Assembly: GCA_026419785.1 (NCBI GenBank)
Contig: JAODTK010002021.1
Span: 148,501-212,500, forward strand
Length of the DNA stretch: 64,000 nucleotides
Direction of reading: 5' to 3'
Origin: Sclerodactyla briareus
Lineage: Eukaryota; Echinodermata; Holothuroidea; Dendrochirotida; Sclerodactylidae
Below, piece by piece: positions 1 through 64,000 of the stretch. The translations under genes were made by a program, and so were the position numbers. How positions within the stretch are numbered: position 1 is the stretch's first letter; each line of letters opens with the position of its first letter. The notes under the pieces were generated by a model. The model ran no database searches and was not told where the DNA came from. It saw only the letters and a list, made by a program, of their open reading frames with translations.

Positions 1-297
1 CCATTTATTATAATCAGCCTATCAGGGCTTAATTTTTCTTGTTAGTCGAACAGCGAAGATGACCAGAATTTTGACAAAGCTTTTTTTACTCTAGACCTTC
101 AGTCTGACTTCCACAGTGCTTCTACTGTATTGGGACATTGGAACAAAATCATGAAATGGTAAATACCCGGAATGTGCTTCTATTTGGTAAAACATTGGAT
201 TGTATGCTGAAGAGCCTTGTCTCCTGGTAGCAACTCGCGAGAATGCGGCAGCGTGCACTTTCGCCACACCTGCACAACACCAAGCAAACCGGGAAGC

Positions 298-822
298 CAA
301 AAGGCCTAGTGACTCCGCAACTGATTTTCAACATTTCTGGACAAAGTGCCATACATGTTCATAAGGTTTACATACTTTGACCTCAGATGCCCTGTGACAT
401 GATGCACAACCCACCACAATATGGTTCACCCTCACTACTCAGTAGTGGGGAATCCACACAACAAGTATATATGAGCTTGACCCATCCGAATGGGGTCGGG
501 TTATCCTGTAACAACCAAAATGGCCAAGTATTTTTTTTTTTCCATAATTTTCCAACGTTTCATTAAAAATGACACCAATCTAAATAGGTTTCTTGTACTC
601 TCCATGAAAGAAATTCTGCAAACCAATTTCAGCCTGATTAGTCCGTGAATTTTTTGGTGGTTCTTGTGATGCGAATGAACTATGGACTAAATCAAGTTCC
701 CAAGGTTTTTTACAGACTTAGACCGATAGCAATTTTAGATGACCTTTAACCCGGCCCTAAAATGATAGGGTTCATGTACGACAGAGAGCCAACGCACCAA
801 ATATAAGCTTGATCCACCAGAT
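298..822 (+). repeat. Diverged copy of the 308-bp repeat family
   Basis: It begins with AAAGGCCTAGTGACTCC, close to the left edge of the better copies near 13,585 and 52,225. It then carries the family signatures in order: a TTTGACCTCAGATG segment, a 'GGGGAATCCACACAACAAGTA' equivalent of the GGGAACACACATACC box, 'TGAGCTTGACCCATCC', and 'GGGGTCGGGTTAT'. About one and a half units are present, with heavy point and indel divergence. Orientation is the same as the other copies. Family membership rests on several ordered matches, not a computed alignment. Confidence 0.55.
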
Positions 823-1439
823 ATCACACATGTATACAAGCACATACAAATGCACTGGTTATATGACCGCAATAGATTTCTCTGACTGTTGCTAGGAATG
901 AAAGCCAATGTCCCTGCAGAAGTTACGATGTTTTTCTCTCAACAAATAATCACCTACACCCACCAACCCCACATAGCCAATCCTCCCACATAGAAGTTTT
1001 TTTTCTCTTCTTTGAAAAAAGAATATTGCAAGATCTGTGCAAGGACTGCAAGTGTGACATCAATTAGTACTGCATGATGGAAGTGGTTAAACCAGTGCCA
1101 ATTACACATGACAAACTTCAAGAGTGTTTAACTCTGTAACGGAAAGGCGTATGTACATCATGTTTGAACTGAAGCGTCGGTCTTCCTCCAGCTATTACTT
1201 TAGCCTCTTTATAATTAATCTTGCAGTTGTCCTTCAGGGTTTTTAATATGCTCTGTTCTATCTATGTAATCTGGTGCAATCGTGTTTGTTCGAACATCCA
1301 CAGACGAACAGCATCATCCAGTATTTGCCAGGTGTTGTGAGATAAACTAGAGCACCAATGGTGCTGTAGCTCAAAATGCACAATGTACTAAGACAAATGT
1401 AAATTATGTGACAATGTTCAAGATCATGAGGCCAAGTAG
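823..1439. other. No recognisable feature
   Basis: AT-rich sequence without a convincing reading frame, splice-bounded exon or known repeat signature. The short minus-strand open frame near 1,258-1,449 has no recognisable domain. Confidence 0.5.
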
Positions 1440-2930
1440 GCAGTTTCAAACAATGGCCTAATGTGCCCCTTTATGATTTTGACCATGCATGGCCCAAAAG
1501 CAGTCAATAAATATTCCACATGGGCTGCAGGGCCACAGTGATACTGGGCCTTGGGTCCTATATCCCTGACCACCCCAAAAGGTACAGCTATTAGACCATC
1601 ATTATGACTGAACTCAGCATTGTGCAACAGGATTTGTAGCGAGACGAGATTTTGCAGTATTTCATATAATGGGCCCTAGAGCTCAAAATTCCCAAGGACC
1701 TGCAATGACCCTCTACACAAGGACCGGTAAATGTAAGCAAATCAATTGGGTTGTGGGAGATCCTTTTCAAGTACCATTGTATGACATTTCATAAAATGGC
1801 CCACATGCCCACAGTAGGACTTGGATAAAAAAAAAAAAACCTGAACACCCCAAAGTTACGGATTTTAGACCATCAATATGACCGAATGTCAGCACTGTGC
1901 AGCCAAAATTCGTAAGAGGAGAAGCATTTCGTGTGATTCTACTTGATGGGCCCTAGGGCCAAAACTGGGCGTGGGCCCTAAATTCTGAGCACAATGAAGT
2001 TATGGCAATTGGACCACCATTATGACCACCATTAGGGCCACCAATTTCTAGGAGAAGCCGCATTCTGCGTGATTGCACTTGATGGGCCCTCAGGCCCAAA
2101 CTGGGCCTTGAGCCCAAAATTCCTGAACACCCTCAATGACCCTCTACCCAAAGACCTTTACATGTAAATTGAAGAACATCAATTAATTTTGGGGGGGGTG
2201 CATTTTAAGTACCATTGTGTGAAATTTCATAAAATGGGCCCACGTGCCACGTGGGACCTTAGACCGAAACTTCTGAACACATCAAAGGTATGGCTGTTCG
2301 CCCATCAAATTGATGAATTCAAGCACGTGCAAGGAAATTCAGTAAGAGGAGAAACATTTTGCTATTTCCACATGACGGGCAACACTGGGCCTTGGAACTA
2401 CATCCCTGGGCACCCTGAAGGTAAAGCTATTAGACATTATTAGACTGAACATCAACATGTGCAACAAAATTGTAAGAGATTACAAGATTTTGCAATATTC
2501 ATATTTAAGGGGTCGGGCCCAAATGGGCCTGGAGCCAAAATTCCTGAACACCCCCTATTGGCCTCTACCCACAGGGACCATACATGTAACTTTGAAGTAA
2601 AATCAATTGAATTTGTGGAAGGAGATGAATTTCAAGTACTATTGTGTGACATTTAATAAAATGTGGGAACTTGGCCAAAAATCCTGAACACCCCGAAAGT
2701 ACGGATGTTAGACCATCATATGACTAACATCAGCACTGTGCACCAAAAATTGGTAGGAGGAGATACTTTGAAATTTTACACATAATGGTCTATACTGCCC
2801 TTCATGACCTTTGACCTTGACATCACGAGGTCAAACATGTTCCATGGGTCAATAAACATTGTGTCAAGTTTGGTCGAAATCACATCACGAATGACGTTTG
2901 GGGGCCAAAAAATAGGCAATTGCTTAACAA
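1440..2930 (+). repeat. Diverged tandem array, period about 430 bp
   Basis: The landmark 'AAGTACCATTGTRTGACATTTCATAAAATGG' recurs near 1,768, 2,207 and 2,634. A companion 'ACATGTAA' box lies upstream near 1,730, 2,160 and 2,583. Interleaved are repeated phrases such as CCTGAACACCCC and GTGCAACAAAATTNGTAAGAG. Units differ by many substitutions and indels. The array ends in a stretch rich in TGACCT/AGGTCA half-sites near 2,808-2,835. Short open frames inside it are by-products of the repeat and should not be called genes. Confidence 0.7.
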
Positions 2931-3700
2931 CACACTGGATGGATACTGGAGCTAGATAGAGTGACATGCAGATTCCAATGCTCAACCAGCATAGCTGGTT
3001 TGAGCTACAAATACTTCTTCCAATAAGAATTCTTTGAGATTGTTATACCTCAGAGGCAGGTGGGAGGAGGCCGAAGCCGTAGTTTCTGGGAGCTTCCTCT
3101 GTTCTCCGCTGCATCTGAGCTGCGAGCTAAATGAACGACTGAGCTGAACAGGACACATGAAAGAAACGGGAATATTAATCGAGACAACGTACTGATACCA
3201 ATGATGTGACTGCATATTAATGTTCAAAACTACAAAGTACAAAACCCAATAATGCATGATGAGATGAGGTTCGTGTCATATCAATAATAATATTAACGTT
3301 ATGGGCTCATATCATAGCCCTTTACTACATTGAGTCATACTCAAAACCATTTACAGTTCACGATATTACAACAGTGACTCATCACACTCGTTTACTATAT
3401 ATATACAAACACAAACCTCTAGCTCTGCTACTCCCTGTGCACTATTCCATAACTCACTTAATCATGACTTTCTGGGGACTTTTCAATAGTGATGACACAA
3501 ACGGCACTCACTACTCTTCACAGTCACTACAAATACATGTGTGGCATGGGACACTCCAGGAGGGTGCCTTGCAACAGCCATGCGGCAGTCCCGCGGCTTT
3601 CATTGGGTTTCAAACTCGAAACTGACTGTTCGGCAGCCTGAAGCTTTAGGCAAATGAGCTCATCCGCCTTCAGAACAGCTTGGGGAAGTGGGAATCATTA
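2931..3700. other. No recognisable feature
   Basis: Two short open frames (minus 2,982-3,257 and plus 3,374-3,625) show no domain, conserved motif or splice context. I see nothing else of note. Confidence 0.5.
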
Positions 3701-3704
3701 TACG

Positions 3705-3985
3705 TAATGTAACGGTATCCAGAACAAGTCATACAGACCATTATTAAGACATACTAAGCTTCCATAATGAACATATCAAATGGCCTTTAATCAGATCCAT
3801 GTGAACAGAGCTTACTGCACAGGAGCAATCCACTCAGAATACTCTGGGGGGGGGGGGTAGCATTTATACCGCAGTATCCAGAAACAATAATCATTAAGAC
3901 ATACTGTACTAAGCTTCCATAATGAGAATTCACATGGCCTTGATCAGATCCATGTGAAAAAGGGGCTATACTGCACAGGGGGAGG
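3705..3985 (+). repeat. Two-copy tandem duplication, offset about 165 bp
   Basis: The block at about 3,712-3,825 is repeated at about 3,872-3,983. Both contain 'GTATCCAGAA', then 'TTAAGACATACT', 'AAGCTTCCATAATGA', 'CAGATCCATGTGAA' and 'CTGCACAGG', in that order. A 12-bp poly-G run lies between them near 3,847. The copies differ by small indels. No coding potential is apparent. Confidence 0.8.
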
Positions 3986-4208
3986 AAATGGGCGTTCAAT
4001 ATGTTTCCATATGGTTAAAGATTCTCCCTTTCAGTCAATCCTCAGAGTATGACAAGGATAAAATAGCAGGGATATCGATTCAACATTAACCAGTCCAGAG
4101 GGGGGAGGGGGTATTAAATATTCTGGACATCTGAGTACAATTTATGACTGAAAAATGGAAAAGAATTGTGTGGGACTGGAGATTAGTGCTCTATTGAACC
4201 CTTACCTC

Positions 4209-5165
4209 CAGTGGCGTCGCCAAGGTGGGGGTGGGGTGAGACATTATGGCCCCCTCAAAAAAAACCTTGTGCAACGTGTGCCCCCCAAATGAGATTTGGG
4301 ATTTTCGAAAAAATATTCTGTAGCATTATTCGACTAGCAGTTTGATAGACCTGGCTATTTGTTGTTTTCATGAAAGAAAGGCAGTAATTGTGACAAATGT
4401 GCCTCGAATGCACGAAAAGTGTACAAATTTGTGCTTCGCACGTGGGTACTTGTGGTAGAATTCGTCCTGTTGCTCCACCGTCTCCCGACATCTCCACAAG
4501 CTCTTTGGTAAATTTCTGCCTCATTGGCCCCCTAGCTTATACATCTGTGAGGTGAAAATATATTTATAACAACATACTCATTGACCTCAAACACTACAAT
4601 CAAGCTCTTTCAGATTACTAAACCCTTTAGCCTCTTGTTTGTTTCTTCCTCTCCCAACCACACGCAAATTTGGACTGCAGTAGCTAGGCTATCAGACTGC
4701 TTGGATGTTCAAAGCGTGTTTTCTTCTCTCCAGGGAATTATATACTACTTCCCTGCTCTCTATGGCATGAAGTTTATCATGGTTGGGACAGTAGAGCTAC
4801 CTGTGAAGCTGGCCAAATGTCCTGAATTTTTGCTGGAATCCTGGTTTTTCTCAGATGTGCTCCGGAAAAGGTTAATGTCGGGGCAACGGTAGGACAGGAT
4901 GACAAATGTCCAAATTTTCTACTGATTACAAAATTTGTGATCATGAAATGCCATGTTTGAAGCTTGGTACATTGCAGCATAAAACGCCCGGGAAAGGCCA
5001 TTTCCGGTCATCGGGGGCTTGCACAACAGAAAATTTTCTTGTTCACCAAAAAAATTTCCCCCCCCCGCCAACCCATGGTGGCGCTACGCTTAGATAGTAT
5101 TCTTGTGCCCCCCTGAAAAATTACTGTGCCCCCCCCCCCAGACGAATAGTCTGGTGATGCCACTG
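4209..5165. mobile_element. hAT-like non-autonomous DNA transposon (MITE)
   Basis: The left end reads CAGTGGCGTCGCCAAGG. The right end, on the opposite strand, reads CAGTGGCATCACCAGAC, so the first 14 bases match at 12 positions. The flanks carry a near-perfect 8-bp target duplication: CTTACCTC at 4,201-4,208 and CTCACCTC at 5,166-5,173. Eight-bp duplications with CAGxGGCG-type ends are characteristic of the hAT superfamily. No transposase frame is visible, so it is non-autonomous. Subterminal C-runs (5,060-5,140) and G-runs (4,225-4,235) are partly inverted. Confidence 0.75.
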
Positions 5166-5173
5166 CTCACCTC

Positions 5174-5500
5174 CTCCATTCTAGTTGACGGGCGGGTCTC
5201 CTATGAAGCAACATCAAGCTGATGGCCTTCACTATATTAGGCAGATATTGTGGAAAGTCACTTCCATTAGATCTCTATTGCAGTTGAACAAATTCTGTAA
5301 TGGAATCAATAAAATGAACTGTGAGCACTAGTGAATGATCGAATACAAATAAGTTATGAATATAGGCCTAGATTGTTTCGCAATGCGTATAAGAACATCC
5401 TGCTGTGATTGATACGCTAATTATAATCTCAATTGACCCATCCTGAAGCAGGAAAGAATCCAAATGAAACAAAAGTAATATACATGTAGGAAGTTGGGAG
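5174..5500. other. No recognisable feature
   Basis: The spacer between the hAT-like and piggyBac-like elements has no coding or repeat signature that I can identify. Confidence 0.5.
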
Positions 5501-5915
5501 TTAAAGGGAAATTCCAGCCAAATTATTATCTTCTTATGTTGAAGAGAATAGAAAATCATTCAACTATCACTTTGTTCCAGGTTCATAGCATGTTCAGTTG
5601 GGAAGATATGGCTTCCTCAAATTTTCATATAATTTGCTTCTTTTGGCAAACTGGCAACCTTTATGTGACGTCATATCTACCAATCATAAGGGGAAAAGAC
5701 ATATTTCTTAACATTTCTTTCAGATTGGTAGATATGACGTCATCAAATGTTGCCAATTTGCAAAATTGCCAAATTAGTAGTGATATTGTTAATCTTTGAA
5801 AATTCAATGAACTTAACGGAACATGGTTAGGGAACTGAAACAAAGTTTGATTGGCATGATTTTTAATGCACAATCATATGACGTTCAAATATTTTGGGCT
5901 GGAATATCCCTTTAA
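5501..5915. mobile_element. piggyBac-like MITE with TTAA target duplication
   Basis: The sequence opens TTAA followed by AGGGAAATTCCAGCC and closes with GGCTGGAATATCCCT followed by TTAA. The 15-bp terminal inverted repeats match at 14 positions, and TTAA is the hallmark target site of piggyBac transposases. The element is about 415 bp and non-coding. Its centre holds a perfect 20-bp inverted repeat (arms 5,666-5,685 and 5,723-5,742). Each arm carries TGACGTCA, the palindromic CREB/ATF site, so transcripts would fold into a strong hairpin. Confidence 0.85.
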
Positions 5916-6260
5916 GTGGATGTCACTCTACATGACAAAACAAGACAAGAGTGACTGGCTCCGCAGGCGTCCAAAACAAGCTCTTATCACGTAATTCAGT
6001 GTGATACAACACTACACTTTGCATGTCAATGCAGAGTGACTGGGCTGTACACGATGTGGTGCCTGGCAAGACGATGTATTCACTTGTAAATTTGAGTTGA
6101 GATTACTAATTCCAGTTATTATTCATCTGAGAAAGAGAGATTTTAATGTCATCTTTCACATGGGTGAGATTCCCAACAAGATTATAGTGTTTAGCAAGAT
6201 GGATCATGATCAAAAATTACTTTCAACTGCAATTCAATGCTTTCGATAGTCGACTTTACA
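5916..6260. other. No recognisable feature
   Basis: Unique-looking sequence without frame, motif or repeat match within the window. Confidence 0.45.
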
Positions 6261-6261
6261 A

Positions 6262-7165
6262 TATAGGGAGAGAGGGGTCAGTTAGAATGTTTCCATGAGT
6301 GTATCACAATGCAGCCAGAAACATGTTGCTATTCCAGGCTTTGGAGATAATTCAGTAAGAATGTGTCGGCGATATGCGTTCCAACTAAACCCACAGGCTA
6401 ACCCCACTTACGGGGTTAGTTGGAACATGGGGTGGGGTTAGTTGAAACTTTGTCTCTGGCTTCTAGGAAATAAACGGGAACTTCATGCGGTTAATAACAC
6501 ATTGTTACCCGCGCGCAAGCCGACTTAATATACCTATACTGTATCAAATGATGTTGAAGCAGACTACTATATAAAATAAATGTAATATCGACCCTGTACC
6601 CACATAAAGGTTTTCACGCGCCGTAATTCTGCCAAAAATTTCCAACAAAGAAGCAGTACAACTAGGCAACATTGAATATTCAGAATATTTTAATCTAACT
6701 GTGAAGTGTCTCTAACATGGTTTCAGATTATAGTTGAATCTGAGCAAATTAGTGTGCAATGAGTTATGCAGACAGCATGTTCCAACTAACCCGCTCAAGA
6801 TGTTCCAACCAACCCCATGGACCATTTTGAACCTCTGTATGCTAATTAAACAGAATAGGAACCAGCTGAATAATTCTTTATTGCCTCATATTGTACTTAG
6901 TACTGAAGCTGTGAACAACCTAAAACCCAGATATTTTGTGTATTCACTATGTGAACAAAAATACAAATTTTTAATTTCGTGGAATTTGAAAAATTACTGG
7001 GGTGCTGAAAAAACTCTTCTCCCTCTCTCTGCCTATGGGGGTAACCCAGGTCTGAAAGTAATATGGTGATGAGCGTAGCAAGGGCTACCTAGATGATAGT
7101 ACTTGGTGAAAATTATTTTGATACAGCGAGACAAAATTCCAATGTTTCAACTAACCCCTGCATTT
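6262..7165. mobile_element. Candidate inverted-repeat element built on GGGGTTAGTTGGAA
   Basis: The left edge (near 6,272-6,293) carries GGGGTCAGTTAGAATGTTTC. The right edge (near 7,138-7,165), on the other strand, carries GGGGTTAGTTGAAACATTGG. Further copies of GTTCCAACTAACCC lie at 6,378-6,392, 6,779-6,793 and 6,801-6,815, and inverted at 6,412-6,426. A hairpin at 6,378-6,426 contains the perfect stem CTAACCCC/GGGGTTAG. Repeated subterminal motifs in both orientations suggest a degenerate DNA transposon. Exact ends and target duplication were not found. Confidence 0.4.
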
Positions 7166-7430
7166 CCAACGCACCGCTATCCCCTACACAATGGAGGGAC
7201 ATTTGGTGCTGTCCAGCTGGGCTTGCGACATCCCTACTTGAACACAGACGGAAGATAGTGGTGGACCATCAATTGACAGCCAGCGCTCAGAAAAAGACCT
7301 TAAGTATGCCAGAGGTCACTGCAATACAATAGAAAATTGTGCACAAGGATTTTATTCAAGCTTGTCGAATTCGGTAGTACTAGTCTATACTACTGACAAG
7401 AAAATTCACAATATCACCCCAAAACAGTCT

Positions 7431-7445
7431 CGGGTTTGAATCCCG
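7431..7445 (+). other. tRNA T-arm-like stem (relic)
   Basis: CGGGTTTGAATCCCG forms a perfect 4-bp stem with a TTTGAAT-type loop and matches the pol III B-box consensus. No acceptable A-box or acceptor stem was found upstream, so it is at most a SINE or tRNA relic. Confidence 0.25.
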
Positions 7446-7599
7446 AAAAATCACTGCCCCTGTCATCACAAACTACAAAGTCAAGTGCGCAAAATGGGTT
7501 ACCAACAACTGTCAGTGTTTGTATCACAGATCCCAGCTACGAACAAAAGGCCTCATGTCACGATTAGAAATATATACCTATAACATACGTCAGTAGGTG

Positions 7600-9010
7600 T
7601 TAAACGAGAATAAACCCAGTACAAAGTCAAAACTAGCTTTTCGCAAAGAGCATCTCGCAATGCATTGTGGTTAAGCTCAGGGGGCAAAGTAGCAATCTAT
7701 GGAATGCCAAATAGAATTTCCGCAGATTAAAATTGATTTTCCTGGGAAGAAAACACACATTTAGGTCCAGATTTTTCACAATAAAGATGTAAAAATATAT
7801 CTGGGCACAAAATAGAAAATTTGAGAGAATATGACACAGAGAAGGACGAAGATAATAGAAAATTCACAAGTTTTCCAATACCTGCTAAAACACAAAATGC
7901 CTGCTAAGTACCCCGCATGCATCAAAACTATCCACAGCTGCACCGCAACTGCTATTGCGAGAAAGGTTATGGGTCAGTCTTATTGGAATCAGGTATCTGC
8001 AAAAACTTTTTAAACAATTTTAAAATCACAGTATCTCATATGTGGGGCCAGAAATATTACAAGTACAAACCAAGGACATGCGAACAAGGGCATCTTATAT
8101 TTCATGTACCGATGCATTCTGCTAGCGCTAGGCGCGCTTTTGCAAGTTTCAGACAAGAATGGGTGCTTACAAGAGGATAACTTTACAACTGTTTTGTATT
8201 CATTTCACGGGAGTATTTTGCAGGGACTGACACTGTAGTAACACACGTTCCAAAAACATCGCACAGTTTTGAAGCAAACATTGTCTTCATTTGCACCGCC
8301 AGGAGATCCACCCCCTTCCCACCCGCCCTTCCCGATAATAAAACTCACAAAAATGATCGTTCATTCAGCCGTTAAAAGCCCCGTAACATAACTAGTTTAA
8401 TGCTATGCATCTGCGCTGTACAATATAACACGCTCAAACTACGAATTGGTTATGGTAATACAGGCGTACGGACACAGTAGGATACAGCCAACCCACCAAA
8501 CATATCGGTGATGCACCCTAACCATGCCTGATCGGCATATGCATACCGAAGCGAGACACGGCCTGAATTTGAGTGTGAAAGAGCTAAAATCATTGCTTAA
8601 ACTATTAATTATAACTGTTGTATCCAGTAATGGGGTTGATCACTCCATTCATTCATGTAATTGAGTACCGTAGGTGAGGTCTACTGTTCTGCGCGAGTCA
8701 CAGGCCAAACATCGTTGTGCGGAGTGGCGATGGCTAGCGATCGAGCGATTTAGTTTCAATAAGTATGGGTATATGGTAAATTGTCAATACCTTCCGCATT
8801 CTCTGTGCATATTCTTCCAAGTTTAGTATGTAGATCTTTATCTGACAATCTGACTTTAATGTGCTATTTTTGGCAGAAAGAACAATTTTATCCGCAAATT
8901 CCTATTTGGCTTTCATAGATTGCCTACTTTGCCCCCTGACTAGACCACAATGCATTGCGAGAGGCTATTTGCCAAAAAGCTAATTGAATTAGGCCCACTC
9001 GTACCAAGTT
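7600..9010. mobile_element. Fold-back element with ~200-bp inverted arms
   Basis: The left arm (about 7,600-7,812) and right arm (about 8,803-9,010) are inverted copies. The anchor CTCGCAATGCATTGTGG at 7,654-7,670 is matched exactly by its complement at 8,946-8,962. The shared phrases 'AGGGGGCAAAGTAG', 'CAATCTATG', 'GCCAAATAG' and 'CACATT' continue in order along both arms with scattered indels. The roughly 1-kb centre holds only short open frames (plus 7,831-8,180) without a recognisable domain. Long arms with a non-coding centre fit a fold-back DNA transposon. Superfamily and target duplication are undetermined. Confidence 0.75.
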
Positions 9011-9179
9011 GCTGCACGGACATATCGGCGAATCCATGAATTCAGACGAAGTCAAAGCGAGCGGTCTTATGTTACTCCACACATACTTAAATAAGATCAA
9101 TCTTGTATGATTCTCAGATTGGAACGTTAGGATTTAATTGGCATTAACACTTAAACAAATACAAAACACTTGGGCCAAA

Positions 9180-11362
9180 CCTTAAGGATGACACGGTAGT
9201 TCTGCGCCAAACGGTCGGTTTTGATTTGCTAACCGAGTAGTCAAACCAGTCTTTCGGTTTTGACCGATGCCGTTAAAACAGAGGTATTTGCCGGCAAGGG
9301 GGACGTACTGGCTCCGTGAACACCCAAAACGGGTCTCGCCCGAGAGCGAGGTTAATTCAGCGCAATAGAAAGGTTGTCTCGAAGTTCAAAGATATGTATA
9401 CCCAATTATTTTGTTAGTACTGAATTGTAATTCTAATAATGACAATCATAAGAGAACAAACAAGTCAGCGTGATCTTGATATTATGGGTTTCCGTGACAT
9501 CATCTAGTTAATTCCATTAGTGATAAAATCCAGCATTGTATCCCATCCATATTCATTTACGTCTAGTGCAATATTACAGCTGTGTAATATGCAGGCCAAT
9601 CCTTTTCATCAATCAGACTGTTCAATTATAAAAAGGGGGAATGAAACAATAATTGCCAAATAAACCTGTACGGAGCATCATACCACGTGTCTCTCTTTAT
9701 TAAAATAGATCTGCATAACCTTTATGTATACATATTACTTTCAACCAATTGCCCCAAGTATTCACATTAATGCATTCATAGAAAAATTGGTATGCCACAC
9801 AAAAATACATTGCTCACATCGCGGACGAAAGTGGAATCGACGATCGCTTAATTAATTCGCTCCTTATCACAGAGTCAGTTAGAAACTCCATGATGTTAAT
9901 TGTGTGCGATAAAAAGGTTGCTGTCGGCGACTTGTACCGAATCAAGAGGAGTGGCCGACTTGGTTATAGTTGGGTAACGAACTGTACATTATCAGTGGAA
10001 ATGCATTGTCAGAATGCTAGTGAACAGTAGTGTACGGTGACGACCACGGTTCCAAACAGGGCTGTCTTGAAACTACACAGCATCGGCGAGGAAGCAAGCA
10101 ACATAAAGCTTTGCATGCAGTTTTATTATTACGGTACACGAAGCAGATGCCGATGTCCGTGGCAGCAGGTATTGTGGGTTTGAGGTCACGACCTTGTCTC
10201 CTATATTGCGGCGGTACTAGAGATCCTTATTAGGTACATGTATTTATTCAGCTGCCCTGTGGTAGCCCTCAGCTGCTGCGGATTAGTGGGCTCAGGTATC
10301 TATACTATTACTGTAATTGTATTTGTTATTAATATGCTGTGAGTTGATTCTATTGTTTTATCCTTACCTGGAGCTCAATAGAATGATTTAATAGTTTGCT
10401 GGCCCATTACTTTGTAGGAAGTGACAGCTGTGTGGAGCTATTCCTGGTACGAGGTGGAGCGTGTATGTTAATTAATTGCTAGTTTTACTCAGTTGATTGG
10501 TTCAGTTTAGTTGGTATGATGATATTATTGATGGTCTCTGAGTCAGAGTGTCAAGCCTCCACTAAGTGAAAGAGAACTAATTCAGTGGTAGACTGGTAGA
10601 TGACCAGCCATGTGTTCACTTCTGTTTATGTGACTCTAGTTGTTTATATCGGTTCACTACAGTAATTTGGCAAATATGAAGTTACACAGATGCAGCACAC
10701 GTGGGGCAGGTTTGATAATTTTAACAGGTTTGCCTGCATTGAGTGCGATTGTACGCGGCGGCAGCGTGGATCGGGCGAAAAATATGAATTTGAATTTTAG
10801 TACGGTGTTTGGTAGCTAAGGTAATTAATTCCGAAATCCGGACCAGTCCATAACTGAATGGGGCGTGGGCGAACATGCAACACAAGAAAGGACATTATAT
10901 TGACTACATTGTTCTGGAAAGGTGCAATGCAAAGGAGTAAGTTAGCAACAATAAGTGAGGATATGATGTTACTTATATAGACGATTGGTAATGTAAAAGA
11001 AAGGACACAGAGACAACAGCCTAATAAAATTGATAGGTTTGTTAGATCACTATGATTTTATGGCTGCAAGGAAAGTACACATAGCCTACTCCAGTCCCCA
11101 GTGACATTTCATTGAGTTACGAAGGAGCTTCAATGGCGTGTGCATAATATACATAATGTTTCAAAGACCCTCAGGGCTCTGCCGCTCTAACCGAGTGGGG
11201 ATTGCGTGCAGATTTTTCAGAAACTTGGTTTTTTAGCTGTTGGCGTCGGGCAACTCGGTTCATTCGGCGTTTACGGTTATTTGGTTTCTGCAAATTCCGA
11301 AAAAATCCGAGTCAATCCGGATTTCTCGGGTTAACCGAGTAACCGTGCCGCCTTAGGCCGAC
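9180..11362. mobile_element. Possible DNA transposon with CCTTAAGG...CACGGT ends
   Basis: The left edge, near 9,181, reads CCTTAAGGATGACACGGTAG. The right edge, on the opposite strand near 11,353, reads CCTAAGGCGGCACGGTTACT. Both ends are enriched for ACTCGGTT/AACCGAGT-like words (9,229-9,237 on the left; 11,189-11,197, 11,254-11,260 and 11,331-11,340 on the right). That pattern is typical of repeated subterminal transposase-binding motifs. No transposase frame is visible in the 2.2-kb interior. The inverted match is imperfect (roughly 16 of 22), so this is tentative. Confidence 0.3.
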
Positions 11363-11800
11363 CCTGTATTGAACATGATTCAATTTCAAGAGACATGTGA
11401 CTTCAGTGAGGTGATTGAAAGTCATGATGATGGGTATTCCAGATAGGGTGGGTAACAGTTCACGAAAGACAGTTCGAACTGTTGTTTGTTACTAGGCTAG
11501 GCCTAACTTGGAAAACGCCTGGGCCTATGGTAAATCAGACGTACCATGATTGTATGTTCGGTTATTGATATGAGAAGGTTCACATTCACTTCGATCGATC
11601 ACAGGAATCAGGGAATCAAGCATCAAGGTCCCGGCACCAGGGCTTGGATTTCAGTCATTTAAATTCCAGCGAGCTGTTGTTTTGTACTTCGTGACCATAA
11701 GCTAGCTTCATACAGTGAATCAACTAGACGGCTGCGGAATCAGCTCTTTATGGTTGGCCGTATGCGGTCCTAATGAAGGCACTCAATGAAACGTTTTCAA
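11363..11800. other. No recognisable feature
   Basis: Nothing identifiable between the candidate element ending near 11,362 and the G/C-rich inverted pair. Confidence 0.45.
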
Positions 11801-11804
11801 AGTA

Positions 11805-13580
11805 CGCTCATGAAACAGTACTCTTAAGCTGGTGTTTCCACGAGGCGGACGCGGGCGCCGGGCGCAGTGAGGGCCGCTGGACGCAGTCGGAAAAAATATG
11901 GAAAAAAAATGGATTATATAAAATTTATTTGGGCAAGGTTTTTTTTTTCGTTTTTGTTTTTGGAGTGGATGGAGCGTCGAGGTTTCGAAAAGTGGGGGGG
12001 ACAGATCGAACGCAAATGACCAACTAAGCCGAGCGCCACCACCGGTTGGCGCAGAGCGTACAAAGAAAATTCAGATTTTCATCCCCTCGAGATCGACGGA
12101 AGCGGCACTGCCAGGCGCAATAGCAAACATCTACATGTGTGATTGTGCTAAAAGACAGACAAAAAGTTTGCAATTGTGCATACTATAGATGATTTACCAA
12201 TTATCACACATGGCGTTTTTATTACCGTTCCTACTACTCGTGCTGGTTTTGTTTACGTGGGATCCAGGGGTCTATACTACCGAACGGTCTCTGGTGGGAC
12301 GAAAGGGAAAAGCCCTAGCGTACGGGCACTCACCCACTTTGGGAGCAAAATTGTACCCAATTTTTACAAGTCAGTCCATCGGAGACTACCGTCCGCGCGA
12401 AGGAAAAATTGCATGTTTTCGGGCATTTTATCGAAAAAGTCTGGCAAAAAAAAAAAATCACTTTGCTTTTTTTACTCCCAATTTTTTTCCAATGATTTTC
12501 GCACCTAATTTTTCATCTCAGAAAAATGGGAGGGTTTTGGGTCGCCCCCCCAGGCTTCTGAAATTCATATCGAGTGAACAAAATATTCGAAGCATTACAA
12601 ACATCGCATATTTAGCCACAAACCTTGGGCAGAAAAACGCCATTGCGCGCGAAACTTGATAATTAGCCACTTTTGGCTATTCTATTTTAAAATTCGAGAA
12701 CTCGGTATGGAACTTGGGTAATCCTTCCAATTCTGCCCTAGTCGGGTCAAGAACTTCACCTCGGGCCCTCGGGTCACTCACCAAGGATTAGTGGACATTG
12801 AGAAAGTTCCAACGCGGATATTGTTTGGTTAGACAACAACTGAATCAGTTTAGAGCGATACAAAATCGGGCATGATGTCCTTTATTATTTTTTAATCACC
12901 GGTCCGAAAAGTGCGGGGCAAAACGTATGATTATTCCCCCCACTTTTGAAAGGGGGGGGGGGGATTGATATTATGTCCCCCCGTCCCCCACCTGTTGACG
13001 CCCATGTGGCGTGGGGCGCTTGACAGTTTCTCATTTTCACCCATTTCAAGGACGCAATGATGTATACTGGTTAACGTCCTGGGCCTAAAGAAGACGGTTT
13101 GAGTATTGGACACTTTTTTACTATTTGAAAAGTTATATAATGGAATGCCTGACTGTTACGTGACAAAACTGAACACCATGCGACCCATAAGAGACTTGGA
13201 AAGCAAGATCGGAGAGTAGAAGGGTGGGCATTAACCAAAAGGCATCATAGGTCGCACATGCAGGGGCGGAAAATTTCTCCTCCCCCCCGCCTGCCCTCCA
13301 TTGTTAAAATTTGAACTCAAGTGGTCAACATTTGAAGATGAGCCCCATTTCAGCGAACGCGTTCGAAATTCGAACATCTCCATCCGGCGTTCAGGAATAA
13401 ACCTAGTTCTGAACACAAAGCTTCAGAGCTGAATACCACTTTTAACATGTGAGTTTTGAAGAAAAACACAAGGAGCAATGCTACAGGCTCACCACCCTCG
13501 CCTGCCTCCGCGCCTGCCCACGCCCGCGCCCGCCCGCGTCCACCTCGTGGAACCACACTTAGTCTTATGACGTTGACATA
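11805..13580. mobile_element. Element bounded by G/C-rich inverted arms (GGACGCGGGCG)
   Basis: TTTCCACGAGGCGGACGCGG at 11,834-11,853 is mirrored by the complement of 13,531-13,552, which reads GTTCCACGAGGTGGACGCGG. Both continue into degenerate G/C minisatellite about 40-60 bp long, and outward into 'CTTAAG' versus 'CATAAGACTAAGTG'. The arms enclose about 1.7 kb of otherwise AT-rich DNA. The interior includes a 156-codon plus-strand frame (12,189-12,659) whose first 20 residues from the second Met resemble a signal peptide but which matches nothing I know. A transposon interpretation is inferred from the inverted arms only. Confidence 0.4.
12925..13015. repeat. G/C-run dispersed repeat (copy 1)
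   Basis: A poly-G run followed by ATTGATATTATGTCCCCCC is also found at 27,061-27,112. Flanking C-runs and a trailing GCCCATG/GCCATG are shared. It looks like a common dispersed repeat with a purine-tract hairpin. It is not coding. Confidence 0.6.
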
Positions 13581-14602
13581 ACCAGAACGCCGAAAGGCCT
13601 TAGTGATTCCTTGACTGGTTTCTGTCAACCCCATAGCCAGACATATGGACAAATGGGAGATATACCACCTCATTATAGGCAACATAACGTCTGACAAATT
13701 CCTCTCTTTACCAACCAACTATAGGGTTCCTGTACCTTGGTAAGAAAGTCACACTAAATTTCGGGTATTCAGCCTTGAACCTGGCAACTTAGATGACCTC
13801 CGACCTGCCCCAGAAACAATAGGGTTTCATGTACTCTCATGGGGAATACACAAACCAATATGAGCCTCATTCACCCCGCCCATTACCAAAAACAATAGGG
13901 TTTCTGACTACCCCCCCTAAGAAATATACACACCTCATTTCAACCTGATCATACCAACCGTTCTGGACTTATCGTGTTTACATGGTTTTCAGACTTTGAC
14001 CTCCGGTGACCTCAGATGACCTCTGACCGAACCCCAAACAAATAGGGTTCAATTACTCATCATGGGGACCAACATACCAAGTATGACTTTCATCCATCCA
14101 GGTGGGGTCAAGTTATCGTTTTTCAAGCCAAAATTGCTAACTATCATTTTTCACAAATTGTTTTAGTTTCGATCAAAATTCACTCCTGAACCTGACCAAA
14201 AGCACTAGGGTTCCTGTACTCCCCATAAGAAAGCTTTACACCTAATTTCACCTCGATCAACCAACATTATGGATTATCGTGTTTACAAGGTTGCAGACTT
14301 ATACCTCGGTGACCTCAGATGACCTCTGACCTGATCGTAAAACGATAGGGTTCATGTACTCATCATGTGGGACACACATACTAAGTATGAGTTTCATTCA
14401 TCGGGTGGGTCGAGTTATCGTGTTACACGCCAAAATTGGCCGAATAAGCGAATTTACCAATTTTCTATTTCGACCAAGTCACCCCGACCTGAACCAGAAA
14501 CAATAGGGTTCCTGTACTCCCCATCAGAAGCTATACCACCTGATTTCACTTGTTCAGCACCAACCATTCTGACTATCGTGGTTTACCAGGTTTTTCATAC
14601 TT

Positions 14603-14635
14603 TGACCTCTGGTGACCTCAGATGACCTCTGACCT
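14603..14635 (+). promoter_or_regulatory. TGACCT half-site cluster (DR4-DR4-DR1)
   Basis: TGACCT occurs at 14,603, 14,613, 14,623 and 14,630, giving spacers of 4, 4 and 1 base. TGACCT/AGGTCA is the half-site bound by many nuclear receptors. DR4 and DR1 are classical spacings for RXR partners and for HNF4/COUP-TF. The same cluster recurs in every unit of the surrounding array with small changes. Binding is inferred from sequence only. Confidence 0.35.
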
Positions 14636-15688
14636 GACCCCAAAACTCTAGGGTTCATGTACTCTCATGGGGAACACACACCAAGTATGAGCTTCATCCA
14701 TCCAGTGGGGTCGAGTTATTGTGTTTACAAGCCAACTTGGCCAAAAGATCGAATTTTCACAATTTTCTACTTTTTCGACGCAAATTCACTCCCGACTGAC
14801 CCCAAAACAATAGGGTTCCTGTAACTCCCCAAAGAAAGCTATACACCTAATTTCACCTGATCAGACCAACCATTCTGGACTTATCGTGTTTACAAGGTTT
14901 TCAGACTTTTGACCCTGGTGACCTCAGATGACCGCTGAGCTGACCCAAAACAATATTGTACATGTACTCATCATGGGGAACAACATAGCAAGTATTAGCT
15001 TCAATCCATCCAGTGGGGTCGAATTATCCCCGTGTTTACAAGCCAAAACTGGCCGAAATATCGATTTTTCACAAATTTTCTATTTTCGACCAAAAATTAA
15101 CCCCGACCGGGGAACCAAAAAAAACAATAGGGTCCGTACTCCCCATAGCAAGCTATACCTAATTTCAACTTGATCAGGACCAACCATTCTGACTTACTTA
15201 TCGTGTTTACAAGTGTTCAGACTTTGGACTCTTGGTGACCTCAGATGAACCTCTGACCTCCTGACCTCAAAAACGACAGGTTCATGTACTCATCATGGGG
15301 AACCACCATACCCAAGTTTGCGCGAATCCATCCAGGTGGGGTCGAGTTATCGGGTTTACAAGCCAAAATTGGCCAAACTATCGAATTTCACAAATTCCTA
15401 TTTTCGACCACAATTCACTCCTGACCTGAACCAAAAACAATAGGGTTCCTGTACTCCCCATAAGAAGCTATACACCTAATTTTCAAACTTGATCAGACAA
15501 CCATTCTGGACATTTCGTGTTTACACTGTTTTCAGACTTTCACCTCTGGTGCCTCAGATACCCTTACCTCACCCAAAAACAATAGGGTTCATGATACTCA
15601 TCATTGGGAACACACATACGAAGTATGAGCCTGACCTACCCGAGCCTGATCAAGTTATCGTGTTTAACCAAAAAAAAAAGCTGGGCGT

Positions 15689-15732
15689 AACACACACACA
15701 TACACACCACACAACACACCACACACACACAC
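15689..15732 (+). repeat. CA/CCA microsatellite
   Basis: A run of ACACAC interrupted by CCACA marks the right shoulder of the 308-bp element. The second copy has an equivalent run at 53,700-53,760. Confidence 0.9.
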
Positions 15733-15899
15733 GACGTGACGCATAGATTCCTCTGACTTCGTCAAGGAATCAAAAAAGTCAACGTGCACTCAGCGGGTGT
15801 GCTAATATTATCGAGAGTGTCTCCGCCCTAATTTTCCACGAATCACTGGAGCTTTGTTTTTATAATCTGTAGGGGGCAGAGAAGGAGGAAACCCCGATC

Positions 15900-16620
15900 A
15901 ACTATAGCTACACGGGGCCAGTAGGGGCATACAATGGGCTGCTGCGTAGCGCCTACTGCAGCCCATATTGCCCCCATTAATATTTTGTTCACAGTGCCAA
16001 ATAATGTGGGCCCCCGCCCATGGGGTCAAGCTTTAATGGGTTCATCAAGCCGCACTGGAAACCATACCCAAAAATTGGCTGTTCCATTGAGGACCAATCA
16101 AATATTATGGGCAAACCAGGGACTGGTCTGTGGGCACACACATGGGCACCCCCCATGTTGCCCCATAATGTCTTGCTTGCTTGCCTATGTAGGCCCAATT
16201 AGGCAAATTAATGGGCCCTATCAAAGTCCCACTTACCCAAGTTTGGTGAGATTTCATTGAGGCCCATCAAATATCCACTTATTGGCAAACCATGAACTGT
16301 TTTGTAGGGCCCACATGGGTGCTCTTGATATTTCGTCCGCTCTACCATGTGGAGCACGAAGTGGCAAGTTTTACATGGGCTCGTAAGCTCATAGCATACA
16401 CTCACACTTCACCCACGCACTACTCACAACGGCCCCAATATAGTCAGTCTATCATTCTCCCGCGACAGTCTGCCCACCCAAAGCCCACGTGGGTCCAAAT
16501 ACAGGCTATTATTAACCCATGGACCTTATCCCCCCTTCACATGAGATTTCGGGCTCACAAAACCCACATGATCCCATCAACAGCAGCAGATCCTTCGCCC
16601 ATGAACATGTAGAAGGGTGA
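15900..16620 (+). repeat. Diverged tandem repeat, period about 180 bp
   Basis: The order GAxGxCCxATCAAATAT, ATTxxGGCAAACCA, GxACTG, TGTGGGCAC/TAGGGCCCACATGGG is seen near 16,088-16,150 and again near 16,260-16,320. Further GGGCCC/CATGGG words occur on both sides. The open frames here (for example plus 15,934-16,260) are produced by the repeat and lack domains. Two clear units and fraying edges are visible. Confidence 0.5.
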
Positions 16621-16639
16621 GGCCAATGCAGGCCCGGGA

Positions 16640-18240
16640 AACAGGGTACGGGTTTGATTGAACACTTTACGCATATAGCAACTTCATAACACCTGAATAA
16701 CAACTGTGCAACAAAGGTGTTGATTGATACTGCTAATGTGCACTTTTTGGCTGTACACTCGCTACTTGGGATGGGCAAGGGGAATTTGTGTCAGTTTTCT
16801 AACGCCATGCCCTATGCTACCTTTGGATATTTTTTGGTTTTCCTATCTTAGGGAGCTCAACCAAAATATACAACTTGACAGAACTTTTTTTTTTCCCTAG
16901 GAACAGCTACCGTCTTCAACAACCTTAGCTCATTCCATTTTTGAAACGAATATCCTAATTAGGGTCCCGAGGTTTGTTAGAGAATGTTATTTCCTTCCCA
17001 ATGATGTGAGCCGCACACAACTGTATTGGTTTTTTTTTTTGTTTTTTTTTTTTTTTTTTTTTTTAAACTAAAGAACACTCAATTAGGCCTATAGGCTACA
17101 ATACTTCAGACTCAGTGGGAAAGTGACACAAAAGCATCAAAACAATAAGCCTGTTCACGATTGTGAGTGCACATGCTAACCAATAAACATATAGGGCAGA
17201 TTCTATCTTCGTGATTCTACGTCACTAAGTACGGTCCCATTTTATACTGTACCATGGAGCCACCCGAACAACAAACTCAATTGCCCTATGGTAGCCAAAC
17301 CAGCCATAATTGTTACCCAATCGTGAACACCACCCACCGAAAACTGAGTATGGGGAAATGCCTGTAAAGTTTTGTGCTGGTAGAATGCTTAGTTTTCATT
17401 CAATTATCGAGTTTTCTGAAGGTTGCTTTTGCACACCGTCCGTGGAACGTCGAACAGCCAGTTTACCCCTGTGACTTTACCACCACAGTAAGCTCATCTC
17501 CTGTGACTGTAACTTACCTTTAAATCGTAATTCTAAGCATGCATGTACAACTATTCATTACTACTCGTGCATCGTGTCGAAAATTTGCAGTGGAGGCTGG
17601 ACAGTCATCTAAATCAACGTTGCACTATAATCACCCACAGGCTACAGCGGAAAGTCTAATCTCGGAACATTTGTTTCATGCTTATATACTCATGAATAAA
17701 TCACTGCGAGGGAGCCGGTGACTGCAAAATTTGTATTTGTACTTGTGTAGCTTCCTAACCATATCATTGACAAATGTGTATCAAACACATATAGTAATTG
17801 ATCTATTGTAAATTATAAAAAAGTGGGCAAGAAAGGTTTCATTCACACTGGAAGTGATTTAATTAGAACAGGGACCATCCATTGTATATACCGTGTACGC
17901 GTTGTACGAGAGCGTGAGAAAGCAACGTCTCGGCAAAACTGGTAGTTCACCCAGTGGTTCTAATTTTTTAACACAAGCTGGTGTTGAACGTTTTCAGTGA
18001 TCGAACCGACAGAATCAGACACCCAAATTTGTTTCCATTAACTGTTTGGAGCAATTTTTTTAAAGTCATATTCTCATTCTTATAATTTGAAGATATTTTT
18101 GTTATTTATAGGAGGCTCGTAGAAGGTGTGCCACTCTAATTTTTGCCACATCGAGTATGTCACCTGATAAAAGCGGGCCTGATAATAATGGTGAAAAATC
18201 TCAAATATCTTCAAACAAGATTTCCTTTCAGTCAATCAGG
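16640..18240. other. Non-coding; poly-T tract at 17,030-17,064
   Basis: A 35-base run of nearly pure T at 17,030-17,064 may be the reverse-strand tail of a retroposed copy, but no retroposon body could be identified next to it. The rest holds no frame or repeat that I recognise. Confidence 0.5.
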
Positions 18241-18979
18241 TTGAGATGTGATAGTATTGTGTCCTTGCGACAACACTGGAGTTACCAAAGAAATAACATC
18301 ACGGGTGACCTATACCTACGAAATTGATGACAGACATGGAAAATCGCATGGGATAGCTTCTGAACACGAGTTGAGGGTAAGCCACCCGTCAGCGATGATT
18401 ATTTGGGACGAGAAATCGTGGAACGACCTTCTATTAATTCCATTAACGACATATTATGCTTTACCGGTTCCTGAATTTGTGGAGTTACAGACTTGCTATC
18501 GAAATACGATCATATACGGAATGGACTAACTATGACATGTTATTGTAATTACGACGTCTTCAGGTGGTCATTTGTGGCCCAGAACAATTCCAGAGTGGAA
18601 TGCGCTTCGCTCACTCTGCAGGAATTAAGTAGTCCTGTGGTGTTTTCTGGTGATGGTGTGAATTCTTCATCATCATCTTCAACTCTGACTCTTCAATAAG
18701 CTTGTGCCTGTTGTGTGCGTCCCCTATGTAGTGATACTGAACCACTAGCTGGTGTTTACATAGTACCAGACAAACAGACAACTGATCCAAATGGAAACCA
18801 CGGCTTGTTATCAGCATGTCTGATCTATAAACATGTCCAATAATCAATGGGTGAATCACAGTCATTAACATAAAATCGATGCAATTATCCAGGAGCAGTG
18901 CTCGGCGGTAAATCTGGTTCAGGGTTCATTCACGGTACGCGCTTCAATACGAGGAGCGGCAAACTACCTGCATGCGCTC

Positions 18980-19157
18980 CATCTCTCGACCGGTACCTTC
19001 ACTGTATGCACTCTGAAGCTCATCCGGTACCTTCACTGCATGCGCATCCGTCCACCTTTTGGACAGGTACCGTTTCACGCATATATGCGTTTTCCGTCAC
19101 TCACAGGTACATTCACTGCAGGCTCTCCGTCACTCGACCGGTTTAACCTTCACTGTT
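18980..19157 (+). repeat. Minisatellite, period about 35-45 bp
   Basis: CCGGTACCTTCACTGTATGC, CCGGTACCTTCACTGCATGC, CAGGTACCGTTTCACGCAT, CAGGTACATTCACTGCAGG and CCGGTTTAACCTTCACTG follow each other. They are separated by variable C-rich linkers containing TCCGTCAC or similar. About five units are visible. Confidence 0.7.
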
Positions 19158-19296
19158 GACTTACGCCAACATAATACCTGAAATGGCTTAACGCATAACT
19201 TATTTTAAGGGCCGATCCACACTTACACAAAATCGATACAAAAGTTAACTGTCATGATGTCCAGGGCGCGTCACTCTGTATCACTATCCCTTACGT

Positions 19297-19456
19297 CCCA
19301 AGCACTGTTGTCCATAAGAATCAATTAGCGCCTTCACTGAAGCCCTACTGCCATAAAAGGTGACGCGCGCTAACACTAAATCCCCTCCATTGGTTCCTAA
19401 ACTGCTGTCCATAGTAATCAATTAGCGCTTTACCAGAGGCAGAACACTGCCTTACC
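19297..19456 (+). repeat. Two-copy direct repeat, offset about 95-100 bp
   Basis: CACTGTTGTCCATAAGAATC followed by AATTAGCGCCTT is repeated as AACTGCTGTCCATAGTAATC followed by AATTAGCGCTTT. Each is followed some 20 bases later by ACTGCC. The pair lies downstream of the LTR start of the minus-strand retroelement and could belong to its LTR, where short internal duplications are common. Confidence 0.6.
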
Positions 19457-19459
19457 CGT

Positions 19460-20067
19460 TACTAGCCATAGAGGACACGAGCGTAACAACTAACCTTGAT
19501 CCCACCCACAGACAAGTCCCGTTCCTCGTCAAACTCCTCCCTCAAAGATCGTGTAGTCTGAATGGTAACCGGAAACAGCCCACAGCAGACTGCGCCGGGC
19601 CGCCGATTTAACCCGGTTTCATTCCACGATACCAACGCGTCTGTCACACCCACTATCTTCCTGCCTTCTAGATGGTCCAACCACAATGCTCCATAAAGGT
19701 TTCCCGGCTCAAATAATTCCTTTGGCTTGCCCCGATTGGCTGCAAAGGTCCCCAGACATCGTAGAGCCATCCGGCATGCCGTCTGACCTCCGATTGGTTA
19801 GGCCCGATCATCTCATTAACGGCACGACACTTAACTCCGTTTGACTTAACACGGCACGTGTCCTAACTTGTCGCATCCACGCGGCCCGTGGCTCTATACT
19901 TCTCACAGTCAGACGTGAGGGCTAAGCCACGTGCCTTCCTAATTGGCTCACGGACAGCGGAAGATCACGCCCCACCGCACGGTGTCAACTGCTCTCGTAT
20001 TCTCGGAAAAGCTCACGAGGATGTTTTAGTCTCTCCGACTCGGGGTCGGAATTCGCATCTCGTTACA
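19460..20067 (-). mobile_element. Probable 3' LTR of the gypsy relic
   Basis: It starts with TGTAACG immediately after the polypurine tract and is G/C-richer than its surroundings. Dense overlapping open frames on both strands are a base-composition effect. The inner edge is clear. The outer edge is not: no matching CGTTACA end or target duplication was found, so the lower coordinate is only an estimate. Confidence 0.4.
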
Positions 20068-20086
20068 ATCCACCCCCCCCTCAGCT
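20068..20086 (-). other. Polypurine tract and 3' LTR start
   Basis: On the minus strand, AGCTGAGGGGGGGGTGGA is followed one base later by TGTAACGAGATGCG. A purine tract directly before TG is the normal primer site for plus-strand synthesis and marks the 5' tip of a 3' LTR, here at about 20,067. The far LTR edge could not be fixed. Confidence 0.65.
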
Positions 20087-21010
20087 TATGACCGCCCGCA
20101 TAAACATAGCACAATGGAGGCGGTAATTGTCAACCATCACCATCCACCGATCAGGTGGCTTCGCGCCTTCTCTCTCTACCGTTCTCCGTTTCCACAGGTT
20201 GGTACCATCTGAACGCACTCGGATCTCTGGTACACCGGCCTCGCCAAACCGTTCCTTCTCTTCCTTCAGCTCTCTCTTTGTTGTAGCCTCCTCTGCAGCC
20301 TCCGAGTCCCCACGGGTCCGCGTCATCTGCACGCTCCACCGAACTGTTTGCGGTCGTGTCCATACAGGGCCCTTCCGTCCATTCAGGTTTCTCCCCCCTC
20401 ATAGCCTTTCAAGCGTTGATGACCAGCTTTGGTTTTCGTTTCCGGCCCGAGCAGCACCCTATATTAACACATCTTGACCTTTTTCAATGACTCCAGGCCC
20501 AGACCATGGTCGACTCATTTCGATGGGATTGTCCCTTCTTCAGAGGGATGATTGCACCGCGGACACGTCGCCTCTGGCGTAGGTTTTGCCCCCCCTCCAG
20601 CTGTATACCCGTCCATTCTGGTAAGCTTTCTGCTAGTACTGGTTCTGAGGTGTTCATCTTTGCTCCGGACGGATCGGCCACCTCGCTTCGTGACGCACAC
20701 CTCACCGCACTTGCAATTCTCTCCACGTCCCGCACCGTATCACTCCAGACGCTGTCTCCTTTATGCCTCCCAGGACAGGACACCCTCTTTCAGCACGGAT
20801 GTCCCATTGCGACCGTAATTCTGGGGACCTCTGCTTCCCCCTGAGACTCTTCCCATTCTGGTCCGGTGGTTCTGCCTCTTTTGCCTCGATAATTGGTCTG
20901 ATGTTCTCATCCGCCATCTGCAAACGGCTGAGCTCCCTGTCGTCCCTTCCCACTGCCCAGGGTCTTCGACGCTGTCTTCTCAGGGGCCCCATTCCTTCAC
21001 CGTTAGGTTA
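20081..21010 (-). pseudogene. Ty3/gypsy retrotransposon pol relic (3' part)
   Basis: On the minus strand from about 20,992 the frame has the spacer that joins RNase H to integrase in Ty3/gypsy polyproteins. Visible are RELSRLQMADENIRPIIEAK, then SPELRSQWD, then a degenerate 'D/RGxL' stretch, then RCGTWRELQV. After a frameshift, a CPRC pair with NHPSEEGTIP downstream (about 20,515-20,565) fits the second half of the H2C2 integrase zinc finger. The integrase catalytic core is not found. The next frame (20,332-20,081) is charged, runs KRELKEEKERFGEAG, and ends with PPDRWM just before the polypurine tract, as pol tails often do. Frameshifts and the missing core make it non-functional. The 5' half of the element is absent. 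Confidence 0.6.
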
Positions 21011-22690
21011 AAACTGGTTCGTATCTACTACAGTTTTTGTGTACAAAAATAGTCGAGTACCGGTAAATTGTTCAGTTTTTAAAACTCTAATTTACCTTGC
21101 CATTGCAACTAGTGCAATGCTGAACGGGTCAGTTCACTACTTGTTGGTGAAGTTGAAGTCAAATGACAAAAAATTCAGGGTTTTTTACTCTTTGGTGATT
21201 GCTCCCAAGGGAACTGAGAGGCACGGACTTTCTCCTGCTGACGGTACCTGTATTTTAGTCACGTTTTGATATCGGGGAACAATTAATCCTCACTGACTAC
21301 TGACAGCCGTAATTATCCCGCCAAATTTCCCTCCCTCCTCATTCGCCTCCAGGAGCGTGATAACCTCGAATAAGCTAACCATCGGTGCGGTTTTATTACT
21401 AGTCCACAAGTAACTTAGGGCCCCACCGACCTAATAGATGAGTGTGTTTCATTATACATAAAAAGAATAAGAGCTGTGTGAGGTTGGCTTATTTAGAACC
21501 GCATCAATCAACCTCAATAAGAAGGTTTCAATTAGTTCCGTAGTTGGGAATCTCTCAGATAGTTCTTGAGGGATATCCTGATATTTTTCTGGCACTTCTG
21601 TAGAGGAGAGGATAAATGAAAATCACGAGCAAACATCCTACCCCTGCTTGCCGACGGGTGCACGTGATCATCAACAACGGGTGCTAAGAACCTATTTGTT
21701 GAATTATAACGGTCCATATGCAATGAATCACATATCAGGGAACTACTGTATAACAACAGATCATTACAACAACATCAGCAACAGCAGCACTTGGCTCAGA
21801 AACACAAATCTTATGTTGTCTCAATCTAGTAATAATTATTTGAAAGTTCTTTAGAGAGTATTTTATTGAATTCGTCCCGATACTGATAAAGGCAATTCAA
21901 CATTTCATTGTACATTGGTATTCGGATATCACAAAGGCCTACCAGTATACGTCGACACTCATTAGAATATGCCACGAACCAGTTCCTATACCCTGAGGAC
22001 TGCACACCCCGAAAAAAACCATTAAGCATACCATGACACGCACAAAACGAAGAATTACAACATGATGTAGGAAATAAATCTCAACGTTTGTTCACTGACA
22101 AGAAAAAAAGAAAGATGAGGTAATGAATACCACATCATTCTCATGCCTTTTGATATAGGGATCTACTCGAGAGCTGTACAGAGTAGTGATTGTACCTTTT
22201 TAGGCAGCCAGATTACATAGTTTACTTCTTGGTAACTAAGGTCCCGATAGCAATAAAAATTAGTCAAACACGACCGTCCTAGAAACAGATTGGTGTGAAC
22301 ACGATCGGCCCTAAGGCGGGTAATCTCGCTATTTTAAATTATTACCGTAAATACGCTTAGCAACGAAAGGGTCTTATATATGCTCTGAGTCAGTAAATGC
22401 TGTCAATTTGTTAACGAAAAATACTGCAGCAGTATTCACGACAAGTAATCGAATTTCTTCGTCCCATATTTTTACAGTTTTGTCCTCGTTCACTGATCTA
22501 AATTACCCAAAAAATCCTAACTAACGCTCGATCAATACAGGTTTCAAAGTATCTGTTTTGCCTATTTTGATGATGATAGTCCAGTCGAATCTGCCTGTGC
22601 AGAATCGAGCAAAATGTCGTATTCTCCAAAATGCTCCAACAGTCTGTTACTAACCTATTCGTCCATCTTTCGGGCCTCTACCAGAAAATA
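21011..22690. other. No recognisable feature
   Basis: No 5' part of the neighbouring retroelement and no second LTR are seen here. Short open frames have no recognisable domains. Confidence 0.5.
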
Positions 22691-23160
22691 AGCACAATCG
22701 TAGAACGTCATTGTGGCTGCCGTTGAAAATGCCACTTTAGGACTAAACCCCCTGGAGGGGCAAACCTTTGATTTTAACATGTCTATTTTTCTATGGTCTA
22801 ACTTGGCGAGCCGAGGATTGAACCTATTCAAGACCCCCCAGAGTGGCAGACCTGAATACTGCACCTATTTCAGCCTGCGAACCCTCGCCAGTTACGCGGA
22901 ATAAGGCAAATGCCTCTTTGGCGGGACACAACACTTAATGTGGGGGAGAGGAGGGAATCACACGCATACGGCACCTTGCAAATTGCGCACCTCTCATTCG
23001 TCCCTGCTCCGAATCCCTTGTACTGAGGCGTCCAGGGAGAAGGCAACAGGTGACCATGTTTAAAGTCTTTGTTATCCCCCGACTTGCTTCGAACCCCGGC
23101 TACCGGGGTGGAACAACCGATGCTCTACCAACAATGTGTCAACCACTCGGTCAATACGAG
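22690..23160 (-). mobile_element. tRNA-derived SINE relic(s)
   Basis: On the minus strand from 23,157, GACCGAGTGGTT resembles the start of a tRNA-Ser/Leu-like head. TGGTAGAGCATCGG fits a pol III A-box, and CCGGGGTTCGAAGC fits a B-box/T-arm. The body continues towards 22,900. A second T-arm-like end, GGTTCAATCCTCGGCTCGCC, lies at 22,805-22,824. The acceptor stem and anticodon arm cannot be folded into a functional tRNA, so this is retroposed or degenerate. Whether it is one composite element or two is unclear. Confidence 0.5.
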
Positions 23161-25290
23161 TGATTGAGCTAGGTGCAAACATATGGGGAAATACGATACT
23201 GTATATATTTCAAAAATAATAGTGAATATTATTTATGAAGCGTTTGGTGTTGAAGCTCCGCATCAAATGGGCTAAAATATCATTGACAAGAAAAAGCTAA
23301 TAGAATAACAGAGAGGTGAGACTTTTTCATCTTACACCAAGTTGGAGCAAGTTTTTTGTATCTTCTGAAAAGTGGGAGAATTGGGCGATTCCTTGAAAGA
23401 GGGAACTCCAGCCACGAGTACATGTATCTTCACTTTTCTGCATCGTTTCAAACCATTTCCATCCGTATTTTTAGCGCTCCGAACGACCCCCTCCATGATC
23501 GAAAAAAACCGAGTTCAACTTCGTGCCTTTGGCTATTGCCCATAACACAGCTGCTACGGGCACAGCGGCATAATAGCCTATTTGGGGGAATACTCCTTAC
23601 TTGTGACGTAAGCGACGACATAGACTGCTATTATACCGAAATAACACGTGATAACAAGGCATTAATAGTCCAACTACAAAACGTAATTGATCAAGTCGAG
23701 TCGAAGTTTTCGAATTGTCTTGTCGCCCCCCACCCCCCCTTTACAAATTAGCATTTTTCTCTTGATGCGAAATTCGAAACACAAATGACTGGATTTGTGA
23801 CATCAATCAATTTGACCAAAACAAGCAATCAGTGGATTTCGATATGACATCAGATTTTGCGCCTGATCAAACGACGAAGGTCAAGGGGAATTGGTACAGT
23901 GAATATCCAATACACTAACTTAAGCCTATGGGAAATCTAGTAGACTTGGTTGCGTTAACGTCAGGGATCGAGCGAGCAGTTCGAAAAGATTTTGGGGGTG
24001 TGGGCAATTTATTGGTTCCGGTGACCTTCTAATCGGTTTGGTGGCCTAAATTCCACTAGAAATCAGTCGGAAATCTCCCAACAGTTGTAAATTATGCATT
24101 CATTTGTTATTGATTGAAACAGTTATCCGTTCATTGTTGTGTTTGAATGAAAGAATTATGATGTGCACGAGGATCTGCTACGTTGGCGGCTGAGTGCAAA
24201 CGTACATGCCACACAGGCTTAGTATTGATATGCCCGTTTGGTTGCTTGGTCGTTCGACCTACGCACAAAATATTGGGGGATATTTGGCAAGTTGTGCAAT
24301 ATGGCGATGTGCACAGCTACCCGCTTGTGTTATAACTATGCAACCAAAGGCGGGATTTTAAATTGCACTGTGACAATGATAACGGAGAGAGGTCTGTTTA
24401 AGTCCATTAAAAAACGGTTAGGAATGTCTGAAAAAAAACATCTAGAAAGCAAGGAAACATGCCCTCTTGCCTGGAGTTCCCCCTTCAATGTGGAGGAAAG
24501 ATCCGTTCCACAGACCTAACAAGATGAGCGATCTCAGTAGGTGACAGGTGTGCAGGGGGTGGGACGGAGAGCAGATTCAGGAAATTGACATGGGAGCTGC
24601 CTTTTGGGTATATACCTCCTGAAACATTCGGCGAGATTCGTTGGGCCAGACTATGGCATGGCTTCGTGAACAAGGACGAGAACTTTATAAGTGGATTCTG
24701 TCGGAGACCCGAAACCAGTGCGGATCCTTCAAAAGTGGAGTTATGTAGTGCCCATTTGACCGTAACCCGCGGTGATAACTTTTTGCCAGGTTGACGCGCT
24801 CCATGAGGTGTTTGGGGATACCAGAAAGCTGAGCAATGCAAGAACCGGTAGTTCAGGGCGTCAAGATGAGAGATTTACAAGATTGAACCAGTGTGGTAGC
24901 GGTTTTTGCAGGAACGGAGCATCCTCAGGACGTACATATTTGCGTAATTGAACCCGCTGACAGATGTGGTCAAAATTGGAAACGAACTCTCAAGCTTGCG
25001 GAGCTCTCTCACTCGGTTCAATTATGCACCCACCGACTCAAAAGAAGAAATGTCAGAACGACGGTGGTTTGGCTTTGGAACATCGATTGTCGATCGATGT
25101 GGTCCACTATTTTCAATTTGAGGAAAACACGAAGTGACCCTGATCTGATCTCGCCCCCACAGGTCTGAGTGGGATAAGTGATTTGTTTGATAGACACTGG
25201 GTCAAAAAAAAATACAGCTGTGTGTCGTCAGCATGAGTGATACGAGACCGAGATCGATCGAGATTGTGATAAACGCAATGTTTTGGAGAG
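23161..25290. other. No recognisable gene; several orphan open frames
   Basis: Frames of 90-130 codons exist (plus 23,356-23,751, plus 24,238-24,519, minus 24,485-24,841). None shows a domain, low-complexity signature or splice context that I can identify. I treat them as chance frames in moderately G/C-rich DNA. Confidence 0.5.
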
Positions 25291-25299
25291 GTATGTTAA

Positions 25300-26310
25300 T
25301 TAAAGGGCGGCGATAGGTGTAAATACTTGTGGGGGGGGGGCAGGGATTATGGCGGTAGACCATCTAAGCGGAACGCAATAATAGTTGGCCTGGAAAGTTC
25401 CGTTTACAGGAGCCCTAGATTGCACTGGAAACGGCACTTTGGGGTCATATGGCAGTAAGAACATCCCTAAATTGTCGATAGATTCCCGAATTTTTTCTAT
25501 TCCAGAAACCTCTTGAAAAAAAAAAAAAAAAAGATCAATGTTATTCGTACAATTCGGGTCACCGTCGGGTGTTGACACGGGGGTAGGGTACAGAAAGAAA
25601 AGTGTAAAGACACCCCGATATGAGGGAACGGCATTTCCCGGAACGTATGGCAGTAAACAACGTCGCTAAAATTGGCAAATACATTCAGAATTCTATTTCT
25701 AGAAACGTTCTTGAAGGAATGACAGGGTGTGTATGTATTCTTGTGCAATTCGGTCATGTCCACCACCATCAGTGGACGCGTATGATACAAGGGAAAATCG
25801 TTTTACAGACCCCCAATTTGCAGGAGGAAAACGGCAATTCCCGCGCTGTATGGCATGTGAGCACGTCTCTAAAAATTGGCAATAATTTTCGAAAGTGTAT
25901 TTCAAGAAGGAACTAAATCGATGTTTAATCTTACAATTCAGTGGTTGTATAGGTTACAAGGAGGAAATTTTGAGCCATACGCAATTCCCCAAATCTGACC
26001 GGACAACGATATTCCAAGTCGTATGGCGATTAAGCAACATCCCCAAAATAACAATAAATTTCTGAATGTACATCTCAACTCTCTCAAGCACTCTTAATGA
26101 AAACTATCTCGTTATCATTGTTTGCGCCACCATCAGTTGACGCAGGCTCCGTACAAGAGAATAGTTTACAGACCCCCCCCCCCCCTTCCAGCTTGCAGGG
26201 AGCGGCATTTCCCGACGGGACCTCTTATGGCAGTATGCAATCACGTGAAATGACGGTAAATTTTCCGAAAACTGATCGATGTTAAAGTGTTTAATCGTAC
26301 AGGCCTTTCA
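25300..26310 (+). repeat. Tandem array, period about 195-200 bp, five units
   Basis: The landmark GGCATTTCCCGxxxxGTATGGCAGTAA occurs in diverged form near 25,433, 25,630, 25,833, 26,005 and 26,204. It is preceded in most units by a CCACCATCAGT-GACGC box and CAGACCCCC, and followed by ATCGATGTT-like words. Poly-A (25,517) and poly-C (26,172) runs interrupt it. The array is non-coding. Confidence 0.7.
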
Positions 26311-27010
26311 TCCTGGTGCTACCAATTCATAACCTAGTCCTGTCTTAGAGATATCCATAGAGGACCCTTTTAATGGGTTGGAGGCGCCCGCAGTTTGAAA
26401 AAAATTTGCTTGGAACATCCTGTCATGTGAAAATTTGTGCATTTTTCAGGGACATTAGATTAAAAAGGATTGAGTCATGTCAGCAAGACAATTTGATAAT
26501 ATTCAGATTTCGATCCAAATTCTCATGTCTCAGACTGTTTGCCACTGCTCCGTGCCTGTGTAGTTCCATACGTCAATCACACGTTAAAACCTCCATTGTA
26601 AACATCCATTACTACTGTGAACATATAACTTGTCATCTTCTTTTATTAAAAGCCAGTCGCTGGACAATAAGGATCCGAATAGGACTAAACTGTGCGTGTA
26701 AGAAAAATGGCAGTTGGATTACGGCTTGTTGTGTGGTGGGGGGTAGGGGAGTTGGGGGGGGATCATGAATAAAGTCTAAACCCAATTCTCCTCGGGGCCT
26801 ACCATTATGTCACCACACTAGAGATGACACGTAACGGACAGAAAGAATATTCGTATCGTACGCGTGGGCCCTATGTACTTACATGTAACGGGAAACGATA
26901 GGATACATAGGATACGGCAAGCGCAGCGCAATTTTTTTGGCATTTCAACCTTTTCAAACATAAAATTTAAGCAATCTAATAAAAAATATGAGGAGACTTG
27001 TGTGTTGTGC
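26311..27010. other. No recognisable feature
   Basis: The 131-codon plus-strand frame at 26,373-26,768 runs into a poly-G stretch and has no recognisable domain. Confidence 0.4.
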
Positions 27011-27019
27011 CCTTCTGAT

Positions 27020-27215
27020 TATTGATATAGGATTTTTTCACCAGTCCGCAAATTATTGGGTGGGGGGGAGGGGGGGGGGGGGGGCGCGGGGGTATTGATA
27101 TTATGTCCCCCCCACCAAACAACAGTAGGGGGACATGTCCCGACCGTCCCCCCCCCCCCCGGCGTGGATCGCCCGCCATGGATAGTTACATCTTCATTCA
27201 GCCTTCGAAACATCG
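27020..27215. repeat. G/C-run dispersed repeat (copy 2)
   Basis: Long G-runs (27,061-27,092), then ATTGATATTATGTCCCCCC, then long C-runs (27,146-27,162), ending GCCCGCCATG. It matches the repeat at 12,925-13,015. Proline/glycine-rich open frames here come from the homopolymer runs. Confidence 0.6.
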
Positions 27216-28258
27216 AGGAATAGAGCATTCAATGACATTAGAAAAATTGATGATCTATTACATATCCCTCAATTCAGGCAAATACAGCACTAAAATCATT
27301 TTATTTGAGAGAGAAAATGGTGATCAGTCGGAGAATTTAAAAAAACGGCCGACGGTAACGACTGTATTCGTTCGCTGCAGGGACCTATTCCACGAAAGTA
27401 GGATTTTGATTTGACCTAATATATCGTTTCAACATTTTCTGCAATTGTATTTGTTTTTATGGTCAGCAACTACAATGGAAGAACTACAGTATGGGGCCGC
27501 TTCGTGGCAGGAAAGAGGATGAAAGAAGGCTGATGGGAGCAGTGGTCCAAAACTTGTTTGTAGAGGCCTGTGATATCGAATTTGACGGTTGGAACCTCCC
27601 GGAGGAGGATGGTGGTCCACAGCATCGAAGGCATTCCCTTCCAACCCAAATCCAGCTCGATTGTGCGTAGTTGGATGTGTGTAGGATGCTCTGGTCGATG
27701 TTATTACAAACGCAGATGCAAGACCCAGCAGATGGGAATGGCCGCCCCTATATAATGCGTTCCAGAGAACAAAATTGAGGGTTTTTTTTCGTGTTATGCC
27801 CCGGTCGGTAGGTAGACTGCATCATATCAACATTGCCAAGCAGCGATATTTACTCGAATTCGCCATTTCTGAAAGCACAAAGTACTATCTCCAGCACTTC
27901 TCTTCGGAAGAAAAAAGAAGATTGAAAACTGGAATGTAATTCTTCAACAGATCGCCGTGGAAGTAAGTTCATCCGCGGTGTTACTATTGCAGCTTTAAGA
28001 GAATGTTGGCACTGGGATCCTCCTCTAATAAGCGTCAAAATATCTTGATCACAGGAGTATAACAACCGTGACGTCATCGGCTCCCAATACCACGGGAACC
28101 AAGTCGAAGAACAGGGCTCAAAGCTGTAACGCAACAGCCGACACTCAGTGCGAACACAGGGCTGCAATGTTTCATTTACAACGTAATTACACTTGGAGTG
28201 CTCAGTTAAAACTAGGACACCGCCTGGCGTAGACCGCCAACTTGGATATCCCCACTTT
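27216..28258. other. Possible coding remnant at 27,440-27,670; otherwise nothing recognised
   Basis: One plus-strand frame stays open from about 27,461 to 27,669 and reads as a polar, non-repetitive peptide (segments WKNYSMGPLRGRK and NLFVEACDIEFDGWNLPEE). An overlapping downstream frame is Cys-rich (CVGCSGRCYYKRRC). I cannot assign either to a family. Composition is more protein-like than that of the surroundings, but there is no acceptor or donor support. Confidence 0.25.
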
Positions 28259-30206
28259 GTCAATAACCAGGTTATATCACAAATGGTGAACCATCCAGCC
28301 TTCACCGATATTCCATTCTCGATTACGGCCAGACAGAAAAACAGTTTTTGACCCCTATAGTGGACCTTGAATGACCTTTAATACATGCAAGTCAGTTTTT
28401 CATGAAAGTTGGAAATTCCATGTGATACATCCACTCCTAAGAGCATTTTGCATTCTAATGATCACGCCCAATGTTATTGCTTAAAAAGTATTAAAATCAG
28501 TTTTTGACCCCCTACCTATGTGACCTTTACTGACCTTCAATGGACGTGGCGGTTTTTATAAAATTGTACTCTCCATGTGATGCAATCCAACTCCTAGAAG
28601 CATATGAATTCCAATGAACGCGCCTATTGTTATTCGCGAAAAAAAAAGATAGAACTTTGACCCCTTGTAACTACCAAAGTATGCGTCCGATCGAAGCGGA
28701 ATTGGTTCCTCCAGAAAGCACACAAAAGATCTATCCACATATCAAAATAACCAGTTTCTATTTTTTTGCCGGTAACTCCTTAAAAAACACATTTATTCGA
28801 GACTCCACCTTTAACCACATGACAACCCGACAGAAGTCAGATTGAGGGTCAGATGTCACACACATGAAGGTCATCAATTATATCACAATGGTGAACTTCC
28901 AGACCTTCACAGATATTCAATTCTCGATATGCACAGAAAACAGTTTTTGACCCTGAAGTGACCTTGAATGCCTTTACTGGCATGGCAGTTCTTTGAAAAT
29001 TGTGACTCTCCTTGTGATAATTCACACTCCTAGGAGCATTTTGCATTCTGATGAACATGACGAGGGCAGTGATATTGCCAAAAGTAAAAAACTACTAAAA
29101 TCAGTTTTTGACCCCTACGTGACCTTTGATGACTTCAATAACATGGCGGTTTATAAAATTGTTACTCTTATGTGATGCATCCACTCCTAGAAGAAGATTG
29201 CATTCCATGAACACGCTATGTTATTGCGGAAAAAGCTCTTATAAATTAAACTTTGGACCCTTGTAACTACCAAAGTAGTGTCCGATCGCAGCGGGAGTTG
29301 GTCTTCTACATAAAGGCCCCAAAGGCTATCACAATATCCAAAAATAACCAGTTTCTATTTTTTTTTTGCCCGTACCTCCGTAAAATAAGCACATTTACCA
29401 GACCCAACCTTTAACCACATGACACCCGCAGAGGTCAAATTGAGGTCAGAGGTCACACACATGCAGGTCAACAATTATATCCAATGTGGAAAACCTTCCA
29501 GCCTTCACAGATTCTCAATTCTCCGATTATATGGCCCGAAACCGTTTCTGACCCCTTAGTGACCTTGAATGACTCTTCAATGACCGACATTCTCTATGAA
29601 AATTGTACTCTCATGTGATACATCCATCTCCTAGGAGCATTTTGCATTCTGATAACACGCCAGTGCTATTGCGAAAAAGTAACAAAATCATTTTTTGACG
29701 CCCTAAGTGACCCTTAATGACTTTTTAAGCAAAATATCGCGATTTGCCCTCGGATGACCTTGAAAATGCCGCTATTTTTTTCGGGACCAACGTTACCCCT
29801 AATAACCAATTTTTGTGCCACAATACGACATGTGTGCAAAACATCGCAAAAAGTACACAATTTGGACCTCGATGATCTGGCAAATGCACCATGTTTTTTT
29901 TTGGGACCAATTGCCACGTCCTGAGTACCAAGTTTCATGTAGATCGGACAAACTTGAAAAATTTTGCGTAAAATCACCAAATCAGAGGGCAGCAGATTTA
30001 CGGTAATACATTTTTGAAGCTCCGAGATCTCCATGGGGTCCACCCGTGTACCAAGGTTCAGCTAAATGGAGTAAGGTTGGAGAGTTATCGTGCTTAACGT
30101 CAAAATCTTCCGGCGGCGGACGCGGTGGCGGACGCGGCGGCGGCGGCGGACGCGGGTGACCGACGAAGGCAAAACCATAAGAATCCCCAAAAGTGGGGAT
30201 ATAATT
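28259..30206 (+). mobile_element. 600-bp-satellite element, copy A
   Basis: The family box CAGTTTTTGACCC followed by GTGACCTTGAATGACCTT recurs near 28,345, 28,941 and 29,540, a period of about 598 bp. Each unit also holds a related half-unit with GTGATGCATCCACTCCTAG and GGCGGTTTTTATAAAATTG. After the array comes a ~390-bp unique stretch. It is followed by a GGCGGACGCGG minisatellite (30,111-30,157) and finally a short hairpin ATCCCC/GGGGAT (30,183-30,200) with ATATAATT. The same plan, inverted, is found at 58,318-61,680. The left edge seems to start inside a unit. Helitron/HINE affinity is inferred from architecture. Confidence 0.7.
30111..30157 (+). repeat. GGCGGACGCGG minisatellite
   Basis: Nearly pure G/C sequence made of GGCGGACGCGG-like units in an AT-rich neighbourhood. 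It forces Arg/Pro-rich frames on the minus strand. Related tracts are at 11,840-11,890, 13,490-13,550 and, inverted, 58,384-58,432. Confidence 0.85.
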
Positions 30207-30597
30207 ACCCGCGGCAAACAAACCACTGTTGGCCAACGACTGCATGATTAAGCCATAGCGGATTCGGGCGTTACCCCCCAAGTCCGGGCGTGATGAGAGC
30301 GCCATGCTGATGTGTCACCAATTTAAACTGATTTTGACTTGAGCAACAAGTTCCCCTGCTGCATTGCAGCCACTCTACATCTCACTTGATACAGCGGTTG
30401 TTTTTTGACTTTCCTTCGCTGGGGGCGAAAGGAATCTATGCAGTCATCCTGGTGTGTAAGCGTGCGTGTGCGTGTGTGTGTTAATGGTGGTGGGGGTATA
30501 GTTCCTTGTAATAAGATTCTAGAGAACGCAGCTCCTAGATTCAAATTGAACCTAATAATAACATATAATATACAGTTATGAAGGGGAAGATGCTCCT
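30207..30597. other. Nothing recognised apart from a short GT tract
   Basis: A GTGCGTGTGTGTG tract lies near 30,460-30,480. No gene is seen. Confidence 0.5.
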
Positions 30598-30735
30598 TGT
30601 TTGGGTCGGATTCTGAGTTCACCTAAGGTCACAAGAGGTCAAAGTGAAGAGATTTTGAGCGTGATAACTGTGCGACAACATAATATAAGGCACGAAGTGT
30701 TGTCATTTAGACCAGATGATCCCTATCGTTTCGGG
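30598..30735 (+). repeat. Single unit of the 143-bp repeat family
   Basis: TGAGTTCACCTAAGGTCAC, AGAGGTCAAAGTGAAGA, GAGCGTGATAACTGTGCGAC and GTTGTCAT occur in the same order and spacing as in the array at 44,930-45,560. It is a solo copy with no flanking partner. Confidence 0.7.
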
Positions 30736-30789
30736 GATAGTCTAAGTCATTTATTGTCAAGGCAGTCAAAGGGTGCTAAAACATAGCCG

Positions 30790-31685
30790 GTTAAACAGGG
30801 AACAGTAAACACCTTTCCAATCAACTTCAGCAATTTTCGATCGAACCTATTTTGAGACTACGTCATGAAGACCAATATAAGTCTGTGCCTTCGATCCCAC
30901 GAAGGCACAGGGTCTTCCAATAATGACATCGCAATAATTGGGGTTCACATGGGAAGGAGATATGCTAGCGTTTTCAGCAATCCGATTAAGAGCTACGTAT
31001 TAATTTCCTATCATTTAATTGAATGCATAATTGATTCTGGCATCACTCGCCCAGTGTTTTAGTTGAGGCCATGGCCTCGGATTATTCGGCTCGACTACAT
31101 CCCTGGCAGTCACCCCCCTATCTGCCTATGGCTTAGAAGCAATGTCCCCCAAGGCCTGTTAGAAGGCTCACATTGATACTATATAGACACTGTAAACACT
31201 ATACTGACACTTTCCACATCCAGTTTGCGCTACTTGGATTTCTTTCTGCAGTTTTTTTTTTTTCAATCTCAACGTTAGAGTACACAAACGTATGCTTCGG
31301 ATACATGTGTTGTTTATTCTATCAGTGTAGCTCGCACGAGGCACATTTCTTCTCTTCAAATAGTTACAAGCATGAGGCAGGCCATTTCCATCTCCAGATA
31401 CTATAATAGTTCCATTGTACAGCTCCATGAAGATTAAGATTCGGGTTCATAGTCTTGTATCAAGGCTTCGCCTCATCACACGACTAGCAAACTAATTCCC
31501 CGGTCATTGGTACCTGATGAAGACCCTTGCCTGCACCACCCACGATGCACGTTCGCTCACGACCGACTACACCCCTGACAGCCAACGCAGCGGCGCCTAC
31601 TTCCGTTACCTCGCAGGTACCCACTTCTACAAGTGGGTAGCGAGCATTCGGGGAGACTAGCCTTGTCTAGCAGTACTGCGGGAAT
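30790..31685. other. No recognisable feature
   Basis: The frame at 30,865-31,062 has no known domain. A T-run near 31,251 is the only low-complexity feature. Confidence 0.45.
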
Positions 31686-31689
31686 GCCC

Positions 31690-31785
31690 TCGAGGTCTCA
31701 AAAAAAAACAATTGGGGATTCGCACTCCGCAATCCATCATCTCAAGTCCGGGGCCCTACCGCATGAGCTAATCAGCTCCATCATC
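31690..31785 (-). mobile_element. tRNA-derived SINE relic
   Basis: On the minus strand, TTAGCTCATGCGGTAGGGC (A-box-like) is followed by CCCCGGACTTGAGATG, which resembles an anticodon arm. GGAGTGCGAATCCCCAATTG then resembles a T-arm and 3' end. A T-run follows. The folds are imperfect and the B-box has lost GGTTC, so it is a pseudogene or SINE head. Confidence 0.5.
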
Positions 31786-33180
31786 CTGTCATCAGGATGA
31801 CCATATCCAATTGCTAACGCCAATTGGAAGTCCCCTCGAGGCAGGAGAGTTCTCTATCCATTTCTATCAATGAAATTACTAATCACTGTAAAACGTTACT
31901 CTCGAAGCGTGTGCAGAGACTTTTCATAGAACTTTTGTTGGGTCACTATATTTAGTAGAATGTTCCAGTGTTTGAGTATATAACAGATAGATAATACCAT
32001 GTAATGGTTCATTAAGGGAAATACACATGCCACCATCAAACACACACGTTTGGCCAGAGAGGCTGGTGCTGATGCTGGTTGATGATTGCGTCGGCTAAGG
32101 CATTAGGCAACAGTTACCAATATAGCGTATAACGTCGTGGATTAAGAGACCAAGATTTAAGTTTGCCCGAAGCTTGTTATATGTCCGAGTGGTAAACTCT
32201 TAAGGTGCAGAACATGCGAGGGGGCGGTAAATTCTTATGGAGGAACAACTCCACCGGCTCGAAAGCAGGGTGGGGCCAGAGCCAAGCAGTAGAAAGACAA
32301 TGTTATAAGCCATTTTTGGTGTGGACAGAAAAATTTATGGTCAGAGGCCACCCCCCCTCTCCCCCCCCCCCCCCCCCCCCCCCACCCCCCCCCCCGCCAA
32401 ATACAGGAACCTATGAAATGAGTACACAACAGATAACCATAAACCAAGTGTGCTGCATTACACAACACTGGTCAAAGCATTTTGACGTCATTACTATGTC
32501 GCATTGTTCGTGACCGAGGGGGGTATTCGAAGTTCAAAAGATGAAGGTGGGTGATTCTTGATGCATTTCTAGGAGAATACGTTTTCTTTTCTTTGTTTGT
32601 TTAGTTGGCAACATCTGGAGTCAATCTCCAGAGTCGCCTCAATGACTCGCCAGCTACTTTAATTCGGAGGTATCAAAAATCCAGATTTTTTCATACATTC
32701 CGCGCCAACTACAGTGCGGGGGGGCTTTTCCGCTAAGATAGTCTTGCTCATGGAATCAAAGTCTGGATACACGCATGGATCAACTGGAGCCGTTTTAAAC
32801 AACCAAGTTGAAGCAAAGTTTGAACACAAAGAAGGGGGGCCGTGATAATCAATAGTTGGTGCTGCATAGCATCGGACCTGACATGACTTGGTATTTATAT
32901 TTGCCATACAACAATAAAATATAATCAGGCCTAATGATCCTAATTGGGGTCAAACACCGGCTTCGAAGGGCTGGGTGATTATACGTTAAAATACGATAAA
33001 ACAGGTACCATCTTTGAGAAGACAAGCTCACAAAACTGCCCTCCTCTGCACCAATCTCAACTTCCTTCCATCCCCACCTTCCCGTTCCTTCCCCTAACGA
33101 CAGCCATCTGTGTGATACTCGTCTCATAACTGAGGGCATTTCGCGGAACTCGCGAACAGCATGCTCGTCTCACATCACTG
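31786..33180. other. Intergenic; pure C-tract at 32,350-32,398
   Basis: A roughly 48-base C-rich homopolymer tract is the most prominent feature and gives spurious poly-Pro and poly-Gly frames. No gene evidence is seen upstream of the TATA box at 33,186. Confidence 0.6.
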
Positions 33181-33185
33181 GCGGG

Positions 33186-33193
33186 TATATAAG
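33186..33193 (+). promoter_or_regulatory. TATA box of the Ras-like gene
   Basis: TATATAAG lies 240 bases before the ATG of the P-loop exon. A start site 25-32 bases downstream would fall near 33,213-33,222 and give a 5' leader of about 215 bases. A TATA box on an intron-rich gene suggests regulated expression rather than housekeeping expression. This is inferred from position and consensus only. Confidence 0.5.
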
Positions 33194-33432
33194 CACATCG
33201 CTTTGTGATGAGCGGCCACACATCTCAAGCAATCCTCTTAAAGCATCGGTCGAACACAATAGCGAGTAGTTTGCTTCAAGCAGACTCTCTCGTTCCTCTA
33301 TACGAGAATCTAAGATAATTACAATAATTGATGCATCTTGATGACCTCTTTGGCGAAAATTTTACATTTGGAGTCCCCGAAGCAATTTGAGGTCGTTAAT
33401 CAAGGGCCAATTGCTGTCCCAGTGGCTACATC

Positions 33433-33490
33433 ATGAAGATGGATGAAGTTAAAATCTTGATATTGGGAGCAGAGAACGTAGGCAAATCAG
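33433..33490 (+). CDS. Ras-like small GTPase (RERG/RASL11-like), exon 1 with P-loop
   Basis: The exon encodes MKMDEVKILILGAENVGKS followed by one base of a split codon. It is cut by GTAAGA, a good donor. GAENVGKS fits the G1/P-loop consensus GxxxxGK[S/T], which binds the nucleotide phosphates. The hydrophobic beta strand VKILILG directly before it is typical of the Ras superfamily. Splitting right after the GKS of the P-loop matches the exon structure of RERG-type genes. The N-terminus is very short, as in RERG, and this Met is the first in frame after the TATA box. The protein would be a cytosolic or membrane-associated GTP switch. Family assignment also rests on the exon at 42,502-42,930, 9 kb downstream. 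Confidence 0.7.
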
Positions 33491-33595
33491 GTAAGAATAA
33501 ATTACTTTAAATTACTTGACGCTTATGTTTTGATTACCCTGAGGTGTCGACGGTTATTATCGAGCTGGTCAAGTTGTAATACCGACTTAGGCTGA

Positions 33596-34770
33596 ATTCC
33601 ATTGTTGCTTATATGGGTCCGGTATAGGCATATGAAAAATCGCGAATATCTGAATATGTCCTATGAGTTTGCAAAGATAATGTTGGTTTCCAGAAGATGC
33701 AAAACTGTTCTAACATTTTAAACTAACGAACACTGAATAGGCAAAATAATCATATGTAGCCTACCAATATGTATACTGACCAATGCGTATCCACTGCGAA
33801 TTAATTCTACAGAATATTTTCCTCAAGAAGCCAATCAATGACAGATTGCATTGGTGATGCATGTTAGGTCGTCTCCGCAAACACAAAAAACTAGTTGTTG
33901 ATATTCTTCTGAAACAAACGTTCGTTTTCGTAATATGTGATTTTTGCATCCCTCCCGGACACGCATACGCAACAATGGTTTCCGACCCTAGACTATAGAT
34001 TCCATTTTAGATGCGGATGGGGCGTATTGCGCAAAAAACACCAGAATGTCGGAATTTCGCGAGCACGAACAGAAACTTGCCTAAAAGGGCCGTAGTTGGT
34101 TTGCAGAGACAGAGACAGGTTCCGCTACAGCAAAAAAAACATTCGAATAAAATGGAACGAACACTGAGTAGGCAAAATTAGAAATGTGTACGGATGCGTA
34201 AATGATGCCGCATCACGGCAAATTGATTCCATATGATATCTCTTTATAAAGCAATTTAACGTCGGTTCTCATTCATGAGTCGCCAGATGTTCATGACCCT
34301 TTCACATTATTATTCAGTTTAACTCCTTCTAAAATATCGACCAACCTCGCAAGATTATGATAATATTCAATTCATACTGACACTTCATCTGCCATCTATG
34401 ATACACCTAGCCTTAGACCGATCCGACGACACGTTGGGTCACACCGAATACCTTAAACACGGGACCCGCTAATGCTGTGCGTTTTGCACCTCATATGGAC
34501 AAAGCCGTTGAAAAACTAACCGAATGTATCAACAACTGAAAGAAGGCCAGTAACTTTTCACATTGTCAACAGGGCTAACTATGTTGGCATCAGTCTGGTA
34601 GTTCCATTGTTGCGTATGTGGGTCCGGTAGGCATATGAAAAATCGCGAATTCACGTGAGCTGAGATGGGGCTAGCGTCTGAATATGTCCTATTTAGTTTT
34701 CATTTCTGTAAGGCTAGGTTTCCATAGGCCAGTAACTTTTCACATTGTCAACAGGGCTAACTATGTTGTC
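33596..34770 (+). repeat. Direct duplications inside intron 1 of the Ras-like gene
   Basis: GGCATATGAAAAATCGCGAAT with its upstream TTCCATTGTTGC lies at 33,596-33,650 and again at 34,601-34,650. The second copy has about 25 extra bases before CTGAATATGTCCTAT. GGCCAGTAACTTTTCACATT and its next 23 bases lie at 34,545-34,587 and 34,727-34,769, nearly identical. GAACACTGARTAGGCAAAAT lies at 33,727 and 34,156. This intron has grown by repeated local duplication. Confidence 0.8.
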
Positions 34771-35099
34771 ATCTGTTTGGTAAATTCTCGAATTCTTGTT
34801 TTCATGCATGTTTAGGCGTAAATCGCGTTGGCACAAAACGAGAGAGGTAGACCAACGGTCGAGTGTGGATTACCCACGGTATCCCACTCCAATGTTATCA
34901 CTGAAACTACTTAGGATGTACCCTCATGTGTCAGAGTCCCCGGCTGTGGACGATCATGTTAATAATTCACGTTCCGCCACTGATGAGCTCCTGATAACCG
35001 GTGAACGGCGACGCACTAGATACTTATATGTACGTCTTTAGGGTAGGGATAAACATAGCCTTCAGTTTATATAGTATATTCAATTACAGCCACTATTCA

Positions 35100-36400
35100 G
35101 CTATTAAGATCAATAGAAGTTAACCTCGTAAAATGATCGTAGATTGATTCCATTGATATCACGGTTTGAGATAATTCAATAACAGCTATTCAGTATGCAG
35201 AGCTAAAGACATATTATTAACTGAGACTCTCAGGCTGGGTGGCATTTAATCTCATTAATAGTTTCTCGTATTCCAGTTGTATCGCGTGCACGATAACACA
35301 CCCGGGACGCTAATTCGATAACACGAGGCGTTGAAAGTATAAACTCCTATTGTAAGGGTGTCATAAACATGGTGACTGATAATATCAGGCATGCAATAAT
35401 ATGATGTTTCCACTTCTCATTGAATCATTTTGCGGTCATGTTGTGAACATATATAGTATTACTCCCAACTAATCGCCTATGGATCAAGTGAAGACTATGG
35501 TTGGTTTCGTTGGGTTGCCTTCAAGACCTAAAGCAGGTTAATACCCTAAAGCACGTTAATAACCAGTGTCACTCTCTTTCACTTTTCCTATAATTATTCA
35601 ACTCATTGTGTGATGCCCATGATAGTCCGTAACTCATTCTCGTGAAACTCTATAACCATCATTATTATCAACTGAATATCGTGTTCTCCAGTAAATCAGC
35701 TTTTTTCTTTTTCTTTCAACTATAACCCACGTTCATCCTTCGTGCCATATATATGTTCCTTCACTTGCTGAATTGTATTTTTTTTTCTCCTAACCCCCAG
35801 AGAATCAGTGTATTCTCCTATCGTCATAACTATCACAACCCCTTCCAGCCACAACAACCGGGTTTTAAACCGATTGTGTTCATCTCCATGACTATGTCCG
35901 GGCTGATGCTTCTAAGCATTCGTGCCTCTCAATTGCTAATCGCGTTCGTGATGTAGTATTCACAGCCACCAGTATGGGAATGTTCAGCTCATTTTCTGAT
36001 TACCGAAGATCCAGTATATTTTTTTCCCGGGCTGAAGCGCGCTGCACTCATTACCAGCATCACCATTAAGGCATCGTCAGTAACATTACACAGGGGTCGC
36101 CCTTACGTGCATCATCATCACGGAGCGGTTCAATTTAATGATGAATGGATGGGTGCTCAGCGTTTCCTGCCTTTCCGAATAATCGGCTGAAGTGAGCGCG
36201 TCAAATGCAGATTGTCATGTGTGTTAGTGTGACAATACAACATGTGACACATTAACTGACCAACACATCTTGTTGGGAAGCTGGTTTAGAACTGGTCTGG
36301 ATCTGGTCTTTACCGACTTTTCAGTGACTACGTGACTTTAGCGAACGAACAGACCAAAATGGACATCACTAATGATAGAAATTCCGCGTATAGTAGCTTT
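35100..36400. other. Intron 1, nothing else recognised
   Basis: AT-rich intronic sequence. A diverged third copy of the ATTGATTCCAT-GATATC block appears near 35,148. No further exon was recognised. Confidence 0.4.
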
Positions 36401-36430
36401 GAAGGTGAAAGGAGCGTTGATTATTAATTG

Positions 36431-36467
36431 ACCTGCACGGGAGACACACAGTCTCAATGCAGGTGCC
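36431..36467 (+). other. Compact hairpin in intron 1
   Basis: ACCTGCACGGGAGAC and GTCTCAATGCAGGT form a stem of about 12 pairs with two mismatches around an ACACA loop. It is too short for a normal pre-miRNA. It may be an element end or a chance inverted repeat. Confidence 0.3.
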
Positions 36468-36804
36468 CGGTATTACTCAATGAAGTGACGGGTACTATCA
36501 GACTATCGATTGCGACCGCCGGAACCACAAAGGCCTATGCCGGCCTTGGTACCAGCAACAAGCGCCACAAATGGCGTACGTTGGGTAAAAAATGAAATGG
36601 AGGATTACAACTCGGGGTTAGAAGATATGTCTCAAAGTGAAATCTACCCTGGCCGTGGTATTATTAAGCATAACAGGACGAAGCAAAAGTATGAGTCCCG
36701 CAAGCGCCATATGTCAACATTAGCAGGAATCCATGTTATTTATAACTCGGAATAAACACAGGCACCGATCACTCCACCCAAGCGAATCTATCTCATGTCA
36801 TCAT

Positions 36805-37020
36805 GCTGGGAGGGCACAGCGTGAGTTGAGAGTATTACGTGTGATTCCATTGTCGCCACTACTTTGACAGTTACCACTTCAAGACAGCTGTACCCGTATG
36901 ATGGACGACCCCATACCCCGCCGTCACGGCGGCTAAATTTTACGAACAAACCGCGGTAGTACCGCTGCTGGGTTCGAGCATACGGACTGAAAAAACATTC
37001 ATCTGGGCTAAATAGTCCTA
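36805..37020. repeat. Block shared with 46,450-46,630
   Basis: AGCGTGAGTTGAGAGTATTACGTGT matches AGCGTGAGGTGAGAGCATTACGTGT at 46,451. Similarity continues in order for about 200 bases (ATTCCATTG/CTTCATTG, TACCAC/TAATGACC, CTGTACCCGTA/CTGTGCCTATA, CGACC, CGGGGTTCGAG-like). Identity is roughly 60-65% by eye. It may be an old dispersed repeat or one arm of a segmental duplication. Confidence 0.55.
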
Positions 37021-37471
37021 CGTAGCACATACCGGTGTGGGCAGATATTTGCGGAAAACTGGTCGAATAATGCGTTAACACGTGTTGATATGCTCCGATT
37101 CGTCTACGTTATGTCAGTGCTGCCCAACCTACCTAGTCATGGGTATCTACATGCCGAGGGAATTAAACATTGTATTTCCAGCCATTCAGCACTCACGCTA
37201 TGCGTTTAGGAAGTTGACACCGATAGCGTATTTTGAACGATGTCCATAGTTTAAGAAAAAAAACCCAGTTGGGGTCCGCCATTTCACATCATACACGCAC
37301 ATATAATCAGTGATATCACTAGCAATTATTGTCCATGCTGTTCGTATCGGCTGGCCAGTGTGTACGTCACTTGTTGAGGTATGGTCGAGCCTAAAGTAAT
37401 GTGTGGGTCTTTCACAGATGCAACTGGTACGGATTACATAATGATAAACACCCGTTATTTTTCTTCTCCAG

Positions 37472-37534
37472 CCTGACAGTTAGTGCGGTTTCTTACCAGC
37501 GGTTTTATCGTTAGCGATTTACATCTGAAGGAGG
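37472..37534 (+). CDS. Ras-like GTPase exon 2 (VRFLT segment)
   Basis: A strong pyrimidine tract ending TTCTTCTCCAG precedes the exon, and GTACGG follows it. The frame gives VRFLTSGFI, matching the VRFLTxRFI helix that follows the P-loop in RERG/RASL proteins. The incoming phase (one base from exon 1) and exon length fit that family, where 20 residues are expected and 21 codons are found. Read literally, the second codon is TGA. A one-base gain and loss around 37,474-37,482 would restore the expected ALTV. That could be an assembly error or a real lesion. The effector-loop end is divergent (VSDLHLKE). Confidence 0.55.
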
Positions 37535-38800
37535 GTACGGGAATCTGCTATTTCTACCATCAACACCTGGTGAACTTTGCCTCCTCAACAGAAGTCACCA
37601 TTATTAAGACAAACAAACCAAACTGTACCCGTGCATGATAATTTACGAATCATTTTTTAAGTACGTAACTCGGCCCATTCTTGAGGTAAAGTGCGTCACG
37701 TTCAAACAGGTTTCAGGACGTACTATGGCCTGCTAGACTCTTCTTTAGCCACTCAGCGCACAGAGAGGTAAAATACGAGTCCTTCACGTAAGTGGTCTTA
37801 TATGATACTTGTTCACGACAGGAAAGCACGATGTCAGTACACCAATCACCTAGTATTTGTGGTTGTGTTAATAACTTTTCGCTTCAAAACAGAGTGATGC
37901 GCTCTGGTGTGTTTCTTTGTTTGCCAACTCGATTGCCTAGCAAAGACGATATATCCCTGGTTGTTCCGTTCATACCAAAAGACAATCTTGGAATCTCTTG
38001 GTTGCAATTTCGTTTAGTTTCAAAGCTCTAATGGAATTGACCCACTGAAGTGAATCACACTGATACATCATGAGGAAGAAGAAGAGACTAAGCTAAGAAG
38101 AAGTTGATAAGCTACGCTTGAGCAAACAAAATGTAAACTTTAGCCTATTCAGGCCCTATCATTCTTTGTTCTCACCAGATTCGATATACACTCACAAGGT
38201 CGAACTCGGGTGAGAAACAGGGAGAAACAATACAAAAGTATCTGTTCGGGGGACACATGCTCCTAAGGTAAAGTACCTACAAATGTCTACGCTTTTGCTA
38301 CGCCTCGATTTAGATTTTGTTTCCAGTATGTTCAGTTGTAAGGCAACTCGTCCAGACCTAACCGGTAGCTCGAGGCGAATTGCGGGGTAACTTGAGTCAT
38401 TCTTTCGGAACATTCAATGGATGAATTCGATGACATTCGAGATTCTAAAATTACTACTAATGTGTGGCAGTTCGCGCCTTGAAGCGTCGCGCCAAATGTT
38501 GCAGACTAGACATTCCGGAATATTTGTTTGATTGTTTTGTGTTTCTTTCGCAAAGAGTCATCAATGATTGAAATGGCCTACCAGAAAAAATGTGCGTTTA
38601 GTCTGATAAAATGCCTTCTCTTAAAAAATATTTTTCGAAACAATCATGGGGCAAATTCTTGCGTACGTTTTAGATTGCTGGTTAGAAGTCGGGTGAGTCT
38701 ATGAGGATATATCCTCTCTTCCCTACTGGCACCTCCCAGTAGGATATAGGGCTAGAGTATACTCAGTGTACTCCCCTACTCTCCCACTGTGAGCCCCAGC
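37535..38800. other. Intron 2, nothing recognised
   Basis: Frames at 37,792-38,031 (plus) and 38,192-38,413 (minus) have no recognisable domain or splice support. The switch-II exon was looked for here and not found. Confidence 0.4.
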
Positions 38801-38814
38801 TCCTAGCGCATGGA

Positions 38815-39260
38815 CAATATCCAGCAAACACGAAACGTTTTCTAAACATGTTTCTTATTGTTTTCTGAAAACGTTTTATGTTGAGTAACACGAATGCTAC
38901 GGAAAACGTTTCCAAACCCTCCCAAAAATGTTTTGGGGAAAATATTCTGGAAACATTTCAATTTTACTTCAAATTTCGAGTTACAGCAAACCTTAGGAAA
39001 CAAACGATCATAATTTAATATACTTCGACAACAGTAACATAATTTAAATCCGTTTTGGCGCAAATGTTTTGCTACCAAAACTCTTTAGAGCACTTCAGAA
39101 AATTTGAAATGTGTTCCAAAAGTTTCTTCCCAAAACGTTTTGTGAAACGTTTCTCTGAGAAACATTCTCCTAACCTCGTGTTACTCAACCAAAAACGTTT
39201 TGAAAAAATCAGCGACAAACAGTTTAAAAAATGTTTTCAAAAGTTTTGGGTTGTAGGGAT
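38815..39260. mobile_element. AACGTTTT-rich fold-back MITE
   Basis: The sequence from CCAGCAAACACGAAACGTTTT is mirrored at the right by the complement of 39,235-39,257, starting CTACAACCCAAAACTTTTG. Matching inner landmarks are GTTGAGTAACACGA (38,880-38,893) and its complement TCGTGTTACTCAAC (39,175-39,188). AAACGTTT-type palindromes repeat along both arms. The whole 440-bp unit can fold on itself. It sits in intron 2 or 3 of the Ras-like gene. Superfamily was not determined. Confidence 0.8.
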
Positions 39261-39648
39261 GGTCATTAGTATATTCCCAGGAACCCCGCTACCTTGTGTT
39301 AACACCCTAGCGAAGGATATAGGGCATATACGGTACATAATTATTCCAATCCTCTTGTTATAACCTTCCAGGCAGAGTATGGGGTTGGTAGATTATACTC
39401 AATGTAGTGTAACAACCGGAAATATGACGTAGTATCTATTCTTATTCTTAATGTTACTTCGAACAATTTAGCCGAGGGGTGGACAATTGGCGTATTGTTC
39501 CCCCATCATTACTTTGTGTCCACGTGAGTGCGTAGTTTATTCAGATATACTCCCTGCCTGACCTCCGATCCTCGGTTTGACAATCGTAATAAAAAACGTC
39601 CGTAGGTAAACAACTATGACCGACCGATTTAGAGAAAAAAAAAAACAG

Positions 39649-39746
39649 TGTTTGTCAGTATCATATAGGACTATAACTGATATAGACGGTTTTAGAGAGA
39701 TCATGAGCAATCATGAGATCATGACAGATCATGTTCCACATAGCAC
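39649..39746 (+). CDS. Candidate exon 3 of the Ras-like gene (weak)
   Basis: After an AAAAACAG acceptor the frame reads SYRTITDIDG and then REIMSNHEIM. It loosely resembles the YRHQATIDDEVVSMEILDT segment that precedes the DxxG switch-II motif in RERG. The DTAGQ itself is not visible. The exon phase does not join exon 2 without an indel, and the acceptor has a purine-rich tract. Part of the match may be due to a local ATCATGAG repeat. The true switch-II exon may lie elsewhere or be lost. Confidence 0.2.
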
Positions 39747-39749
39747 GTA

Positions 39750-41130
39750 CGACTGGCCTGTTTTGTTGGAACGCTGCTTTCACAGGGAAGGTTCGATGTT
39801 ATCAAGAGTGGTTACAATGAACTTGTAATCCTAACCCTAACCAATACTTGCTGGATATTAGCCAACTGCTCTATTATTAGGCTTGTCATTTAACCGGGTC
39901 TCGTCATATTTTATTATGTTGTGAAATCACATTCCCAGACCCTGCATGCGTGATTAAAGCAACCTTACTAACATCATATTTAATCGTACCAGAATCAAAT
40001 GCGTCTTATTGCGTTTAGATTTTGCCTCGTATGCGTCTACATGGTTGCTCATTTAAATGGTTAAGCCTATGCTGCTGTTCAATCAGTCTAATGCTCTTAT
40101 TTTGGAGTGCCTGAACGCAAATTCACGCATTAGTTGTCTAGCGTAGAAGATGATGAATAATTCAGAGGTGTGGGTTATTAGTAGACTGAATCTGACCCTC
40201 TGAGAACAGTTGGACAAGCATAGTCACGCTGGATGGGTAAAATAACAATGAATGTTCAACGAAGCAAAGCCATTTTATTTCTGGTAATTTTTTTCCATAG
40301 TTGTGGCAAATTGAGATGATTTATGATGAAGTCCAGAATTCTATTCACCATGAAATCAAGAATATGTCGTTCTACACTGCCACTGCGTGACTACCTCCGC
40401 TCATTGATTTTGCTACACCCACATCAGTTCTAATAAAATCAAATATTCCAATTGTTAATTTCGCTTTATAAAGCGAGTCTCCCATTTTAAAAGTTTCCCC
40501 TTTAGTGTGAGCTAATGTCGCTATACGAGTTGACTGCTATATTCCTTGCTAATAATCCTATCACACACACACACACACACACACAAAAAAAAACGCACAC
40601 AAAAACACACACCAAAACAAAGTGCCTATCATGCTTTTTTCATGATGACAAAAATATTCATCTGATCAAAATTCCATTTATATTGCGGAAAAAATGGACC
40701 TCCAGTTTGCGGAAAAGAAGCCTATAGCTGGGAGAAATATCGAATCCTCGCCTAATTTATAGCTTTCATTTTCCAGCATTCCCAGTACAAAATGTGCGGG
40801 AATGGCTCAGAGATAAATTGGGTGCAAAATTCAGCTGGATTTTATAGAATCGCGCCTGTGCAAAAAAGAAAGAAAAAGAGACTAGGTGAAAATGATAAAT
40901 TATTTTCGAACAATTAGTTGTTTCGTGTGCCTAAATGCTGAAATGGAAACTATTGACTGTCCGATGGGATTACCTATTGAGAAAGTACTATTGGGATAAG
41001 TCATTACAGAAGATCAAAGGATATCCATACTGGTTTATTGTTAATACTTAATAAGTCGTAAGATGACATGCTGTGTGACGAAAAGATATTGTACATGCTG
41101 GTAAGGTCCACAGAAGGTGTCGTGTAACAT
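39750..41130. other. Intronic; CA microsatellite at 40,562-40,620
   Basis: A CA/AAAACACAC microsatellite is the only clear feature. Nothing else is recognised. Confidence 0.6.
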
Positions 41131-41140
41131 TTTAACTTAC

Positions 41141-41305
41141 AGCCAGTCCCGGACAATATACGTAATATCGAACAAGGTTTCCGGAAACTCTAAGCTTCGC
41201 AGCCCATCTCCAAATATATCACCGATGCTCGCCCAAATACAACCAATAGATATGAGCATATCCAAATCGTCAGACCTAAAAGTCGTGTGTGCAACATGCC
41301 CCGTC
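41141..41305 (-). CDS. Possible minus-strand exon, family unknown
   Basis: On the minus strand a pyrimidine-rich TTTTTTTTCTTGGTAGTAG acceptor precedes 165 open bases that end at a consensus GTAAGT donor. The peptide contains RSDDLDMLISIGCIW and LRSLEFPETLFDITYIV, alternating acidic and hydrophobic. It looks protein-like but I do not recognise it. It lies inside an intron of the Ras-like gene on the opposite strand. It could be an exon of a nested gene or a transposon fragment. Confidence 0.3.
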
Positions 41306-41399
41306 CTACTACCAAGAAAAAAAATATTAATGATTTCCAGAAATCCATCCATGATTCAATATTGATGTCGGTTCGTCAGTATCAGTATAAGATACGTCC

Positions 41400-41760
41400 A
41401 GGTTTACGATGAATTTCTCAAAGAAGGTCGAACACACTCATAATAATAGTGTGCTCTACCCGTTACCCGTTAGGACTGATGAGACATTAGCTGCACCTAA
41501 TGGTCGTCGGTATCAATCTTGATGCCTTAAAAAAGACATAAAAAAACACGGATACTCCAGAGATACAGATTTGAAATTAAAGAGACAATTCGACCGTCTG
41601 TAAATAATGAATGTTGTAGTTGATAAAAATTATTCTTCCAGAGTTCTGGAGTGCTTCAAATGAGGGCGGAACGTTGAGAAAATTCATGGAAGCACTGTGG
41701 TCCGGCCTTGTGAGACGTGAAATACGTGACTGACGCGGCAGTCATCTGAATCAGATTGGA
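41400..41760. repeat. Block shared with 49,790-50,140
   Basis: GTCGAACACACTCATAATA through GCACCTAATGGTCGTCGGTATCAATCTTGAT matches GTCGAACATATATCAGTAATGA through GCACCTAATAGTGGAAGTTCAATCCTGAT. About 150 bases further, CCAGAGTTCTGGAGTGCTTC matches CCAGGGTTCCGGAGTTCTTC at 50,011. Order is conserved, with roughly 60-70% identity by eye. Confidence 0.6.
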
Positions 41761-42060
41761 ATAAAAAGGAATGTAGTAAAGTTGGAAATGGCTAATCTGG
41801 AGAGAGGCGGTAACTTAGGTGATAGAAAAAAAAGATTGTGCCCTGTTTGACCATTCTCGTTGTGTTTTTTAGTTGGTAGTTTTTTTACCATCGGCTGTAT
41901 CCCATGCGCTTGAAGGCATTAAAACTCAGTTAATCTAGCACTACAATTGAGTGATGATCGTAGTACAATAAAATACATGAAATCCAATATTCGTTGAAAT
42001 CATCGAAATCTCGCTCCTAACTATAGAGTTTAGATAAAGACTCAGAATAGGCATCGGATC

Positions 42061-42284
42061 TTATATTGGAATTTTCTCGTCAATGAATACTCGGTCGGAG
42101 CCATTGAACCTTGACCTTAATTTATGTTCAACACCAGTAAAAGAATCATAAAGTTCGAATGTCATTTGATCCGATGAAGATGAACTCTTTTCTATGTTCA
42201 TAGTTGGTCTCTTCTCAATGTGTCCCGACTTTCTGGTACGTTTCCGGGCATGGAAGGTCCAGAAAAGTAACATAATAATAACAT
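42061..42284 (-). CDS. Possible minus-strand terminal exon of a membrane protein
   Basis: On the minus strand GATGTGTTTTTTCAG is a good acceptor. The exon opens with VIIMLLFW, which could end a membrane span. It is followed by the basic stop-transfer-like HARKRTRKS and a polar tail rich in Ser and acidic residues (IEKSSSSSDQMTFELYD), ending in a stop at 42,061-42,063. This is the usual layout of the last exon of a single-pass receptor. I cannot name the family. It lies only about 220 bases upstream of the plus-strand exon at 42,502. Confidence 0.35.
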
Positions 42285-42501
42285 CTGAAAAAACACATCG
42301 CCAGTGGCAAAAGCTATGCAATTCAATAAATGTCACACCGGTATTCAATCAATACAGATATACAGCCAGATTGAGATAATACACGTTTTACAAAAAAAAA
42401 AAAAAATAACCAATGTATTGAAATTGAGGCTAGATTTCACCTCCGGAATTTTACTCTCATACCAGGGTTTGTATCATTTTTCTCTTTTCCGTGTTTTTCA
42501 G

Positions 42502-42930
42502 AAGGGCGATCTCGAAAACTACCGGAACAGATTCGCTGGGCTGACGTTATCGCGTTGGTTTATGACGTGTCCAGTTCTCCCTCATTCGATTTGGTCTGCG
42601 ACATCTCCGACAGCTAAATAAGAAGTCATCCGGTTCATTGCCCACCGTGGTTCTCGCTAACAAGATCGATCTGCACCCAAAGGCGCACACTTTGTCGACC
42701 CACGTGAAGCCAAAAAGATCGTAGAGGAATACGGCTGTGAACTTTTCGAGGTGTCTGCTGCCGATGATTGGGTTGGAGTCTCACGTGCATTTGAATCGGT
42801 GATCCGATTGGCCGAAATGGGGGAGAGGCGCCGGAGTCCACTGATATTAAGGAGACGGAGAGGAACTATGACAAGACAGGTGGCCCATAAAGTTATGCAG
42901 GTCGTCCATTGGTCACCAAAACGGAGCTGA
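42502..42930 (+). CDS. Ras-like small GTPase (RERG/RASL11-like), last coding exon
   Basis: It is preceded by a TTTTTCAG acceptor with pyrimidine tract. Visible are DVIALVYDVSSSPSFD (beta-4 and the start of the next helix), TVVLANKIDL with the G4 motif NKxD that reads the guanine base, VDPREAKKIVEEYGCELF, and EVSAADDW with the G5 SA motif. It ends in a helix RAFESVIRLAEMGE. The reading frame shifts by one base near 42,525-42,535, again near 42,600 (a literal read hits TAA at 42,614) and again between 42,680 and 42,693. The end is uncertain: one frame gives a basic SPLILRRRRG tail and stops at 42,928-42,930, another gives an acidic tail and stops slightly earlier. No CaaX lipidation box is seen, as in RERG-type proteins. 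Assembly indels or a recent pseudogene would both explain the breaks. Confidence 0.7.
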
Positions 42931-44500
42931 AACTAGGATGGAGCTATTTGTAGTCGGATGGTGGCAATACTTGCGTGTTGAAACCGATGTGGTCTATTGC
43001 CGGAATCGTGGACGAAGGGCGAAACGAGGTTTTCGTGGATGCGATGATTCCAGTTGCTGGAGAGGAATGGAGTCACGTCGTGTTGGGATACCGCGCCTCG
43101 TGGAGCGATAACACAAGTATATCTGTCTGGTTCCGTTCGAGCAAAAGTTATATAGATATCTGTCGATGCATGCAAGGCAGCAACGAATAACAAGTACGTA
43201 CAGAGATGCGACTTGCATGTCATTACCAAGTCTCATGAAGACAATTGGTTACAAAATTATTGTGTTGTGAGAAAGGATGCTCTAGTTTTTTATCGACTAG
43301 ATGTCTTAGAAGAAATGAATATGGACTATTGTGCCGTATGGATTACATGCATAATAGCACAGTGAGCCTGTTGAATGATGTCACTGTTTACTTGAGTTCA
43401 CTTAAGTTACGGTACTTGACTCAGGGTAGAGCAGCGAACAAGTTGTTAGTTATTATGTATCATGACAGAGAATCACAGATTTGATAAGGATGTAAACTTT
43501 TTATCAAGCAACTTCACATCAGATACCTTGATAGCACAAAAGTGTTAAATCTGTCAGTAAATACGTTAGCACAGTTGTCAAAAGGTTTTGTGTTCGTAAA
43601 AGATAGATGTAACGCGTTCTTTTCTGCCTAGTTTTTTGATTGTTTACTAAAATGGCATTTGATTGAGCTAAGTGTCAAAACGTCCAGAGGTGTCAAATAA
43701 GAACAGGGAAGTGATTATGCTAAGAACGTACGAGGTTCGCCCATACACGACTTGCATGACTTCCGGGTGCAGTAAAACTCGAGTGCACATCTGAGTATAG
43801 CTGTTTAGGCGTTTAAGGAGCGCTCCCTGGATTTACTGAACACTATGCTTCGGGTTAATACAACCAACCGCATTGGGCAGAACCTTACGTTCCATAGTTC
43901 CCAATTAGCTCTAGGCCCTCAGTACCAAACTGCATGCAACAGACACTATGGTAAGTTGTGGTAAGACGGCTGGTTGACACACATCATGTGGGCTATGGAA
44001 AATATCCACCACCTGGATCTGTCCCTAATTCCTCTGCTGCCTTCCTAGGCGATGAAAGTGCTCCTGGGGTTCTTGTCACTTTCTGCATCAATTTGTTAGT
44101 CTTTCACTGCAGCACTACGTGTAGCCTTACAACATAGATCATGTACTAATCCACATAATCATCGAGCTTTGTAGGACTGATGATCTTCTGGTACACTCAT
44201 TTCAAATGTGTTGGCCACTCCGTGGGGATTCTCACCGTAATTGAGGCAATCATGCGCACTCACATTGTTTTTTGTGATGAACATTATACGTGCGTAACGT
44301 CGAAGAATAGTTGCCAAAGTGAGGTGCCCAGGAAAATCAATTATGTGAATTCTATCTAAATGCCGGTATTTAAGCTTGCTATTATGTACTGGACAGAATA
44401 TAAGATCCACAATCTACAAGTTTACGAGGTTACAATTAAAAAAGAAGAGATTATTGATGTCTCCATGTTGTGCAATAAAGGTGTGGTTTAAAATAAAGTA
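42931..44500 (+). other. Probable 3' UTR and downstream region of the Ras-like gene
   Basis: No exon is recognised here. AT-rich sequence runs to two AATAAA signals at 44,474-44,479 and 44,492-44,497, the first on this strand that are closely followed by a GT-rich stretch. Confidence 0.35.
44474..44497 (+). terminator. Polyadenylation signals
   Basis: Two AATAAA hexamers 18 bases apart are followed within about 20-40 bases by GGTGTTCTTCCGTGTAT, a plausible downstream GU element. They would end the Ras-like transcript with a 3' UTR of about 1.5 kb. Confidence 0.35.
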
Positions 44501-44929
44501 CTTTTAATTCCGAACCATTGGTGTTCTTCCGTGTATACCCGTCTCTTAGCACTGCCCGCAACACCCGCATAAACTGATGTCTGCGGCCCAAAGAGGGAAC
44601 GCGAAATACGAGTTAACCGTTGTCATGAAATGAGAGAAGTAGCAACTATCGTCGATGCTTAAACCCCCGGGTTGAGGAACCGACATGATGAAAATCACAG
44701 AGCTAATTACCTCATGACCCTGTTATAGGTGAAGAAGCGCTGGCAACGCGGAGGAGTTACTATTCCTTCGCCGGAGGAAGAGGAGTTTAATGGCAGTCAA
44801 CACAGAGCTGGTGGTGTGGGGCGGCATGGTATATGACGATCCTATGAACACGATAACTAATGAACGCAAGTATCTGTCAAGTTCAAATCAGACATGCAGC
44901 TTAAAGCTATGACGAAAAAGACACCTATT

Positions 44930-45560
44930 GTTCTGGGGTCAGGCCCTGGGTCACCTAAGGTGAACAGAGGTCAAAGTATTAAAAAACTCATGATAACTGT
45001 GCAAATGAATTATACAAAGAGCTCATACTAGGCATGAAGATGTTATGTAGAGCGATGATCTCTAATGTATTGAGGTAAGGTCCAAGGTCACTAAGGTCGA
45101 CAGAGGTAAAAGTAATGAAGAAACTCGTGAGCGTGATAACTGTACAACAGAATGAAGGAAAGAGCTACTCCGCACGAAGGGTTGCCATGTAAAACAGATT
45201 GACTCCTATTGGTTTGGGGTAAGGTCTAAGGTCCCTGAAAATCAACAGAGGTGAAAGTGTAAAAGCATGTGAGCATGATAAACTGTGTAACGAAAGAATG
45301 TAAAGAGCTCACACCATGTTCACGCAGTAGACACTCCCTTCTTTTCATTTTCATTGTCAAGTTCATTGTCGCCTAAGGACACCAGAGGTCAAAGTTTGAA
45401 AACCATGTGAGCATGATAACTGTGCCGCCGAAATGAATGAGCTCATACTGTTCGAAAGAATTTTTCGGGGTCAAGTCCAAAGTCACCGGAGGGGAACAGA
45501 AGTCAACGTCTGTAAAGAAGTATAGGAAATGAGAGCATGATAGCTTTGGAACAAAGTAGG
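44930..45560 (+). repeat. 143-bp tandem array, about 4 units
   Basis: GGGGTCAGGCCCTGGGTCAC, GAGGTAAGGTCCAAGGTCAC, GGGGTAAGGTCTAAGGTCCC and CGGGGTCAAGTCCAAAGTCAC start successive units near 44,936, 45,081, 45,220 and 45,466, with a degenerate one near 45,366. Each continues with ACAGAGGTCAAAGT, GTGAGCATGATAACTGTG and AAAGAGCTCA. The solo unit at 30,598 belongs to the same family. AGGTCA half-sites recur in every unit. Confidence 0.8.
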
Positions 45561-46136
45561 TGACCTCTATCTTCTGGGGATCAGATGAAAGATCACAAAT
45601 CCATTATAATGGAATCAACTGAAAAAAAATCCATTCACTCATTGGTATGGCAGGGAAACACTAAGCTATGGGTGTTTTTGTTTTTACTCTAGTCTCACAT
45701 GTTGTACGCGCAGCAGGCTGGCAACAGGTACTAGTTGATGACTTGGTATGACTTCGCGGACTCCTATCTTCCAGTGCTAATTTCTCGCCTGACCGACTAT
45801 GCCAACCACCTGGCGCTTCCGTACGATTAAGCGAGTACACTCAGGAGAAAAAGTAATCACAATAAGTGAAAAGGTATTGATAGAAAACCGTGGGCTAGGT
45901 CTGTTCAATGCCAAATATCACTCGCGGTTTCGTGGCAACCACGAAGCTAAGCGATGGATGAAATACAAGACGGAGAAATTACTTAGAAGATTATGTTCAG
46001 GAAAGGAAGAGAAAAGGGTGTTAAGCTGACATCGCTTAGCTTCGGGCCTATCAAACTGATAACTCAGTTGAAGCAACCTGCTAGTAATGTCAAAAGACAG
46101 GGCCAATGCTGCTTGGTCAGCACTTTCCTTCCCCAG

Positions 46137-46288
46137 TGCGGACACCTGAAACTCAACGCATCGCTCGAACGAAATTTCCCAAATTTTTGGGCGGCCTGGC
46201 TGCCGATATGATTTTTCCGTTCAAAGAGACGGAAACAACCCACCTCGACACCTTGACTCGACACCTTGAAATCGAAATCGACCCTTGA
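46137..46288 (+). CDS. Exon-like plus-strand frame, unknown product
   Basis: CACTTTCCTTCCCCAG is a strong acceptor. It is followed by an open frame with KFPKFLGGLAADMIFPFKE and ending ...HLEIEIDP and a stop at 46,286-46,288. The peptide is non-repetitive and protein-like, but I recognise no family. It could be a 3' terminal exon or part of an unidentified element. Confidence 0.25.
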
Positions 46289-46449
46289 AGTAGACACATT
46301 AATATTGAACATAACAGGACAGAGCAGATAAGGCCTCCAAGCAGACTAGTAACAGAACATCTACAGCTTCACAGGCGTAGTTGTTCTCTCAATTTACCGC
46401 TGTTCGTGAGGTCGAGGTTTGTCTCTCATTTCCGAATGCGTTTGCACCA

Positions 46450-46630
46450 GCGTGAGGTGAGAGCATTACGTGTCACTTCATTGGCCGCACTATTTTGGTA
46501 GTAGCCTAATGACCTCTAAGATGCTGTGCCTATATTTTATGAACGACGACCGGATTTGCCGCGGCCACATCTAAGTTTAGCAAATGAGCTCGAAATAGAA
46601 ACGATACTAGTGTCGAACTCCGTAATCCAA
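46450..46630. repeat. Second copy of the 36.8-kb block
   Basis: The partner of 36,805-37,020, in the same orientation and order. It lies next to the minus-strand gypsy relic, so it could belong to a repeat that accompanied that element. Confidence 0.5.
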
Positions 46631-46929
46631 AAGTAACTTCTCGACTAATTGTCCCCCTTGGCGATTGGTTTATAAACGGTATAGGGTAAATCAGCGTCCG
46701 GTTCCACCAAAGTAGCGGCATATGCCGTCCGGTAATCTATTTTCAACTACGCTGCTGTAGACGAATGTGTCGTAATTATGTTGAAACCCCGACCCGCAAT
46801 TGAAACTACTGATGTTGTTATCAGTGCTATACAGTTGCTCCTCACTCCGAACTGTCACCAGTAACTACGGTTGATGGTTGAGGCAGCCGATGATTGACAG
46901 TGTGTCCGATGTCCATGGCTTGAACATTC

Positions 46930-47919
46930 TTAATCACATTGGACTAATGCCACTATAACGTTTCCCCGTGAGTAAGGCACGTTCGCAATCAGCGGCATGG
47001 CGACTGCAACGCCAATCACCCACAACGACGGCAACAGTGATGACAATCCAGCGAAACTGTCCACGCATACCGGCATGAAACAATAACGCATATAGCGTTG
47101 TAAGAATGCCACAAGCAGCGAAGCCAGAATTTTCGCGACAGTGGACCAAACATGGTTGTAGGGATATATTTTCACCGCGGTTTCGTGGTGCCGAGGTGTC
47201 GTCCACCAGCCCGCACCGGCTTCTCATCTGAAAGAAGGGGAAATTACGCTAAACTCTGCGCCAGTGTGACTACTAAAAGACGAGTGTCTGTGGTACGGTC
47301 TATAACATAAAACAAACGATTACTTCTCTGGCCTCGAATCGCTGGCTTTCGCTTTTGATTTCTTTGTCTTTTTGGAATTGTCGTATGAGCATGGGGAGAG
47401 GCGGCGATAAGCTTAGGAGCCATACTTGTGATGATAGTAGCATGGGCCGTCTGGATCATGTTCTAAATTAGCCGTTTGTTTTGGTGAATTACGGCCCCCA
47501 CTTGGCGAGTTGCTGCGACTTCTCTGTTGACCCGTATTAGTCAGATTTTCCACCTGTTTAGTTACATTTGCAATGGCGATACGTATTTCGGCCAATTCTG
47601 GCTCATATGATGCGCCAACAGCCTGACACGTGTTCGGCATCATCAGGTGTTGAGTTGTGGTAGGTAGGCGAGTAGAATGTGGTACTGCTGGTGCTGGAGG
47701 TGTTAATATATTAGAAGTAGCAGTGACACAGAATGTAACAGATGGTGGGTTGAATGTGGTCACCTCCACGATCTTGTCTGCAATCCGGGCTAACAACTCC
47801 TCCAATTGACGGTTTTCACCGTGGATGCCAGAATCAGCTGGACGTTCTTGGGACGCTCTGGCATCGCAACTGACTGGGGAAGGAGACTTTGTACCAATCT
47901 GGAACTGGAGGGGCGTCAC
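46930..47919 (-). pseudogene. Ty3/gypsy gag-protease relic (CHCC-type gag)
   Basis: The minus-strand frame from 47,919 is a polar, Pro/Ser/Thr-rich gag with an acidic-to-coiled stretch (ELAEIRIAIANVTKQVENL). It ends in CYYHHKYGS, then a stop, then AYRRLSPCSY. C-H-(C)-C spacing of this type is the gag zinc motif described for the CsRn1 clade of Ty3/gypsy elements; here one Cys has become Arg. A shifted frame continues NRLFYVIDRTTDTR, the usual protease lead-in, and a further shift gives HTGAEFSV. There the catalytic Asp of DTGA is replaced by His. Beyond this, RGQFRWIVITVAVV resembles the post-active-site part of the protease. Stops, shifts and the lost Asp make it dead. No reverse transcriptase or LTRs were found. 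Confidence 0.65.
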
Positions 47920-47941
47920 GTCTGACTGAAATAATCATAGA

Positions 47942-48620
47942 GTGGTTACACCCCTCTCAGTACCTCCTCTCAGTCTATGCATGGATCATCCTGAACAGAT
48001 CTGCTGTCAGCTGCTCGCGGATCAGCATCCTGAACGTCTGGTTTCACTCCCAAAGAAGTATTTTGTGGATCGGATTTCTGCTCTCCCTGGCCTGTCTGAG
48101 CGAATGCGAAAATTCGGTAGGGGGCTTTCTTGGCCTCTATCGAGTTTCGCATGGCCTTCGACTCTATGTATATGAAAGCTCTCTGGAGAATTCTCGAGCA
48201 GCGTGGTGTGCCAACCCGTCTGTACACCTGGTATCCTCTCAGTATTCTGGAAGGAGAGGGCTGCGAAATGTGCAGGTAGAGTCTTTGACCTTTTCCCCAT
48301 TGTCATGAGTGTGAGACAGGGATGTACACTAGCTCCAACACTTTTCAACAGGTGTTTGAACTGGATCATGGAGAGTGGTTGCGGATATTAACGACTGCGG
48401 GTCTCAACCAGGGTTTCTAACCTGGAGTGGAGCATGCCGCATAGCTTACCGAGTTCGAGTGTTTCTCTGGTTGATGCCCTCGGAACACTCAGTCGAGAAT
48501 CAATCTGTTGAGCCTTGGACAGTGCTGCTGGGTATGTCCAGGTGTCAGACAAGAACGTGGAAGTCACTGAGTCATTCGTTCACTTCGGCAGGCCATTAGT
48601 GGATAAGGCATCATCACGAA
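47942..48620 (+). pseudogene. LINE reverse transcriptase fragment
   Basis: Across several frames the order of a non-LTR retrotransposon RT is visible: a PKK...VDRI segment, LSERMRKFGRG, a degenerate FRxAFDS (around 48,150), LENSRAAWC/ILEQRGVPTRL, LVSSQYSGR, the highly typical VRQGCTLAPTLF (about 48,312-48,347), NWIMES, and near the end VSDKNVEVTESF. At least four frameshifts are needed. The catalytic ADD motif expected after 48,400 is not preserved. Both ends are truncated. It abuts the start of the minus-strand gag relic, so one probably inserted beside or into the other. Confidence 0.75.
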
Positions 48621-49790
48621 CATGCATTGTAGCCTAATATTCATATACGTTATTAGGAAATGTTCCACTAGATCACTGTAGCATCATCGTCTTAGCTCTA
48701 TGTGTTAACGATGACGACGACAACGACGACGATTCACTGAAAAGTGGAACTTCAAAATAATTTAGAATCACACAATAGAATAATCGATAGAGTATAATCA
48801 GTCACGAATAAGTCTATAATATCTTAGGATTATAATATTACTTTAATTCTGCCGAAAGATGTGACTTCTAACCATCAACTTACCGAATATTTGACAGCTG
48901 TGAATTAAATGTTTATTCCAGCCGAGTATCAAGACGAAACTAATTGACACTAGCGAACCACCGTAGCAACATGACTGGATAATGATGGCACGAAAACAAA
49001 ACTGCCGCTACAATTACCCCCAAAGCCAGTGTTTCGCCTTGTAGTGTGGGGAGTATAACAAGAAGAAATAGCATTTCTAGATTTTGAGGAATAGCCTTTC
49101 TCATTTCACAAGCATTATAACAAGATAACGCGTTACAGCACAAACGACTAATCTGCATCGGAATCAAATAGTGCTACTAATGGGATATTTGGTATGAGTG
49201 TATATAGGTTCGTTCGATTTCCTATTTAAATGGTTACTAACATAATGTTACCGATGCAAATACGTTCTAGAATACACTTCAAGAGTATTCCAGTAAAATG
49301 AATAGCATACTTATCAGAGAGGACTTGAACAAAATTTGACTGGATTCGGTAAATTTTTCGAATGAAAATGATTAGTTTCTTGCGAGCCGGAAAAATTATA
49401 TATTAGCAAAATCTGGTGTAGATTTTATTCGTGTCCCCTCTGATATAGATTATGCTATTCAATTTCACTATCAATAGTTTCAGAGTGTAATGCTCTGATT
49501 TTCAAGGGCGGCTGTTCAGATTGTTGCAGAGTTACATAGGCGCGAGAGAGCATGAGAGCATATTAATTAGGGGTAGTGAGAAGAGTAATTTGTTATTCTC
49601 TAGAGCAGTTGAGAAGAGATAGTACACACTCAAATGATAGTAACAACCTGATGAAGTTGGATAAAACATGATGATTTCTACTAATGACGCAGACCCTATC
49701 GAACACTAAATATTAGTTACGTTTCCCAGCAGTTCCATTATTCCATGATCATGTCAGCGCGTCGCTATCAGTTTATAGTAACTTTCTATG
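48621..49790. other. No recognisable gene
   Basis: AT-rich. A minus-strand frame (48,940-49,167) holds one hydrophobic stretch (TLALGVIVAAVLFSC) that would be a good membrane span, but no splice signals or family support it. Confidence 0.45.
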
Positions 49791-50140
49791 AATAAATAAG
49801 GAAGTAGTCGAACATATATCAGTAATGACAGCGCACCCCAACGACCTGTTAGGAATGATACGACATAAATAGCACCTAATAGTGGAAGTTCAATCCTGAT
49901 TGCCCAAATTGCCTGGGATACGCCATGAGACAGCTTGATAAATCATGAGAGACAGGTAAACCTCCCCTTACCTAATGAAATTGGCATGTGAGTTACGGTA
50001 GCTATGTCTCCAGGGTTCCGGAGTTCTTCAAATAAGGACAAACCTTTGTCGAAAATGATGAAAAAGCATTGTGGTTTAGGACTTGGAGCAATAAAACACG
50101 CTAATTATTCGGCCAGGGTACGTGACTCGTCTGGCAAATC
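49790..50140. repeat. Second copy of the 41.4-kb block
   Basis: The partner of 41,400-41,760, in the same orientation. Together with the 36.8/46.45-kb pair this gives two co-oriented matching blocks with offsets of about 9.6 and 8.4 kb. Confidence 0.55.
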
Positions 50141-50525
50141 AGCAGTAGATTAGATAAGTTTCGATAGAGAGAATGGGTCTCTACCTTCTGAGTAAATTAG
50201 TCTCATGTATTTCGGGGTATCAGCCTTAACAACTGCCTCCAGCATCTACTAGAGCAATTGCCCTTTGCGAGATCTATCGAATCCATATTTTGCAGGAATC
50301 CGAAGGAATCGTTCATTTGCAAGATACGTGAAACTATACGAGAGCAGTCGAAAAAAAACCCTGGGTGTACAAGCTTTGACTTCATCGCAAATACTCTGTC
50401 CTGAACCATTGAACTAACTAAAACAAACAAAATTTATACATACATAACTAGCAAATGCTAATAGCCTGTTTTTCCCTGCCTAACGATGTCATTAAATAGG
50501 ATACTGCATTGTTTGTCACATTCAG

Positions 50526-51320
50526 GTAGAGGTCTAATGGGTGAGTTGACCTCTTCTGTAACATGGAAAGAAAAGTCTGATGTGTAATCTATCCTCTGCT
50601 GTTACATGGGAAGAGAGGTCTAATGGGTGAGTTGACCTCTGCTGTTACATGGAAGGAGAGGTCTAATGGGTGAGTTGACCTCTGCTGTTACATGGGAAGA
50701 GAGGTCTAATGGGTGAGTTGACCTCTGCTGTACATGGAAGGAGAGGTTTAATGTGTGATCTGACCTCTGCTGTTACATGGGAAGAGAGGTCTAATGGGTG
50801 AGTTGACCTCTGCTGTACATGGAAGGAGAGGTCTAATGGGTGAGTTGACCTCTGCTATTACATGGAAGGAGAGGTCTAATGGGTGAGTTGACCTCTGCTG
50901 TTACATGGAAGAAGAGGTCTAATGTGTGATCTGACCTCTGGTGTTACACGGAAAGAGAGGTGTAATGTGTGAGCTATCCACTTCTGTGACATGGAAAGAA
51001 AGGACTAAATGTGATCTGACCTCTGCTGTTACATGGAAGAAGAGGTCTAATGTGTGATCTGACCTCTGGTGTTACACGGAAAGAGAGGTGTAATGTGTGA
51101 GCTATCCACTTCTGTGACATGGAAAGAAAGGACTAAATGTGATCTGACCTCTGCTGTTACATGGAAGGAGAGGTCTAATGTGTGATCTGACCTCTGGTGT
51201 TACACGGAAAGAGAGGTGTAATGTGTGAGCTATCCACTTCTGTGACATGGAAAGAAAGGACTAAATGTGATCTGACCTCTGCTGTTACATGGGAAGAGAG
51301 GTCTAATGTGTGATCTGACT
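50526..51320 (+). repeat. 43-bp minisatellite with ~128-bp higher-order units
   Basis: The monomer is GAGAGGTCTAATGGGTGAGT followed by TGACCTCTGCTGTTACATGGAAG (43 bp). About 18 monomers are present. In the first 400 bp they are near-identical. From about 50,941 a trimer of distinguishable monomers repeats: GTGTTACACGGAAAGAGAGG, GAGCTATCCACTTCTGTGAC and GAAAGGACTAAATGTGATCT recur at 50,941, 51,069 and 51,197, a period of about 128 bp. Each monomer contains an AGAGGTC/TGACCTCT inverted pair. Confidence 0.9.
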
Positions 51321-51324
51321 TCCT

Positions 51325-51341
51325 CAGGGGCGTAGCCAGCC
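51325..51341 (+). other. Orphan hAT-like terminal repeat
   Basis: CAGGGGCGTAGCCAGCC, directly after the minisatellite, is the classic end of many hAT and hAT-derived elements. A matching opposite end was not found nearby, so the element is truncated or interrupted by the LINE fragment that follows. Confidence 0.4.
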
Positions 51342-51599
51342 ACTCTGAGCCGGGTGGGCGAAGTTATGGACATTTCCTCAAACATCAAATATTAAAACGC
51401 GCATAGCCCGCTCTAAGCGAAGCGCGACCATGCGGTAGTTGGCGCGTAGCGTACGGCAAAAAGTGCCTCCCAGATCGTCGGAATGACAGCAGTCCACACT
51501 TCCCATGTCTGCAATGACCACGGATCCTTTTGCCTATGGCACTTCGTAACAGTTACAAGTCATATAAACTTCGTGAATATGCTCTGAATGGAATGGCTG

Positions 51600-52130
51600 C
51601 ATGACTGAGCTGAAGAATGTCTTCCTCGCCCAACAGCAGAATTCGAAATCATGCATTGGCTACCCATTGCACAGCGGATTATATTCAAAATTATATGCCT
51701 TGTGTACAAATGCGACCACAAACAAGCGCCTGAATCTCTCTACCGATGCTGGATTGTGCTTTCCTTCCTCCTACAACATCAGGAGCGTTTCTTCAAATTC
51801 GCTGTTTATTTCCGAGGAGGCGCACCAAACAATTTGGTGGCCGGGCTTTCCCTCCTCCCCGTTTGTCTGCCAATTCTCTGAAATGGTCTGCCAACTCACA
51901 TTCGTGATCAGGCATCTTTTATTTCCTTCAGCAGAACACTGAAGACTCATCTCTTCAAGAAGCCTTCGGTTAGGTCCTTGACAGTCGCTGTGCTTGTCCT
52001 TTGTCTTGCCTTTGTTGGTGTCCTCCTTTGTATTGTATTGCTTTTTATGTTTGGTAATTGTGTCGATCTATATTTTGTTTAGAGAGGCAGTTAGATAGAA
52101 TATCGTTTGAGTTACGACGCCAATAGAAAA
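51600..52130 (+). pseudogene. CR1/L2-type LINE ORF2 C-terminal fragment
   Basis: HWLPIAQRIIFKIICLVYKC at 51,651-51,713 is the hallmark of the C-terminal end of CR1/L2/jockey-like ORF2, downstream of the reverse transcriptase. It continues with the usual 'AP' segment. After frameshifts come the phrases for LWNGLP/THIRDQASF and LKTHLFKK (about 51,880-51,965), the conserved end of this domain. A hydrophobic tail follows (VLVLCLAFVGVLLCIVLLF). It is 5' truncated, as expected from incomplete reverse transcription. Confidence 0.75.
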
Positions 52131-52224
52131 TTTTGTAAATAGCTGGAAAAGGGTCGTTCAGTTGATTCCAGAAAATACATGACAATCTTCACGAGCATAT
52201 CCCGACTACACTTTTTTTACGAAC

Positions 52225-53860
52225 CAGGGAGCAAAAGACTCCAGTGATTCCTTGACAAATTCCTACAACCTGAGACCAGATACAAGAACGATTGGGATAA
52301 TGGCATGATTAACACAAACTCCAGCTCGAAAGGACCAAGAGTTTTGGACTTGATGATGTCCACATTTTTTAGACTGACCTCTTCGACCTCAGATGACCAC
52401 CTCTGACCTGACTTCAAACAATACGGATCATGTACCCATCATGGGGACCCAAATAACAAGTATGAGCTTGATCAATCCAGGGGGGGTCGAGTTATTGTGT
52501 CCACAAGTCATAATATCAATTTTTCCCATTTTCCCTATTCTCATCAGAAAAACGTTCTGCTCTATCCCCCGAAACAATAGGGTTGATGTATTCCAAACCC
52601 TCCAGACAACCACTTTTGACCAATAGTGACCCCTGTTCTACACCAGAACGATGAACTTCTTGTACTCCCCATGAATGAGCAGTATGCCGAATTTCAGCCT
52701 GATCGAAATAAGCATTCTGGACTTATCGTATCCACGATTTTTTTAGACTTTGACTGACCTCAATGACCTTTGACCTGGCTTTAAACAGTCCTCATCATAG
52801 GGTACACATACCAAGTTGAGCTCAATCCATCCAGATGGGGTCAATGTGTCCAGAAACAAATTTGCCCAAATATCAGTATTTCACGATTTCCCCATTTTTT
52901 ACCGGAAGTGACACCCGCTCTACATTACAAAATAGGGTTCTTGTACTCCCCAAGAGAAAGCCGTATTTGAGAAAAGTCCGCTCGATGTACCAAGCATTCT
53001 TTGATGTTTTTTTTTACTTATTCGTGTACACAAGGCTGTTAGAATTTTCCACTCTGCTAACTTCAGATAACCTATGACATGACCCCAAAGCAGTTAGGGA
53101 TGATTGTTACTCATCAAGAGGAACCACATAAAAAGTAATGAGCTCAATCCATCAGGTCGGCGAGGTTATCGTGTCCACAAGCGGGGCGTCACAGGCGTCA
53201 CACAAATACACCAACAAAAACACGCACCCACCCACACACAACACACACACACGCGCACACCAAGCACACACACGCACCCCTCACACCACACATACTGTCT
53301 ATGGTGGGAACGACGGTGAGGGTTGTTTAAACACCCAAACGGAGGGAAAGCCCTGTTTCCAATCCATGCGTATCCTCCGAATAAGCGGAGATTCGACTCT
53401 TTACATGGCCACCGAGGTATTGCTTATATGAAAAGCTACCGCAGAAGCAAAGATGAAACGAGGTTCTGTAAAATTTAATTAATAACAAAACTTACACACG
53501 TGTGAAAGTGGTTAGACTTTCTACCGCATAACCGAAGAGTGCTCAAAATTGATTAAAAAGCACATTTCCACGAGAGGGGATGGTGCAGAAAGCGCCCTCA
53601 ATGCCCTTATTCTAACGGGTATTCCTGTTGTCGGTGGAACCTCGATTGACAGCTGTAAAACCTTATGTGTTACCTCGGTTCCACCATTTCCAAACGCACA
53701 AAAACACACCCACGCAACACCACACACACAAACCACACACACACACACCACACACACACTATCATAGCTGCAAAGAATCGTGGACTGTCGTCAAGGAATT
53801 AAAAAACCCCACCCTTCGATAATTTGCACTCAGCTAGAGGCTACAATGGGTCAAATCATT
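52225..53860 (+). mobile_element. 308-bp-family element, second copy
   Basis: The left edge reads CAGTGATTCCTTGAC. About three diverged units carry TGACCTCAGATGACC (near 52,387), ATCATGGGGACCCAAATAAC, GGGGGTCGAGTTATTGTG, AACAATAGGGTTGATGTA and AAATAGGGTTCTTGTACTCC. The right part holds two CA microsatellites (53,225-53,290 and 53,700-53,760), then GTCAAGGAATTAAAAAA and TGCACTCAGC, the same right shoulder as the first copy at 15,760-15,800. Shared edges make this a discrete mobile element, not just satellite spread. Confidence 0.7.
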
Positions 53861-54060
53861 TACGTATTTTCATAAAAAAGGTACCTTTAGGATTCGAGAA
53901 TGGCAGCGAAAACTCTCTTCGGCACAAAAACTAGTGGAAGTCACGAAGGTAAATTAAGGTCAGGTCCAAGGCACATAGGGAAAGAGGGTTCCTTGATTAA
54001 TTACCTAATTGATCGCAGTGGCGCCCCACCCCCCTTGTTAGACTCATTCGTATGTTATAG
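53830..54060 (+). repeat. Direct repeat, partner at 56,005-56,230
   Basis: TCGGCACAAAAACTAGTGGA then AGTCACGAAGGTAAATTAAGGTCA matches TCGGCACAGAAACTGGTGAA then GGTCATCCGAGGTCAATTGGGG. Both are followed by a GATCG...AGTGG/AGTGC box and C-rich sequence. The offset is about 2.18 kb. No coding potential is seen. Confidence 0.55.
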
Positions 54061-56000
54061 CCAAAAACGTTTCCTAGCTTTCTTGACCTCATTTGGGAAC
54101 AATAAAACGTCATCTCCCTTCAACCTCTGCAACCTATATGCCCAATTTTAATTTTATTGTATCGGCGGTCTCCTGTTACCGTGCTCACAATCATTCACGT
54201 TTCTGACCTCTGCTGATCTTTCTGGGATGGATACAAACAACGACAAGCCGCTTCCTCTCTTCATGTCAATTTTCGAACACACGGATGCAGGCTTCTCCCA
54301 TATCGGGTTCAGACAGGATGCGTAACACACGCAGGCACATACAAACATTTGAGTGACTGTATAAATTTTCTCCTACCCCAGCAAAGAATGAATATGAAAG
54401 GAATGAGCATGCATAATTACATACCAAATCAAATCTCGCACACTGACGACTATTAAAGGAGACAGAACAGTATCAGGATTTGCGGGATTTTGGGTAAGTG
54501 CAAACTCTGATACACTTTTGGAGCACTGGTCAATTAAGTCTGTTTCTGAAAGATTGCACTGGTTTAAGACTTGTGTTCCACTCTGAGGCTCATGAGAAAA
54601 GGGATTTGATTCATAAAGCTGAAGGGCGCTCTATATTTCATTACTGACCAACTAGTTATGGACACTCGATGACAGACAGCTGGTTCAACGCATCAGTGTG
54701 CAGTTGGAGCATTGAACTGCTAGAACAGGCCTGGGGTGCCTCTCATTGCTCTAGCTTTCGTAAGAGCTGATCATTAAGACAAGGTACCTTGGATTTCTGT
54801 CACGATTTCATCGTTTGGGGCTTATATTTGAAAATGGCTAGCCTGTAGACAGAATGCAGCGTAATTAATAGATTTGTAGCCCAGCAGTAGTTTTGACAGC
54901 AGTCAATGTGCGAGCTCTCTCGCAACAATGATTCGTCAGTAACATGTATACCGGAAAGGAAAAGTGATTGATTAGTTCCCTTACTTCGTTATGTCTCACA
55001 AAAATTGGAGTATAGGTTCCGATGCACTAAACCAAGTTGCGTTCGGTCGATCGCGCGCACGTTCATGTCAGTGGCTGGATTGCTTATTTGTCGCGTCAAC
55101 GTATTCTGAGCAGCAGACCAAGCGAATGCAGTGATGAGGGCTAGGAGGTTAGGCTTCCGGCTCTGAACGGAACGTAATAAGATTTCACTTTCGAGTGCAG
55201 TTCTGAATTCAGTATTTAGCACGCATGTGCCAACTTACTCTCAACGCTACTGCGGCGAGAAAGCTTGCTCGCTCACCACCCAAACATGCAGGATACGTTA
55301 AGTCCTCTGCTATCGTGGTTATCTGCATGATTACGTCCAGGCCAAGGAGTCTTTTCACGTTACCCATCAGGCCTAAGCGTCGCTCGAATTACCAAATGAA
55401 TCAAAATATAAAACACAGTCTGAATGCACACGTGCATAGAACCTAATTACCAGACCGCAACACCCTCCCTAATTTCACCAAACTACCCCCGAGGGAACGT
55501 CCACGATGTTCATTAACTTAACGCCTAAAACGAGAGAATAATAATTTATCTTACAATGGAGATGAATAAGATATAAGAATCTTTTGTATAGAAAAGATTG
55601 AATTATCCTGAATATCATTTGAATGACGAAAACATTGATTAATCTGTGACGAATAGAACCACTATTTGTTCGCCTCTTGCATTTCTGTTAGATCTAAAGA
55701 AAATAGACATCCAGGAACTCGATTAAACTTACATGACGTTCGTGTGCTCGTACGTGAATCGTCAACTGTCACAGCCATAAGGACACAAAAACAAACAAGC
55801 GCAAAACTGCGTAGAGATCTTTCGCTGTACTGCTAACGTTCATATTTTTTTCTCCATGAAAGTCAGTCATTTAGGGCAGCTTCCAGTATGAGCCCAGTTG
55901 ACACGAGGTAACAATACCAGGCTGTTTACGTGATCAACTTTAGAGTACAGGCAGAATTGTGTCTCCATGAATTCCTACTGAGGCTGCGCAAATTCCTTAA
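54061..56000. other. No recognisable feature
   Basis: Unique-looking AT-rich DNA. Short frames (for example minus 54,989-55,222) lack domains. Confidence 0.5.
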
Positions 56001-56004
56001 ATTC

Positions 56005-56230
56005 ACACACTTGGCCCCCGATATTTCGTAACATAAGCAAAAACACTATGCATTTTTATGATCGGGTATCTTTGAAGTCCAAGATGACCTCGAAAATTCA
56101 AATCGGCACAGAAACTGGTGAAGGTCATCCGAGGTCAATTGGGGCGGAAGGTCCCCTGATGCCGCGGGAAGACTAGAGGATCGAAATAGTGCACCTCCCA
56201 GCCCTTCCGCATTTCGTTTGAGCTATGCAT
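56005..56230 (+). repeat. Second copy of the 53.8-kb direct repeat
   Basis: The partner of 53,830-54,060, diverged but in the same order and orientation. Confidence 0.5.
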
Positions 56231-56761
56231 GAAAGAAAAAACAAACTATTTTCGAGAGGGATCTATGGTCTATGAACAATGATCAATGCCACTATTCTCT
56301 CCCAGAGTTTTCGTCTCCATATGCATGGGTTGAATAGGAAGAACGAGGGCTTGGAAAACTCAGTCAGAGGTAACTAACAAGATTAAAACATGAGGCCACA
56401 CAGATGTGGATCATCATCCCAGGGCAGGCAACATTATATTGAACAAACTGACATACATGTAAAAGACTTATTTTCGATAGAATATTGTATCTGCTCCGGT
56501 GAATATAAATTGGCTGCCTAACAATGCGCTGTTTCTAGACCAGTATGAAATTTGACGAAATTCTACAATCTTAAAATAAGGGATCAATTATTTCATCTGA
56601 ACCGCTACAAAAAGTATTACCTAGCAGAAGAAGAAAACTATTCGTTCCATGAACAATAAGAAAAAAGCCGACCTGGAACAAATTATTAATCTCAGTTCCT
56701 CATGAGGTTACACGGGCCTACGAACAATGCTCTCCAATGTGAAGCATTCAAATGACAACTG

Positions 56762-57052
56762 ATATAATTGATATATTGATATCAATTACACCAATATATA
56801 TATATGATATATATATAATATAGAGATCTATATATATATTAGATATAATCTTATATATATCATATATATATATATCTAGAATATTATATTTTTTGATTAT
56901 ATATATATATAATAGTATATGTATATATATATAGCTATAATTATATATATAATATATATATAATATAGATATATAATAATATATATTATAGATATATCAT
57001 ATAGATATATCTTATAATATATATATATATATATATATCGATAATATATCCC
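56762..57052. repeat. TA-rich microsatellite block
   Basis: About 290 bases of almost pure A/T, mostly TATATA with occasional single C or G. It is self-complementary and likely to form cruciforms or to be length-variable. Confidence 0.95.
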
Positions 57053-57119
57053 AGGACCGCAACCTGAAATAGGGTGATTGGGACTAGTTCAGGGATATAT
57101 GTTGCAGAGGTCGTTAACC

Positions 57120-57500
57120 GTCTCGAACACGAATTATGGCAGGAAGGTACACCGCCAAGTTTCAACGTGAAAGCAGTTCCAAAAAAAAAAAATACGATTC
57201 GAAATTTGTTATGTGAACTTAGTGACAAGAGGACACGACCATGTAAGCATGACACCATATTCGATACATTTCTCTATCATTGGAACGGACTAGAGGGTGG
57301 TTAACCATACTTCTTCAAATAAAATTAGATTTTTTTTTTCAAAATTAGCTCCAATGCTATCTTGTGTTAGCGATTCTCAAAAGTGCATTGAGTGTCTGAT
57401 TAATTATAATGCACTAGATTCAGTCCACCATTTCGATTGAGCCGATTTTGGTCTTCGCTAATCCTTATTTGATATTATGGACAGATCCACGATAGAGAAG
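57120..57500 (+). repeat. Duplicated segment, uninterrupted copy (empty site)
   Basis: TCTCTATCATTGGAACGGACTAG, GTGGTTAACCATACTTCTTC, AATTAGCTCCAATGCTA and GTGCATTGAGTGTC match 58,208-58,317. The continuation TTAATTATAAT...TTCAGTCCACCATTTCGATTGAG matches 61,681-61,730. In the second copy about 3.36 kb lies between these two halves, so this copy shows the site before insertion (junction near 57,396-57,401). Confidence 0.75.
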
Positions 57501-58059
57501 AATTCCGACGGAGACTGACAGGGGTCCAGTAATATAAGAAAATCAAAGTGTGAGAGAGCCAATTGTTTAACAATTGAAACCTGTCAATTGGGGTAACACG
57601 TATGTCTCAGTGGCAAGGTAAGGAATCACTGAGCATATATCACAAACAATTTACCTTTTCTTTCCCCTAGCGATGGATATGATACGCTAAATTTATGTAC
57701 GGCGTGTGATGCCACACCAGTGCGATTTAAAAAATGTGTACGCTAATTTTAATCAGAGGTGACGGCGCCTAAACTACGGGAAATTGGTGGGAAAGTAGTA
57801 GAGTGAAGGAAAGTACAAGTTGTCCTCTGTTGTCACCTCTGGCGGTGGAAATTAGCTTGGTCGGCAGAGATGATTATAAAGAATTGTAATTTCGAATCTT
57901 GTACTTTTCTCGGATTTGTAGGAGTCGTGAAATAGAGTACAGGACCCCTGTACTTTCCGACACGGGACTACAAGGGAGTATTAATAGGCTGTAGATCGAC
58001 ATTTCACATTCTCCCGCCCTTCTTCACATGGGGGCTAGGGTGAAGTTCCGTCAAAACGT

Positions 58060-58317
58060 CAGGCACTGTGGACGACCCACCTCTGCGTGAATTGGCCAAA
58101 TAACTTCGATTCAAAAGTTGTTGTGGGAGGAACGTGGTAGAGTAGACATGACATGCAACGCTGACATGACAAATATCGATAACATAGAGGTATCTTGGGA
58201 TTTTTTCTCTATCATTGAAACGGACTAGCAGTGGTTAACCATACTTCTTCAAGAGAAAAAAAACTTGCAATTAGCTCTAATGCTAGTTGTGGGCGAGTCA
58301 GTAAGTTCATTGGAGTG
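58060..58317 (+). repeat. Duplicated segment, left half of interrupted copy
   Basis: The left half of the second copy of the 57.12-57.50-kb segment. It ends at GGAGTGT, directly before the inserted element. Confidence 0.7.
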
Positions 58318-61300
58318 TAAGTTATATCCCGCAACACTGTAAGTGTTCGGGTATTATGGTTTTGGCCGTTGTGTGTTGTACCTGTGCCCGCCGTCTCCGC
58401 CGCAGCCCGCCCGACGCCGCCCCGCCGCCGGAAACTTTGCGTTAGCGATCTCATTCTTTTCAAAAACAACTTGATACGATTGACCCACACTTGGTATACA
58501 CCTGTCCGTTATGAGTGTAAAATCTCGGATAAGTCGAAAACTGGGCATATCGCTATATTTGTGGACTCATTTGCAGGTTTTAGACAAAATTTTCAAGTTC
58601 GTGCGCTTACACGAAACGTGGTGGTTGGGGTAGTTGTTGGAGGCCGAAAAACATGTGCCAATTTCAAGGTCATCAGAGGTCAAGTTGCATTTTTTTTGCC
58701 AGTAGCCTAATTATTAGCAGAATGTATGTGATATTCAAACTCATTGGATTGTCAGGAAACTTTGGTGACTAGGGCCAACTTCAGTGCGATGAATGTATAA
58801 TGTGGCCGGGTCAAGGAGGTCATTGCATGACTAATTTGCATAATAGTTGGCCTATTAGCAATAAGGCAAATTTATAAACTTCGTTGGATTCTCACGAACG
58901 TGGAGAGTAGGACCTTCTAACAGTGCCGATAATTTATTTCAATTGCATGAAATCATGAAGGTATATGTGTGTTTAATTTAATGTAATCGTGTAGATAATT
59001 AGATAATTAAGCAATTATTTTCTCAATTTTAGGGATTTTGACGAAACCTTGTGAATGGACTACTACCAGTCCTGATAAAGTCATTCAATAGCCAATACAC
59101 TGAGGTAAATTTTTGGGACTAATTTGCATTTAGGTTGTTCCTATCATCAAAATGAGAGTTTAATTAATTACTTTTTTTCGCAATAACATGTGACCTGTTC
59201 TTGGAATCAATATGCTCTAGGAGTGGATGCATCACATGGAGTGGGGTAACAACAATTTCCATAAAAACCGCCATGTCCATTTGAAAGGTCTTAAAAGGTC
59301 CGACTTATGGTCCAAAACCTGATTTTAGTACTTTTTATGCAATAGCACTGGGGTGTGTTCATCAGAATGCAAAAGGCTCCTGTGAGTGGGATGTTCTCAC
59401 ACACATGGAAGTAACACTTCTCAAGAAACCTGTCATATCACTTTAAAGGTCATTCTGGTCCACTTAAGGGTCAAAAACGGTTTTTTGGCTTTAATCGTAG
59501 AATTGAATATCTATGAAGGCTGTAAGGTTCACCATTGAGATATAACTGTTGACCCCCTGCGTGTGACTTTTGACCTTAATTTGACCTCGGTCGGGTTGTC
59601 ATGTGTTAAAGGTCGAATCTTGAATAAATGTGATTTTTAAGGAGTTACGGGCAAAAAAACGTATAAACGGTTATTTTTGGATCTGTGATAGAGCTTTGGT
59701 GGTGCTTTATGGAGGTAACAACTCCCGCTTCGATCGACAGCTTGTCCTTTGGTAGTTACAGCGGGGGTCAAAGTTCACTTTCTACCTTTTTTTTGGCAAT
59801 ACCATTGGACATGTTCATTTGAATGCAATATGCGTCTAGGAGTTGATGCATCACATGGGTTTAACAATTTTCACAAAAACCGCCATGTCATTGAAGGTCT
59901 AAATGTCCCTTAGGGTGAAAAGAAAATACTGATTTTAGTACTTTTCGTCAATAGCACTGGGTTTGTCATCAGAATGCAAAATGCTCCTAGGAGTGGGATG
60001 TATCACATGAGAGTAACAATTTCTCATAAAACTGTCATATCATGAAAGGTCATTTGGGGTCACTGTTAAAGGTCAAAACTGTTTTTTTGGCTATACTCGG
60101 AGAATTTAATATCTGCGAAGGCTTGATGGTTCACCATCGTGATATAACTGTTGACCTGCATGTGTGTGACCTCGACCTGATTGGGACCTCTGTCTGGCGG
60201 TCATGTGGGTGAAGGTCGAATCTTGAATAATGTGCTTATTTAAGAGTGTACTTATACGGGCAAAATACAATAAGAAAATGGTTATTGTGGATTGTGATAG
60301 AGCTTTGTGTGCTTTAGGAGGGCACCCAACTCCCGCGTCGATCGGACTTCCTTTGGTATTTACAAAGGGTCAAAGTTCAGCTAAAAAAGCCGGGATCAGG
60401 AAGGAGGGACGGGTCCAACTTTATACCTTTTTTTGCATAACATGGACTGTGTCATTGAATGCAATATGCTTCTAGGAGTGATGCATCACATGGATGGTAA
60501 CAATTTTCACAAAAACCGCATTCCATTGAAGTCCATTAAGGTCACTAGGGGTAAAAAAACGATTTTAGTACTTTTTCGGCAATAGCACTGGGGTGTGTTC
60601 ATCAGAATGCAAAGGCTCCTAGGAGTTGATGTATCACATGGAAAAGTAACAATTTTTAATAAAAACTGTCAAATCATTAAAGGTCATTTGGGGGTCCACT
60701 TAGGGGTCAAAACTGTTTTTTTGGCTATATCGAGAATTGAAAATATCTTCGAAGGCTGGATTGTCCCATTGTGAGATAATTGTTGACCTGCATGTGTGGT
60801 GACCTCGACCTGCATTGACCCTGTCGGGTGGTCATGTGGGTGAAGGTCAAATCTTGAATAAATTGGCGTATTTAAGGAGTTACGGGCAAAAAAAAATAGA
60901 AACTGTTATTTTTGGATCTTTATTGAGCTTTGTGTGCTTTATGGAGAGAAAACAACTCCCGCTTTTCGATCGGGACATTTACTTTGGTAGTTACAATGGT
61001 CAAAGTTCAATTTTTATACCCTTTTTTTTCGCAATAACATTGGACATTTCATTGAATGCAATCATGCTCTAGAGTGGATGCTCACATGGAGTGTAACAAT
61101 TTTCATAAAACCGCCTTGTCTATTGGAGGTCCTTAAAGCTTTAGTGGTCAAAAACGATTTTAGTACTTTTTGGCATAGCACTGGGTTGTTGTTCACAGAA
61201 TGCCAAAAAAAAAAATGCCCTAGGATGGATGTCTCACATGGAGAGTCACAAATTTTATAAAAAACTGGCCATATCATTAAAGGTCATTCAGGTCACTGTA

Positions 61301-61680
61301 GGGGCAAAACTTTTTTTTTTGCTATACGGAGAATTGAATATCTGCGAAGACTGGCTGGTTCACCATTGTGATATAATTGTTGACCTGCATGTGTGTGACC
61401 TCTGACCTGAATTTACCTCTGTCGGGTGGCCATGTGGTTAACGGTCCGTAATCTTGAATAGTGCTTTATTTAGTGACGCACCTTGTCCGGGGGCTGTAGG
61501 GGTGCCTCAGACAATTAACACGTTCCTTATGGAATGACCCATTTACCTGTCTACGTTGTCGCTTCACAATCCTATAAATGTCGTCTATCCACGAATATTG
61601 TCCGGTTCATGTGCCCAAATGTCTGGAATAAGAGATGCGGGGGGATATCGTCTGGCGGTTACCCGCCGACATTCCTAGTT
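58318..61680 (-). mobile_element. 600-bp-satellite element, copy B (inverted)
   Basis: In element orientation this runs from 61,680 to 58,318. It comprises a ~200-bp leader, then about four units of the 600-bp satellite (landmark GCAATAACATTGGACATGTTC near 59,181, 59,794, 60,430 and 61,030). It continues with a ~600-bp stretch alignable to 29,720-30,110 of copy A, the G/C minisatellite (58,384-58,432), TATGGTTTTGGCC, and a terminal hairpin CCCG-AACACT/AGTGTT-CGGG at 58,328-58,351. Each 600-bp unit contains two related halves (AAACCGCCATGTC and AAACTGTCATATC versions). No transposase frame is visible. Its borders are defined by the empty site at 57.4 kb. Confidence 0.7.
58384..58432 (-). repeat. 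GGCGGACGCGG-type minisatellite, inverted
   Basis: CCGCCGTCTCCGCCGCAGCC and the following bases are the complement-strand counterpart of the tract at 30,111-30,157, at the same relative position in the element. Confidence 0.75.
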
Positions 61681-61800
61681 TAAATATATAATATGATAGA
61701 AGTTCAGTCCACATTTTCGATTGAGCGATTTGGTATTTTCACTGATTCTATTTTGATTCTTACTGCATGACAGATAGACCGATCTAACTAAAATAAAGGT
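61681..61800 (+). repeat. Duplicated segment, right half of interrupted copy
   Basis: TAAATATATAATATG...AGTTCAGTCCAC and TTTCGATTGAGCGATTTGG match 57,401-57,460. Similarity fades after about 61,780. Confidence 0.65.
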
Positions 61801-62717
61801 TTCGAAAGTCCTATGTATGGCGGCAAATAGGTTCCAGCAGCTCAATCGAGGTTTTCGATTTGCCCACGGATACGTCACTGTCCAATACATTCATCAAATT
61901 CCCTATGTATCACTAAAACCCACTTTCACGCTAAACGTTCCCCATAGCCCGTGTGGCGTTCCATATCTTTGAAGAATTGCGCAAGTTTATCACTGCATTG
62001 CGCAATTTATCGTACGATGGAAGGTACAATATTTTTCAACGGCACTTGCCGTAGATAATTATCATTCGTTCGCATCGCACTAGTGTGACACCATCCCTCA
62101 GAAGATCGTGAAACTGCGGCGCTATCTTTTTTAATGCTGGAAGGATTCATGAACGCCATCCAGCACCATCTATGCTAGTTACAATCGTACATGAAAGCTG
62201 GACATGGTTTTTGGGTATCCCACTGTAGCTCTCGGTGATGATATCGAAACATCAACATCTTGACTCGATGACATCCAAATTGTCAATAACAAACCTTTAC
62301 CAACCAATTAACCTGTCGCTGGCATTCCGCTCCGTGGATGATACCATCGCCCATCCTTTTTCACCAATCGGACACATCAGTGCTATTACAATTGTTTTTA
62401 CTGGAGATCAGGTTACTTTAATGTGGTGTTAGTTAAATTGTGCCCTGTGATTATTTCTTTCTTATTCGCAATAAATCCTAGTAACGAATTCCCATCTGTA
62501 TAACAGGGGCGAATATGGGGTGGGGCACTGTGTGGTGTGACGACCCCTGAATATATTGGAGAAGTCGATCCCGTAGCGTCAAAAAGTCGTCTTTGAATCT
62601 GCCAAAGCCATTTTTTAAGGACCTCCAAGATGGATGTTCGTGAACGAAGAATCCATTATAAACTGTATCAAGTGGACCGTCTCATTACATAAGCCACCTA
62701 GGAAAATTGGCAATCTC
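61801..62717. other. No recognisable feature
   Basis: No domain-bearing frame or repeat match. The sequence is ordinary AT-rich intergenic DNA. Confidence 0.5.
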
Positions 62718-63221
62718 ACCCCCCCCCCCCCCCCCTCCATCCCCTCGTCGTGACTCCGTCTGAAAACTTGGAAAATTACAAACGTCAAACAAAAGCAAGT
62801 CTCTCAGACAGAACACTCTTGTCGTTCCCAAAGTTTCACACCACCCTGGAAAATGTGTGTATTTACGCCCCGGTGTATACATTTTCGGGGAGTAAGATCC
62901 CCTTTGGTCTCCAATTCGGCCAAAACCTTTCAGCTGATTTTGGCGGCTACGGGTTCTTCTTCACTTACTCTTCATACCTCTACAGGCGTGTGCTCTGTTC
63001 GTCCTCCATGCGTTGGTGATGGCACACAGGTTCGTAATAGGTCGTTCATTTTAGTTTGTAAACGCTCACGACGAACGTTCAGGGAGGACACGAATACGTA
63101 CTGTTTGCCAGACCCCCTCCCTGTTCTCGTATGTGCCCATCAAGGTATTATTCGAGAATGTCACTGCATGTCATGCAAGTTCGACTCAAGAAACCTCTCG
63201 TCTCTTAATACCATCGAATGA
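62718..63221 (+). other. C-tract and overlapping open frames, product unknown
   Basis: After a poly-C run (62,718-62,736), two overlapping plus-strand frames (62,750-63,019 and 62,853-63,221) are unusually long for the region. The second is Cys/Arg-rich in its C-terminal half (RNRSFILVCKRSRRTFRED, LVCAHQGIIRECHCMSC). It could be a remnant of a retroelement 5' region, but no diagnostic motif is present. I do not assign a function. Confidence 0.25.
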
Positions 63222-64000
63222 TGAATGTACCGTCGTATATAATATACTGAATATACACTGACTAGTTTAACTGACGATATACCGTTACGATATCAAATGG
63301 CTCTGAGACGATTCATTTGACGTCATTTTGCCGGAGCAATTCGTTTGGTTCGCAAAGTTTGGAATAACTGTCACATTCCGAACACTCCTTTTGCCATTAC
63401 TAATTAAACGTATGTATGATGAACTGCGTCCATTTTCTTGATGACCATTGTGTTTCAATTAACATTGCAGAGTATCATGTGACGGAAACTTATACGTATC
63501 GATTGAATAATACCGTTATCGTCCATTGATGAACCTCGTTTAGAGCATATTCCATGTCTGGCCAAATAGTAGTCGGCTCTCAAAAGATCAATTCCTATGC
63601 TGTTTGAGTTGAAGTAGAATAGCGTAAAACCATCTTTAGTTTGAGACAATGATATTACACCTCAACTATTGAAAGAAAATACTTCGGATATAAGTTCATT
63701 TTAAGGGCGGGAAGTAGATGTCTCGTCCTCGCTTACGCCTTGTGAAATCACAACACAACCTGAGAAATAAGAAATCAAAACTCGTGATGTGAAATTCCTG
63801 GAAACAGGCCCAATACTGTCTTGAGGCATTGTCCCTCTTAACCCCAGATGCTTCCGGGAAGCTATTGCTCACCCTCTGCGAGAAGACTACCGGCAAGAAC
63901 CATCTCGTGCAACACTGACACACAACCTGATATTCAAGAAAGCCGACAGGGAAATGGTTACTAGCTAGCTGCAACCCAGTGGAGTTGAATGACGACAATT
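63222..64000. other. No recognisable feature
   Basis: A 100-codon minus-strand frame (63,696-63,998) has no domain or splice support and runs to the window edge. Confidence 0.45.

Follow-up and report, generated by a model that had tools for sequence, protein, structure and literature searches.

A satellite-carrying insert of probable HINE/DINE-1 type and its empty site in the holothuroid Sclerodactyla briareus

The window analysed here, a stretch of 64,000 nucleotides from contig JAODTK010002021.1 of Sclerodactyla briareus, includes a duplicated segment of about 300 bp, one copy of which is continuous and the other split by an insert that bears a satellite array. The insert (copy 1) is one of many copies of a kind of element already known from flies, mites and oysters, and a divergent member of the same family (copy 2) lies elsewhere in the window. 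The features that concern them are the following.

57,186 to 57,486, + strand: empty (unfilled) copy of the duplicated segment, about 300 bp, with the insertion point at about 57,398-57,400 (joined-flank alignment)
58,098 to 58,321, + strand: filled copy, left half (joined-flank alignment)
58,322 to 61,678, + strand: inserted element, copy 1, TT...CTAG, 3,357 bp (from the empty site and the 5' and 3' ends of genome copies)
58,323 to 58,333, + strand: 5' subterminal inverted repeat, TATATCCCGCA in copy 1 and TATATCCCCGCA in many genome copies
58,328 to 58,351, + strand: 5' hairpin; the subterminal repeat encloses its 5' arm
58,387 to 58,431, + strand: CCG-rich minisatellite, 65 nt inside the 5' border of the insert
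59,172 to 61,458, + strand: satellite array made of four A-A'-B1-B2 units (about 150+160+128+158 bp), B2 being absent from the fourth
61,636 to 61,648, + strand: 3' subterminal inverted repeat, TGCGGGGGGATAT
61,650 to 61,670, + strand: 3' palindrome GTCTGGCGG-TTAC-CCGCCGAC, followed by CTAG at 61,675-61,678
61,679 to 61,775, + strand: filled copy, right half (joined-flank alignment)
28,212 to 30,204, - strand: copy 2, divergent family member with about 2.5 satellite units

A sequence-only reading of the window had proposed that the second copy of the duplicated segment is split and that the array within it moved as a block. The split is real. When the continuous segment was aligned with the split region, as that reading had suggested, the junctions could be defined and homology crossed them: the joined flanks (58,000-58,322 plus 61,681-61,900) scored 196 against the continuous copy, the maximum in 300 dinucleotide shuffles being 42, while the left flank alone scored 135 (shuffles 37 or less) and the right flank alone 68 (shuffles 42 or less). 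Identity between the joined flanks and the empty copy is 237 of 272 aligned columns (87%, gap columns excluded), and the alignment continues across the junction, where a single base of the empty copy is left unpaired. Outside the duplicated segment the two places resemble each other at shuffle level, their scores being reached by 154 of 200 and 105 of 200 shuffles. The duplication and its split thus stand, with limits shifted by the alignment from 57,120-57,500 and 58,060-58,317 plus 61,681-61,800 to 57,186-57,486, matching 58,098-58,321 plus 61,679-61,775. The two segments are homologous and their flanks belong to a different repeat from the insert. A third partial copy of the flank segment, of about 90 bp and 74-76% identity, is found on contig C2905; the flank is therefore itself repetitive, which makes the empty site a paralogous rather than a demonstrably allelic one. 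At this one filled and empty pair, no target duplication is visible beyond a possible TT. With TT at each border, a 2-bp duplication of a target TT would look the same as none, and such a duplication may have accompanied the insertion.

The insert had been placed at 58,318-61,680. The empty site does give both borders to within a few nucleotides; because it alone leaves those few ambiguous, the exact ends, 58,322 and 61,678, were set by the ends common to other copies. Borders so drawn agree with the 5' border of genome copies, with the 3' end of complete copies and with the divergent copy in the window. From 5' to 3' the order of parts is TT, TATATCCCCGCA, a hairpin, the CCG minisatellite, the satellite units of about 600 bp, TGCGGGGATATA, a GC palindrome and CTAG|TT. 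The 600-bp repeats and the minisatellite were correctly described in the earlier reading; its single terminal hairpin has given way to potential hairpins near both ends. The 5' hairpin of copy 1 has an energy of -8.3 kcal/mol as DNA (z -4.5), equalled by none of 200 shuffles, and its 3' hairpin is the centroid structure (-8.0 kcal/mol), not the minimum-energy fold, with z -1.8. The subterminal inverted repeats, which are degraded in copy 1, are unequally placed: the 5' one is separated from its end of the element by 1 nt and the 3' one by 30 nt. Copy 2 has subterminal repeats ATATCCCCAC/GTGGGGATAT that are perfect over 10 nt and a 5' hairpin with z -2.9; its 5' module reaches at best 68.5% identity to other copies (aligned over at least 300 bp). 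As to the 3' hairpins, 13 of 200 shuffles were equally stable for copy 1 and 23 of 200 for copy 2, and by folding energy neither stands out significantly from its shuffles.

Searches for coding capacity and for known RNAs were negative within their scope. None of the 15 frames of at least 60 residues in the insert had a Pfam match over the cut-off. Below it there were two matches in these 15 frames and two in five of the 11 frames of copy 2, with E values of 0.006-0.1, none of them to a transposon protein. Of the 74 stop-to-stop frames in the window with at least 90 residues, 10, all of them outside the insert, were compared with Pfam and gave two weak matches, neither over the cut-off. The window has no Rfam match at the gathering threshold and no tRNA in a tRNA scan, and exact-pattern scans of viral and prokaryote contigs, a set that possibly excludes the species' own genome, gave 0 matches. 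The sequence AGGTCA/TGACCT, presumably a nuclear-receptor-like hexamer multiplied by the satellite, occurs 21 times in 58,322-61,678 and 12 times in 28,212-30,204, where the means of mononucleotide shuffles are 1.3 and 0.9.

We searched the species' own genome (a 319-Mb assembly of 3,171 contigs) with the 5' module, 58,318-58,700. There were 1,187 first-look candidates, and scoring of the best 40 yielded 41 matches; the other 1,147 were left unscored and no copy number is derived. Among these best candidates 40 of the 41 matches are strong, namely the window copy itself plus 39 further copies that match at 77-81% identity, and the single weak one (69%) adjoins a strong match. Nineteen of the 40 strong matches begin exactly at 58,322 and 39 of the 40 within 58,318-58,330, the remaining one starting at 58,373. 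We examined 31 copies, those at 29 other loci and both in the window. The common 5' end reads TTATATCCCCGCAACACTGTAAGTGTTCGGGGATATTATGG, followed by CCG repeats, and complete copies end in TGCGGGGATATATACGTCTGGCGGTTTACCCGCCCGACATTTTCTAG, with variations, followed by TT. TT lies directly 3' of CTAG in all six complete genome copies and in both window copies, the first search for complete 3' ends having required CTAGT. All 25 of the 31 copies whose alignment reaches the first base have the 5' TT, a result partly built into the alignment, and in these the preceding base is A in 21, T in two and C and G in one each, compared with a background A content of 29% in the window. Subterminal inverted repeats TATATCCCCGCA and TGCGGGGATATA are present near both ends in genome copies, and the 3' palindrome sequence is found in both window copies and in the complete genome copies. 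Folding of the first 40 nt (RNA energies) was compared with 200 mononucleotide shuffles: for 23 of the 31 copies no more than 10 shuffles were as stable, and for the other eight more than 10 were.

The satellite unit of about 600 bp is composed of four monomers, A-A'-B1-B2, whose strings were composed by eye from units in the window. The relation between A and A' is clear (score 195, against at most 35 in shuffles); that of the other monomer pairs is unconvincing, the lowest being A'-B2, whose score was reached by 7 of 300 shuffles. In 28 of the 31 copies the array starts at positions 1-4 of A, about 810-880 bp from the 5' end of the element, the exceptions being L020, L030 and copy 2 of the window. 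The 3' end was seen in eight copies (L013, L015, L030, L036, L037, L040 and both in the window). In six of these the last recognised monomer ends at the end of B1 or up to about 20 nt beyond it, and in the other two, L015 and copy 2, it ends inside B1. L037 has some 550 bp without recognised parts between its last monomer and its 3' end. The number of units is one in L013, L036, L037 and L040, four in copy 1, where the final quarter of the fourth unit is missing, and about 2.5 in copy 2. One copy, L053:950-1745, on the same contig as copy 1 and 117 kb from it, has both modules and no array; its 3' end reads CTAT, followed by TTTT. A tandem duplication of 1.27 kb (L053:1560-4090), 99.5% identical, spans this 3' end. 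The shared starting phase, the variable number of units and the array-free copy together indicate that the array is a regular passenger of the element and that its length varies. Since array length differs between copies, both transport and change of length inside the element occur.

Among the 5' modules (640 bp) of the 31 copies, 436 of 465 pairs align over at least 300 bp, with a median identity of 81% and a best pair of 91.5%, and L020 is the closest relative of 21 of the 31. From these sequence comparisons the divergence looks like that of an old, star-like burst, in a sample that is biased, as only the best-matching candidates were fetched. Poor sequence is an unlikely cause of the divergence, given the near-identity of the tandem duplicate beside the array-free copy.

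HINE/DINE-1 elements are described as the non-autonomous partners of Helentron rolling-circle transposons and carry satellite arrays in oysters; the two sources report the same part order as here, no modification of the target site, TT borders, paralogous empty sites as a test of borders, and satellite cargo (PMC4067079, PMC7492417). The features expected of HINEs are found in this family: subterminal inverted repeats of 11-15 bp near both ends, a 5' inverted repeat complementary to the subterminal repeat, a short palindrome near the 3' end and no coding capacity, together with a short-repeat tract and central tandem repeats, which are frequent in HINEs. There is likewise no target-site duplication and there are at least two T at each border, as read from one empty site and with the TT ambiguity described above. 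By description, a close parallel is Cg_HINE of the Pacific oyster, which has a 5' subterminal repeat with a complementary inverted repeat, a microsatellite, a variable spacer and a satellite array, followed by a 3' subterminal repeat and a 3' palindrome, and which occupies T-rich sites, with empty sites used to fix its borders (PMC7492417). In contrast to Cg_HINE, the minisatellite here is CCG-rich and A precedes the 5' TT. Monomers in the oyster arrays measure 160-180 bp (PMC8268682), whereas the array here has a higher-order unit of about 600 bp, with a clear relationship confined to A and A'. The DINE-1/HINE elements of Drosophila, mite and Culex, again likened by description, have the same part order, TT at both borders, central repeats, and a subterminal repeat that encloses the 5' arm of the inverted repeat (PMC4067079). 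Two differences from the published descriptions are that the 3' subterminal repeat, 30 bp from the end here, is 38-60 bp away from it in mite HINEs, and that HINE insertion sites are T-rich, whereas the site here mostly reads A|TT. In CTAG and A|TT the family resembles the proto-Helentron of Phytophthora, given as having 5' TT, 3' CTAG and an A^T target in the same source (PMC4067079).

A candidate source of the proteins was sought in the same genome. The Helentron-type Rep domain PF14214 gave three matches on two contigs and none in 14 control genomes. Marks said in PMC4067079 to be diagnostic of Helentrons are an S between G and P and, nearby, F or Y followed by W, L, Y or K and then R. One Rep fragment reads FVRIEFQQRGSPHAHI, with the S between G and P present but with F-V-R; a second ends in FYRVEFQQ, with F-Y-R present, and its frame stops before the key S. 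Both fragments are partial. No Helentron with the termini of this family was found around either fragment: the 19.8 kb around one of them contain a single family end, a 3' end that lies 8.6 kb upstream and is unlinked, and around the other there is none. As the family ends are unlinked to the Rep fragments, we infer Helentron-driven rolling-circle movement of the family from its anatomy. The insert is very probably a rolling-circle transposon of the HINE/DINE-1 type that is non-autonomous and owes its movement to Rep-helicase-endonuclease proteins supplied in trans by a Helentron.

The family also has in common with canonical Helitrons a 3' palindrome, a CTRR-like end and an A^T-like target, so that the insert might instead be a derivative of one of these (5' TC, 3' CTRR, A^T target). 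Its CTAG fits CTRR, the palindrome lies just upstream, and the insert mostly has A on its 5' side and has T on its 3' side. Our initial reading, made from CTAG and the hairpin, was of this kind and was dropped on account of the 5' TT and the subterminal repeats. The element begins with TT, not TC; its 12-bp subterminal inverted repeats, 5' hairpin and minisatellite are marks of HINEs in PMC4067079 and PMC7492417; and the sole complete Rep motif has the Helentron S. Derivation from a canonical Helitron is accordingly unlikely.

The empty copy could once have been a filled duplicate that lost the element cleanly, the order of duplication and insertion being unrecorded in the sequence. Such a loss would have to be exact to a few nucleotides, and clean excision is not usual for rolling-circle elements; we regard it as very unlikely, and in either order the block still behaves as a unit. 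That the insert is a cut-and-paste transposon or MITE, for which its inverted repeats near both ends and the possible TT duplication might be cited, is highly improbable, as the repeats are subterminal and unequally placed and no target duplication longer than TT exists at the one empty site. Growth of the satellite in place within a local tandem duplication, the "empty" copy being a diverged duplicate, would suit the locally duplicated flanks and the variable number of units but has almost no chance of being correct, since homology crosses the junction, borders are shared, and copies of the 5' module occur on many contigs with differing flanks. The empty site, the shared borders and the genome copies together bear out the earlier proposal that the array moved as a block and did not merely grow locally.

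For the HINE/DINE-1-type element that we favour, Rep would nick at the 5' TT, one strand would be peeled off while being copied, and copying would halt at the 3' hairpin and CTAG. The freed strand would then be joined to the target between its A and TT, carrying the array with it. Whole units of about 600 bp could be gained or lost by slippage or unequal exchange, a process that would keep the array edges in phase. The combination of HINE inner anatomy with proto-Helentron-like ends (5' TT, 3' CTAG) and an A|TT target might, tentatively, mark movement by a Helentron lineage with Helitron-like targeting, the edges of the array keeping their phase while unit number varies, as though rolling-circle copying reset the length of the array; we put this forward as a possibility that is rather doubtful. 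Satellites of such elements are scattered over the oyster genome, according to PMC8268682, and the present family would be a clear example of satellite dispersal as cargo of a rolling-circle element, not by growth at each site. With array edges in phase, a variable number of units and an array-free copy, the timing of the length change is testable in this genome.

The region contains further elements of similar layout, two of which are the following.

1,347 to 3,010, - strand: member of a second family with HINE-like anatomy, GTAGCTCAAA/TTTGAGCTAC, both hairpins, its own repeats at 1,543-2,797, and CTAGTTT
13,605 to 15,777, - strand: member of a probable third family, read by eye, with hairpin GATTCCTTGAC, an AC/GT microsatellite, a 307-bp satellite and matching GTCAAGGAATC

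A strict scan for the HINE layout (5' TT, a subterminal repeat with a local inverted repeat, a matching 3' repeat, a hairpin and CTAGTT) gave six hits in the window, all of them belonging either to copy 2 or to the element of the second family; the combined yield of ten block-shuffled windows was a single hit. Over 184 kb of the contig, including the window, three places were found, compared with 0, 0, 0, 0, 1 and 0 in six shuffles, and the third of these (6.7 kb) is ambiguous, as are two places around the Rep fragments. Mutation of its 5' repeat hides copy 1 from the scan. The third family is absent from the strict scan and its 3' border is undefined; related pieces lie at 52,385-53,806 and at about 30,400 (+ strand). 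A first layout scan, which gave 13 hits on two strands compared with 0-6 on one strand in ten shuffles, was discarded as too loose. The results of the strict scan indicate that HINE architecture with different satellites recurs in the region.

A frame at 47,416-47,934 (- strand; YYHHKYGS), which had no Pfam match, is presumably Gag-like and possibly part of an LTR retrotransposon. A frame at locus L009:2132-2791 resembles what we take to be a helicase of parvovirus type (SF3), possibly an endogenous viral fragment. At 50,528-51,319 the window also contains a 43-bp minisatellite with higher-order periods of 128 and 256 bp.
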